From assembly GCA_026874595.1 (NCBI GenBank), contig CM049316.1, positions 76,119,676 through 76,183,675 of the forward strand: DNA of 64,000 bases. The letters are read 5' to 3'. The DNA comes from Sipunculus nudus. Its lineage: Eukaryota > Annelida > Sipuncula > Golfingiida > Sipunculidae. A model generated the notes under the pieces. The model had not been told where the DNA came from and searched no databases. It saw nothing but the letters and a program-made list of their open reading frames with translations. Of this stretch, positions 1-64,000 are shown piece after piece. Both the position numbers and the translations under genes were made by a program. Numbering within the stretch: position 1 is the first letter of the stretch; each line of letters opens with the position of its first letter.

Positions 1-2289
1 GGTTATGCCTTGTGTGTTTGTCCATAGAGGTTATGCCCTGTGTATTTGTCCACGGAGGTTATGCCTTTGTATTTTTTCCACGTAGGTTTTGACATTTGTA
101 TTTTGTTGGCGAATGTTATGCCCTCTGTGTTTTGTCCACAGAGGTTATGCCCTGTGTATTTTGTTCACAGAGGTTATGCACTGTGTAGTTTGTCCACAGA
201 GGTTATGCCATGTGTATTTTGTCAGAGGAGGTTATGCCCTCTGTAGTTTTTTTTTGTTCCATGGAGGTCATGCCTTGGGTGTTTTGCCAAAAGAGGTTAT
301 GCCCTGTGTGTTTTGTTCACGGAAGTTATGCCTTGTGTATCTTGTCCACGGAGGTTATGCCCTGTGTAATTGTCAAAGGAGGTTATGCCCTGTGTGTTTT
401 GTCCACGGAGGTTATGCACTGTTCAATTTGTCCACGGAGGTTATACACTGTGTGTTTTGTCCACGTAGGTTTTGCCCTGTGTATTTTGTCCACGGAGGTT
501 ATGCCATGTGTGTTTTGTCCACGAAGGTTATACCTTGTGTATTTTGTACACGGAGGTTTTGCTCAGTATGTTTTGTCTACGGAGGTTATTCCTGTTTATT
601 TTGTCCACGGAGGTCATGCATTGCTCAATTTATCCACAGAGGTTATTCCCTGTGTATTTTGTCCACGTAGGTTATGCCTTGTGTGTTTGTCCACAGAGGT
701 TATGCCCTGTGTATTTGTCCACGGAGGTTATGCCTTTGTATTTTTTCCACGTAGGTTATGACATTTGTATTTTGTCCGCGAAGGTTATGCCTTCTGTGTT
801 TTGTTCACGGAGGTTATGCCCTGTGTATTTTGTCCACGGAGGTTTAGCATTGTTCAATTTGTCCACAGAGGTTATTCCTTTGTTTTTTTTCCACGAAGTT
901 TATGACATGTGTATTTTGTCCACGGAGGTTTTGCTTTTTATTTTTTGTCCACGGAGGTTATGCCCTGTGTATTTTGTCCACGTTGGTTATGCATTGTTCA
1001 ATCTGTCCACAGAGGTTATGCCCTGTGTATTTTGTCCACTGAGGTTATGCATTGTTCGATTTGTTCACAGAGGTTATGCCCTGTGTATTTTGTCTACAGA
1101 GATTATGCCTTGTGTATTTTGTCCACAGAGGTTATGCCCTGTGTATTTTGTTTACAGAGGTTTTGCCCTGAATGTTTTGTCCACGGGTGTTATGTCTTGT
1201 GTACTTTGTCCACAGAGATTATGCCCTGTGTATTTTGTCTACAGAGGTTATGCCCTGTGTATTTTGTCTACAGAGATTATGCCTTGTGTATTTTGTCCAC
1301 AGAGGTTATGCCCTGTGTATTTTGTTTACAGAGGTTTTGCCCTGAATGTTTTGTCCACGGGTGTTATGTCTTGTGTACTTTGTCCACAGAGATTATGCCT
1401 TGTGTATTTTGTCCACAGAGGTTATGCCCTGTGTATTTTGTTTACAGAGGTTTTGCCCTGAATGTTTTGTCCACGGGTGTTATGTCTTGTGTACTTTGTC
1501 CACAGAGATTATGCCTTGTGTATTTTGTCCACAGAGGTTATGCCCTGTGTATTTTGTTTACAGAGGTTTTGCCCTGAATGTTTTGTCCACGGGTGTTATG
1601 TCTTGTGTACTTTGTCCACAGAGGTTATGCCCTGTGTATTTTGTAATAGGAGGGTATGCCCTGTGTATTTTGTTTACAGAGGTTTTGCCCTGAATGTTTT
1701 GTCCACGGGTGTTATGTCTTGTGTACTTTGTCCACAGAGATTATGCCCTGTGTATTTTGTCTACAGAGGTTATGCCCTGTGTATTTTGTAATAGGAGGGT
1801 ATGCCCTGTGTGTTTTGTCCATAAAGATTATACCTTGTGTATTTTGTCCATGGTGGTTATGCCCTCTGTATTTTTTCCGTGGAGGTTATGCCCTGTGTGT
1901 TTTATTCGCAGAGGAATTGCCCTGTGTGTTTTGTCCTCGGAGGTTATGCACTGTGAATTTTGTCCACGGAGGTTATGCATTGATCATTTGTCCACAGAGG
2001 TTATACCCTGTGTATTTTGTCCACGTTGGTTATGCCTTGTGTGTTTTGTCAACAGAGGTAATGCCCTGTGTTTTTTGTCCACAAAGGTTTTGCCCTGTGT
2101 ATTTTGTCTACAGAGGTTACGCCTTTGTATTTTTTCCACATAGGTTATGACATGTGTATTTTGTCCAAGGAGGTAATGCCCTGTGTGTTTTGTCCACGGA
2201 GGTTATACCCTGTGTGTTTTGTCCACGGAGGTTATACCCTGTGAGTTTTGTCCACGTAGGTGATGCCCTGTGTATATTGTCGACAAACG
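1..2289 (+). repeat. 29-bp minisatellite array, about 79 units
   Basis: The array is built of a 29-bp unit close to TTTTGTCCACAGAGGTTATG followed by CCCTGTGTA, with point variants (CACGG/CACAG, ATGCC/TTGCC) and occasional indels. It starts before the window and stops near 2289, where ordinary sequence begins. Because 29 is not a multiple of 3, all three forward frames cycle through the unit, and the variants largely lack stops. This yields spurious open frames of up to 329 codons with a 29-residue period rich in Cys, Val, Tyr and Phe. I see no splice sites or promoter that would make these frames a gene. Confidence 0.95.
1093..1795 (+). repeat. Higher-order repeat inside the minisatellite
   Basis: The variant unit TTTTGCCCTGAATG, followed by the CCACGGGTGTTATGTC variant, recurs at 1161, 1335, 1451, 1567 and 1683. 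The spacings are 174, 116, 116 and 116 bp, which is 6, 4, 4 and 4 basic units. The 116-bp copies are nearly identical, so this block was amplified later than the rest of the array. Confidence 0.9.
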
Positions 2290-2419
2290 TTTACAAAACT
2301 CATAGTATTTTTCCCATGGAATTAATATTTATGGCCTATGACTATGCTAATGAATGTTATAAGCCAAATGATATTATTTTCGGATGACGTTATAATTCGT
2401 AAACTTATTTTTGGTACAT

Positions 2420-2640
2420 TAGTTCTGTGGAACATGGTTCGTATTCATGGAAAAAAAAGTTTCAGGTTGTTCCTGTTGACTCATGAACGTAATATACCAT
2501 GACAGACATAACCGTGACTCGGCATTCTGAGAGACCAAAGAAACACAAAAATAACCCTCTGTCCTCTGACCGCAATTCGTACCCACCATTTTACGGCTTG
2601 ACGCTGGTGCGGCGTGATTACTGGCGGATGTAACAAGTTG
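2420..2640 (-). CDS. Candidate later exon of gene A (weak)
   Basis: A minus-strand frame open from about 2769 to 2419 contains a stretch (roughly 2589 down to 2480) that can be laid against gene B exon 5. MVGT is followed by EGYFCVSLVS here, against LLGT followed by SGLYMVSLKS in gene B. ITFM then stands where gene B has VTYL. The stretch is richer in GC and CpG than its surroundings and lies downstream of gene A exon 2 in transcript order. I could not define acceptor and donor sites, and the match is short and ungapped only in part. It may be a decayed exon or chance. Confidence 0.3.
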
Positions 2641-2905
2641 ACATATGCGACCCGTAGTGTATGGGAATGTAAAATGCCGGAAGAGCATTTTGCAGTCGAG
2701 AATATAAACATTCAAACTAGTAATAAACGAGCCAATACCTTTTTTGGATGGATGATATGAGTATAACATATCCAGGAATATCCAAATGTGGGAGGGAAGA
2801 AATGCGTCAGTTTATTTTCAAAAGGGGGGGGGGGGAGGTGACTCGCGGGAGTGGGAGAGTATCAAGTTGGTACAACCTTTTTTATAAACAGAACCAGACA
2901 ATAAA

Positions 2906-2954
<49 letters not shown>

Positions 2955-3500
2955 GGGGGATGTATACCCCAATCCCCCTGTATTGACGCCCCTGAGGGAT
3001 CTTTATTGCCCTTATGCTCACGACCGACATTGTGCCAAAATGTTTTGAAAATATATCTCGCCATACCGTCGGTCTAAATGATTCGACAATTTTTTACAAA
3101 CTAACAGCTCGGCATTAAGAATGTATGATTGTATAGACTGGGAGTATAATCAGTATACGTTGATGAAGGATGGAAAGGGGTAAGGTATCACACTATACAG
3201 TGGTGTACAAGTGCTATATAACCTCAATGATCTGTTTTAACTTCACTAAATGTATGTCCCGATATGTCTGTTTCAATGTATAATATACAGCACAGTTTGT
3301 TTACTATGGCTCATGCTTGTTTTCACGGCTGAGTAACCAGAAGTAATGATGTCAGGACAAAGCCACCAATATCTAACATGACGTTGTAATGAGAATTTTA
3401 TTAGTCGTGAATACGAACCCTTACATCTGGAGCTAACCAGTCACCCGTAACCTTACTCTTGTTCGATTGACAGGGTTATATACTGGCCAGGGTTTTAACT

Positions 3501-3549
<49 letters not shown>

Positions 3550-3834
3550 CAACGGGGAAAACCTACACATTCCTCTGTCAGAAATACATTATATTATTAT
3601 ATGAATATATCATTATATTACATTATTATGTTCAAAAACAGCCAGTTTCGTTTAAACAAAGTCCTTAGATCTTAAGGCGTACTTCAGTACTTGTAAAACG
3701 TACTTGTTTTATGGCTTGTCATATATAGTAACTATATTGTGACATCACACTGACTGTCATGTATCTAGGGTAAATTATCCCGTTGGGATATGAAATATGA
3801 ACACTCCCGTGCTTCCAGAAAAATATGTCTACTC

Positions 3835-3836
<2 letters not shown>

Positions 3837-3901
<65 letters not shown>
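3837..3901 (+). repeat. Compound (CA)n(TA)n microsatellite
   Basis: About 21 CA units pass directly into about 12 TA units. A similar CA-to-TA compound array stands at 61084-61155. Confidence 0.95.
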
Positions 3902-4143
3902 TTATCAAGGTGGTCAGTATCATGTGATGGTGATGGTGCCATGGTTTCTGGAATAAATTTATAAAAGTGATTCTTTTCAAATCCAGAAGAACATTCTATA
4001 AAAACAACAGATCTTCGAATAATTATAATTTCAAAACATACAATGCACCCTTTGGGCAAAACACGGCAGCTAAGATATATAATAATATTACAGTACAAAT
4101 GCTGTATATATATTTATTATATGTAAAAAAGCAGATCACCTAC

Positions 4144-4352
4144 TCTAGTTGTAGCTCCTGGGCAATGGAAAGGCCCTCTTCTGATTGGAGGAAGCTGTAG
4201 ACCACGTGATGCGTGACCTTGCTGCCGTCCTTGAATGACCTCATTTCCATGCCGAAGGGTATCCAGCGGCTGGAGGTGTCCGTTGCGTTCTTGTTGATCA
4301 GCCAGACGCCGGATATAAGAGGCTCAGCTTTTTCTTCATCTAACGGCTCAAG
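4144..4352 (-). CDS. Gene A exon 2: paralog of gene B exon 2
   Basis: On the minus strand an acceptor (TGACACAG, then CTTGAG) opens a 209-nt exon ending at a donor GA|GTAGGT, so it runs from phase 0 to phase 2. It encodes 69 residues plus two bases. Against gene B exon 2 (197 nt, also phase 0 to 2) there is an ungapped 22-residue block P-x-G-x-E-x-x-S-F-x-D-x-x-x-V-x-x-H-V-V-x-S with 11 identities, then S-(I/V)-A-Q near the end. Length differs by exactly 12 nt. Equal phases and motif order show true exon homology rather than chance. The domain has no name I recognise; in gene B it belongs to the region before the beta-trefoil. Confidence 0.75.
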
Positions 4353-4728
4353 CTGTGTCAGCAAACACTTAATAAGTGAATATGTATATTAAAAATTTTC
4401 GTTTTATTTTGATTTCCATTTTTCTCGCCAGTTGCAAATATGAACCCGATTACTAGCTCCTAGACATGGGCATTGTCATTCAAACTTAATTAAACGTAAA
4501 GAAATATTATTCGCAATAATAACAAAGTTTTGTACATGATTTGTATAGGATTTGTCTCTGGCATATTTATATTTATACTTATATTAATTTCAAAAACACC
4601 TAATACTACGGTAACAGCAAATATCTCATTAATGGTAAATATTAAAATAATGGCAAATAGAGTCAGATAACTTCAATAAATTAAATATAAGCTGTCACGA
4701 TATCTTTCTTTGATATTCAACAGTGTAA

Positions 4729-5000
4729 GGTAACGCCTAATGGCTCATCTGGCTGGATCTTATCCCGGTTTCTGAAGCGGGAAGCGACTTAGGACGAACT
4801 CCCCCAGGATGGGACGCCAGTCCATCGCTGGTTACCTTCCCAGTATTTTACTGGTACCGATTTCTACTGCTTGGTGAACAGAGGCACACTTGCGGTTGGG
4901 ACTTGTCTGAGGATCTTGGCACGGTGGAGGTCTGACCGGTATTCGAACTCACGACCTCCCGATCGTGAGCCCGGCACTTCAACCATTATACTACCGCCCC
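4729..5000 (-). mobile_element. tRNA-derived SINE
   Basis: Read on the minus strand the head is tRNA-like. GGTAGTATAATGG (A-box-like, near 4979-4995) is followed by GAGTTCGAATACC (B-box-like, 4939-4950). A body and tail extend down to about 4729. It lies in intron 1 of gene A. Ends are approximate because no target-site duplication was identified. Confidence 0.65.
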
Positions 5001-5159
5001 CACACTATTCCAGAGTGTGGTTCAAATAAAACAAAAAAAAAAGAAATAAAACGAACATAATAGGAATTTGATCAGATAGGGACATGTCCATATATAATCT
5101 ATCTGGCCGTAACTAAGTAATAGGATGGAGCGGGATGAAACAGAGTTGAACATTACCCT

Positions 5160-5283
5160 CAAACCTCTCTGTTCCCTCTCTCTTTCTCTCCCTCTCTCTA
5201 TGTCGCTGTTTCTCTTTGTTTACGTCTCCATCTCTGTCTGTCTCTCTGTCTCTGTCTCTGTCTCTGTCTCTTTTTCTCTTTGT
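5160..5283 (+). repeat. Degenerate (CT)n/(CTGT)n tract
   Basis: A pyrimidine-rich simple repeat of CTCT and CTGTCT blocks within intron 1 of gene A. Open frames across it are products of the repeat. Confidence 0.85.
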
Positions 5284-5326
5284 TTATGTCTCCATTGTTA
5301 CATCTGTCTGTTGACATTCTGTTTCG

Positions 5327-5956
5327 TGTTAGGCTCAAGCCCTGGGCGTCAATTGCTATGGCGTGTAGAGACACAACGCTCGGTGTAATCCGTACTGGGT
5401 GAACCCTGGTGTGTAAAGACACAGCGCTCGTGCTAATCTGGAATTTTTTGGGCTGTTCGCGCTCTATGAGCGCGTGTCTTGTTTTGTTCTTTGGGCGCTG
5501 CGTATTATGTATTGTTGTGTTCTTTTGATTGTTCGTGAAATAGAAGTTTTTAGGCTTTTGGGTGAGAAGCTATAAATTAGGGGCTGTGTTTAGAGCCCAG
5601 AGAGGAGAGAGAGAAATATTCCAGCGGACACGGAAGAGTGTGAGTCAGTTTGTGGACCCTTCCGATAATTGCAGCAGTTATATATCTTCTTCGAAATTTG
5701 TAACGGATTTTATATAGTCTTCATTTTGCCTTTTTTGATTACTACCTAGAACTACCTGATTTAGTGTATTGTAATGTAAGGGTTGCTTAAAGAATAAATC
5801 ATAATTATTTATTAACAAAAAACCACTGACATCTTTATTCATTCTCCTAGACATTGCACGCTGCCTAGTGTTACAGAATCTGATTTTTATTTATCTCCGT
5901 AAAAAAATTTGTACTCGTCGCGACTACGTGATCTGTTATAATTAGGTTCCGTAACA
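5327..5956 (+). mobile_element. Solo-LTR-like element, copy 1
   Basis: The element begins TGTTAGGCTCAAGCCCT and ends GGTTCCGTAACA, giving TG...CA termini. Inside, in order, are a TATA box (TATAAATTAG, 5571), the shared motif TTCCAGCGGACACGGAAGAG, and a polyadenylation signal AATAAA at 5793, the arrangement of an LTR. A diverged second copy stands at 33144-33911. No internal retroviral-type coding region adjoins, so it looks like a solo LTR. No clean target-site duplication is visible, and both copies share TTTCG just before TGTTAGG, so the true 5' end may be a few bases further out. Confidence 0.55.
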
Positions 5957-5984
5957 CTATCTCTGCCTGTCTCTCTGTCCTTAT

Positions 5985-5994
5985 CCCCCCCCCC

Positions 5995-6043
<49 letters not shown>

Positions 6044-6112
6044 TTAACCTTGTCATTGTTTGTCTGTCTGTGTCTCTGTGTCTCTATATGCCTCTGTTTG
6101 TCTGTCTATCTG

Positions 6113-6147
<35 letters not shown>

Positions 6148-6232
6148 AGCTGCATCTGCATATGTCTGTCTCTCTGTTTATGTCTCTCTTTCATCCTCTC
6201 TCTTTCTCTCTCTCTCTCTCTCCCTCTCTCTC
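5985..6232 (+). repeat. Poly-C and (CT)n arrays
   Basis: A poly-C run near 5985 is followed by (CT)n at 5999-6040, 6115-6142 and 6198-6230, with CTGT interruptions. They lie in intron 1 of gene A. Confidence 0.95.
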
Positions 6233-6282
6233 GTGTGTATGAATTAGTTAATAAATTTTTACACTCATCTAATAATACATAC

Positions 6283-6801
6283 CTCCTTTACAAGCGGGCT
6301 AGCAGACCTCACCAGGTTGTCAATGACTGACCGTCGGAGGGACTTGAACCTTGACACCTGACATTTAACACTGGTCACCCGGGGCAACTGTTGGGGGGTA
6401 GTAGGCCACGAAACCTGGGAACTCAGCAGACATAACGTCTGCAGGTAACCTCCCTTATTTTTTAGAACACTGAAACCATCTTTTCTATTCTTCTCTTCAG
6501 TACGACTCTCTGGCCAATCGGGGGACAGTGATGTATCTCCCATAATCCTTTGCGCGGTCTTCTCTCGATCGGTGCTTGCTGACCGCTGGCGGACGGTGCA
6601 CCGTTGCACCTTACTCAAGAGTTTATTTTCGGGTGTTACCTCGGCAGCAGCTGGGAGGCAGGGCTCTCTCCATCCTCCCCTGCGGGATGGGTCGACGTTT
6701 CTGGTCCTTTCTCGTCCTCTTCTTACTCCTTGCAGTGTGTTATTGTCTTCAAATGTTCCATTAACACTGGCGGTTTCCGAACGGAGCACGCTTACAGGCA
6801 T
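6283..6801 (-). CDS. Gene A exon 1: N-terminus of IL-1-like gene paralog
   Basis: Reading leftward from an ATG at 6801, the frame stays open for 519 nt (173 codons) and meets a strong donor, AAGGAG|GTATGT, at 6283/6282 in phase 0. Gene A exon 2 begins in phase 0, and the exon 1/exon 2 junction of gene B is also phase 0. The region is GC- and CpG-rich compared with its flanks. The protein is basic and polar with no signal peptide or membrane segment, as in gene B. The last residues (VIDNLVRSASPLVKE) loosely resemble the end of gene B exon 1 (FNSLVSGCFQYVCQPLQ), otherwise the first exons have diverged. A plus-strand open frame at 6572-6874 overlaps; I judge it a shadow. Whether exons 3 onward survive is unknown. 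Confidence 0.5.
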
Positions 6802-6904
6802 TATGGCAAATCAGCCGGTAAATCAAGGTATTTTCTCCAACAGAGTCGAAAAGAACAGTAAACTCTGGCAATGAATTTTGCTCATTGAGCAAGATTGATT
6901 AAGA

Positions 6905-6955
6905 CCTGCTGTATTTAAATTTGTTCAATTGGGACAATGTTGGGAAAGCCCACAA
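6905..6955 (-). promoter_or_regulatory. Putative gene A core promoter with kappaB-like site
   Basis: On the minus strand TGGGCTTTCCC (6952-6942) fits the c-Rel type consensus NGGRNTTTCC. About 21 bp downstream is the TATA-like ATTTAAATAC (6920-6911). The presumed start of transcription would lie near 6885, leaving about 85 nt of leader before the ATG at 6801. The layout parallels that of gene B. Confidence 0.4.
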
Positions 6956-6999
6956 CGGAGGCGTGACACACTCCCACCACAGTCTTACACCGTGCAACT

Positions 7000-7528
7000 C
7001 CTGTAATGGTTCTAAAGAGGGTACAGCTATTCGAGCACCTTTTTAAAGATTTATTGTTACAATGCCAAACGGAACAACTCACATTCTAACACAAACGTTC
7101 CGTGTTTAATGCGGGATAATAAACTGTATGTACTAGACGTTAATATGTAGTTTCCGCACGCGAGATAAATCTTCCGTGATTATTTGGTTTATATAACCGA
7201 CGGATTCTACCTTTTGCTTATGATGGTCGATCACGCAGAAAGGCAGAACCAAATTTTCCAATTAATCTAATTATTTATACATTTCATATTTATTGCATAT
7301 TTCATATTATTTCTAATTATTCTTGTTCCGAATATTTAGATATTATTTTCTGAATGGCTGGAACGGAGGCCCTGAGGGAAAAAATGATTCACCCCATGCA
7401 GACCCCTAAAGTTACAATGGGAAGGGAAGGGATATATATACATATATGTAAAATCCCCCACTCCAATGCCCCGCCCCCTCTCTCGTATCGAAGAAAGTGA
7501 ACACAAGGAATGCGATTACCTGAATTAT
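7000..7528. other. No gene recognised
   Basis: AT-rich DNA between the gene A promoter and the 7529-11148 element. A short C-rich patch near 7450-7480 is the only distinct composition; no exon is supported. Confidence 0.6.
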
Positions 7529-7959
7529 ACACTCTAAGAAAAAAGGGTTCTTGGGAGTTCCATGCAGAACCTGTATGGTTCCAGCTGGAACCATGGTTCA
7601 AGTTAGAACCGTTTTTGATATCCATGGGTTCCAGATAGCCCACTTAAGGTTCTTCGTGTGTTCTGCCCGAAGAGAGGGTGCCTGATAGAACCCTACACTA
7701 CCATTACGTGTGTGAGTCACTGTCCTCAGTTGCACTTAGAATCTGTATTCACTGATTTTGTGTAATAAATAATGTCATTATCTTAACTCATCTTATCTCA
7801 TATTATCTTTCATAAAATCGTATTATAGTTTCATTTTGTTTCATCTTTCCTTATGTTATATTATATTTATAAATAATAAAACTAATAGATATATAGAAAT
7901 ATATAATATGATATAATATTAAATCATAATATCATATTATATATTATAAAACATATATA

Positions 7960-8224
7960 TACATATATATACACACCAAAAATATAATAATATATAAACA
8001 TATTTGAATGTATATACTAGTATATATATATATATTTATTTATTTATTTATATAATTATATTCAGTGGCGGATCCCCTTTTGAGCTAAAACAACTTTTTT
8101 TAGGGGTTCAAACCAAATTTTGCGACCCTGACCCCCTACTTTACGGAGTAGACGACAATTTTTTAGGACTACATTAAGTTTTCCTGGTGTTTGACCCTCC
8201 CCTTTCCAAAATCCTGTACCCGCC

Positions 8225-8287
<63 letters not shown>
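7960..8287. repeat. AT-rich tract, MITE-like piece and (TA)n
   Basis: Degenerate TA-rich sequence from about 7960 leads into CAGTGGCGGATCCCC at 8064, a start typical of small MITEs, and then (TA)n at 8227-8287. No matching inverted end was found, so the MITE call is weak. Confidence 0.4.
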
Positions 8288-8291
<4 letters not shown>

Positions 8292-8399
8292 TTCACCTAA
8301 TGGCGGTATCGATTTCGTTCATAATGCAAGGCAAGATTAACATTACACTGACAACATAAACTCGACATTTTCCCCCTAAACTCGTCAGAAATAAAGTGA

Positions 8400-8934
8400 A
8401 GTGATCCCGTCAGAGCCCTCATCAGCCAGATGGGTTAGTCCAAGCAGCGGGAGGCGGGCTACGGGTGACTAGTTGCTTGGTCGGGCGCGAACAGCGGGGG
8501 GCGCCTGGCAGCATCTGGTCACTCCTGTGTGCTGGCATTCGCAGGCTAATGTCACGTGGCAGCATCTCAGCGGCCTTTTCGAATGTCCAACAGCTTTGAA
8601 CGAAGACATCAACAACGGCCATTTTGAATTTGCTTTACCAGTCCCTCTTGAAAAGTGAAAATTTGCTGAAAAAAGAAGACTCTAAGGGTACGGGTAAGTT
8701 GCTGTGTGGTGGATCGCTTACAAAGACCCGCTATCACTCTGATGTCTAGAAAATCTAAGTGTTTTTATACAGCATTAAGCCTGGATTCAGCCTTTAATAA
8801 TGCCCAGACAAAAGGCCAGTTAAAACCTCGTGTTCTTGTATTGTGTATATGGGTGCCCTAGCAGATTGGTCATATTTATGTATTATAATCTGCAGTGCCA
8901 GCGATGTGTTTTCATACTCAAGTACACATTTATG

Positions 8935-8983
<49 letters not shown>

Positions 8984-10175
8984 TATATATGAGGGGGGGT
9001 GCTTGCGTGTGTTTGTATATAAGTACACTAAAACACAATAAACGCACACATGAGTATACTATATGTATGTGGATTTGTTTCGCCTTATTACTATGGGTAG
9101 CATTGCCTTGATATAGACCATATTTCATATTGGATTATAATATGTGTATATTTCATATTTATTAACTTTATTTTCTGTGTATTTGTAGATTCGACTATAA
9201 ATAATATATATCTCTTGTTCATTAATATTATTAGTTTAATTGCCTCTGCATTGATAAAATATTGCCATTTTGAATTAATGCACTCATTATGGCTTAATCT
9301 TTATATATATATGCTTATAACATTAACTTATCGTTCTTCCAGAGAGCATGATCAAAGAAGCAATATATTTGTCAGCATTTTTTCAGAAAGGCAGAAATGT
9401 GTTATGTTGTTGACACAATTTATATAGCATATAAAAATTTGTTATTTTCAGAACAGAGCATCAGTGCTGCGACAGTATAACTTCAATGGCTGTTTAAAGA
9501 GAAAGATGAACAGCTGTTTGTCCTGAATAAGGTAGGTGTGGTCTGCATTATTGAATTTGTCTCATTATTCCTTCAAAATTCAAACTTTTTTTTTATTAAA
9601 ATTGAAACTTCAAGCACAGGCATGTTTTACAATGAAAGAGGTTTAATGTGGACCATTTATTTATTGTTGCTTGGTTATATTTTGTTTTAACAGTTTTACC
9701 AAGTAATACATAGATTGTACATATTACATTGTATCCCACCTGTGTCGCATATATAAGTAAGATGAGACATTGGTCACATTGAGTTACAGGACAATGTCCA
9801 CAGATTTCCATGTTCAGAATGCTTACTTATTGTTTCCTTCTTTCTTTTGCAGGCTGATGCCAAACTGACGCCGTGTGAACTGTTTAAGGATTTCAGGAAG
9901 GGAATCCATTGACTGCCAAGAGGGCATCAATCCTGGTAGATCGCGTCATGGTCGTCAGCGAGGATCCAACTATGGACGCGACAACAACCTTATGTTGTGT
10001 CATAGGGTTGTACTTTATGTTTAGTACACTTTAACCTAAGGGACTGACAAACACGTAGGAATTTCTCCATGCGCAGGTGTTGAACCTGCCAGATCCACCC
10101 ATAACACAAAGGCCAACAGTCGTAAGGGTCTGTGAGGCCCTAGGATTGTGAATAAAGGTCAAAGGCGACAAAAGT
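8400..10175 (+). ncRNA. Possible three-exon transcript inside the foldback element
   Basis: A GC-rich block (about 8405-8693) ends in a consensus donor, ACGG|GTAAGT. A second exon runs 9452-9531 (TTTTCAG acceptor, AAG|GTAGGT donor). A third starts at 9853 (TTTTGCAG acceptor) and is followed by AATAAA at 10151. Joining exons 2 and 3 opens 35 codons (LQWLFKEKDEQLF ... ELFKDFRKGIH) before a stop. No long coding frame with an ATG runs through all three exons, so it is either a non-coding RNA or a decayed protein gene carried by the element. The splice signals are seen; transcription is inferred. Confidence 0.35.
8939..8990 (+). repeat. (TA)n microsatellite
   Basis: A near-perfect TA run in the presumed first intron of the 8400-10175 transcript unit. 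Confidence 0.95.
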
Positions 10176-11148
10176 AAAAAAATGAACCGGTGCGGCTGTG
10201 TGTTATGCTCGGTGTGGAGAAGTTTGAAATCAAGCCCTCAAATCGACCGTTTTAGGGATCATTTTATTGAAATATTGCTCATCACACCGGTAATCCGGTC
10301 TTGTAAATTACATGCAATGGATCCGTTGCATGTGTCGTGGATTATATTACTGCATACATTGTATGGACATCAGATTCAATATATGTTACCTTAAGACTGA
10401 CCGAGTATAAAGAATGGACATTATCCCGTACTGTTTGAAAGAGTCGTTTGCGATTTTAAGATATGCAATATCATCAATCCATGCCGCATGGTTATGTTTA
10501 TATAATTATTTACAGTTGTTTATGATATGCAAATTAAAATGTTTTAACATGGAGCACGTTTGTTTTTTTCAGTTAACAATCAAAGCATATTTGAACCGCA
10601 ACAAACACAGCAGAAGAACAGCCTTTTACATTTAAGCAATGAAATGAAGTTGACCCTAAGAAATATTTTGCCAAATATTTTGCATGAATTGCCCAACTGT
10701 GCTTCTCCACCATATAGCTGCTTAATCTCAATATCACCATCACATCACAACATAAAGTAATACCCTAAATGCATAAGATCCGATTGGTTTAGGTAAAGAG
10801 AACCCATATCCTAAAGAATATTTCGTAATTCCAGAAAGAACCTTTCAGTAGGGTTACAAGAAACATCCATTGTTAGGGTTATATACATAGAACCCTTGGG
10901 GTTCCATGAAGGACCATAAGAGAGGGTTCTATGAAGAACCCTGACGAACCTTTCAGTAGGGTTCTAAGAAGCACCCATTGCTAGGGTTATATATGGAACC
11001 ATTGGGGGTTCCATAAAGAACCCTAAGAGAGGGTTCTATGAAGAACCCTGACCAGAGGGTTCCACCTGGAACCTTTAAGGGTTCCCCACTGGATGAACTC
11101 TAAAGAACCCTTAAGAGTTCTACATGTAACCCTTTTTTCTTAGAGTGT

Positions 11149-12134
11149 ATTGTCACTGGCGATGTCAGATGTCAGTTCCCCTTCTTATGGGTGTTTAGGA
11201 TAAAATGACAGACCAGAACATGTTGTCTGGTATAATGTACAGTGGAAACTAAAACCTTGGTTTTAGTATGACTGTTAAATGTTTGTTCTTTCAGAAGAAA
11301 AAATATTTATTAGGGTATTTTGTTAAATAACAAGTTTTATATTCTGTTTTTTTCTCGAAAAGCGACTGTCTTAGATCGTCAAAAATCAAGCATATATGTA
11401 ACTTACTGTATGTATTTCAAAAGTGTACTTCAGATTGTTTGTAAGATGAGTTGTACAGATTGATTGATTTTGACAAAAAAAAACCGCTATAAACACTAAA
11501 AACTGAAGAAATATTTCCTTTGCCGGACGCGGTTTTGTAATTCATGCTATAAAATATGGACATTTTTAATTATATCTAATATAAACTTTCTGAGAATTAA
11601 AGAATTTCAATTAATTAAAAAGGTTTTATTTATCAAACCTTTTTTCTTTTTTTAGATAATATCGCTTTTTATATGATTAGGACGATCAAACAGCAAACTC
11701 CAGTTCTCCTGCTCATGAAAACACAGCATGTGGTCCTTTGTATATAACCTACACCTATCCCACCCGGAAAAGTCATCTTTTTTAAGGATATTCCACGATA
11801 CCAGGCAACTTTAATACATCATTCCTAATTATAGGCATTACAATTATATGACAGACAAGTTCAAGCTTTCACACTGCTACGTACTGTTAACAACCAGTTT
11901 TTCCGGCCGTGCTTTTAGTGAACGGAGTTGAACCCAAACCTGGGTCACTTAGGTCTGAAATTACCTCAAAGCAGCAGACACGTGTTCTGTATGATGATAC
12001 CTTTACCGTCATTGCTAAATCATATAAACCCGTTACATAGATATACAAAGGACATCTAATTAATGTCTCACTTTATATGATGACTGTTATATAGTCACCT
12101 GCGGGAAACATACAACAAAAGCTGGAACTGATCG

Positions 12135-12180
<46 letters not shown>

Positions 12181-13506
12181 TTTATAAAGTATATGTTATT
12201 TTAAAGAATAACATATTCCATTCCATAAAATTCTCAGTTTCTCTTCTGTAGCTTATCACTATCTCTGTAAACATCTAAGCTGTCGAAATATATCTCTGAC
12301 TTTTCCCACGGACTCCATGATTATTTGGTCGTCTAACCGGGAAGTATATGTAAACTTGGATTCCTGCCTGGCTGGATTTATTAAGTTAAAAACACCACTT
12401 GCGCATCTGCCATTTCTCGTGAATAGAGTTGCAGCCATAATACACTATACACCACAGATATGTGTCAAGTGTGCGTGTCTAACATAATGTATATTTCCAT
12501 GTCTTTCAGCTGTTACGGGTTGTTGATTTAAAGGTAACACCAGGGAACAGACCTAGTAGGTCGGTGACGTTTGACAATCACTAAAAAGGAACAATATGAA
12601 TATATATATATATATATATATACATTCAATTTATTATACAACAATAGAATGGTTATCCAAGTTATAAATAACCTATTATTAATTATCTGCATTAGATTTT
12701 TTTTATTTACAAGCACATGATGTGTTTCCTACTTTATTTTTTAAAGAAATCCTCATATATTAAAATGATCGTGCCAAATGCATTAGAAGCAAATAACAAA
12801 TATTTCACTCTTAATTTTAATTTTAATTCGTGTTAAAAGGCCCGTCCTCACAGAACACTAGCTGTGCTGCATAAGCGGCGCTGTTCATACTGAACGCCGC
12901 CTTTGCTGAGCGGCGCTGCAAAACTAAACATGTACTTATTTGTGGAGAACGTTGAACTTTTTTTATTTTGTTTGCTTTGCTGCGTTGCACAACGTGGCGT
13001 TAGGTGTGGACAGTTTGATATATATGAATGAACTTAACTTATTCAGTGTTGCCAGGGCTTCACGCAACGCGATCCACTGGTTTGCGCAACGTGTTCTGTC
13101 CGGGTTATGACAACCTAGATCCGCCCACCCGTATCCTGTAACTTGTAGTTGTGTAGGCTTTGGCCTTTGATTCGATGGTGCAAGGTTTTGGTTTTGGTCG
13201 TTGTATGTAATTGATGATAATTTATTCTGCTGTTTAGCTAATACCGCATAGTTTTGTATAAGCTTATGTTCAGAGAAAAGTATATTTTGAAAATTGGCCA
13301 TTTTACAAGTCGTTTAGGCAATTTTAAGGGAGAACAAACTTAATTTGCAGTTTACAAAATGGAACTTTAACTTGTCGATACATAAAATGTGATCTTTAAA
13401 ATGGACGCTCTTACATAATTTATAAAACTCGTTTATGATATGTATTTTTTTCTCCACACTAGAATCAAAGGGCCGGGACTGGTCCGGTATAAGTACTCTT
13501 TATAAA

Positions 13507-13537
<31 letters not shown>

Positions 13538-14325
13538 AAGAAAGAGACAGAGACAGACAGACAGACACACAGCTAGAGAGCAGGCAGAGACAGACAAGGA
13601 AATAAACAAAATGTGACATACAAAATTAGAGAGATTAAAAGGGTAAAACCGACAAACAAATACACTGACATTAAGACAAACATACACACATCGGGACAGA
13701 ATAAGGAGGCAATATAAATTATATATGTCCTGAAGTATACACTTCAAAATTTTTAATCTCATTTATATGTGTTTGGTGAAATGCTTCCTTATGAGCCCCT
13801 TGTTCAGACTTGTTTTATTGACACCAGTCCCTAAAAAGCAATCCGAACGTAAGTTCCAAAAACCAGTCCCGGGGTTTAAACAACATTTGTTGGAAGTTTA
13901 CAAAATTAATCCCCGTGCGTTATTTGCAAGGATTGGATGATGAATTAATTTAATTTCCTTGTCACAACATCGCTAACAATGTCTAAGGGATAGTCGAGCT
14001 GGTATGAAGGAAGTAATTCTCTCACACATACAAAGATTTATACGGTGATGACACGACGGCGGGAAGAATAACGTTTCGTTAACCCCAGCACGAATCTATA
14101 TGAGTGACATATATCACATCGAGGCCACCCACCATACGACCCGAGGCCACTCACCAGACGACCCTGTAGGTTTGCTCTAGGTACAGGCATGCGTGGGAAC
14201 ATAAACGTATAAAAAGGGAAAGAATTTTTTTTTTCGGGGGGGGGGGAGGATGTGAAAAGACCGAAGATTATTCTATTTTTTTATGAACAATTTGATAACA
14301 GATTTCTATATTAATCGCTCTCTGT

Positions 14326-14328
<3 letters not shown>
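11149..14328. other. Unassigned AT-rich DNA with simple repeats
   Basis: Contains (TA)n at 12135-12179 and 12600-12622 and a (GA)n tract at 13508-13560. GC-rich fragments at about 12840-13140 repeat GGCGCTG, AACGCCGC and GCGCAACGTG motifs and look like a decayed DNA transposon. Open frames here are short and coincide with the repeats. No gene supported. Confidence 0.55.
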
Positions 14329-14366
<38 letters not shown>

Positions 14367-14490
14367 TTATATGTGTGTGTGTGTATGTGTGTTTAAATAT
14401 GTTTATGTTAATCACAATCAGCAGCGCTGGTGGTACGGGAAGTAGGGAGTCACATTAGCATAGGTTTTAGAGCACCCCCCCCCCCCCCAC
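14329..14490 (+). repeat. (CT)n, (GT)n and poly-C tracts
   Basis: (CT)n at 14329-14362 is followed by a GT-rich stretch to about 14392. A poly-C run joined to CACACA lies near 14475-14500. Confidence 0.9.
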
Positions 14491-14596
14491 ACACACACAC
14501 CTTTTGGCCCAAGGTGGAGGTCAGTGTGGCCCTTCTATGTGATATGAATTAATTTCCGTCAATTTGGATGAAAAATCTATTTTATTTTTTCTCAGT

Positions 14597-14839
14597 CTAT
14601 ACATGCCTTACGTGAAAACAACCGTGATTTCATTTTTAATTGTGTTTAATGATAGAATTCATTGTTGTGTAATTTATAGAAGTAAGGGAATTAAATATAA
14701 TGAAATTCATTTTTGTGAAAACGGTTGGAAATATACTTGTATGCGTAATATTTTATCTGATAACCTTAAAGAGAGGTCTGGTTTGGAATATGATATTTTT
14801 TTTTGTATTGCTCAGTGTGTAATATACGACTGAAATCAG
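14597..14839 (+). CDS. Orphan candidate exon
   Basis: A strong acceptor (TTTTATTTTTTCTCAG) at 14596 and a consensus donor (ATCAG|GTAAGT) at 14839 frame 243 nt. One frame is open for almost the whole length and reads protein-like (FNDRIHCCVIYRSKG ... ENGWKYTCM ... NLKERSGLEYDIFFC). A TGA at 14831-14833 stops it just before the donor. It could be a terminal coding exon, a decayed exon or coincidence. No partner exon was found nearby. Confidence 0.3.
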
Positions 14840-15302
14840 GTAAGTTTCTGTAAATTAACTGTTCGTGGTAATATTTATTTGATAATAACAACTTAAACTT
14901 CAAGTCAGTTTGAAAATTGTATATCCTTTGCCTCTCAGTAGGCCTGTATTTGTTTCGTGCTTCATACCATGCATGCTTAAATGAATTTTCATAAGATTTG
15001 AAGAATACTAAATTATAGTATTAATATTTTCAGTTTGGCACATGCACATGATTATGTAAATTCAGTAATAAATATTCGTTTTTTTTGTGTTTGTTGTACA
15101 GCATATGATAAAATGTAGAAAATTCTTCAAAATACGGCATTGAAAATGCCTATTTTAAATTTCCGTATTCAAAATTTTCCAAACCATGTGAGGGGAATCT
15201 CCCCTCCCACATCTACCTTTTTTCGGGCGCTTTGGTGTCCTCAAACTCGCTACACTTGAAAAATGCTCCACAAACTTTTTTAAACGCTCCAAAGGAATGT
15301 TA

Positions 15303-15385
15303 AATATATATATACATACATATATATATATATATATACATGCCCCCTTCCCCCGCCCAGAATTGCCCCCCCCCCCCCCCGCCCC
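15303..15385 (+). repeat. (TA)n and poly-C tract
   Basis: Interrupted (TA)n at 15303-15340 is followed by C-runs to about 15385. Confidence 0.9.
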
Positions 15386-15389
15386 TTCC

Positions 15390-16740
15390 TTCCGTTTTTA
15401 TGAAAGCTCCAAAGCCTATGATTAGTACACACATGAGCAAACCAAATAGACAAACCATGAACAAATCACACTTTAAATGCACACGATACAACTGATGAAA
15501 TTACCTGTAAATGATTTATTTATTCATTATTCATGAAATATTCATTGGACATAATATGGAGAGACTTGACATGGCTCGGGAATACCAGGATCCCATAAAG
15601 TAAGATGACGGATAAGTAGATCCGGGTGTAAGACATAAAGTACGGCTCCTTGTTTACTGAAGGCTGTGCCTATACTTACACGCTCATATTACACACGTCG
15701 CAGTGACAGATCTATACAACGTGCGCATGTTCAGTATACTACACACGATACAAGTGGCCTTGAGTATATAGACAGCAAGAGAGCCCTGGGTGAGCCCATA
15801 ACTCCACCGCAATCATAAATCCAAATGCACATTTTCGTAAATTTGCCGAACTGGAATAGTCTGCCAATTGGATTAAATTATCCTATAATTCGTTTAAAAT
15901 GCAGGACATTTTTTCGAACAGGCAAAACTTGTTACAAATATATGATATACAGAATATATACTTTGCCATGCGTTGAGAGAATATAATATGATATGGTGTT
16001 ATACTGTAAAATAAAAAAAAATACTAAAAATATACCAGTCATTCTTTGTCATACACAATTAGATCACTTATTCAATATCAATATATTTTATATGCAAACT
16101 GTTACGCCAGTCTTTTATCATGCAGGAGAACTACTATGTTTCTTTTTTTAGTCAAACAGTTTTGTTAATACCAAAAGATGATGAAATATGTATATATGCC
16201 AGGCGTACTTCTTACTACATAACGGTAATTTTCTCTAGTTCTTAATAATTTCGGTGCATTTATCATTTTTTTCTAAAATTTTCTGTAGTTATTATAACTA
16301 TTCGAAGAACTCACCATGGCTTAGTTGGAGGAAACAGGAGGAAACCAGCATTACCCTAATATTTTAATGCAAACGTGATGGTAAACATCTGCCCCTTTGT
16401 GCGGCGATCAGTATTTAGGTTCATGTCTTCAGTGACATAACACGTTGAATATGCGTGGGTATGGGCAATAAATGATTTATTTAGCTGGGCTGGGCAAGGC
16501 CTGAAACTCTCTAAGATGTCCCCGGCCACGCGGGCAGATACAACACGACATGACCTGTACATGTGTACATTTACCCGGGTAAACAGGGAAGTAAATTGTT
16601 AGCATACCGGAACTTTTCATTGGTTCTTGAATGCGGTAAGTCATTTGATCCGGGTTATCAATAAACGGCGATAAAGATCAACACGGCACGGTTTATTAGG
16701 AGTGTGTATCACGTCCCCACGTAGTCGGACCTGCTGCTTC
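15390..16740. other. No gene recognised
   Basis: AT-rich DNA without supported exons. A short GGAGGAAACAGGAGG-type fragment near 16325 resembles the SINE core seen at 36560 and 54220. Confidence 0.55.
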
Positions 16741-16744
16741 TTGT

Positions 16745-17370
16745 AACTATAATGTATATTTTGCCTCCGCCAGGAGTGTATACGTTAATTCCCCTTCGTA
16801 TGTGTGTGTGTGTTTGTGTATGTTTATGTGTTTGTTTACAACAAAACTCATGCAATCCTAAAAGGAATCCCATGAAAATTACAATCATTAATGGGACAAT
16901 GACTCGTTTAGATTTTGTGTTGAACCTGCCTTATGATCGGGTTTCAGGAATGTACATTCACTTATGCATGAATGGACATGGGAATATGGCCCGAAAATGT
17001 TCATGCAAACACGGTTAGGGGGATCTCATATTAGCGACCAACTACATGGCGAAGGATTGCATTCCATAGAATGTAGATATCAAATTATGAGTGTATATCA
17101 TGGCCCAAAATAGTCTGACGTTCTGTTTCTTGTGAATTATGTATCTTTTGTATATTTTTACATCCGCGAGAGAGATCATATTTTCGCCCGTATTTGTTGT
17201 TTGTTAGCATTTAGCAGAACTGTTGAACGGATTTCCAGGAACCTTTGTGTTGGGGCGGTTACAGGACCAGGGAAGAACCACTTTTATTCTAGGGCTGGTT
17301 CAGATTGAGTGGGTGGCTTGACGGAGGTATATGCGCTTCACTTAGTTCCGTTTACGTGTTATCTGTATCC
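16745..17370 (+). repeat. Dispersed repeat with TTTGCCTCCGCCAGGAG and TTGAACGGATTTCC motifs
   Basis: TTTGCCTCCGCCAGGAGT near 16760 and TTGTTTGTTAGCATTTAGCA followed by TTGAACGGATTTCCAGGAA near 17195-17245 are pieces of a dispersed repeat I recall from molluscan DNA. The two pieces are separated by unrelated sequence including (GT)n. Open frames through it are not genes. Confidence 0.45.
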
Positions 17371-19060
17371 AGTTTCTCGCCGATTGTCGTTTCATTGTTT
17401 GTAATATAAATGTACTTCAAGACAAACAAAACAGTACAGCAAACACCCGTATATAAATTGACACCTTGCTCAATTGGCAATTCTGTCACTTATTAATTAC
17501 CAAAATCTGGCAAACGGTTGTATATACATGTATATAACTATATCTAGCTCAGGCGGTTCACAGCGACTATATTGACATGTTTATGTTCTAATTATGATGC
17601 GCATAGGGTATCATTTTCAAAATATCTTTTAACTTTTTCAGATTCTAAGTATTCATGTTTTACGTTGGCTTTTTAATCAGAAGACATATAGGGCTAATAT
17701 CATTTTATTTCATTTCATACCTTACTTATATGTGTATTTATATATATATTTTATAATAATATAATGCTACAATTTGTATATCAGCAGAAGCTTGTATTTC
17801 TGTCCCTGTTAATTCGCAAAATTAGACAGTGCCTTAACTGATTTAATCACTGTTAAGTATACCTAAAAAGAAGGAAATAAATTAATGGAATTAATTTTGA
17901 TATAAACATCTGATTGATAAATATTAACCGTGATATTCACATATGATACCAACTCCACTTGTTAAAGATAGGTAATATCTGATACCATGAGACACCAGCT
18001 TTATTTGTAAAATTCCGATATATAATAAACGGCATTGGAAATATCTTAAATCCAGTGACGTGAATAAACAGAGTTGCGTTGGTTATTTTTTCTAAACCAC
18101 AAAATACCAGCTATTCCCCCTTAATCATTGTCAAAAATAGCAGAGAGAGCGCCAGGCATAACAGATAATGATGCAATCAAATGGGTTAGTTGCGTGCCGA
18201 TGGGCAGACATACAGCCCAGGGATCTGTATACCTGAAAACAAGATAAAACATACACTGCACGGTCTACTAGATAAAACGCACACTGCATGCTGCGAGAGT
18301 GGGTGTACATCGTCCAACCGGAAGTATCCTATAGCTTGCAGTACATAGTCTTTTTCTCCCCCTATTGCCTCTCTTGTTTGATTTTAACTGCGGCCATTCT
18401 TTTATCTTTTACAATGTACATCACTATAAAAAGACATCGATCATAATACTTTAATTGTAAATTTTATTAGATTTATTGCTCAGTTATGTGGACCAAAATG
18501 TTAAATTTGTATATTACTTTTGAACATTTCAATTCTCCCGGAGATTACATATTCATGCATCAGTATGTTTAACCAGATTTCATCCATGTCCCTTATTTAT
18601 GAGACAATTTTGCATGGAAGTCTTCCATTTAAAATTTAGCAATAGTGGCTCTTGTAGTCTTTTTTCATGTCATCGTGGTTTACTTTACTCAAAACATGAG
18701 CTTGCATGATAAATGAAGCATGAAAGCAATATACTATATATGAGGCAATGGATATTTAATTTTCACACTTACATGAAACTTAAGATGTAATTATTAAATT
18801 AATATGAACATGAACAATATGGAACACTGACCAGATACACGGATATTATATCACATTGTCGTATACTCTAAAATTGTTATATTCTGAAGCAAACCCGTCT
18901 ATAAGGTGATCAAATTAGATATTTAGATTTGTGTATTTCCTACATTTCTCCTAAATATGACGTACATTATATTTTAATCACTCGCATCTACAAATTGCAC
19001 AATACAGACCTTCATAACCAGAGACACTGAAGATTTAGACCTTGTATGACAATTTAAGAA
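17371..19060. other. No gene recognised
   Basis: AT-rich DNA of even composition with no supported exon, repeat family or RNA gene. Confidence 0.55.
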
Positions 19061-19065
19061 ACAAA

Positions 19066-19390
19066 GTAGAGCACAGGACTCAAAGCCGGGAGATCGTGAG
19101 TTCGAATCTCAGCCGAGGTGGTGAGATTTTTCACGGTCGGCCTCACCCGGGGTGAGCGCTCTGCAGGCTTAATGGGAAGGCCGTGCCAAACGGCCGTGTT
19201 TCACTCACAAACGAGTGCGCCTTTCGGGGGTTCCTCGGTGGTATGACCCAGCAATGGGGACGATTATGCACCGAGGACCCGCAGGTGCAGTAGTCACCAG
19301 GCTTGGTTGACGCCAGGATATAAAATGAGAGGAAGCGTGTGATACTGCCCTGTAACATAGTCCGAAAGCGGAACGGATTTCTGCAGATGT
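19066..19390 (+). mobile_element. tRNA-derived SINE
   Basis: GTAGAGCACAGGACTC (A-box-like, 19067) and GAGTTCGAATCTC (B-box-like, 19098-19110) form a tRNA-like head. A GC-rich body follows to about 19390. The head shares the ATCGTGAGTTCGAAT core with the SINE at 4729-5000, but the bodies differ. The cloverleaf is incomplete, so it is not a functional tRNA gene. Confidence 0.65.
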
Positions 19391-19922
19391 ACATATACGT
19401 AGTTCAGTTAGCATTAAAAAAGATGGAATATATATATATATCGGTTATTGACGTAATGAAATGAAATAAGATTCAATTTTTGTTCATCCTCATCCTCTGT
19501 TTATCATTATACAGAATTACTTTCTTTTCAGCAGAAAGGCCAACCATCTTTTCTACACGTATTCTTATTCTTATTACCATTCACGCACCTACGTGTTTCC
19601 GGCTTTTTATGAGTAACACACATTTTCGGAGTGAACCAGCGCTACCCGGACATATCTGCCATTGAAGTGATCCCCAACGACAAATACTGTAAAAGACACC
19701 CATACTAACGTTACCACCCATATGTGGCATTGACCCAAGTGACTTGGCACAGAGTATTACTCACGGTGAGGACACGCTGGGGATTTTCCGTCAAGCTTCC
19801 TCTCGTAACGTTCTGTAATCATACACGCAGCAAAGATATTAGTATTAGTGAATATATTCACTATGTTCGGGCAATTTGTAATATTGTTTTTTACACGAAC
19901 AATTTTCTCCTCTTACGTTCAT

Positions 19923-19974
<52 letters not shown>

Positions 19975-20447
19975 CTGTTTACTGTCTCTCCTACATTTAA
20001 ATGAAACGGACACCTACTATTTACATTTCACATGCGCTTGCTTACTAAATATTACTTATTCTTAACCTTTACCAAAAAAATAAACCAAGTTTGTGTAAAG
20101 CCTCGGTGGATTGTAGGGTCAGATTTAGACTCAATCCCGACAGCAGGGTCGTACTCCATGTTTGTGTGTGCGTACATGCGTGTGTTCTGCTTTTGAATTT
20201 GTGTCTGCCTATTTCCCTTTTCCTTTGTAATAACTTTAATGAATAAAAACGGCTAACACTGTCTATCCTCACGGCGGCTTTTCTGTGTTATTACTTGTTT
20301 CTCAATCTAACTTTTGTTGCGGATATGTATAGATATCTGTCTGTTATCTTTTGTTTATAGCGGCTCTTTTTACACTAGTAAAAATTAACAATCATACAAG
20401 ATTTTTAACTGATGCTTATATTATGATATATATTATGATATATATTA

Positions 20448-20485
<38 letters not shown>

Positions 20486-20990
20486 GTAGACGATTAGACG
20501 ATTGTTATATAGCAAGATAAAAACAACAAGATTTCAGTTTTCTCTCTGTTTGATTATCTGATTGTTTGTCCATCTCGCTGCCTGTCTTCTAAGCTCCTGC
20601 GTTTCTATTTTCTGTCTCTTGTAAGTTAAACATTTGTATGGAACAAGGAAAGAACAAACAGAAAGGAATAATATCACTTGTGGACAAGAAGCTGCAAAGT
20701 GACTCTATCTTTTTTGTGAGCAAACCATGAATAAAATATTGAATAGTGGGCACGAATATATCTGATCATCTGAAGATCAGGTCAGACGGCATTCGGTCCT
20801 TCTATAGGTTGTAGTAGAACTGTAATTGGGTTAAATGTCAGATTAAGAATAACCAATCACATATAGTGTCTCGCCCACACATTTGGGACATTTTACATAC
20901 CTATGCATACTGTAACCACACTTGAGTGCTTGTGTTATTGTGCATGCACCTGCTTAAGTACACAGAGCCCTGCCACAAATATATATCACG
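19391..20990. other. Upstream region of gene B
   Basis: No exon supported. Simple repeats are (CT)n at 19926-19970 and (TA)n with ATGATATATATT units at 20425-20481. Confidence 0.6.
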
Positions 20991-21000
20991 CATCCGGGCC

Positions 21001-21080
21001 GGGTTTTTCCCTCGCTTTCCCGCTTGTACGTATATATGAAGTCCCGCTCTGCACGCTATACAGATATTTATCAGTTTTCA
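21001..21080 (+). promoter_or_regulatory. Putative gene B core promoter with Rel/kappaB-like site
   Basis: GGGTTTTTCCC at 21001-21011 fits the Dorsal/Rel form GGG(W)4-5CCM. A second GCTTTCCC lies at 21014-21021; the same 8-mer is in the gene A promoter. TATATATGAA follows at 21031, and an initiator-like TCAGTT at 21071. The first ATG in the coding frame is at 21203, leaving a leader of about 130-140 nt. Confidence 0.45.
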
Positions 21081-21202
21081 AGTGACGGCACTGGACTGTA
21101 CATCTCAACAGTGCACACAATATTGTCTCAACTTTGGACTAACTTTACTATTTCCTATTGTTGATCTGCACTTTGAGGACAGTTTTAAGCAGACGACCCA
21201 AT

Positions 21203-21511
21203 ATGCTTGGCGTTACACCAACGTACAACACAAGTTGTGAAAAAAGCACGCGCTGTAACCACACTCTCGTGGTTCCCGTTCACGCACGCAGATCTCGTAG
21301 TCTCACGAGATATGAGCGCGCGCGAAAAGTTAACTACGACGGCTTCGTTACGAAAGTTCGTCTGCAACACCGAGAAATGTCAAGGACGCCCAGCCCTGAC
21401 GTCAGAGAACGAATACTGGAGCAGCATTTAAGTCCAATCTCCAAGACACCACCTGTTAGTTTCAACAGTTTGGTATCCGGTTGTTTCCAGTATGTATGCC
21501 AGCCCCTTCAG
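21203..21511 (+). CDS. Gene B exon 1 (residues 1-103)
   Basis: Starts at the first in-frame ATG (CCCAATATGC) after the putative promoter and ends at CTTCAG|GTGAGT in phase 0. The frame continues open upstream to 21158, but only with TTG codons. The sequence is basic (RRSRSLTRYERARK) with no hydrophobic leader. A perfect CRE octamer TGACGTCA lies at 21398-21405 inside the coding sequence. Confidence 0.65.
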
Positions 21512-24500
21512 GTGAGTTTTTAATGTATATTATTTTTTCACTAAAAACTGCAGTCATAAACGCATGCTCATGAAAATAGAAAATGCTGTTAAATATTGTT
21601 TGTTCAATGTTAATATATATATATATAACTGTTGGTGTCTGTGTACGGGAGAGATATTTAATACACAGGGTATTGCCCTTTACGTTTTTTACATTGTCTG
21701 TATACTGTTTCAGGAAAGCGAGGCTTCGATGACATCACTAGTCTCGATCACTCATATTGATAGAAAGACAGGGGCTACGCAGCTACTGCCGATCGGGCTA
21801 GAAATTGAAAGTTTTATGGACTGTTGTGACGTAGTCCGCCACGTGGTCCGATCAGTTTACAATCCGTTTGGCGCAGATTCAGAAAGTGTGGCCCAACAGT
21901 TTGGCTTCAGGTATGACTGTTTACCGTGTGTTTTACATTCTTGATACATAAAGAGCCAAATCGGTCTTACATCACAAGGGTGGATTCAGATCAGTTTACA
22001 ATCCGTTTGGCGCAGATTCAGAAAGTGTGGCCCAACATCGGTCTTACATCACAAGGGTGGATTCAGAATTGTAGAATGGTAGACAGTTTTTGAAATTTTA
22101 GATGCTAATGGCGCAATCAGGGGTAAATTAAAAAGTATTATGATGCAAAAATTCGGGTCCATTTTTTTATCAATATTATATATTAAGTTTACTAAATATT
22201 AATTACTCGCTTGTTGTTTTATTTCTAAAATTCTTTGGGTTGTAAAAATGGGGCGGGGTCATCCCCCTTTATCCGCTCCTATATCATATTCCAGCTATTC
22301 ACTCCAAATCAATATTTTAAGATCGGATGGGTTTAGGTTGGACATATTGTATTACAAAGATTACCATGTTGTGTTCTGTAATCCTGTTTATAAATCTATT
22401 TACAGTATACTTCTTCGGGGTTAAAATTCACAACACTATTGTCTGAGAGCTTTATATCTGTGAACAGAAACATGGCTGACGCTTTTCATATTTGTCATCA
22501 GTGTGACACAGCGAATTGGCAGGCGTTTAAGACCAAGATTATGTTACAGCCCAAAAATAGAACTATACTGTTTTCGTCAAACAAAGCAAAATTTTAATAA
22601 ATTACAACTTAATTTGTTCAAAGAATCACATCTTTGTTTCCCAGGGAGTGATTGCCTTGATATTGTTGATACGGTACATCTCGAGGTATAGTTCAAAATT
22701 TATCCACCAGGTATCAGGGCCATTAGGAATTCCTTGTTGGAGACAGATTACAAGGCATAAGTTATTTACTGTGGACAAACTCTTCATAAACAGGACATAG
22801 TGAATGATATTTGACCTTTTCTTACATCCTATATGCTAATATGCAGCATTTTAACAAACATATATATAATATGATATATCATTTAAATATGTGCGAACCA
22901 ATATTTGCCTCAACGATATTTCCGCGATCTCCATACTTAAGATGTTTGAAAGTCGATAAACATGCCATAGATAGCGATACACGAAGACTAAAATACGTAT
23001 GACCATCAAATCTAGGAATCCTTGATGCGGAATGAACATGGACGGAGTGTTTTCTATGTGATTTTTTTTCCTTTAAGAATAGAAACTCTTATTTGAAGAA
23101 AACAGACAAACGAATAGTTCTGGCATGATTTCAACTTCAGGCACGATAAGTTTCTTTTTAGGGCAAAGGGTGTTCCCGGAAGAAATTAATAGAAATATTT
23201 AAGGTCAAAATGCATAAGGTTTTCGATCAGATTGATTTAAAGCACTGAGGATACTAGATGCCATATAAACACGTGGAGGAGTCAGAAAACGTAAGCTGAA
23301 ACGAAAATTTTTCTTAAACATGATTATAGTAATACGGTATAATTGTAAAATACATTCTGATAGACAGGCAGACAGATTCACGAGACCAAGACATACACAG
23401 TGACAGTGAGGCAAAAGTGTGACAGTGAGAAAGATGTATAAACGGAGACGGAAAGACAAGCAGACAAAGTGAAAAACATATACACAACGACACACAAACA
23501 GAGTGAAAAACATATACAGACCGACAGACAAACAGACAGAATGAAAAACATACATTGCCCGACAGACAGACAGAGTTAAAAACGTATACAGACCAACATA
23601 CAAATAGACAGAGTGAAAAACATATACAGACCGACAGACAAACAGACAGAGTGCAAACAGATAAAGATTAACAATTAAAGACACCGGGATACATAGGGAA
23701 AGTAATACACACATATTGACAGACTCACACACACCTTGAAAGAAAGCTGTAGACTGCCAGAGAAAAGGGTAGAGAAACAGAGATAGAGAGACAGACTGAC
23801 AAAGACAGAGAAAGAGATAGAGAGAATGTGAGAGAGAAGGGGGAGGGGTAGACTTACCTGACAGACAGGTTATTATCATGATAAATATTATTAATGCAAT
23901 AATGATGTTATAATATGACAGGTTCTTATAAATATTTTCACAGAAAGAACGATGAGTTGTTGATGGTTGGAGAGGAAGACGTTGTTGATAAAACACAGTC
24001 TGAAGTGATCCATGCATTCAGACAGCTATACACGCGGGTACCGATGGAGCTTGTAAGTACGCGTGTACATAAAGATATCATCATCATTCAGACTGTACTG
24101 CTTTATGAGACTCGTTATTGGGTTATTAATGACCGAGTTCATGGTTATACCACATCAACATTTAACATGGCTCTGTAATTACACAGTATGTAAATAATCG
24201 GATGTATCGATAAAAAAAGATATACGTAATTGATTCCATGAAGATAATTATAGTATGTACACTTTTCTGCAAAACTGAAGTCTGTTACACAGTGGGACGC
24301 ATATTGAAATTTGTTGGGTTTTTTTTCAACTCACAGATTAGATCCATAGGGTAAGCTGTAATTGAGGAGTGAGGCATGGGCCTAATTAACTAGAATGAAA
24401 AACAAAAACCATATCTTGTGAAATATTTTAGTAATTAATAAAAATCAATATATGAGGAATCAATTTTTTACAAGTACATTTAAAGGCTGCTGACTAGTTG

Positions 24501-27500
24501 TTGAATGTAACAAATATTTTTAACAAAATGTAATTGTTAAAGTGAGACTACAACCCCAAAGCAGAGTCCATGTCACTTGGCCAAAAGAATGAAAAGTTTG
24601 CAAAATATACATTTTTTTATGTTGTGTAATTTTACATCTCATATTAGGCCTTTGGTCCCTCACCATTTCTAGTGTCAAGTTGTGTGATAATATTTAGGTT
24701 TAAGAAAGTAATTTCAAAATTTCAATGGGCGACCACTGGTGGAACAGATTAAAACATAAACGTGTTGACGATTCTACCAAGAAATTTATTTGTCTATCTG
24801 TCTGTCTCTTTCTCTCTCTTTCTCTTTCTATTTCATGTTTAAGTCAACACGTGTTCATGTATATATCGAGGTATCTTTAGTTACTTAAGCTCTTTGTCTC
24901 GCTTTGTCTCCACTCAAGTATTTAAATGCGTGACTGACTGAACGTTTTTATTAAAGGTGTACCGACGGCAGATCTCGGAGGGAAACTCGGAAATGCCCGA
25001 GCATGAGTACATTGAGGTCACAGGCAACATCGACGTTGTTGAGATAGGTGAGTACACGAACATTAAATAAACCAAAAAATACTAAATAAAAAGGGGTTTT
25101 ATTGGCAGGGGCTCTGTTGTTCTGAAAACTGTTTCTTATAGGTACTTGTGTCTGTAATAAACAATGGATTAGGCACTATGGACTTGACATGTAGTTTTGA
25201 TACTGGATCCTGATGTGAAGGTTTCTACATGGATTTCGTAGTTTTAACACTTGACTCCGTTGTGAAGGGTACTTAATGGATTCTGTGGTTTTGATACTGG
25301 ATTCTGTTGTTAAGAGTAACTAATGGATTCTGTGGTTTCGATACTGGATTCTGTTGTTAAGGGTACTGTATGGATGTTGTGGTTAAGATAATGGACTCTG
25401 TTTCTAAGCAGTGATATAGTCGAGTTCACACCACCCGAGCTCCAGTCCAAGTCCGAGTTCAGGCCACACGAGTCCAAGTCCGAGTCCTCGTGGTTCGAGT
25501 CCAAGTCCACCTTATTCAAGTCTGAGTCTTTTGAAACTCGAGTCCGAGGCCAATATAAATATTCTTATTGCAAGAAATTTTAAAGGATATCTGAGACAAT
25601 CATGCAAATTTTATGTTAATTTACAAGTGCCTTTTACTTGAATGTTTGTTTACGTTTATCACCTGATGCAGAGCTAATACTTGGTATGTATAGTCTGATT
25701 TTTTTATTTTTATTCTGTTGGTAGTTCTCGCTAGTGCACAGTCTTTACATAGTGTCTGACGGAGCTTTCGTTTCTACTAAACTCGAGATCTATCGATTGA
25801 TCCTGCCTGATATCTCGAGTTCTAACCTCAGAGTCCAAGAACAAGTCCAAGTCCAGGACCCTGTGGTCCAAGTCCTAATCTTTAATAAAAGTTGACTTGA
25901 ATCCTACATTACTGTGTCTAAGGCACCAAAGACTCTGTGGTTGGAACACAGGGTCGAAGGCTCCAATACATGTGGCAAAAGTGTAAACTTATAACCTTAG
26001 AGATTAATTGAAATTTCAAATCCCCAATCTCCTGCAAACGAACTTATAGTTAAGATGAATGAAATTATTTTATCACTTATTAACTTTGGAAGAAAACAGG
26101 CCACGGTTGTAACCTGGACAGAAATCTCTAAGTAAGACAGACTATTTTCATATCAGGTCATGCAGTAGTATATCACAGATGCCCCTAGCTTAATTACTAT
26201 TGTTGTTTATATGAAAAAGGTAAATTACTCGCAAATTAAGAATTACTCGCACATAAAATGTATTTAACTGGAACGTCCTTTTTTCTCTTTACAGACAAAG
26301 AGGAACCAGTTTGTGTTGTGAGTGAATCAGTCTTACTGGGGACGACTCAAGTTAGTGCTTCCGGTCTCTACATGGTGTCGCTAAAGTCGCGACATCAGGC
26401 TAACATCGCTGGCTCGGACAATGTGACGTACCTGAAGGCGACGCAAGGATCTCTGGAAATGTCGGACTCAGGGCTAAAAGACAGCGAAGAATGTAAGTTT
26501 CTCTGTATATCTCTCTGTCTGTCCCTCATTTATTCCCGTATATGACTCTGTCTAGGTGTCTGTCTGCGAAATGTTTACTGTAACTTGATGACCAAATTTA
26601 ATTTATAAATATTATAAAAAATGTGTATATACTCCAGTTTGCTAGGCAATGTTCTTTTTTTGTCTTGAAATGAATTTATATTCACATTTGAATTTCAATT
26701 GTTGTTGTTTGTTACCGTCATGCTTACAGTGTTTTACTGTCAAAAGAAAATTAGTTATGACCAACAACTGTGTCTGTCTGTGACCTGGATCTACTTTGGC
26801 TTGTCATTTACTTACAGTGTAGTTTTATATTTGTTATTATATGTACCTTATATATTTAGTTATGTGTGGCTTTTTGTAGCTATGTTTCCTTCATATATGT
26901 TTTTTTTTTACACGTGTTTATACACGGGTTTCCCTTATATATGTATTTGTGTCCGACGTGTGTTTGTACACGACAGGGGCGAATTCAGGATTTAGGAAAG
27001 GGGGGGGGGGGGTCCAACCCAGGACTCATGAAAACCCTAAAAAAAAAGGTGCCCAGGTCTGAAAAAGGGGGGGGGGGGTCCAAGCCGCAAAATTTCTCTT
27101 AAGCACTTAAAAAACATTTTTTATGATGAAAAAGGGGGGGGGGGGGGTTCCGGACCCCCTGGACCCCCAACCCTTGCTCCGCTACTGCACGAGTTTCCCT
27201 TATATTTTTTAGTTTGTTTTATGTGTTCTACACCGGTTTGCTTTATATTTGTAGTTGTGTTTGACGTGTGTTTGTACACGGGTTTCCTTTATATTTGTAG
27301 TTGTGTTTGACGTGTGTTTGTACACGGGTTTCATGGGGGACGGCAGAGCTGTTTCTTTCTTCGTCATCAGTCACCAGGATCAAGGGAAAACTTTCTACTG
27401 TAGAGCAATCTCCGCTCAACAGCTGGCGCTACAGGTAATGTGAATTTTTATTGATGTTCAAAACAGAAATAAAGAATTCAGGTGGCTCTGATAATTTTCC

Positions 27501-27689
27501 TTTAAACATTATAAATCCGAAATAGCGTGTCACTAGTGTGTTATAAATAAATCCCCCTGTCTGTTTACGAGGAAGTAAGACCAAGAAAATTGAGGGAAGC
27601 ATTTTATTTCTGTTTACTCCACTTGTCCTCCTCTGAATTTACAAGTCTCAACATTGAACACCTTTTTTCTGGGCTAAATGGTATGAATG

Positions 27690-27760
<71 letters not shown>

Positions 27761-28900
27761 GTGAAATCGCTTAAATATTAGAGTTCATAATTTTTCACTT
27801 TTGAACTACAGTTGGTAAACACGTCTTAAATAGCAATTTTTTTTAGGATTAGCCTCAACTTTCAAAACCATTTTCTGTAATGGAGTATGACACCTGCAAA
27901 ATATCGTTTCCATTATATTTGAATATTGATCGCATTCTACGGATTTAAAGTTTGAGTACTGACCGTGTCTTTCACAGGAAGCCGCGAGTGAAGATAGCTA
28001 CACAGACGATCCAAAGGCTGACATCAGCTTCAAGTGTGGACGACTTGGTCATCTTTACTTCTTTGAGTCATTGAAACATAAGGGTGGGTGTAATTTATTT
28101 CCCATTCATAATTTAGTAATTTATTACATCACAACATACTGTGTCAAAGGTGAGTCAAACGGTCCAGCGTTTGTTTTCATTTATTGTAACAAATGTCACC
28201 TCACTTTTGTGATAGATAAATTGCATAAAGTTACTTCTCTGATTTTATTTGATTAACCAGATATTCATGCTGAGATCTCAAGCATGTAGGGTAAGATAAC
28301 ATAAAATCATTTTGGAGAGGATCTGTGTGTGATTTATAGCGATCTTTACTGCGTTAGCATGAACATTCTGACGATGGTCAATTTTTCTTTTCAGGAAATT
28401 TTATCAAGCGGGAAGAGAATACGATTAGCCTGAGAGAGGGCAATCCGGTGCAAGACCGACACTTTCAGTTTTACGTTCGCCATGACAAAGATTGTATCCA
28501 CTGTAAATCGGCGGCCCGTGGTCTTGCCCCGGTCTCACGATCGTCTGCCCCAACTCTGAACTGCAGCAGACGAGATTTTACTGACCTGCGCAGACAGTCC
28601 TGTCGTACGTTCGGACAATCAGTCCCAGAATTCTTGCAGTTGATCCCTGACGCGTCAAAACCCATCATGCTGGCTTTAGACGCGTTTAACAGTTTGACCT
28701 TTGAAAAAGAATCACGACAACCACGTGACATGAGGAACACAGTAACGAAACCAGGGAGTTTTGGTTTGTTAAAGGAGCAGCGACGGTCTGCCAATCGATC
28801 AACGCGACGGCATGGCCGAACAGCTGGAAAGAACTGGCATAAGCTGAGAAGGCATAAGTCACATGAACCAGATCAGGGGACAACAGTGTTCGCCTGTTAA
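21203..28900 (+). CDS. Gene B: leaderless IL-1-like beta-trefoil protein, 8 exons, 549 aa
   Basis: Eight exons (21203-21511, 21714-21910, 23944-24052, 24957-25047, 26295-26492, 27301-27434, 27978-28083, 28395-28900) sum to 1650 nt, exactly 550 codons including TAA, with every junction in frame. There is no signal peptide or membrane span. Residues 1-236 form an unnamed N-terminal part. Residues 237-412 resemble an IL-1-family trefoil. SGLYMVSL stands in the place of the IL-1 SGPY strand, and F375-E-S-L then N383-F-I matches the start of the IL-1 signature [FC]-x-S-[ASLV]-x(2)-P-x(2)-[FYLIV]-[LI] at five positions (the Pro is Lys). HFQFYV follows as the last strand. Residues 413-549 are a basic tail. 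FGF was considered and fits less well. By family knowledge the product would be a cytosolic cytokine precursor released by proteolysis; this is inference. Confidence 0.7.
21714..21910 (+). CDS. Gene B exon 2 (residues 104-168)
   Basis: Acceptor CTGTTTCAG, donor TTCAG|GTATGA, phase 0 to 2. It carries the P129-x-G-x-E-x-x-S-F-x-D ... H146-V-V-x-S150 block that is also present in gene A exon 2. This is the strongest evidence that both are real exons under constraint. Confidence 0.8.
21990..22067 (+). repeat. Local duplication of an exon 2 piece in intron 2
   Basis: 48 bp of exon 2 (21851-21898) is repeated without change at 21990-22037. It is bracketed by two identical 31-bp copies starting ATCGGTCTTACATC at 21960 and 22037. 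The identity shows a recent event. Confidence 0.95.
23165..23860 (+). repeat. Intron 2 GA-rich minisatellite and duplicated segment (parent copy)
   Basis: Between about 23470 and 23650 a 36-38-bp unit (GTGAAAAACATATACAGACC then GACAGACAAACAGACAGA) recurs about five times. The region is the parent of the copy at 29965-30535, which has only one such unit. A 270-codon minus-strand frame through it is a by-product of the repeat. Confidence 0.9.
23944..24052 (+). CDS. Gene B exon 3 (residues 169-205)
   Basis: Acceptor TTTTCACAG, donor CTT|GTAAGT, phase 2 to 0. Encodes RKNDELLMVGEEDVVDK ... YTRVPMEL. The acceptor and first codons are repeated in decayed form at 30525-30540. Confidence 0.75.
24957..25047 (+). 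CDS. Gene B exon 4 (residues 206-235), ends in VEI(D)
   Basis: Acceptor TATTAAAG, donor GATAG|GTGAGT, phase 0 to 1. Encodes VYRRQISEGNSEMPEHEYIE followed by VTGNIDVVEI. The split codon completes an Asp with the first two bases of exon 5, giving VEID at 233-236 directly before the trefoil. Confidence 0.75.
25409..25914. mobile_element. Non-autonomous hAT-like element in intron 4
   Basis: Inverted ends CAGTGATATAGTCGAGTTCA and, from the right, CAGTAATGTAGGATTCAAGT. Flanking 8-mers TTTCTAAG and TGTCTAAG differ by one base, fitting an 8-bp hAT target duplication. The interior is GAGTCCAAGTCC-rich. Confidence 0.75.
26295..26492 (+). CDS. Gene B exon 5 (residues 236-301), first part of trefoil
   Basis: Acceptor TCTTTACAG, donor GAAT|GTAAGT, phase 1 to 1. 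It carries EPVCVVSESV, then LLGT, SGLYMVSLKS and NVTYLKATQGS. These line up with the first strands of mature IL-1beta starting just after its caspase-1 site. Confidence 0.8.
26906..27332 (+). repeat. 46-bp minisatellite in intron 5, containing the exon 6 acceptor
   Basis: Units contain TTTATATTTGTAGTTGTG followed by TTTGACGTGTGTTTGTACAC. The two last copies are nearly identical and 46 bp apart, and each carries a TTTGTAG acceptor (27254 and 27300). A 214-bp MITE interrupts the array. Confidence 0.85.
26974..27187. mobile_element. 214-bp MITE with poly-G runs
   Basis: Ends CAGGGGCGAA and, inverted, CAGTAGCGGA, flanked by CACGA on both sides (26969-26973 and 27188-27192). Three poly-G runs lie inside. 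It is inserted in the 46-bp minisatellite. Confidence 0.65.
27301..27434 (+). CDS. Gene B exon 6 (residues 302-346)
   Basis: The acceptor TATATTTGTAG at 27300 keeps phase 1 and gives FVFDVCLYTGFMGDGR, then AVSFFVISHQDQGKTFYCRA and ISAQQLALQ. The donor is CTACAG|GTAATG (phase 0). A weaker acceptor at 27348 (GGCAGAG) would drop 16 residues and also keep frame. AVSFFV ... TFYCRA ... LALQ matches the beta-strands of the IL-1 segment ending in LQLE. Length is 134 nt, against 131 nt as I recall for the matching IL1B exon. Confidence 0.65.
27435..27977 (+). other. Gene B intron 6
   Basis: Contains a long (TA)n array at 27694-27758. No other feature recognised. Confidence 0.85.
27978..28083 (+). CDS. 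Gene B exon 7 (residues 347-381)
   Basis: Acceptor TCTTTCACAG, donor AAGG|GTGGGT, phase 0 to 1. Encodes EAASEDSYTDDPKADISFKC followed by GRLGHLYFFESLKHK. The F-E-S-L is the start of the IL-1 signature. Confidence 0.8.
28395..28900 (+). CDS. Gene B exon 8 (residues 382-549 and stop)
   Basis: Acceptor TCTTTTCAG, phase 1. It begins with GNFIKREENTISLREG, then DRHFQFYVRHD, closing the trefoil. A 137-residue tail follows that vertebrate IL-1 proteins lack. The tail has five Cys and a strongly basic cluster near the end (RRSANRSTRRHGR ... KLRRHKSHE). TAA is at 28898-28900. A minus-strand open frame overlaps but lacks exon signals. Confidence 0.8.
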
Positions 28901-29475
28901 TCAATCATAAAAAAAAGAAAATGGTGAATATCTAATTATTTAAACAGCTGTGACATTTGTTTTACATTTAAATTATTAGACTGAATTTTCTCCGCTTTTT
29001 CCTAACGCCTGCTACAAATATTCGAGAGCGACCGTCGACCATGTATAAAATATGCATGTATTTATGTGTAATTTTGTATATAAATGTATAATTTTATTTA
29101 TTTGACACGCTTCAGAATGGTGTTTACAGCACCATATGATGGCTTGAATATAATTTATCTATTATTATAAACTTAACATTGTGATGGCAGTTGGAGAAAG
29201 AGTCTTCACGCCACGCTGTCACAGACCTTTATTCAGCGAGTCTCACTGGTGTCAATTTAATGTATAATGAACAAAGCAATTGAACCAAACAAATAACTTG
29301 CGAACATTTGTTCTACGCGAACGTTTTTTTTTTTTTTTTTTTTTTGCTTTTGTAAATTGTATCTGTTAATCTTAGAATAGTTCACACTTTTATATAGATT
29401 TACTGTTATTTTACATTTGACTGCCAAAAGGTGTACACTATGAAATAAATATTTTCATACAACATTATTAATATG
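28901..29475 (+). promoter_or_regulatory. Gene B 3' UTR with AU-rich elements and poly(A) signal
   Basis: At least six ATTTA pentamers and one exact nonamer TTATTTATT (29094-29102) lie between the stop and AATAAA at 29444. A T-run stands at about 29327-29345. By analogy with cytokine mRNAs these could speed decay; in AT-rich DNA some occur by chance. Confidence 0.5.
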
Positions 29476-29609
29476 TTCGTATTAGTGATTTAAAGTAAGT
29501 GGGCAAGTACAACATATTATTCTAACAATAGTTAATCTTGTTTCAATCCTTTTTTCCGTATTCTGGCCGATCTAAGCAAGATATGATGTGTGCGGTGCAG
29601 TTCTCGAAG

Positions 29610-29962
29610 CCCCTCAAGCCCCTCCCCTCAACCCCTTCCCGACCATGGCACCTGCCGCAACACCTCCCTGACCGCGACACCCGCCCCAACCCCTCCAATA
29701 CCCCGACAGCCGCTGCAACCCCTCCAATACCAAAACACACGCCGCAAGAGCTCCCAGACCCCGACTCCTGCCACAAACCCTCCTAGACCCCAACACCTGA
29801 CACAACCCCCCTCCTGACCGCGACACCCCTCCAAGACCCCGACACCCGCTGCAACCCCTCTTAGACCCCGACATCTAACACAACCCCTACCCGATAGCGA
29901 CACCCGACGTAACTCCCTAAAACCCGACACACGCCGCAACCCTCCCCCCCCCCCCCCCCCCC
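29610..29962 (+). repeat. C-rich minisatellite ending in poly-C
   Basis: Degenerate units of about 28-30 bp close to GACCCCGACACCCGCCGCAA plus CCCCTC, ending in a poly-C run at 29945-29962. Open frames on both strands are repeat products. Confidence 0.85.
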
Positions 29963-29964
29963 CA

Positions 29965-30885
29965 AGGATATTCCCGGAACAAATATTTAAGGTTCAAATG
30001 TAAAGAGGTTTTCGATCAGATTGATTTAAAGCACTGAGGATAGTAGATGTCATGAAAACACATGGAGGAGTCGGAAAACGATATATTAACTAAAGCGAAA
30101 ATTGTCTTAAACATGATGATATTAATACGGTATAGTTGTAATATACATTTTGATAGACAGGCAGACAGATTCACGAAACAAAGACATGCACAGTGACAGT
30201 GAGGCGAAGGTGGGACAGTGAGAAAGATGTACAAACGGAGACAGAAAGACAAGCAGGCAAAGTGAAAAAAAGATACAGACCAACAATTTAAGACCCCGGT
30301 TAACATAAAGAAAGGAATGTACGCACATTGACAGAACCACACAGAGAAAGAAAACGCTGTAGATTGCCAGAGAAAAAGGGTAGAGATCCAGAAAGAGAGA
30401 GAGAGAGACAAACCGACAAAGAGACAGGTGGCATACATACCTGACAGACAGGTTAACATAATGATAATTATCATGATTGTTATAATGATGTTTTTATATG
30501 ACAGTTCCTATAAATATTATTACAGAAAGAACTATGATCTTTGCAAACGTCGTTTTGCAACAAGTGACCTTTCACCCTCTGCATATATGCAACCTACCAC
30601 CTTAGGTTACATGTTATATTTCCCGTTTGTCAGCATTATTGATTATTCCAAAAATAGTGTTGATAAACCATTTCATACATCTGTCACGAAGGCGTTTAAA
30701 AAACTGTTCACAACCAAAACTACCCTAGATCATTGTAAACACAGAGGCAGTCAGAAATCACATCAATTCTTTTTTTTAAAGTAGGTGAATGGGGACTTTT
30801 AAATGCGTGACTGACTGAATGTTCTTAAACTGGTGTACCGTCGGCAAATCTCGGAAGGAAACCCGGAAGTCAAACTTCAAAATCA
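29965..30885 (+). pseudogene. Partial decayed copy of gene B (intron 2 end, exon 3, exon 4)
   Basis: From about 29965 the sequence follows gene B 23165 onward at roughly 85 percent identity by eye. It includes GATTGATTTAAAGCACTGAG and the exon 3 acceptor with AAAGAAC (30525). The exon 3 frame then diverges. At 30800-30870 the intron 3 end (AAATGCGTGACTGACTGAA) and exon 4 start (TGGTGTACCGTCGGCAAATC) reappear. Intron 3 is shortened, and both exon copies lack intact frames and donors. Confidence 0.85.
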
Positions 30886-31249
30886 GGTTACCTTTTTAGT
30901 TGCTGAATAAATGCTGCATCTAACCCCTATTAATTTGTCGGTCTCGGATAGGAGACAAAGGAATTGTCCCATGTCAGAATGGTAAATGTGCTTTGAATTA
31001 AATACAAAAAAAAATATTGTATTGGTCCAGTTTAAAATAAAGTATCGTTTCTTTGGTGTAACCCAACCTTTCATAAAATTTGCAACCAAGGGAACAATAT
31101 AATACCTCTTTTCCCGGGAACACGTTGATTTAAGTGGCGTCGCCATCATCGTCTGTCAGGTATTTTGTGATCACGATAATTTTTTAATGTTTATTTGCTT
31201 TTCCTGAAATCGGAATAACAAATTATTTCTACCAAATTCTCAGAGGATT

Positions 31250-33143
31250 TCGAAAACAGGTGAATAGAACTTGATTTCCTGGATCAAATATGCCGATATG
31301 TATTTTTAGGAACCAATATAACGTTTGATGTATTCACGTTTTGTCCTCAAATTTGACATACTACTTCTTACAAGTTCTGGTAGGACTTGAACACTGGTGA
31401 CCTTAAACAGGATCATCAAGGTCAAATAAGCCGAATTATATTTCATCGTCTTAAGGCTGTGTTGTGAACGTGATAACTTAAGAAGCATGCATATTGTCCC
31501 ATAATTCTCCGAATGGTAGCACCGAGTTCTTCGATGTGTTCTAATACGGGTGACCTTGACCCTGATCTTAAGTTCATATCTGCCCAATTCAAGGAATGTT
31601 AGGACCCACATGACTTTCGAAGAACTGAAGATTTATTTTTCAAATTCGACACACCTGTTGTTTCCTAGATGTTCATTGATGAGTTAAAAAAAAACTGGTT
31701 ACCCTGACCTGCTTTCTCAAGGGCAATTGCTGTCGACATTTAGAATATTTGTGCCTCGCATAACTGCATTTGTTCTTCTAATTACACACAGAGGTTGTTT
31801 CTATCACATCCTCAGAGAAGTTTGAAATCCAATGACCTTCACCTTAATCTTAAAGGTCACATCTGCAGGTTATTATGTTTTCCGAAACAACATAAACTTT
31901 GAGATTTTTTATACCACTCACATTTTAGGATGGCCCCGGGGGAGATCTATATATCTGATTCTGCGCTTGCAAAATACGTTCAATCTAGATTTAAAAAAAA
32001 AAAACTGTTTTTGTGTCCTGGGAAGGTAGTCTTCTTGTTACTGACACAGGCGGTATGTCATTATATCTCATGTTTTTGTGTATATTTAATGTTCAGAGCA
32101 CAGTCTTACATTACAAACGTTAATGTTGCATAATTTACTTCAGATGTCACCACTGGTGTGACAGTTGTAAGGAAGACACATGCCACTAGGTGGCGTATTA
32201 GGTAGTCGGGTCGGTTATTGCGAACTTTTTTTGTATTTTGTATTTTGACCATGCTCGGATAAAGACTAACACAGCCTCAGCCCGATACTAGAATACCAGG
32301 CCATACGATAATCTTATTTTAAGGCTCATTTTGAAATCCAGCATGAAGCAAGACTGGCCTTTCTCAGGTACAAAACTCAACAATTTCAGTACACCTCCTC
32401 ACACTAATCACTCATCGAATGGTTTACCTGGCTTGTATTTTTTTCATTTTAGTAAAATCAACTGTACCTATAAGTCATTAATAGTTTAGCAACAAATGCT
32501 TGGAAGAAATGGTTGATTTAGTAAACCTTGCCCGCTTAAGGACTCTATTACTAAAGATTATTTAGAAGACATTTTGCCGAAATTCGGTTTGATTGTCAAA
32601 TAGAAAATAAACTAGCATACTAACAGGTCTGGAAGGCCCTGCAAAAGGCCCATAGATTTTCAATGTGGATGAGTGATGCTTGAAACAATATAATAAAGGG
32701 CTGATCACATGCAGAGAAAAACTCAATAAAAGGATTTTAACATCTGAACCAAGAATGTGTGACAGTCGAATATGAAGGTGTAAGGGTGGAGTATCCAAAG
32801 CAACAAGGTATAATTATATCTGATGTATTAAACTGTAAGCCGGTCAGCATAAAAATCAGAAGAAAGTCATGTGAATTATACCTTTGACCTTGTGATGCAG
32901 ATATCAATATGGTTCTTCCTTTATTAGTCTTCTTTCCTTGTAAAGTAATACATATGTAAATCATTTTAAAGATGCGGGCCTTTAACCTTCACCTGTGACC
33001 TTTTCACCCCAAAAACCAAAAGGGTTCTTATAATAATGTTGGGCCATTAAAAAATCAAGTTGAAATGTATTGTCAACTAAAACTGGAGCTATCATTCGCT
33101 GTTACATGTATCTGTTTATTATGCGCCTGGCGTTCTGATTTCG
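31250..33143 (+). repeat. Dispersed repeat cluster with TGACCTTGA/TCAAGGTCA cores
   Basis: Diverged units of roughly 165-180 bp combine a CAAATTTGACAYAC-like segment with a GTGACCTTGACC-like core, in both orientations. Exact TCAAGGTCA stands at 31416 and its complement at 31551. No gene; short frames such as 31306-31611 are repeat-derived. Confidence 0.6.
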
Positions 33144-33911
33144 TGTTAGGCTCAAGCCCTAGGCGTTACTATGTGAACTGCACTTCCTGAACCCTGACTT
33201 GTAGTAATCACAGTACTCGATGTAGTTTAGAAATTTTGGGTCTTTTCTTGCGTATGGGCGCGCGCGTATTATTGTGTAGTCTAGAGGGTTCCAAAATGGA
33301 AGTTTCTGGGCTTTGGGCGAAAAAGGTATAAATAGGGGCTGTGTTAAGAGCCGGCCGAGAGAAAAATTCCAGCGGTCACGGAAGAGTGTGACTCTCTCGT
33401 CTGTGTTTTTTTGGGACCTTCCCGATAATTGCAGAACTTAGAGACCTTCAACGGATTTTATACAGACTTTATATACGGACTGTCTTCAGTTTGTTTTAGG
33501 AATTATTACCAGAACTTCACTTTTGGATTAAAACAAATTGTTTTTCACTTAAAATCGGACTATTCTCTGGGAAGATTTATTTGAACTATTTACGTGGATT
33601 ATTTGTGTTAAAGGAGTAATGTTGAACTGTGACCATGGTGGTATCCAGAAATCCAAGCCTAGGATCCGAACACTTTGGTGATGTACATTTGTATTTTGTT
33701 ATACTGTGTAATTGCATTGATTTAGTGTATTGTAATGTTTCGATTGTTCTAAGAATAAATTATAATTATTTGTTAACAAAAACCACTGACTTCGTTATTC
33801 ATTCCCCTAGACATTCCACGCTGCTGCCTAGTGTTGCAGAATCTGATTTCTCCGCAACAAAATTTGTGCTCGTCACGATTACGTGATCTGTTGTTATTAG
33901 GTTCCGAAACA
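33144..33911 (+). mobile_element. Solo-LTR-like element, copy 2
   Basis: TGTTAGGCTCAAGCCCTAGG at the start and GGTTCCGAAACA at the end match copy 1 at 5327-5956. It has TATAAATA at 33327, TTCCAGCGGTCACGGAAGAG, and AATAAA at 33754. It interrupts the TGACCTTGA repeat cluster, so it inserted later. Confidence 0.6.
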
Positions 33912-34830
33912 CCTCAAACAAATTTTTCGACTGATGGTTCCTGTGACCTTGACCTCTGTAACTGTGACCCCAAAATTGAAAGAGATTTTCTCCTAATGTC
34001 AAGTTAGCTAAAGGGTAGGATGAAACGTTTCGTTAAAATGCATCCATAAACTAAAGTTGTGGATCCTTTGACCTTGACCTTTGAAATCATGACCCCAAAT
34101 CAATAGTTTTCTTCTTCTAGTAGTTGGTCAAATACAAGTCAAATTTGAAATCCTTATGTCCACTCTTCAGTTATCAACCGCAAACGAATTTATGGACAGG
34201 TGGCTCCTGTGACCATGACCTTACAACCCCTTAATCGATAGAGATCTTCTCTTATTGTCAGATGAACTATACAGCAAGGTGGAAGTTTTAGGATGAAAAA
34301 GTTTCGCTTAAAATTCTGAGCAAACTTCATAAAGATATTGGTCCTGTGACATTCACCTTAGACCCCAAGACCCCGAAATCAAAAGCGTTCTTGCTTTAAT
34401 GGTGGGCCACATATACGTCAAGTCTGAAATCCAAATGTTTTTTTCAAACTGAAATTATCATCCGAAAACGAATTTGTGGACAGCTGTCTCCTGCAAACTT
34501 GATCTTAGACCTGGTCACTCCAAAATCGATCGGGATCTTCCCTTATTGGTAAATATGTGCAAGATGTAAGATTTGTAATGAAAGGTATGGCTTAAAATTC
34601 AACCACAAACATTGTAAAATTGTGTTTCGTGTGACCTTGACCTTAGACCCCATGACCCCGAAATCAAAAGCGTTCTTGCTTTGGTGGTAGGCCACATATA
34701 AGTCAAATTTTAAATGCACATGAACAGCCGAGATGGAGTTTTCATCTGGACAGACAGACGGACAGGGTGATTATCATAGGACACCCGCATATTCAAGCGG
34801 GGCCATAATGGTACCCTTTCTAGAGCATTG
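33912..34830 (+). repeat. TGACCTTGACCT repeat cluster, continued
   Basis: Four to five units of about 180 bp carry CTGTGACCTTGACCT-type cores (exact TGACCTTGA at 33944, 34069 and 34632) alternating with AAATCAAAAGCGTTCTTGCT and GGCCACATATAAGTCAAAT. The cluster closes with GACAGACGGACAGGGTGATT and GCGGGGCCATAATG, which I recall as the tail of a molluscan dispersed repeat. Confidence 0.7.
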
Positions 34831-36520
34831 GTATTTGTATATGATACAATTCTTTACCAAAAAGTCTGCTCATCTAAGAGTGGAAACATTGTAGACGTCA
34901 AGCTATAAAGCAAATTTTAGATTCATTTGAAGCCAGCCCCTGTGGGGCGGGCAGCCCCCTTTTTCAGGACAACGGACACTGATTTTGCAAATATAGTCTG
35001 CTTCCGGTAAGCATTATATCAGTTAAATGTTCGTATGATATAAGCACACTGCATGACTATTAGACCGAAGCTCAATTTACCTTTTTTTCAGATGGAACAT
35101 GTATTTATGTATTCTTTTATCAATAGCAGTGCCCACAAAATGCCGGAATTCACGGAGTTTCTATTGTGCCCAGCTTTCAGTGAAGCTACATATTCATTCT
35201 GAATTCAGGAGCGAGGATATTGACGTATCTCTTACAGACAACAGTCATAGGTCATGACCTCTCGCTTTGGTCGGGGGCGCAGCTGGACCTTAGTTCAAAA
35301 ACGTTAATTATGCATCTGAATGGTGACTTATGCGGTCAGTTATTGCTCGAAATGATTAGCTCACATGTTTATACACGGACCATCACCGTCACGGGTCATT
35401 ATTAACCCTTTGGATCTTCGCGCTCTTTATTCCATGACCTCTATATCAACGAATTCCCGATCCTGTATCATTTTATTTATTTATTTATTTATTTATTTAT
35501 CATACTTGCTTACGCTCCCAGAAGATGTTAAACAAAACTTGAACGAGATGTCAGAAATAAATTTATTCATATAACATATATGTAAGATCAAATATTATAT
35601 AAAAAATACCATCTTTCATGGTTGATTAAATCCCATATTTGGATCACCGAAATACCGCAGCCGGACCTCCTAGACCCGACCCACTCTAGAGCGGACGACC
35701 CGCTATAGCGGAGAAATCGTCCGGTCCCGGGACTGTACGCCCAAGAGGGGTTTCACTGCACACACACACACATATATTTACTCAATACATGCTAAAACAC
35801 GATGTTTTAAAATTTATCTTTTTTTTGTTTCAATATGCCTAAATATAACCCGTTTATAGTTGTACCAATTGAAAAATTCCCGTGACTGTTCTCTGGGAAG
35901 TTGTTGATGGTCCAACGAGTTCATCTAGTGTTACGGTCAGGGAAGCGCAACGACTGAGTCGGAGGTTATATCGTGACCAGGCCGTCGTTTTCGTTTTTGT
36001 TCATCCGTGACCCACTAGATTAAACTAGTTATTATTTGCGGGAATCCCCCTGATTGACTTTGATTATAATTCCACCAAGTTTACAAACATTTTGAGAGTA
36101 AAATAAAAATCTTTTTAGAGAACGTATAATTGAGCATTTGCTGGATTCAGTTGCAGCTTACACAACAGTTTATCACCTATCGGCATTGTTTTGGCATGAT
36201 TATATGGTGATGTTGACCAGCCATTATCATTCAGTGATCACCAGCTCTACCTCTACCTAGGGTTCCTTATTAAGGGGGATACACACATGACCAAAAACAG
36301 GTCTGCCATGTTATATTTTATAATTATGAATAACTGTCACACCAAATCAGGACACATGATAGCATAATCTGCTTTTTTTGTGCTCTGTGAGAAAACTATG
36401 GCCAGAAGTTGACAATACCCAACTGCCGGCTGTGAAAAACTACCTGTTACTTCAATTACTAGCTACCTTTGTGACATTTCTTGTATAAAAATATCCATAT
36501 AGTTATCATAACTAATCGAG
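34831..36520. other. No gene recognised
   Basis: Contains a (TTTA)n tract at 35472-35500 and a short (CA)n at 35759-35772. Nothing else supported. Confidence 0.55.
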
Positions 36521-36524
36521 GCAC

Positions 36525-36690
36525 CCTCCGTGGCTCAGGCGGTGGCGTTCGGTTGTGTCTGGATTTGGAGGAAAGCGGAGAACCCCGAAAAAAACCAGTG
36601 GCCCGTCCAGGGCCACTACAACCTACTTCCTAACTCCTATCGAAAAAATTGACCGTAATTGATAAAAAAACCTTAATCCATGGTCTATTT
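36525..36690 (+). mobile_element. SINE-like fragment
   Basis: A TGGCTCAGGCGGT A-box-like start, then GGAGGAAAGCGGAGAACCCC and AACCAGTGGCCCGTCCAGGG. This is the same core as in the element at 54080-54400 on the other strand. Confidence 0.5.
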
Positions 36691-37199
36691 AGTTATCTCA
36701 GATTAGCTGATACAGGTGATTTACATGTTAAATTGAGAAGGTAAGAAAGTTGGCGCCCTGTAGTCTACAACCTGTCTGTAGCTGTTTATGGAGGAATCTC
36801 CGCGGAGATAAAACTAATAATGGAAATAAGGTATAATGATGTATCATATATTATCATATATTAAAGATGCAGATCTAATAGGAGTTATGTATAATCTCAT
36901 AGGGAATGACATTTTCTGGAGTCTAGTTCCCCCCCCCTTCAAGTGACAAGTCTCTATGTTAAGTTTATAAATGTATTAATAATACAATTTATGTTAATAC
37001 TTTGATCTTCTTAAATGTTTTTCTTCCTCTACTTTAATAATCCACAGGGAAGGGAAGTAAGGTCTGCGCATAAAAAATAATACTTTGAGTGTTGACACAT
37101 GCTTGGACGTACTTTGTTCCAAATTTTACACAACAAATCTGCAATAAAGCAAACTCATAAACTTCGTCTTTATTTACAATTTGTTAGTCCCATTGAGAA

Positions 37200-37950
37200 A
37201 GACCCACGTACATTATTGCATGATACACTGCACGTATCAATGCTTTTTATTTTCCAAATTGAGCGATGACAGTAGCTCACTGGCCTCACTTCGCACGCGT
37301 GAGCCAGGCAGCGTCGTCGATCGAGTTATTTACATATCAGTGGCAATAACACGTCATTTGCCTGGGTGATTATTTGCAACTGATACACGATACTGTACAA
37401 AGATAACCCAGGGCTAAAGACCTTTCAGGTGAGTATGGGTAGTTATAAAAGTTGGAGTTCTGATGTCAGAAGCCAGACGTCAAGGATATTTATCATATGG
37501 TCCTTACCTAGCTCAATGTTTCAATCCAGGGCTTGAGTTATGGACTGAATCGCAATGAAAGGTGTCAATTTTCCTTAAATTTTATTTTCATGCATTTCTA
37601 CATTAGACTGTGATATGTTGTATTATATTATTATATGATAAATTTTTATATATTATATTTTTAATTTTTTTTGTAAAAGAAAATAGTATATTTTATTTTA
37701 TTTTCTTTTTTGTTTTGTTTTCAATTTACAGGTATTATACGTTCTAGAAATTAAAAGATTTAACTATGTCTAATTAAATCACTCGTACATGTAATATATA
37801 TTGTCAAATATAGTAAATCTTAACATATATCTGTGAATGTGTCAATCATTGTAATGTTAATTATATAAATATTAAAAATGTATGTAAATTATTCTTAGTT
37901 AAACTTGCAATGCCTTTCAGTTAGTTTATGCTTTCTATTTGGCTTAAAAC
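37200..37950 (+). repeat. Segment duplication, copy 1 of 3
   Basis: Shared landmarks are GTGAGCCAGGCAGCGTCGTC, ATATCAGTGGC, TTTGCCTGGGTGATTATT, CAGGTGAGTA, TTGGAGTTCTGATGTCAGA, then GGTCCTTACCTAGCTCAA. The tail ACAGGTATTATACGTTCTAG is also found in copy 2. Short open frames inside are not consistent between copies. Confidence 0.7.
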
Positions 37951-38349
37951 TGAAGACGTTACACTCTAATAATCAAATCTCATTTTCGGTTGACTTTCGA
38001 GTGGCTTCTGAAATAAAAATTCTGCTTTAAATATCATATTCGAAAGTAAAAGAAGTAACGTTACGTTAAACATCAGAATTGAAACAAACATTGTTATATG
38101 TTTATCTTCAAACGTGTTTGGAACAAAAGGTGTCGGCTTCCGACTTATGACTCCTCAGTTTTCTCTATATCGGAGGCGTCTTGTTCCTGTTCCAGGTAGT
38201 TCTTGCAGGTTAATCACAAGATCAGTCGTGAGTACGCATAATGTTTTATTTAACCTGTTCGTACATTTGCTTCAAACGGGATATTATGGCGTTTGTATGA
38301 TAATCAAATGATAAAGAATACTTAGTGTTTGCAAGTAGTTTGAACAAAC

Positions 38350-38589
38350 TCATCCCAAACAAGTCACTGTAAGTAGGACAATGGGTGTGATAGTCGTACA
38401 GTGTGAAAGAGTGTTGGTAAGTGCTTCATGGGAAAATTTAACAAAATTGCCGCCCGCGTGGGTAACAATCATGTTATATTGATTATTGGCAGCTTCTTTT
38501 ATCACAGCTGACTTTAAGATATCTGAGCAAGGAACAACTGGAGGGTGAAGAACTGGTGGTGGTTTCTGACGACAATATTTGGCAGCCAT
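38350..38589 (-). CDS. Small open frame, 79 codons, unknown
   Basis: ATG in the context AATATGGCTGCC, continuing MAAKYCRQKPPPVLHPPVVP, then ILKSAVIKEAANNQ. It is slightly richer in GC than its flanks. I recognise no family, and no splice site is compelling. It could be the first exon of an unknown gene or chance. Confidence 0.2.
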   Translation of the reverse strand: MAAKYCRQKPPPVLHPPVVPCSDILKSAVIKEAANNQYNMIVTHAGGNFVKFSHEALTNTLSHCTTITPIVLLTVTCLG

Positions 38590-38759
38590 ATTGGCCGTTT
38601 AAATACAAAAAAAATATATATGATCGTAAATTGTTTATGTAAAATGTGATAAATTATCCTTTGGGTTTCAGTTATGACCTTAGGTTGCTGGAATATTACT
38701 GGTAGGCTTAACATCAGATATAATAATCAATAACAAATTTACGACCAAATGTGTGCAGC

Positions 38760-39560
38760 AGACAGACTAGTATATCAAATTATTAAAAGACACACTTGGT
38801 CAGAATAAAATACGATAAGGTACAATAATCATAAAAACCTCATCCTCTCTAATTAGGTAACGATTTACGGGTTGTTGGATGGTTCGACATGGATAAATGG
38901 TAAAAAGCTGATCTTAGTGTCCGCTTTATTTTAATTTTTTAAACGGCTTAAATTTCAATATTTTTGTATAAAAAAACGTTAAATGTACCTTATTACGTCA
39001 CATCCTAAGCCTAGATTTTACATTAATGAACTTGAAGCACGTCATAGTCACTTAGAGAATTTACTTGGTACGATTCCACAACAATTGTCTTCAAGAATTT
39101 ACATTCAATTTGAATTTAAATTTGAATAAAAAAATATAAAAATACATAAATGTTCAAAGGTTTCTTCTTTTAATCTTTAAAAGTAAATAAAGTTAATTAA
39201 AATCAGTTTTTTTTATATGAATATATTTGAAATATCCTTTTTTTCTCTTTTAGACCCTACTGACATTCTTCTAAAATGTAATTAAATCAACCAAATTGAC
39301 TAAAAATTAACTAAATTATCAACTGTTTTATCTAATTAAAGTGTTAATTTTAAATTGATTTTTTTAATTAGATATATCTGGAGTCATATAATTGCCAAAA
39401 GCCTTTGTCTTCAGGTAATTCAAAGAGTAGAAAAGAACATGTATATATATTTATTCAGTAGATAGAAAAGGTTATTTCTGTTAATTTTATAAGTAATAAT
39501 TGTGTTTTTTTAACTATATTCATTTATTTGTTTATTTATTTACTATTTAGTCTTATCGTT
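38760..39560. other. No gene recognised
   Basis: Very AT-rich DNA without supported features. Confidence 0.55.
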
Positions 39561-39599
39561 TATTATTATTTTTCACGTGACCATGTATTATGTATTCCT

Positions 39600-39652
39600 T
39601 ATGTATATATGTTGGATCTGTGGGCCTGAGGCCTTCATTTTCCAGAATAAAG

Positions 39653-39702
<50 letters not shown>

Positions 39703-39708
39703 TATTAG
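39600..39708 (+). mobile_element. 3' end of a LINE with (TTA)n tail
   Basis: GGGCCTGAGGCCTTCATTTT followed by CCAGAATAAAGATTTATTA and (TTA)n to 39708. The same CCAGAATAAAGA ending occurs at 53840. The upstream body is not recognisable. Confidence 0.45.
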
Positions 39709-40329
39709 GAAGTGAATCAGGCTAATTTATAACAAAATAGTTTATGGATATGTTCATGAAATTTAACTGAGTTATTTGGACTAAAATATCGAAGTATTAT
39801 GTGAACAAATTTTGTATTTAAAAAAAGCAGTATTTACACTTAAGATGTGAATATTCATGCAACAACAAGGATAGGGATGCGAGACCCGGTATAAGAATGA
39901 GTTGTTAGGGTTCATTAGCTCAGCACATGAAGAGCGTGAACCAGGGGGTAAACAACGTAAGAACTTTAAAAATAACTATATATTTATTCTTTACTTTGCC
40001 TTTGAGTCTAAAAGACTTCATGAAGATAGCCTAATATATGACACTCTACGTTTTTACATTCGGGGTTCACAAAGTAATTTCAAATATCAATTACCAGGTT
40101 CAAACCTTAAACATGTTATGATCACCTCTAACAGAAAATGCCTGCAATAATTTATCTATGCACATATTTTCTCTAAAATTTACAGAAAAAATATGAAAAA
40201 TGTTAATTATAGAAATAATTTTCGAGTAACAACTTGAAATACTTTTTAGATAATTCGCACTTTAATTTGAAAAACCACAAATGTACGAGTGCACACTTGT
40301 TTTAGCTTCCATCTTTCTTTCAGTCCGTC

Positions 40330-40457
40330 CGTAAAAATAATGTAAATAACGTAAAAGTAGCAGGCTGGTAGCACTTTAATCGCGATAACATTACTTTTAT
40401 ATCAGTGGCCACAACACATTATCTGTCTGGGCGATTATTCAAGGGTATATGGTGATA

Positions 40458-40519
<62 letters not shown>

Positions 40520-41030
40520 TGATAACAGGCTCTACACAAGTGCTGTCTAGGGCTTAGTTTCTCTCACCTGATTATGATTGGTTAAAAAGAAGTCGGAAGC
40601 CCGAAGTCAAGTATATTTTGAAGAGAAATCTTCTGAATTTTTCTGACCATTTCTATGATTGGGTAGACAATCATTAACTGTTATAGGTATGGTCCTTCCA
40701 TGGCTCAAAGTTCCAAGCCAGGGCATGATATTGATTTATGCAATTAGTCGCTAGCAAAGGTGACAATTTTCTCTATCTCTGAATTTATATTTCCTACATG
40801 TTTAATTTGAATCGTATTATAGTATTGAATTAAATTACTTTGTATAATTTTTTTAAAGTTTTGTGCGGAGTGGACGTTTTCTAATTTTCTAATATATTGT
40901 ATAAATGAAATATTAAATTTTATTTTATGTTATTACTTTTATTTAATAAAGGATATGTTCTAGCATTGATTTAATTATGACTTATTAAATCGCTAATATA
41001 TTACATAGAGTGTGATAATTGCTATTATTC
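40330..41030 (+). repeat. Segment duplication, copy 2 of 3
   Basis: ATATCAGTGGCCACAACAC, TCTGGGCGATTATTCAAGGG, GAAGTCGGAAGCCCGAAGTC, GGTCCTTCCATGGCTCAAAG and GGATATGTTCTAGCATTGA follow the order of copy 1. A (TA)n array at 40458-40517 is inserted in it. Confidence 0.7.
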
Positions 41031-41149
41031 TTAAGTATAATATACTTTAATGATTTATTTTTACGTGTTTTAAATCATTTTTATTATGAATGTGATGTAT
41101 AATTTTGGATGGTTTTAGGTATAACAGTTACATTTTGTACAGTATCTGA

Positions 41150-41640
41150 TGGGATTTTACGTTAGAATATTCTAGGTCAAATGAATACAATTCATTGTCG
41201 GTGATGAAAAGAATGTTTTGGCCCTAAGTTCAAAGAGTATTGGTCACCATGAAGGTTTCCATTGCGATTTTCCAAGGTCACCCTAGACATTATGTTAGAA
41301 CTTACAGTTGGGTAATGGATACAATTTGTGACTTCTAGTCAGTAGCTAATGAAGGTAAGAATGATTTAATTTTAATTTTTCAAGGAGGTTTGCCAAGGAT
41401 CTGCATGATTCTTGTATTAAGGGAGTCTGGACCAAATGGGCGCAATTCATCAATTCATACAACGTCTGATTTTATTTTGATGGTGAAAATCATGTTTTGG
41501 CCAGTATGCCGCAAACTATCGGTGACTATGACCTAATTATTGTGAAGATTTTGATGCATCTTGCTTTGCATAATGACCATAATGTTCCAACAGTTGCTAA
41601 AGATTATGGCGCCATTGGTATTTTGATAACTTTTACGCAT
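41150..41640 (+). repeat. Two diverged repeat units
   Basis: GATGAAAAGAATGTTTTGGC (about 41200) and GATGGTGAAAATCATGTTTT (about 41480) begin two related stretches about 280 bp apart, with a CCAAGGTCA in the first. Probably another dispersed repeat. Confidence 0.4.
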
Positions 41641-42540
41641 GTTTGAGAAGAGATCGATTGTATCAGTTGCTCATCTGGTGTTTCGTCCAGTCTTTTTTAA
41701 AACCTGTTATTATTTTCTTTATCATGTTTCCTTTTATCATTGATAATAAACTGTGTAACCATCTTGTTATTTTGTATTTTCATACATATTTTACCTGTCA
41801 GCAACATTGCAGCAAATGTGCATGTTTCTTTACTTCAGAAAATTGGATGTGGTACAGAACAAAAATAAAATATTGCTGGACTGAGAAACGTATAACTTAA
41901 TACTCACAAATTTTTTTTTTTCTGTGGAAACCTCATGCGGGCATATTAGGTATCGTACCGAAAGCATTGTATTATGATCACTACTGCTGAATCTTGTCAA
42001 TTTTGCACGTAATTGCCCAATGTCTATCTCTGTATTGGAATTTAGGTCTATATGACATAATGTGCATGAGTAACCGGCTTATGTCTAAAGCTCTTAAGAG
42101 AAATCATACCGAACAGATACATGCATCTGGTATAATAGTCACACCAAACACCTAAGTCGGCCTCATTGGACAAGTATTAAATGTTTCATCGCCAGGAAGT
42201 CTCGAAATTAAATACATTACGGTACTACATTTCTTCAAATACATCCATGTTAGTTCAGATCGTCTTTACATGTTAAAGATGTTATTTCTGAACAATCTGG
42301 AGATGAATTCCCTTTTTTTAGTATTTTTCTTTTTTTTTTAAATAATGATATTTATATTCATCATAATATATCAACGTATTGCACTGGTACATGGTAAAAC
42401 CCCCCAAAAGCCCATTGGAAAACAGAAAATACATCAGCCAATAAAAAATCCACCCTCAAAATTCTGTTAATATTCAAATTAATCATTTTTAAGTCTATCC
42501 CCATCCCCCCAAATTAACAGAAAAAAAAAACCGACTTCTC
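41641..42540. other. No gene recognised
   Basis: AT-rich DNA. One 85-codon frame (41643-41900) has no splice or promoter support. Confidence 0.55.
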
Positions 42541-42542
42541 AT

Positions 42543-42752
42543 GTGGATACTTATATGAACAATTTAGGCATATTGGTTGGAGTATTCTAATTAGGAAGAT
42601 GGCAAAATATGCATTTTTGAGGTACGACATGTTTAAAACTATTCCCGTGTGAACCTGAAACATGTCTTATCGCCAAATACATATTCTGCCATCTTCCTGA
42701 ATAGATTACTTTAACCAACATACCTAAAGTGTCCATATAAGTATATCCCTTT
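42543..42752. repeat. Long imperfect palindrome (92-bp arms)
   Basis: The left arm 42543-42634 and right arm 42657-42752 are about 80 percent complementary. Landmarks such as ACTTATAT, TTTAGG, TTGGTT and GGAAGATGGCA, and an inner GACATGTTT/AAACATGTC pair, surround a loop of about 22 nt. It could be a hairpin MITE or a transcribed hairpin. Confidence 0.8.
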
Positions 42753-42759
42753 GCCTGCC

Positions 42760-44120
42760 TACATATAAATGTATACATATGTAACAGGAAGATATTACAT
42801 TTTTTCTGAACTAATGTTATTCTATTGACAATATATAAGCCCTTTTTAGGAGCATATGGTCCTGGGTCTAACACTATGTTTTTTAAGAAGAATATATAAT
42901 CTTATTGACGTTCTCTTAAAGTTGAACAATTTGTCTACGTAAATATGAAAGTCTATTCCCCGAGTCAATTTGCCTGCATACACTTTCTTTTCTTTTCACT
43001 AAAACCAGAGCAAAGCACTTAAAACAATCTGTTCCTGGTATACCTCTCCTTGTGCATTGTTTGAAAGGTACAATAGAATGATTTAGGAACAAATCAAAAC
43101 CCATGGTAATCCGTGCATCTTTCCAATTATTCTAATTGACAGGTTCTGAAAGTAATGTTAACTTTTTTTATTTTTTCCATATTATCTGTTGTCATTACAG
43201 GGACTGCTTCAAAATATTTTAACGCGTAGGATTACGTGACTTCTCAGAATTTCTTTAAAAAAACTGAGCATTTTTTATTTATTTATTTTACTTGGATCCA
43301 TATAAATATTCAATTAAACTTTTATGTTTAAACATACTATTTCGATATGATAATTGAAATTATAATTTCAATATATCTTGTATAATCAGGTACGGTTCTT
43401 TTACTTAGTATGGCTACATGATAATATAATTATTTTCCCCTACTCTCGGAAAAAAAGTAGTACCACCCTGTACCCATACCCTGAGAAATTACCTGTTTAT
43501 GCAAACTACACGGTGAGTACTGCTCTATGCCCCTGGATCCATTCAGCTGTCTAAGGATATAGCATATTTTTAGGTTCAAGGTGATAACATAAGAAACATT
43601 ATGACGAATTTTGTTAGTGCAGCTACTAGGGTTGTATGTAGATAGTTGCGGGAGAATATAAATAAGTTTAGGCCCTGTTACCAAAGCCCTGCCTGCCTCA
43701 CCTGTTACAAATCAACGACCACGCGTGCGTTCCTCGGTTAGATGAGACCAAAGCACGAATGAGAGGTCACATATCTACAATGGTTATCACATACGCAATA
43801 ATGCAGATTAATTAGGAGAAAATTAGTCTTTGATCTGATAGGAAATAAAGGTTGTGGACTCTATGGGGGGGGGGGGGGGTTGTTAAGCTAATCCACCTCA
43901 AAGGAATCCACCCATTAAAATTTACAATGTAATTAATAATACATCAATGTTAATATTTTGAGTTTTTATGTCCAAAATTCATGGACAAAGAACGGGCATG
44001 TTATATACCTTATTTGTACCGAAATCTGTTTGTAAAAATATATCCAGACTGTGGACACACAAACTCGTGGACGTACTTGGTACCAATGTATATACATAAT
44101 GTTTATCATTAAGCAACCTG
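42760..44120. other. No gene recognised
   Basis: AT-rich DNA with a poly-G run at 43866-43880. Minus-strand frames at 42916-43104 and 43430-43684 lack support. Confidence 0.55.
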
Positions 44121-44129
44121 TTGAACTTT

Positions 44130-44400
44130 CCCTTATCCCGCTTGCCGCATTGTGCACACATGAGCCAGGCAGCGTCGTTGACCCAGTTATTTTATATCAG
44201 TGACTCCTGCAAGCTATTTGCCTGGGCGATTTTTCGAGGGTTACATATGCTGATAACGGTTTGTGTACACATGATATCTAGGTCTCAAGGTACCTAAGGT
44301 GAGTACTGTTGGTTAAAAATGTTGGAGTACAGATGTCGGATGCCTTGAGGTTAAAGATCTTTTGCAGAGAAAACTAAGCATGTCCATCCCCAGGGCTGTG
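44130..44400 (+). repeat. Segment duplication, copy 3 of 3
   Basis: ATGAGCCAGGCAGCGTCGTT, TATATCAGTGACTC, TTTGCCTGGGCGATTTTTCG, ATATGCTGATAACGG, AAGGTGAGTACTG and TTGGAGTACAGATGTCGGA match copies 1 and 2 in order. Shorter than the others. Confidence 0.7.
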
Positions 44401-45049
44401 TAGACACACAATACATATACATACATATACATTGGAGTTATATACATAATAAAGTATATGTGAATTACCTTTAGCAACATTGAGATGGATACAAGGTTGA
44501 TCGGTGAGGTGTGGGTTTCCCTTGGCTTAAAACTTTAGACATAAACATAATGACAACCGCATCCCGTTTCCGGCTAACTAATAACGTATTCCGACCGCTG
44601 ATGCAGTAAATTTGCTTAACTTTCTTATTTGATATCGTTATTTAAAATATTGAAACAAACATAACCGTTGTTTTTTATGGCACAAGTTTTTATGTAGTAT
44701 CATCAATTGTTAATACCTTACAGTTGGACTTGCCACAGGTGCCAAATTAAAACTGTTAGCAACGAGAGACAGGATACAATATAAATAAATCAAACGAGGA
44801 GGTCAGCTTGTGCACACAGGGAAATTGCATGCTGGAGAGCTCTTTAAATTAACTTAAGAAACGCAAGCTTTAAAGGCAAGTAACTGTAAAAATATTTCAC
44901 ATAAACAAACTTAACAGCTTCTGTTCTGAGTAACTTTCGAAGGCTAAAGTTCATGGAAATATTTTAATCATAACATTTTAAAAGTCAGTAGACTGCCAAT
45001 GGCCAGTGTCTATTGTTCTGTCCATTGGAGGCCTTGACACACTTCAAAT

Positions 45050-48000
45050 CTGTGATAAATACATATATAGAGAAAATGGAATGTAGGGTATTTGAAATGG
45101 AAACTAAGATGATATAGAGAGAAAGGTTGCCAGGTTAGAAAAAGAATTTAAAAAGGGAATTGCAGGAAAGTAAAGAGAAAGTTCACCAAGCAAAAGTAAT
45201 TGCTGAATGTCAGAATCCCTGAAGTTACAGAGAAGGCATCAGATTGTAAAATAATATTAAGAAACAGTTTATAACCTACTAAATGCAAAAATGCACATAA
45301 CGTGTCAACAAAAGGCCATAGGTTCTGTACGCAGGGTAGGTAATAAAGGACAGAATAAACCAAGACCAATAATACTAAGGTTTAAACATACAGTTGACAG
45401 AAAAGCAATACATAAAGAGAGAAAACAACAAAAATTACAGGTGTCATAATTGTTTATGACTTATGTAAAGAAATGGTCCACATGTTCAACAGGGTTAGAA
45501 ATGACCCTTATGTACTAACTGCATTGAACTGGAATGGCAATATATTTGCCAGGAATAAATATGATTCCAATCATAGTGTTGAAGTGAAATATGGTTGTTA
45601 CCATGAGGAGTTGTTTCTACCTTAGCCATTACGTTGTAGACAGTACTAAGACAAACACTGTATAAGTGCTGTATTTGTTCATATATTCATTGTTATACGA
45701 GGATAAAAATGAAAAGACTCAGGCCGACATATCCTGTCGGTTAATTTATAAGTTAATGTGTTTTACTATACTTTATATGTTGTCAAATGCTTGTCTGTGT
45801 AATTCTTGTATTGGATGAATACCTTAGAAATATTTATTCAATTGGAGGCACCGTGAGAATCGTACTCAGATTTTAAGTCACTTTTTACATACTTATGTGT
45901 AGGACAGAAAATTGTGTCAATATAAAATCTTTTAACGTAAGAGGAATGAGAAAGTATGAAAATAAAAGAAAAAAACTTTAATTGGTCTCATAAACATAGT
46001 TGTGTTTAAGGAGTTTTATTCAAAAGTCTCAGTAAAATAGAAAATACAGATATATGGTCCAGGCAATGGAGAGGTCATATATACTCTTCCCTTGGAACAA
46101 GTACTGGTAAAGGGATTTTAATCATTGTTGGGGAAAACTAGAACTGTGTCTATAATTTATTTAATTATCAACGAATTTTATATTATTGACATTTGGAGAC
46201 TTAGAAATCCACATATAAAAAAACAATTGATGGAGAAGATTTAATCTTTTGACACAAAGGCGTTTAGATTATTTTCATGTAACACATGATATGCAGTCTT
46301 ATGTAAAAAAGAATGTTTTAGTGAACTTTGATTTTCTGCTGGTGTGATGAAGCTTTTACTCAAGGGAACAGTAAGAGTTTTGCTAAAGCTACTGAAAATT
46401 TAATAATTCGTTACTGAAAGATTAATAGTATATGGAAGATTTGAAGAAACATATGATGGAATAGAAAGCAGAGATAAAGAATAGTGATCCGGCAAAAGAT
46501 TGGGAATATTTAAGGTACAAAATAAGAGGATTTACAATTAGATATTCAAAAATAGAATCAATAAAAAGAAAACGCCATATTAAAATTTTGGAGAGAAATA
46601 ACGACCCAATGTGATATACATCATAAACTAACAACCTGCTACACTCAGAAGATCTTCAAATGTAATTATTCTGATTGTTAACAGTTTTTACAAGATATGA
46701 ATATCCAAAAACTATCAAGTGGACAGTCTTCATTATGTGATGGGCCATTGTCTTTTCCAGAAGCTTATAAATTTGTAAGATAACTGCCATCGAACAAAAC
46801 GCCTGGTAGTGATGGTTTGACTAAAGGATTATATGAATATTATTCTCAGGGTTAGGGATGGATATTGAAGATTCTATAAATTTCAGTTACATGTTAGTTA
46901 AGTTAACACCTAGCCAACAACAAGCAATAATTACTTTACTCATGAAACCAGGAAAAAACACACGTTACATTGTCATGTCGACCCATTAGCATGATTAATG
47001 TTGATTTAAAATACTTAGTAAAGCACTTGTTGAGAGAATGAAGAAAATATTACCTAAGATTATATAAAAAAACACAAAGTGCTTTAATCAAAGGGAGATT
47101 TATTTGCGAACAAATCAGCCTAAACCAAGATGTCATGTATTATTGTAAAAGAAAAATATCTATCTGATATTACGTTTACCGCAGACACTTCTGCAGCTTT
47201 TAATTCGATTGATCTCACATTTATTTTTTTTTTTTTTAAATTGGATTTGGTGATTGTTTTATTTCATGGATAAAGACTAGGTATACTAAATTAGAGAGTG
47301 CGTTTATCAATAATGGAGAAACTAGTCGTTATTTTTCAAGAGAAAGGGGCACTCGCTAAAGTGATCCTATGGCTTGTTTTTGGTTTATGTTTATATTGAA
47401 AGTTTTTGCACAACTAATTCGTACCTTTCTGTAAAGGTGATCTGAATCTACCAGATGTTAGATTAAGGATTAAAGCTCAGCATGTTTTATGGATAAAGAG
47501 ACTTATTCTCGAACAAGATAATCCTCGGATTTAGTTGGTTCGTAAAACAGGAAAAAATGGGGATGTTGCCTTCAAAAGAACAAATTTTCATGTAAATAAG
47601 GATTTTTATAATAATTGCTGGATGTCATGGGCTGTAAAAACTGTACTCATGAGCACACAGCTGAAGTTTTATCCCGGCCATTACGCATATAATAATCTTT
47701 TGAAAATTGGTTACAAATCTAAATTTTACAGCAAACTGTCTTCCTACATTTTATAGGAGAGCTCATGAATACTGATGGATTATTTAAATAGGAAAATGAT
47801 TTTGGTGTTACTTCAACATCTTTGGAGACATTCCAACTGCATTCAGTCATCAGCTGTATACCTAGGTATTTGTGTGAAATACATGATTATCACCATTTGG
47901 ACAACATTATTTATAGTAATACTGTATTTAATAAGAATGTATCATACGATTTTACACAGTTTTGTTCAAAAACACAAAATAAAAAAAAAAATACACGGAA

Positions 48001-48790
48001 TTCCTGTATAAAATCTTAAATTATTATTTAACATTCAATGCTCAACTGTATAAATAAAAATTATTAGGGAGTGACAGGTATGATTATTTTTTTATATAAG
48101 AAACATTATTTAACCTTTTTTGTTAATGAATGGTTGCAAATAATTTATATTTTAAAATATGTAATTTATTTGAAACAAGTAGAAATAAATAAGTCATATT
48201 TCACATCGAATGCCATACATTTTGGAGTGTTGCCTGTTTATGACAGCAATATTATGGTAAACACTCTTATTCTACTTTATAAACCCACCATATAAAAAGG
48301 AAAAGAATGCAAAAGCGAAACAGATCTTTTCTCTAAGTTTAAGTCTTTAATAATATCTCTTTAAAAAATAGCAATATATTATTGCTGAAAAGAAAGGTAA
48401 AATAGAATTACATTTTTAAAAGTGGAATCAGTTAATGCCTGGGATAGGAAAATCTGTAACACATGAGAAGTTCTATTTTTTTCTAATTAAAGATACTCTC
48501 AGTTTTTTGTAAAAATGAGTTAAATTTGTGTGCATTGGTATGTTTGCTAAACTGATTTATAAGTGTATGTCTGTTTGTCAAATTTAATGTTTAATGTTCT
48601 TATGAGGAAAATCAAACCATACATAATCTGGTAAATATGTTATTGCTACCTATAATTCCTCATGTTATTGTGTTTTTGAAACTGAATGTGATTGCTGTTG
48701 TTATTCAATGTGAAGGTGTTGTTATATTTGTGATATATATGTATATAATTGCAATAAAGACTTGTTTGAAAAAAAGTAAAATTAAATATA
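45050..48790 (+). mobile_element. Decayed L1/Tx1-like LINE
   Basis: Plus-strand pieces in the expected order, in shifting frames with stops. At 45070-45230 there is a coiled-coil-like stretch. At 45321-45440 there is an ORF1 motif (RRVGNKGQNKPRPIILRF). At about 45930-46140 lies an apurinic endonuclease remnant (NVRGMR, then W-x(4)-G-x-I-Y-S). Reverse transcriptase remnants at 46785-47420 include LPSNKTPGSDGLTKG, ILSKALVERMKKILPKI and GRFICEQISLNQDV. At 47437-47760 is the C-terminal part (GDLNLPDVRLRIKAQHVLWI). The catalytic YxDD part and much between are deleted. The 3' end is AATAAAGACTTGTTTG with an A-rich tail near 48780. It is inactive. Confidence 0.8.
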
Positions 48791-49500
48791 ACATTCTACC
48801 TCATGTTTTGTAGGAATAAGTTTATTATTAGGTGCAGAAAACAAGATCAAAGTCCACCAAGAGATGAAAAGTGGGGTTAGAGTAGGTGGGGCCGCGTATA
48901 ACAGGGTATTCATCATTTAGCACATGAGTGTATAGGAATACGTTTCCTCGGTGTAGGGTGTAGATGAACTAAGGTAATCTATAACAGTACTGTACATTTG
49001 TGTTTTGCACCATAACTATTCATCATACACTATTTTATTTTAGAAAGGGGCACCGCTTCACTGGGATTTTTCGCAAACTTGACAGGCTTAATGAAAAATC
49101 ATCAGATGATCGCGCATAGTTTAACAAATTAATTTTGTGTCTTTGTTCCTGATAATGGACATCTTTATTTTTATATATTATTTTATATATATATATGACT
49201 ATTCGTCAGAAAATAGTTTCAAATGAAATGTCCAAACAAACAGACACAGTATTTTGCAATTATTCTATTAAAACAAAAGGTTTAAAGTTTGATAAAAGTA
49301 AGACTTTCAAAGATATATCACTGGGTCCATTTAATCCATATAAATATACGCACAGTAATCACCTCTAACACTGCTTCTATACCCATACTATCTCAAGTTT
49401 TTCCTTGGTCCCTATAACTATAAATATATTCAAGCAATGTATATAATTGGTTACAAATATATTCCATTACTGTAAATTATTAATTAATCCTTTAACCTAC
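48791..49500. other. No gene recognised
   Basis: AT-rich DNA with short TA runs near 49165-49195. Nothing supported. Confidence 0.55.
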
Positions 49501-49539
49501 AAATACACATTAATACATTATATCTTTCAAGCGACCAAG

Positions 49540-49722
49540 TTGGGTCATTCATGACCCCTGCCTTTTATTTATATGTGCCTTGTTAATAGTAAAATTGTTT
49601 CCTACCATGAATAGTCAGTTTAGTCCTTTAATAACATTACAAGATTTCTTTACAGGGATTGGGCTAGCAGCGGAAAAAACTATTCTGAAAAGTAATATAT
49701 GGGGTCATTTGTGACCCAAGGA
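49540..49722. repeat. Pair of GGGTCAT..TGACCC palindromes
   Basis: GGGTCATTCATGACCC near 49543 and GGGTCATTTGTGACCC near 49706 lie about 160 bp apart. They may be the ends of a small unnamed repeat. Confidence 0.5.
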
Positions 49723-49849
49723 AAGATATGCGTTTCCGATAACATTATAGTCATTGATTTCGCTTTATTTTTCATTTGTTATGCACATATTTCAATGTTT
49801 ACCACCAAACCATGACTAAGAGACCTGCGCTGAGCAAATTTCAATGCTA

Positions 49850-50640
49850 AAATTGGTCTTAAGAAAAGGATATTGGGTCATTATCACCGTGTCTACCACA
49901 TGGGTAAAAGTGCTATTGAATTTAGGGTCATAAGGTCATCGTACAAGGTCACAGGAACAACATCTTCAAAATTTTTTGATGCCTTTTAAGGCAAACATTT
50001 CATCCCAAAAAGTCCATATTTTGTTAATGGCACGGTCAATTGAATGAGGATAAAGGTTTCCATATAAAACAATGATATGTTTTTATTAAGTCTGCTGGAT
50101 TTCAGGTTTTATATACACGGGGTTAGGAAAAATCCAGAAGTCATAACGTGTCGTTAAGACATAGGAGCTAACCTTTAAGGTTCTCTCAAGATTTCACCAT
50201 TATGCCATTGGGGAGATCGGCGGGTTTCTTACAGGGGACCTTCAGCTCCATCTTATATGGCTCCCCTGGCAATAGGGATGTACTCTTCAGAGTTTTAGGT
50301 CACAAAGATCACAGTGTCTATCTGTTCAGAGGTTGATTCAGGTAGAGGCTGACTGATTGGCTTCAAATTCGATTTATTAATGGCCCACCGCTAATATAAG
50401 AATCCTTTTGATTTCGGGGTGTTTAGGTTACATGCGAAAGTCACATGACCCACATCTTTAAAAAGTTCGTGGATGCATTGTTAGTGTTTTATCCAAAGTT
50501 TTTCAGCTTTTACTTGATATATCCTTATAATGGGGAATATACCATATTAATTTCGACACAAGTTCACAGGTCAAGGTCATAGAACATTACAGTTTAATAC
50601 ATCAAATCCTACACCTCATACACAACTGTCCCTTTCAGAC
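49850..50640 (-). repeat. TCAAGGTCA repeat cluster, reverse orientation
   Basis: The same family as at 33912-34830, inverted: AAGGTCATCGTACAAGGTCA, GATTTCGGGGTGTTTAGG, and exact TCAAGGTCA at 50571. Confidence 0.6.
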
Positions 50641-50649
50641 CTTAACATC

Positions 50650-53600
50650 TTTGTTCAGTCGTTTTAATATTGTTTTAAGATAGTTTCCCCTATATATGAA
50701 TGTAATCAGATCCTTTATTAGATTTTTCGAACATCACTCAACCCGTAGTAGAAGTCTAGGGGCCTTTTGCGGAACCCTTCCTGACCTGTCAGGGTTCCAT
50801 TTTTTTATTCTCCCTTTATGCTCAATTTTAAGACCATCCAATGACAGTAATCGTGTCAGTTTCTCAGCTATGGTTTCTTCAGTGCTCTGTTAGCAGGGGG
50901 TGTTCATTGATCAAGGCTAGTTTCATAAGTTCCGAAAAATTGTGGTGTTTTCCTGTTCTTATGCAGTGTATAATATTCACATTTTTATGAATGTGCTAAC
51001 TTTTGAATTATTCCATATTTTCCAATATCATTTTACACGCAAGTTGTTTCCACCAAATGGAAAACTGGGGAACTTAGGCTATTTAATGTCACATCTGAGG
51101 GATTCTATGATTATTATGAATTAAATCATCGGTAAAACACAAAATGGCTAATAATTTCAGCAAACATGGGTTCACGCAAAAGTTAAGAAGCTCAAGCGAA
51201 TTATATATCGATGCTTTTAATAAAATAGCAACTAAATCCAAGGAAGACCCTGGGAGCTGTCGGACTATTGACTAAATTTTACCCAATGTTCACTGTGAAA
51301 AAATTTGTCAAATTATTAACTGGAACGCAGTGATGAAGACCGTATAGAGTGATGCAATTCTGGCTCAGCTCAGTCACGTCCACTCCTAAAGGTATATTGT
51401 TAAAGCGAGTTGCATCAGTCAGTCCTCCGCAAGTTCACCACGTGATCTGTATTTACTCCGCCGGTTATCAATAAGCAGGAAAGTAGCTCTTCACTGATTG
51501 ACCCTAAATAAAACTGGCCGGACATCTGTGGGCCCCGAATGAAACAGAAATATCAGTTGCTAGGGAACTTCTTGCAAGTAACTGGACAGGACCATTTCAG
51601 ATAGCCGATTTAAGGTGACTTTTTGCTTGACAACAATGAAATAAACTTGTTTGTTTGGGTGTCTGCAAGAAAAACACCATCAGAGAACCACATGCCCCAA
51701 CCAATAAAGTAAAGGTAACACTTTCAGACATTTTGGTTGTACGGCCATGCTTTGTATCACATTGAATAGCCAATGAAACGAGATTGTGACTTCGAATTGG
51801 GGTATATAGGGTACGGACCTGGGTGAACAGGCAGCCGAAAGGGGCGAATTGGGCCCACTTGAAGACGCATGGTAAAAGAATCAAGGCAAAAGGAACTTTT
51901 CTATTGGCATTGACGGCACTGACAGAAATAAAGCTTCAGAGATTTCTGTTCTGCTTAATAAAAAGAATATCAGTGTGCCACATGCGAAGCGGGCCCAAGA
52001 ATCATGTCACGAATAGTTCAGCTTTCTTTTCTTATCCCATATAATTATTATATTTGGTTATATTTTTGTAAAATTTTATGTTTAATTCAAATAACGGGCA
52101 AGTTGTTGTGTTTGGCGTGTTATGTGGTGACTGTGGCTAAGTAAGTTATGGCGGGGACCCTAGAGATAATCGTTCGAGAAAGTGCTAGAAGACGATCGAT
52201 CGGCGGGCGGTGATGTATAACACCACAGAAAAGAACAGTCTTACAATGGAAACACAGAGGAAGTCGAATCGTGTTTATTCAGCGGACTATTTATTAACGT
52301 GAACAATTGGAACTGCTCTTGTTATACGCAACGCGACGTCATGACGAGTATTCATTTAAAACACCACATGCCCGATCTCATATGGGCTGCACTTGTTACA
52401 TGATATGTCAAGATGGTCACCAGGCCTAGTTTCCTTTTTTGAACACTACTTTGTCGTTTGTTGAAGATGGGCTCCTCCTCCCCAGCCCCAGGGGTCATAT
52501 CCGGATATGTATTCTGGACACTATGTGATTCATTGAGATTTGGAGACACACCTACTTCTACTTCAAAGCTTAATATAACGTTCGTATCAGACATGGGCGT
52601 CTCACGTGAACTGTTCATGTTAACTTAAACGAACTTGTTTTCCTGAATATATTGAAATATTGATTTCTGCATTATCAATATTATATCAATAAAATGAGTC
52701 TTTCTTTAGTTTAGTTGGTTGCGTGTAGGACCCAGATGGAAATATAATTACACGTTACAGGCGGAACAATGAAAATATATAAACAATTAACGGCAGCATG
52801 GGTATACTAAGCCGGCAGATGGCGTGATTTTTAACACCAAATTCATCTTAATATGTCAAAGGACATGCAGCAGGTCGGCTGATATGGTTAAATCGTGTCC
52901 ACTAAGTTTTTAAAACTGGTAAACGGAACAACACAGAACAATAAAACCAAATGAACCTGCAAATATGAAAACGAATTTAATGAGATTATACTACATTTGG
53001 TTGATCATAGTATTCTTAAAAAGGAAAAATGTTTTCATTCACAAAAAAACCTTGGAAAGGTCCTAAGTAAAAAAAAACACGTATACTTTTTTTTTTTTTT
53101 TACTTTTCTTTTATTGAGATCTAGGTGAAATACAGGAGTTTTAAATCGATATTTCTTAATGATTTCTCAAATCAAATATTTACCAATTTAAAACCCACAA
53201 ATATAATTATGTTTTCTAAATTGTTTTTTTTTATTCTTTTTTCTTAGGATGTTACTTAAAAATAATTGCGGACAATATATAGATGCAAAATTTTGTAAGT
53301 GCATTTTAAAAACATATGAAAACTGACAAGGATGCCAAAAGAGTTGGTCAGTTTGATATTCTGCCACCTAATTTACCAGATATATTTCAGTTTTACACAT
53401 TTTTACTTCTGTCTAATTTTGTACAATTTACTTTATTGACAATCCTGATTAGTCATGACAAGTTTTATAGGTTAAACAGAACTAGAAGCGCCACCTTTAT
53501 TTCATTTTATCTTTTCTTGAAATATTATTGTATTTCTCGGGACTGTCAATTTGGAGCAATTAGTTTATGGAAGGTGGTTTTTGGATTTTGCTTAATCTTA

Positions 53601-53760
53601 GAAGGCGTTAACCGACCACAATATGGAATCAGGCTTACTCTGTAAGGAAGATGTAGGGATTATTTTAGGAAAATAAAGTGTTTGCTGTAACATCAAGCCA
53701 CCATTTTGTATAAAAGAACATGAGAAAAATGAGGAGTACTGTATTTAGGTCTTTCTAATT
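50650..53760. other. Mostly unassigned, with two low-quality open frames
   Basis: A minus-strand 88-codon frame at 52352-52618 (MNSSRETPMSDTNVILSFEV, then acidic) is more protein-like than most and sits in GC-richer DNA. A 95-codon minus frame at 51597-51884 overlaps a plus frame. No family, splice site or promoter could be assigned to either. The rest is AT-rich without features. Confidence 0.3.
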
Positions 53761-53789
53761 TTAATTTCAGCTAAATGTCGTGGAAAATC

Positions 53790-53870
53790 AGCATCGTATA
53801 TTTTACAGGGTCTAGGGGGACCATAGGCCCGGTTTTTTAGCCAGAATAAAGACCTTAAGTAAAAAAAAAA
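53790..53870 (+). mobile_element. LINE 3' terminus fragment
   Basis: GGACCATAGGCCCGG then TTAGCCAGAATAAAGACCTT and a poly-A run, the same ending style as at 39630. Confidence 0.4.
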
Positions 53871-53876
53871 TTGCAA

Positions 53877-54062
53877 CAGAATTTCCGTTTGCACAATGCA
53901 TTTTCGATGTTATGTAGTTTGGCATACTAAAAGTCTTTTAAAAATTACGACTCCGGGTATAAAAAAAGTATTCATATTTCCTATGGGTTGATTTTGGTAG
54001 ACTTTTAGTATGTCTAACTACATATCTTACGAAAACGAATTTTGCAAACAGAAATTCTATTT
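53877..54062. repeat. Inverted repeat with 62-bp arms
   Basis: CAGAATTTCCGTTTGCAC ... GGCATACTAAAAGTCTTTT (53877-53940) is matched inverted by AGACTTTTAGTATGTC ... TTTGCAAACAGAAATTCTAT (53998-54062). The spacer is about 60 nt. Probably a small MITE. Confidence 0.8.
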
Positions 54063-54079
54063 CATTTTTTTTTTTTTTT

Positions 54080-54400
54080 ACCTTTCTGGCTAAATCCCCT
54101 GGCCTATCAGGACAACCGAGTCGTGAAATCACCCCGGCCCTCTCACCTAACGACCCGGGGTTGATCCTAGGTGTTATTATGAAAGTGGGTTGAAGTGGCC
54201 AGTCCAAGGCCGGTGGTTCTGTCCGGGTTCTCCGGCTACCTCCACATTTTTTACTACAATGCCGTAATTTGTATATACTGTGAACTCGCCTTTAAGCCCG
54301 GACCTTCCATTACAGACTAGAACTGTCCAACTTCTGGTCGAGGGAGCCGGTGCGGATATAGCTTCTGTCATGTATTGTGACCGTCTAGAGCTCCAACTCC
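54080..54400 (-). mobile_element. SINE-like element
   Basis: On the minus strand it contains GGAGGTAGCCGGAGAACC and AGAACCACCGGCCTTGG, the core shared with 36525-36690, and ends in a poly-A stretch near 54065-54080. A 64-codon frame across it (54177-54371) is judged a by-product. Confidence 0.55.
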
Positions 54401-54419
54401 ACTAAAATAAAATATATTA

Positions 54420-55126
54420 TAGAGGGTACATTTTACATTTTCATACTTTCCATTTGGTAAAAACCGTTAAATAATGTGTTTAATGTTGACTAGTGTTTCG
54501 CCGTTCAATAAAATTTTACCCATCAGGTACAACTGATCAGGCCGAATGATCTAATTGCCGAAGGGTCTAAATGCCAACTCCGAAACGGAAGACGTCAATC
54601 CGCCTATACGTAAAAGGGGATACGTATCACTGACATTATAATCACTCCTCAAAAAGGTAAGAATATAGTTAAATACACATTAAATAAAAAATACAGCGGC
54701 ACACACACATGGGGAAACCGTCGACTCGAGTCCTGCAAGATTGTGTCATTATTGCATGTTACAAGTGCTGTTCAAACGGGAATAAGGATTCTTTAAAGCC
54801 CTTTAATTACAAAAAAGTTACGATAACACAGACTTGACGGTTATATTTGGAAGTTATCCTGCTACTCACACATTGCTAGTGTTAAAAAATATAATGCCTG
54901 TCTGATCAGGTTAAAAAACTGTGCAAAGTTTCAGTGAAAAAATGTTTAACATTTCTAATTTTTACCAATTCTTTTGAATAGATTTTTTTGTAAATATATA
55001 TTTTTAAAAAACGGCATTAACTTTCTTTGAGTATAGAAATTATATTTGTGTCACATGGAACTTTTTGTGCCCGTTTTCTTTTATAAGTTCATTAATACAT
55101 TATCCCGAATACCAGATAATTTATTT

Positions 55127-55172
<46 letters not shown>

Positions 55173-56811
55173 AAGAGAGAGAGAGAGACTGACTCTAGTG
55201 AGATCTGGTGCCTCGTTGTTAACTTTTAACTGATTAATGTCTCTGATCGGTCTCTCCATAGCCTGACTCTTCTCTAGCCCTTACCATGCAAAGGAAAAAT
55301 GTCAGTTTAATTATGTTCCTGCGTATATATGACCTTGCCTTGTGCTTCACGCACCCAGTAAACTGATATCAAGTATAATAGTATTGGTAGTTCTTAGGAA
55401 TTAGGGTTTAACTTTTAGGAATCTTTGTTTTAGTAGGAATCTACATTTTATGTTTTAGAAAAACTGTGCTTTGTGTCTTGTAAAGCGCTTTTGATAACTA
55501 TTTTGTTGAATTAGCGCTATATAAATTAAATATATTATTATTATTATATTATTTTTATTATATATGATGATGTTGATTTTACTGTATATCATTTGACACT
55601 CAATGCACAGTTCTAAGAATAGGCTATTCACCTGTTATTTCATTTTATATTTTATGTAATAATGATAAAATTATTATAATATTTACAATTGATAAAAATT
55701 ATTTTATTTTCAGGTTAAGAACAGTAGTTGAGGATAACACGAATGGTAAATATAAAACCAAATGCTTATTCGAGAGAGAGGGAGTATGTAATTATTTACA
55801 ACCGTTAAAAGATATTACTGATATATAACAAAATATATATGTATGTACATGTTACCCATTACAACGAGGGTATGTAGTATTTGCATTAAATCGGTATTTT
55901 GACATAAGTATGTCACTAACTTCTAAAAATGCTTAATTAAGCATAATATATGTTTATTTTAGGCTGAGAAAGACCCCGGTGATTCTGTAAGTACTCGAGA
56001 TGAATTATAACGTATTAGTAGACATGTATATATATTCTGAGATGGAATTATGTATATACCTATTATTAAAATATCTCTACATTTTTTAAATTCCGGTAAT
56101 TCGTTAGCAGGGGTAGTCATTGTAACCCTTAGACCAAGAGAAGTCTTGGTCATTAAACATAGAGGTCCTGGTTTTTTTTTGTTTGTTTGTTTTTTTTTAC
56201 CAGCACAACCAAAATAATCATAAAATTCAGCTATTGATATATATTATGCTGTAGATTTGTGGACAAAAACAGAGTTAGGCATATATAAAAAATACCTTTG
56301 CGTCAAATAAAACTTTAGCCTTTCACTTAATCTTCTAACAAAAATATTTTCCCAATGTTATATGAAAATGCGAGAATTTTTACAAATAGAATTTGAATAT
56401 ATCAGTATATACATGTAACTGTCCTGTTATATTTCTGGACAAACTCAGTATCTTTATACCAAGATGTTAGCGCTGCGTCCGTTTATAATTATTGACGAGG
56501 ACTAATTATTTGATGCATGCTTTAACGATATGAACTTTTTTAATATCACGTTATTTCTTTCTCTCTGGACTTTTCTTATTTTTTGTTAACTTAATTCTTA
56601 AATTGTTTATTGTGATAGGGAACAGTAGCGATAATTCTTATTGAAACTACTTGCCGTAAGCTTTAGGTTTATGGGCGAACATATTAGACTTAGAGAAATA
56701 AAACAAAATTATCTTGCTGTCATTTATGCCTTCTGCCTGACACTTTGTCAAGTGTACAAAACAAATATTTTTACAATGTCACATGTAAATATGAGGATCT
56801 TAAAATTTCAT

Positions 56812-56872
<61 letters not shown>

Positions 56873-57235
56873 CAACTTACCCTTGGAGGAGAACTAAATA
56901 TTATTGAAGCGGTATCATTACTTGATGTAAGGCCTAAAGATATGCATTATTTTTCGATATAACATTATTTGCTTCTCTGTGGATTCAATCTGCAGATGGT
57001 TAGTATCTTCACGCCTCCCTTTATACATACTCTTTAAATCTTAAACGTATTTCTTTCTCATATAAGTGCAAGATGTGCATAAAAATCTCTTTAAATGTAT
57101 CATACAACATAAATATCTAAACTGTCTAGATCATATATAAACTTAGACATATATACTCTGAACATTTAATGTTAAACATTTAAAGGGATATGATTTTTCG
57201 TTGATCTTATTGTCTTATTCTTGATCTCTATGTTT
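54420..57235. other. Region upstream of the GBP-like exons
   Basis: Holds (GA)n at 55131-55188 and (TA)n at 56812-56868. No GTPase-domain exon (P-loop GxxxxGKS or TLRD motif) was found here. Two tiny splice-flanked pieces at 55714-55744 and 55965-55988 cannot be joined to each other in frame. Confidence 0.5.
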
Positions 57236-57242
57236 GATTTAG

Positions 57243-57293
57243 GACCGCAAATATTCGTTTGAATCACAGGCATCCCTTGATCATCTTAACGAG
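57243..57293 (+). CDS. Candidate earlier long exon of the GBP-like gene (repeat 0)
   Basis: After TTTGATTTAG a phase-0 frame reads DRKYSFESQASLDHLNEACL then KEFNLTF, fitting the opening of the long-exon pattern (acidic start, F at the end of the helix). It meets a stop at 57346 without a GT donor in frame. Only a non-canonical GC donor after GAG (57293) would keep it. It may be a damaged repeat. Confidence 0.3.
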
Positions 57294-57390
57294 GCATGTT
57301 TGAAAGAATTTAATTTGACATTTAGTTTATTTTTTAAGATGACATGATGTAGGTAACCTAAATTTAAAGCCTGGTAATCCAGTCTTGAAA

Positions 57391-57456
<66 letters not shown>

Positions 57457-60400
57457 CTCTTATAATTCCATTTTCTGTCACTGTCTTTCTGCCTGCAGGT
57501 GGTATTTTTTATGCGTTTGAAATTTTCAAATTACCATACATATTTCATAAATAATTTTGAGAAATGATTTAAACCATATAACTTTGTCCCAGCATACCAG
57601 GATTACAATATTGGATTTTGGAACCAGTTCTGTTATATTTCAGAAATGTCTTGAGAAGATGACTAATCGCTATTTAAGTAATATGGTAAGCACATGTTTA
57701 CACATAATCCCTATATGGAAAAAGATGGATATTCCATGTACCACTATGAGCGTTTGGAATAGTGGGTATTCGGATCCGCAACTTGGGAATCCTGGTAATA
57801 TTTTTTTAAGTATAAGGGTCATTGTTCCAATGTTGAGAGGCTTCCATGCGTGTACGTGGCTCTTGCTGAAAGCGTGGTGTTCTTCAGGTTTCCCTATTTT
57901 CAGACCTCTATTGTAATTTCTGCATTTATATAATCTTCAATACCTGTCAGAAGGATTGAATATAAATAGAGACCAGACGTAGGGTGAATTATTCTTGGCT
58001 CAGTTTTTACAACAAAAGATAGTCCCCTGAAAAAAATGATACGAGGTAGATACTTTCCCCCTGGGCAGGAATATCATGGCTACGAAGCGGTCGATATTGG
58101 GATTGCCAAGTGTCCATTATCCAGAGCATATTGGACAGTTGCCCTTTCCATACTCGAGTATCCGCTGTTTGCTCTTTCTGGGCTTCTAGCACTTGATACC
58201 AACATGAAATATTCTTACAGACATATTTTGCTCGTTAATGTGACACTTGGTCCTAATTGTAAATATGAGGGTCTTTTTTCACAAAGCCAGGATCTGTCTA
58301 TTACTTGGACGTACCCGCTGTAGCTCTTCGACGTTATGGACACACTAAGTTATTTGTATACCGTAACCTTCAAATGTATACTAAATATACGTAATCTATG
58401 GGAAAACAAAATGCCTTTATTGTGGACATGGTGTATGTTGAATCACGTGAACATTAAAATGTAAAAAATAATACAGGTGAATAGATACAAGAGGATATAC
58501 GGTTCCATTGATATACGGTTGATACAGGCGACCTGAACAGCGGTCTGAATTGTATACTTTCAGACATCTGTGTTAATAAGACAGGCCTAAAAAGTTGCAA
58601 AGAGCACTCACTTTACATAAGGCCGAAACATATAAGCAAAGCATGTTAAACAATACAGGCAGTGTTTCAATACTTCGAAAGATATAAAGAAAAAACTTGT
58701 CCTCTAATGTCTTGAGTAACAAGTTTCTTCTTCTAATTTTATTTTGGTAATGCTTTAAAGTCAGTATAGGCCTTTAATGTGGATTTGTTTTGTAGAATCC
58801 CTTGATCGAAAAACATATTCTGTCTGACGACGAACTTTCCTCTCACCATATAACAACAATGAAGAAACTAAGGACATATTTCGACGAGGAGCGCTGCCCA
58901 ACTACTTGGGATAATGTTTGTGCTGCAGTAAATAGGATATACACGGAGATCATATCTGCAAATGCAGTTGAACAATACGAGGTCATTTGCTTCGATCTTT
59001 CATTAAATTAATGTTTTATATGATATGTAAAGTGATAAAACTGTTATTAGTAACATATATTTAGAGAAATGCCAAAAATGTCATTATCAACAAGTATCTT
59101 TGGTAAGCTCTGCTTTTAACACCGTTTATGGATCAATCAAATCTATACACATAAGGCAATATCAAGTTAAAAATTTTCCTAAGTTAATGTTGAGCTTGTT
59201 GTTAAATTGGCATAATTACACTGATTATTTGTCGGGAGATCTATACACGTGATTTATTTGTTAAGTGGGATGTGTACTTTATATCTCGTAACCATATAAA
59301 AGAGTACAATTTTTTTTCTCTCAAAGGACTTTTCGGATTTGGTGACGAAATGCAAAAGGAATTACCGAACGGCAATGGTAAGATTTATAATTGTAGGCAT
59401 CAAAGTAACACCATATAATATTTGAAGTTCGGGTTATAATCCCTGGTCATCTTGAACACATTTAAAACAGAATATACAAATACTGAGGATCTCATGAAGC
59501 TATGTTAATAGAGAAGTTTGAAGGTAATGGCCTTTTATTTATCGATAAGGACTTAGTCTTTTTGTGTATCGTCATTGTTACCTCACACACTCTCAAGAAA
59601 GCATATACAACACTCTCCCTCTTGTTTGAGATAAGAATTGTTTCCCAGGCAGTGGATATCGTTATGCTTGGCTTGCCAGCCGCTTTGGACATGATTCCTT
59701 CTTATTACTTAGTCGTTTGTTAATTCGTTATAAGATTCCCAGAACTGTACCGGCATAGCTGATGTCATACCTTACCAAATGAAGGCAAAATTTGGTTGTT
59801 AACGGAATTGTGGCATCGGAGGGGTCAATGAAGTATAGAATACCGCAGGGTTTAATTGTCGGTCCATTTTAGGTCAACTGGCTTTCAGTTTTTTTTTTCT
59901 TTCGTCTGTCTGTTGACAGAGCACAAAGCATAACATAGAAATATGAAATAAGGTCAATGCAACCAATATCCGCCGAGTTATGGGGCTTGTTTGTACACCT
60001 GAGGTTAATCATATATTTGATACAAGTTTCCATTATTTAATATTAAATGCTTTGTTTGCCATGATTCTTGCTTTGGTTGATTATCAAAGACAGATAAAGT
60101 CTGCTGGTGCCATCTTTATTTATTTTTATTTTTACGCAATTTTTTCTATTAAGAGTGTCAATTTGCAGCAATAATATCGGTTTCTCAGTTTCGGTTTTCT
60201 AACACCATGTGTATTTATAGATCCGGACTAAATTTACAAGTTCGTAAAACACTAGGAGCGCTACCTTTATTTCTTCCATGTTTTATGCCTTTTTGTTTTT
60301 ATAACTGCTAAATTACATTAATGTTTTCCTTATCTCAACTGTGGTTTTATCTAGTGTCGTTGCACGTGTTGTATTTTATCATGCGCCACCATATCCGTTG

Positions 60401-61082
60401 AGACATCGTCAGTCTTTGTCTGCAGGATGTCTCATGAGCACATTTTCCGTGAATATTATCCCCTGATATTCAAAACTCGCAGTTAAATATCGGTTGACCG
60501 TGGCCTTGATATTAGAGCCGAAATGAGAAACCTTTTGAATCTGATCAATTTGAAAGGGCTGGATATTTTATTCTAAGATTGTATATTCAAAATCAGATCA
60601 GATAAAAAAAGGGAATTCCACCTTTCTGCAATGTAATTTATCATCTTTTGGTCTTATTGTAAACATGATAACTAGGGGAGTATTTCATATATTCCCTAAA
60701 ATTGGTCTTTTAAAGTAAAACATATTTTGTTTTCGAATTTGACGCACGTTCTTTAGTCCAAGTTCTTAGGAAAGGTCCATAAATAGTGACATTGGCCAAG
60801 ATCTTCAAGGTAAATCGGTCGGATCGTAGCACATCACCTAGAATATCTTTCTCGTAATCATAACCTTAAAGTATTGCATATTTTTACCTCAAATTTAACA
60901 CACCAGGTTCTAAAATGAGTCCAAAACTGGTAAAATATACCTTTATAATCATCTGTGTAAACCGTTCATATGATTATCCGTCTTTGGCTATTATAATATT
61001 AAAGTGCGCTGCTTTAATTGATACTATATTAAGCGATAATTGTAATGAATACAATTGTTTTGAAATAATTGCAACTGTGTTT

Positions 61083-61157
<75 letters not shown>

Positions 61158-61558
61158 AATCGTTATTGCATATTGCAGAAACAGTATATTTCTGAATCCG
61201 TATACTCTGAGATACAAATGAAGGAAAAACATCAGAGGGAAAAGGAAAAAAATCTTCTCTTGTTCCAAACAGAGGCACCAACAACTGATCCAAAATGGAG
61301 AACACACCTAGAGAACTTTATCAAAGATTTTTATGAAACCTGCTTGAAAACGAATCTTGACCGGATTAAGGTTTATTAAATGAGCTTCCTATTTTACCTG
61401 GACTATTTGTATTTGAAATATGTAGCGATTATGTTTATTTCTAAAAGTGAAATTGGCACAACACATTTGAGGTCATATATTTTCAAATTAATAGATCTAA
61501 TGCTCTCAATATTGTTGATATATTTAAAGTCAATTTATTATGGTATATTTGATCGATG

Positions 61559-61600
<42 letters not shown>

Positions 61601-61780
61601 ATTTTGTATTCTTTTCATTTTTTTCCAGCTAACAGACAACCTACTCGATCAATACCGACGTGCAATGGTATTTATATCACTTTTTAGTTTTGTTAATGGA
61701 ATGATACATGAAAACATACTCATATAGGCATTGTTGACTGAAAGGAAATAGAAGTAAATCAACTAATGTTGAGTCGAAGA

Positions 61781-61835
<55 letters not shown>

Positions 61836-61971
61836 TAAGATAACCATTGACACCTTTTAGATGGAATAACTAGTTTATTAACACAAGGTGTTAGACTAGT
61901 TAGTCTGTCTAAAAGGCGTCATTGTTTATCTTAATCTTGGCTTCAACTACAGACTAACTGGCTATACCAGT

Positions 61972-62018
<47 letters not shown>

Positions 62019-63335
62019 TACGGAAATCAAGTCTCTTTGAATCAGTGTGCACATTCCTGAGCCCTGTGTGTAGTGTAGTTCGAGAAAGTAGGTGTGTGGC
62101 TATTAGTACATTTCATTTAGTCATTACATCTTCTCAATTTTACATCTTACTTTACCTATCTCATTTATTCATCTAAACGCAATCTCAAGAGTAATGCGAT
62201 ATATTGTAACCAAGCTATCAGTGAATATGCATTTAAACAACTGCATTATAACACCAGTCTTTAGCACCAGTATATCTTCTTCAGAACAATTACTACTTGA
62301 AAGTGTTGTCACCAAGGTATCTTGTACGTGTTGTTTAGGCCACTAAGAGTCAGCAGCCTTTGACTGACAAGGAACTTCTCTGTTTTCACGAAGAGGAAGG
62401 TGAAAATATCATAGATCAATTCTTGAGGGACGCCGTCGAAGAATGGCTGCCATATCCAACTCCAGACCCAGAGTTTCTCTGTTATAAACTTAACTTTGAG
62501 TACCAAACGATAAAATCAGAAAACTCTAAAAGAAGGGACCAGGTGAGATTGTATTACTGAATATTTTATAAAAACTTGGCATATTTAGTATCACACATAT
62601 TTAATGCATTCGGGTGTTTATAATTAATGATGACCAGGGATTAGTTTGGACTGTACGCCCATTATGATGTCCTAAGTGTAGGTGATCTTTCTATCTTTCT
62701 TTCCCGTTGCATATGTACACCATGAACTATTTAAAATGTTAAAGATGTCAATGGGCGGTCTTCTTCAGTAAAGGTTCCCTTTTTTCTCGCTCATATATCA
62801 TCTCTTAAAGTTGCTTTTGATAAAAGGGAGTAAAGGTTTACAATACTGACGGAGCACAGATGTTGAGACAATTAAATTTTTAACCTATTTTATTTAACTG
62901 ATTCACAGGTGTATTCTTCTCTTGTTAACAAGTGGACGGCAGAGTATGACAAGAAAATGGTAAGGTTTTCTAAAATAAAGCTGAACCGCTTGATATGTCT
63001 GATCGTATTACATGTTTAATTAGTCAAAATTTTTTTAACTATTAGCTTTTGTAACCTTTACAGAGAGCCTCAATGAAAGACTGCATCTTCAGTGAAAAAG
63101 AATTCTTTGAGAAACTTCAGGAGGAATTCAATGCCATCACAGAATCATTTGTCAAGGAGACTCCGACTGATGGTCCATGTTTCGACGATTGGTGGCAAAA
63201 ATTTCAGGACAATGTGCTAGATAAGCAACGGGAGTTGTTGAAACAGAACAGCATGAGACAAAAAGTAAATAATCTTGACAGGTCCCGTTAGAGATTCTCT
63301 GGATCATAAATATACTAAAACCCACCATATTTTCA

Positions 63336-63384
<49 letters not shown>

Positions 63385-63679
63385 TATACATATGTATAAA
63401 ACTCTATGTGTGGAGTAAATATTAAAATGAATGTGTTTAATGTTTAAGGAAACGATCGAGGCTTTGATTGATCAGCATAGGAAACAGTTTAACACAAATC
63501 TGGTAAGTACACTAATGTATTTTTACTTAAAGTTTGATGTTTCTTTGTGTGCAAGACCAGTTATAATTTGTTTCACACCAGTGCATATATATGCGGTTTC
63601 ATGAATTTTACTTCAATGTCTTTACAAAGTGGTATCATATGTCATGATAGTATTATATAAGTGATCATTTTTGCATTTC

Positions 63680-63738
<59 letters not shown>

Positions 63739-64000
63739 GTTTATGTGTATGTAAATATTTCATATAGTACTAAATACATTCCGAACTTTCTTTAATATGC
63801 TTAGAGGGGAAGCTTGAAAGAACAGATACCGAAAGATACAGAATATGAGCAAGCTATAAGCAGTAGGAGGGAAGAAGAAATTGACGAGTTCATAGAGAAC
63901 GCCCCTTCGTATGCGAAGTCCTCTGACTTAGAAACTCTTGCCTGTGAACTCGATGAAATATCCGACGCCGTGAGAGCAGAAATTAACAACAGAAAAAAAG
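57243..64000 (+). CDS. GBP-like helical repeat protein, at least 10 exons, 3' incomplete
   Basis: Short and long exons alternate, all in phase 0: 57644-57685, 58796-58981, 59327-59377, 61179-61370, 61629-61667, 62339-62542, 62909-62959, 63064-63264, 63449-63502, 63805-64000 and on. Each short exon (13-18 codons) encodes a helix, usually ending Y-x(3)-M. Each long exon (62-68 codons) opens with about seven residues, then usually an acidic start (SDDEL, TDKEL, SEKEF), in some copies a His, F about 18 residues later, and (where complete) an N near the end. This is the pattern of the helical domain of guanylate-binding proteins, where a helix ending HYEQQM leads into a His-containing helix and later KQN. 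Vertebrate GBPs have about one such unit; here five are stacked. The GTPase domain was not found, so the 5' end and function are open. Confidence 0.55.
57392..57453 (+). repeat. (TA)n microsatellite
   Basis: Thirty or so TA units just before the first well-supported short exon. Confidence 0.95.
57644..57685 (+). CDS. GBP-like short exon 1
   Basis: Acceptor TATATTTCAG, donor ATG|GTAAGC, 14 codons: KCLEKMTNRYLSNM. Confidence 0.55.
58796..58981 (+). CDS. GBP-like long exon 1
   Basis: Acceptor TTGTTTTGTAG, donor GAG|GTCATT, 62 codons. Contains SDDELSSHH, F at codon 31, W, and AVNRIYTEIISANAVEQYE at the end. Confidence 0.6.
59327..59377 (+). CDS. GBP-like short exon 2
   Basis: Acceptor TTTCTCTCAAAG, donor ATG|GTAAGA, 17 codons: DFSDLVTKCKRNYRTAM. 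Confidence 0.6.
59500..59885 (+). mobile_element. Decayed CR1/jockey-like LINE reverse transcriptase fragment
   Basis: In shifting frames: AVDIVMLGLPAALDMI (in the place of the DLSAAFD motif), then MSYLTK-RQNLVVNGIV, EGSMKYRIPQGLIVGPF (in the place of the GVPQGSVLGP motif). Stops and frameshifts show decay. It lies in an intron of the GBP-like gene. Confidence 0.6.
61084..61155 (+). repeat. Compound (CA)n(TA)n microsatellite
   Basis: About 12 CA units followed by about 24 TA units, ending 24 bp before long exon 2. Confidence 0.95.
61179..61370 (+). CDS. GBP-like long exon 2
   Basis: Acceptor TATTGCAG, donor AAG|GTTTAT, 64 codons. A highly charged helix (QMKEKHQREKEKN) leads to F, then W, and ends YETCLKTNLDRIK. 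Confidence 0.6.
61560..61598 (+). repeat. (TA)n microsatellite
   Basis: TA run 31 bp before short exon 3. Confidence 0.95.
61629..61667 (+). CDS. GBP-like short exon 3
   Basis: Acceptor TTTTTTTCCAG, donor ATG|GTATTT, 13 codons: LTDNLLDQYRRAM. Confidence 0.6.
61780..62015. repeat. Inverted repeat between two (TA)n arrays
   Basis: (TA)n at 61780-61830 and 61974-62015 flank arms 61831-61875 (AAGGTTAAGATAACCATTGA ... TAACTAGT) and 61893-61938 (its imperfect inverse, ending CTTAATCTT), with a loop of about 17 nt. Confidence 0.8.
62339..62542 (+). CDS. GBP-like long exon 3
   Basis: Acceptor GTTGTTTAG, donor CAG|GTGAGA, 68 codons. PLTDKELLCFHEEEGENIID then QF closely parallels the GBP pattern of P, L, H and F. 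It ends TIKSENSKRRDQ. Confidence 0.65.
62909..62959 (+). CDS. GBP-like short exon 4
   Basis: Acceptor GATTCACAG, donor ATG|GTAAGG, 17 codons: VYSSLVNKWTAEYDKKM. Confidence 0.65.
63064..63264 (+). CDS. GBP-like long exon 4
   Basis: Acceptor CCTTTACAG, donor AAA|GTAAAT, 67 codons. FSEKEFFEKL leads to SF, WW, then KQRELLKQNSMRQK; the KQN recalls the same position in GBPs. Confidence 0.65.
63340..63380 (+). repeat. (TA)n microsatellite
   Basis: TA run in the intron between long exon 4 and short exon 5. Confidence 0.95.
63449..63502 (+). CDS. GBP-like short exon 5
   Basis: Acceptor TGTTTAAG, donor CTG|GTAAGT, 18 codons: ETIEALIDQHRKQFNTNL. The usual Y-x(3)-M is F-x(3)-L here. Confidence 0.55.
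63681..63740 (+). repeat. (TA)n microsatellite
   Basis: Interrupted TA run in the last intron of the window. Confidence 0.95.
63805..64000 (+). CDS. GBP-like long exon 5 (cut by window end)
   Basis: Acceptor AATATGCTTAG. 65 codons and one base are inside the window, all open. DTEYEQAISSRREEEIDEF fits the repeat. The gene continues beyond 64000. Confidence 0.55.

Follow-up and report, generated by a model that had tools for sequence, protein, structure and literature searches.

A probable IL-1-superfamily gene with a PDZ-like domain in a lophotrochozoan genome

A gene of eight exons, found in a stretch of 64,000 nucleotides (hereafter the window, C11:76119676-76183675), very probably belongs to the IL-1 superfamily and is of the type described in fish as nIL-1F. 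On sequence criteria, the product of the lophotrochozoan gene would lack a leader and consist of a PDZ domain at the N-terminus, followed by an IL-1/IL-18-like β-trefoil and a variable tail. At that level the exon structure, the existence of relatives, the profile resemblance of the trefoil, over its last two thirds, to IL-1/IL-18, the similarity of the N-terminal part to PDZ domains, and the type of host are established, and from there we infer a cytokine function.

A preliminary description of this locus proposed an invertebrate IL-1-like precursor. The proposal is supported by a profile of four genes from this genome, by the ranking of IL-18 in the PDB, by the related genes, and by the Hox genes of the host, but not by its own arguments from the IL-1 signature and from the EPV and SGLYMVSL motifs. 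It also has to be corrected in its affiliations: the nearest published relative is probably fish nIL-1F, not IL-1β, IL-18 gives the best structural match, and the presumed N-terminal prodomain appears to be a PDZ-like domain.

Gene structure, tandem relatives, and the PDZ-like domain

The exons of the window gene (21203-28900, forward strand; Table 1) join into 1650 nt, i.e., 549 codons and a stop. All seven introns are GT-AG, and their phases are, in order, 0, II, 0, I, I, 0, and I. In frame 0 the joined exons have a single stop, at the final codon, and the other five frames have 19-39. The GC content is 0.45-0.53 in the exons versus 0.285-0.379 in the introns, and the CpG observed/expected ratio of the whole window is 0.75. 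The locus as first observed is confirmed, including the unbroken 549 codons and all the sequence motifs quoted for it. Exons 2-8 are further backed by counterparts, in the same exon order, in three related genes of the same chromosome. Exon 1 is without such backing, having no counterpart in these three genes and no homologue found. For exon 6, whose length in the window gene is 134 bp, the relatives have 134, 137, and 131 bp, which supports the acceptor first chosen for it; the human IL-1β exon over the same strands is nearly as long (131 bp). The maximal 19-residue hydropathy in the first 50 residues of the window protein, within exon 1, is -0.21, and by hydropathy there is no signal-peptide-like hydrophobic stretch in the protein.

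Table 1. Features of the window gene, its flanks, and its relatives (window positions unless preceded by C11)
Feature	Position	Strand	Remarks
NF-kB-like site GGGTTTTTCCC	21001..21011	+	about 200 bp upstream of ATG; weak
TATA-like sequence TATATATGAAG	21031..21041	+	upstream of exon 1; read by eye; AT repeats common in window
Exon 1	21203..21511	+	residues 1-103
Exon 2	21714..21910	+	PDZ-like domain, first half
Exon 3	23944..24052	+	PDZ-like domain core; 109 bp here and in all three modelled relatives
Exon 4	24957..25047	+	end of PDZ-like domain and linker
Exon 5	26295..26492	+	presumed first third of trefoil; conserved in relatives; aligned to IL-1 without confidence
Exon 6	27301..27434	+	second third of trefoil; 134 bp; phase 1 in, phase 0 out
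Exon 7	27978..28083	+	third unit of trefoil, including FESLKHKG
Exon 8, first part	28395..28495	+	end of trefoil (GNFIKREENTISL...HFQFYV)
Exon 8, remainder	28496..28900	+	basic C-terminal tail, residues 416-549, then stop
Presumed 3' UTR	28901..29455	+	seven ATTTA; AATAAA at 29444
A3 exon 2 (PDZ half)	4144..4352	-	later A3 exons outside window
A3 candidate first exon	6313..6801	-	163 codons, ATG to phase-0 donor
Related gene B	C11 75719083-75715315	-	exons 2-8 modelled
Related gene A1	C11 76079001-76091190	+	exons 2-8 modelled
Related gene A3	C11 76124027-76108313	-	exons 2-8 modelled
Copy A2	C11 around 76100706-76104899		in-frame stops in at least one piece
Copy C	C11 around 76361461-76351662		in-frame stops in at least one piece

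Of the ten matches that a search of the genome (1.43 Gb in 153 contigs) gave at E ≤ 10, four correspond to exons of the window gene itself, five to other places on C11, and one to C2. The last (E 9.95) reads as an unrelated frame and was rejected as a relative. Among viral contigs, 22 pattern matches included no relative. In B, A1, and A3, the joining of exons 2-8 preserves the reading frame; the introns are GT-AG, and their phases are II, 0, I, I, 0, and I. Because the window gene guided the manual choice of splice borders in these genes, the agreement in phases is not blind; the independent part of the evidence is that every choice of borders left 333-415 residues open. A1 may have a first exon of 414 codons. 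At least four members of this tandem group look intact, the window gene among them.

The part encoded by exons 2-4, overlooked as a domain in the preliminary description, resembles a PDZ domain. A profile of these exons from the four genes matches 87 PDB sequences at E ≤ 10, and the best 10 of the 87 are PDZ proteins (PSD-95, MAGI-1, MAGI-2, MUPP1; E from 1.5e-5 to 4.1e-4), the matched part being the C-terminal half of the PDZ domain. In Pfam, the window protein matches PDZ_6 at residues 158-187 (E 0.096), and B matches PDZ_6 (E 6.4e-5) and PDZ (E 0.0087), besides a weak match to DUF1365; A1 and A3 have no PDZ match. All Pfam matches to PDZ and to IL1 in these proteins fall below the curated cut-off.

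At the other end, the tail of the window protein has 134 residues and a pI of 11.2, and the tails of the related genes vary in length and in charge; a very basic tail is found in one of the four genes. A possible caspase site, VEID, occupies residues 233-236 of the window protein, at the border of exons 4 and 5, but is absent from all three related genes, and it was dropped as evidence. Both features being private to the window gene, a mechanism shared by the whole gene group cannot depend on the VEID site or on the basic tail, and no cleavage site between PDZ and trefoil is conserved across the four genes.

The flanks lend slight support to inducibility, through the NF-kB-like site and the seven ATTTA motifs. 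The NF-kB consensus GGGWWWWWCCC matches once in the window, for an expectation of 0.54, and one or more matches turn up in 42 of 100 shuffles; there is a second location within 153 kb. The ATTTA count of the presumed 3' UTR compares with a shuffle mean of 3.17 and is reached in 27 of 1000 shuffles. These statistics are weak, and both elements were set aside as evidence.

The architecture has a published counterpart. Fish nIL-1F consists of a PDZ and an IL-1 domain (PMC7144542), and nIL-1Fm has no signal peptide and is an antagonist of IL-1β (PMC4929537), reportedly through competition for the receptor. The window gene shares with them the IL-1 domain, the PDZ domain, and the lack of a signal peptide, and it also has several coding exons (eight, versus seven in lumpfish). 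Unlike nIL-1F, it resides in a lophotrochozoan, codes for 549 residues (352 in lumpfish), has an intron within the last trefoil unit, carries a long variable tail, and occurs in several tandem copies. This likeness is one of architecture, compared by description. The main rival explanation is that these genes code for intracellular PDZ-trefoil adaptors that kept the fold and the ancestry with no role as extracellular ligands, cytokine use having come later, in vertebrates. Such adaptors would have a PDZ-like domain and would need neither a signal-peptide-like stretch nor a site for cleavage between the two domains; no such stretch is seen in the window protein and no such site is conserved in the four genes, and the very basic tail of one of them also suits this view. 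However, in the IL-1 family a precursor without a leader is the normal case, and nIL-1Fm, of the same architecture, is reported to antagonise IL-1β at the receptor (both from PMC4929537), and the tandem copies and fast divergence would, in our opinion, suit immune ligands. We regard the adaptor explanation as unlikely, while giving it real weight.

Similarity of the trefoil region to IL-1 and IL-18

Taken alone, the window gene gives moderate evidence for an IL-1-like trefoil. Its trefoil region scores 19.2 bits with a profile of IL-1β, IL-1α, IL-18, and IL-33 and 12.2 bits with a profile of nine human IL-1 members; none of 5000 shuffles reaches either score (best 10.7 and 10.2, respectively). 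When members are left out one at a time, the score of the window gene ranges from 4.6 (IL-18 omitted) to 15.1 bits, the accepted member IL-33 having 9.7. The comparison of the single sequence by hhalign is weak (E 0.071 to IL-1, 0.91 to FGF), and the trefoil piece finds nothing in the PDB and only DGKI in Pfam (E 0.017, below cut-off). The Pfam search with the spliced protein that the preliminary description proposed as a check returned no IL1 or FGF match at E ≤ 10. Among the relatives, PF00340 (IL1) is the sole match of A3 (E 0.11, 12.6 bits for a cut-off of 25) and is not matched by A1 or B.

Two of the arguments first put forward for this region did not hold. The F-E-S-L and N-F-I residues had been placed at the spacing of the IL-1 signature, yet the window gene agrees with the PROSITE pattern at just 5 of its 9 fixed positions, a level equalled or exceeded by 1798 of 2000 shuffles; the match is no better than chance and was dropped as evidence. 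The strict signature fails in all four host genes and also in four of the nine human members as typed (IL-18, IL-33, IL-36γ, IL-37). Because accepted members fail too, we do not treat it as defining. The placement of EPV and SGLYMVSL on residues 1-30 of IL-1β is likewise unsupported, since the confident alignment starts later and a forced one adds no conserved pattern.

Better evidence comes from a profile built from the trefoil regions of the window gene, B, A1, and A3, because it contains no interleukin. Searched against 177,635 PDB sequences, this profile finds 16 matches at E ≤ 10. Ranks 1-11 are all IL-18 chains (E from 8.8e-5 to 0.0083), and the remaining five are two MtrB, two glycosidases, and a ribosomal protein (E 0.11-1). 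The best match is a variant chain of IL-18, the chain identical to human IL-18 as typed having E 0.0054. Profile-profile comparison with the nine human IL-1 members gives a probability of 88 and E 3.1e-6 over 115 columns. The score is 42.6; the highest of 100 column shuffles reaches 23.8, and the alignment in reverse has 21.5. With the nine-member IL-1 profile, the four genes have individual scores of 12.2-19.7 bits, and none of them exceeds 3.8 bits with the nine-member FGF profile. Among single human members compared with the host profile, IL-18 alone is clearly matched (19.8 bits; the next have 9.9 and 8.8).

The confident part of this alignment begins at the border of exons 5 and 6; in the profile-profile comparison of the four genes, the first third of the trefoil has no confident alignment to IL-1. 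In exon 6, (F)VFDVCLYTG...LALQ aligns with VVFSMSFVQG...LQLE of IL-1β. The second and third trefoil units correspond to those of IL-18, with which the host genes have in common the spacing of F-E-S, two residues, [EK]-G, and F-[IL]; the differences from IL-18 are the unaligned first third and the modest E-value of the human sequence as typed. IL-1β, whose comparison group includes the IL-1 receptor antagonist and the IL-36 group, is a poor single match (4.0 bits with the host profile), and the strict signature is missing in the host. The intron phases offer a likeness to it. According to PMC4880838, the typical phases of IL-1β are II, 0, I, I, and 0, and the twelve strands are assigned to the last three exons in the text and to the last four in a figure legend. 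In the host series (0, II, 0, I, I, 0, I) this run occurs entire, and one further intron follows it, inside the last trefoil unit. Under assumed phase frequencies, the chance of finding the run at any of three offsets is about 1.2-1.3%. The I-0 pair flanks the host exon whose counterpart in the alignment is VVFSMSF...LQLE.

We consider it quite improbable that the domain is a different sort of trefoil, either FGF-like or from a separate invertebrate family, that converged on an IL-1-like pattern. FGFs belong to the same β-trefoil superfamily, and a few of them cross-match IL-1 profiles: FGF2 has 15.6-16.4 bits (15.6 with the nine-member profile, above the 12.2 of the window gene), FGF4 has 11.9-12.6 bits, and FGF4 reaches 6.1 bits with the host profile, above IL-1β, IL-37, and IL-33. 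Hence, such scores alone cannot separate IL-1 from other trefoils, and the unaligned first third leaves some room for this explanation as well. The profiles of the two families are themselves related (probability 39, E 3.1e-4). Against it, the window trefoil scores 0.0 bits with the nine-member FGF profile, which 872 of 5000 shuffles reach, and the four-gene profile compared with seven FGFs gives a probability of 0.7 and E 0.086. An FGF identity, which the preliminary description had named as the possible better match, was rejected on these values, FGF scoring worse than IL-1. The host genes have no FGF profile match, there is no FGF among the 16 PDB matches headed by IL-18, and the FGF signature is absent from the window gene. 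The PDZ partner and the intron phases, common to IL-1-family genes, also argue for the IL-1 assignment.

Type of host genome

The apparent invertebrate nature of the host, assumed at first from the sequence, is borne out by its Hox genes. At E ≤ 1e-12, a Hox probe matched the genome at 13 loci, of which C12 has nine (56.36-58.27 Mb), C10 three, and C1 one. A homeodomain was readable, by a pattern of our own, at 12 of the 13 loci. One gene of C12 has KLTGP, the Lox5 mark of lophotrochozoans, right after the homeodomain, and others read like Lox4/Lox2 and Post2. A vertebrate genome is expected to show at least four Hox clusters. Nine of the 13 Hox-type matches form a single cluster with a Lox5-type gene in it, which makes the host a lophotrochozoan.

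The PDZ + IL-1 architecture being known from fish, one might suspect vertebrate sequence, by contamination or by transfer of an nIL-1F gene. This is very improbable: the contig around the locus is 79 Mb long, the genome has a lophotrochozoan Hox cluster, decayed and intact relatives occupy the same contig, and the divergence is too great for a Pfam IL1 match. A transfer in the distant past is conceivable. Least probable of all is a non-coding or dead locus with exons joined by chance, for although exon 1 is unsupported and copies A2 and C carry stops, 549 open codons coincide with a GC contrast between exons and introns, and four diverged genes keep frame and splice sites across exons 2-8.

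Proposed mechanism and age of the family

If the IL-1 assignment is right, the product would probably reside in the cytosol as a precursor, with the PDZ domain serving as an anchor or keeping the precursor inactive. Damage or infection could then induce the gene through Toll/NF-kB, with exit by lysis or by a protease cut in the linker, a step for and against which we see equal grounds. The freed trefoil would, with somewhat better prospects, bind an Ig-TIR receptor of neighbouring cells, either as an agonist or as an antagonist like that reported for fish nIL-1Fm.

Published reviews state that IL-1 genes or orthologues are absent outside vertebrates and that IL-1-receptor-like genes are older than IL-1 genes, hence receptors without ligands (PMC9020223, PMC9382457). 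The excerpt of another gives IL-17, TNF, MIF, and others as cytokines of annelids and bivalves, with no IL-1 gene among those, and reports IL-1α-like molecules of annelids from antibody evidence only (PMC9756803). In the open-access literature, a scope that leaves preprints and most subscription journals outside, no report of an invertebrate IL-1-family gene was found. Because fish have PDZ + IL-1, the domain pair is not new as a kind of molecule; the occurrence of such a gene in a protostome would be surprising. The IL-1 superfamily may, tentatively, be at least as old as the ancestor of protostomes and deuterostomes and have started as a PDZ-trefoil, a state kept by fish nIL-1F and by the genes described here, and the propeptide exons of vertebrate IL-1β (phases II, 0, I) may perhaps be worn-down PDZ exons of that ancestor. 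A lophotrochozoan PDZ-IL-1 family would provide candidate ligands for the older IL-1-receptor-like genes, shift the origin of the IL-1 family back to early bilaterians, and hint at the former nature of the IL-1 prodomain.

Repeats in the window

The start of the window (1-2150) is minisatellite-like, and at least two reading frames stay open there over long, repetitive runs. Within the window gene, a 52-nt segment close to the 3' end of exon 2 (window 21847-21898) recurs with 98% identity in intron 2 (21986-22037), next to a 31-nt direct repeat.

Related genes on the contig

A3 is the second gene of the family to begin in the window. Compared with the third trefoil unit of the window gene, that of A3, FESYKYRGHFMC, more closely resembles the motif of the IL-1 receptor antagonist. 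A decayed relative of the related gene B lies at C11:76361461-76351662, some of its pieces having stops.

Relatives A1, A2, and A3 on contig CM049316.1 (C11)
Relative	Window	C11	Strand
A1		76082059-76091190	
A2		76100706-76104899	
A3	4144-4352	76115973-76108313	(-), opposite to window gene

The A1/A2 pair

Upstream of A1 there is a candidate first exon (about C11:76077017-76078258) with 414 open codons and a phase-0 donor, in which acidic residues are abundant as judged by eye. The exon 7 piece of A2 contains a stop. The two copies, A1 and A2, are almost the same in sequence and appear to stem from a recent duplication.
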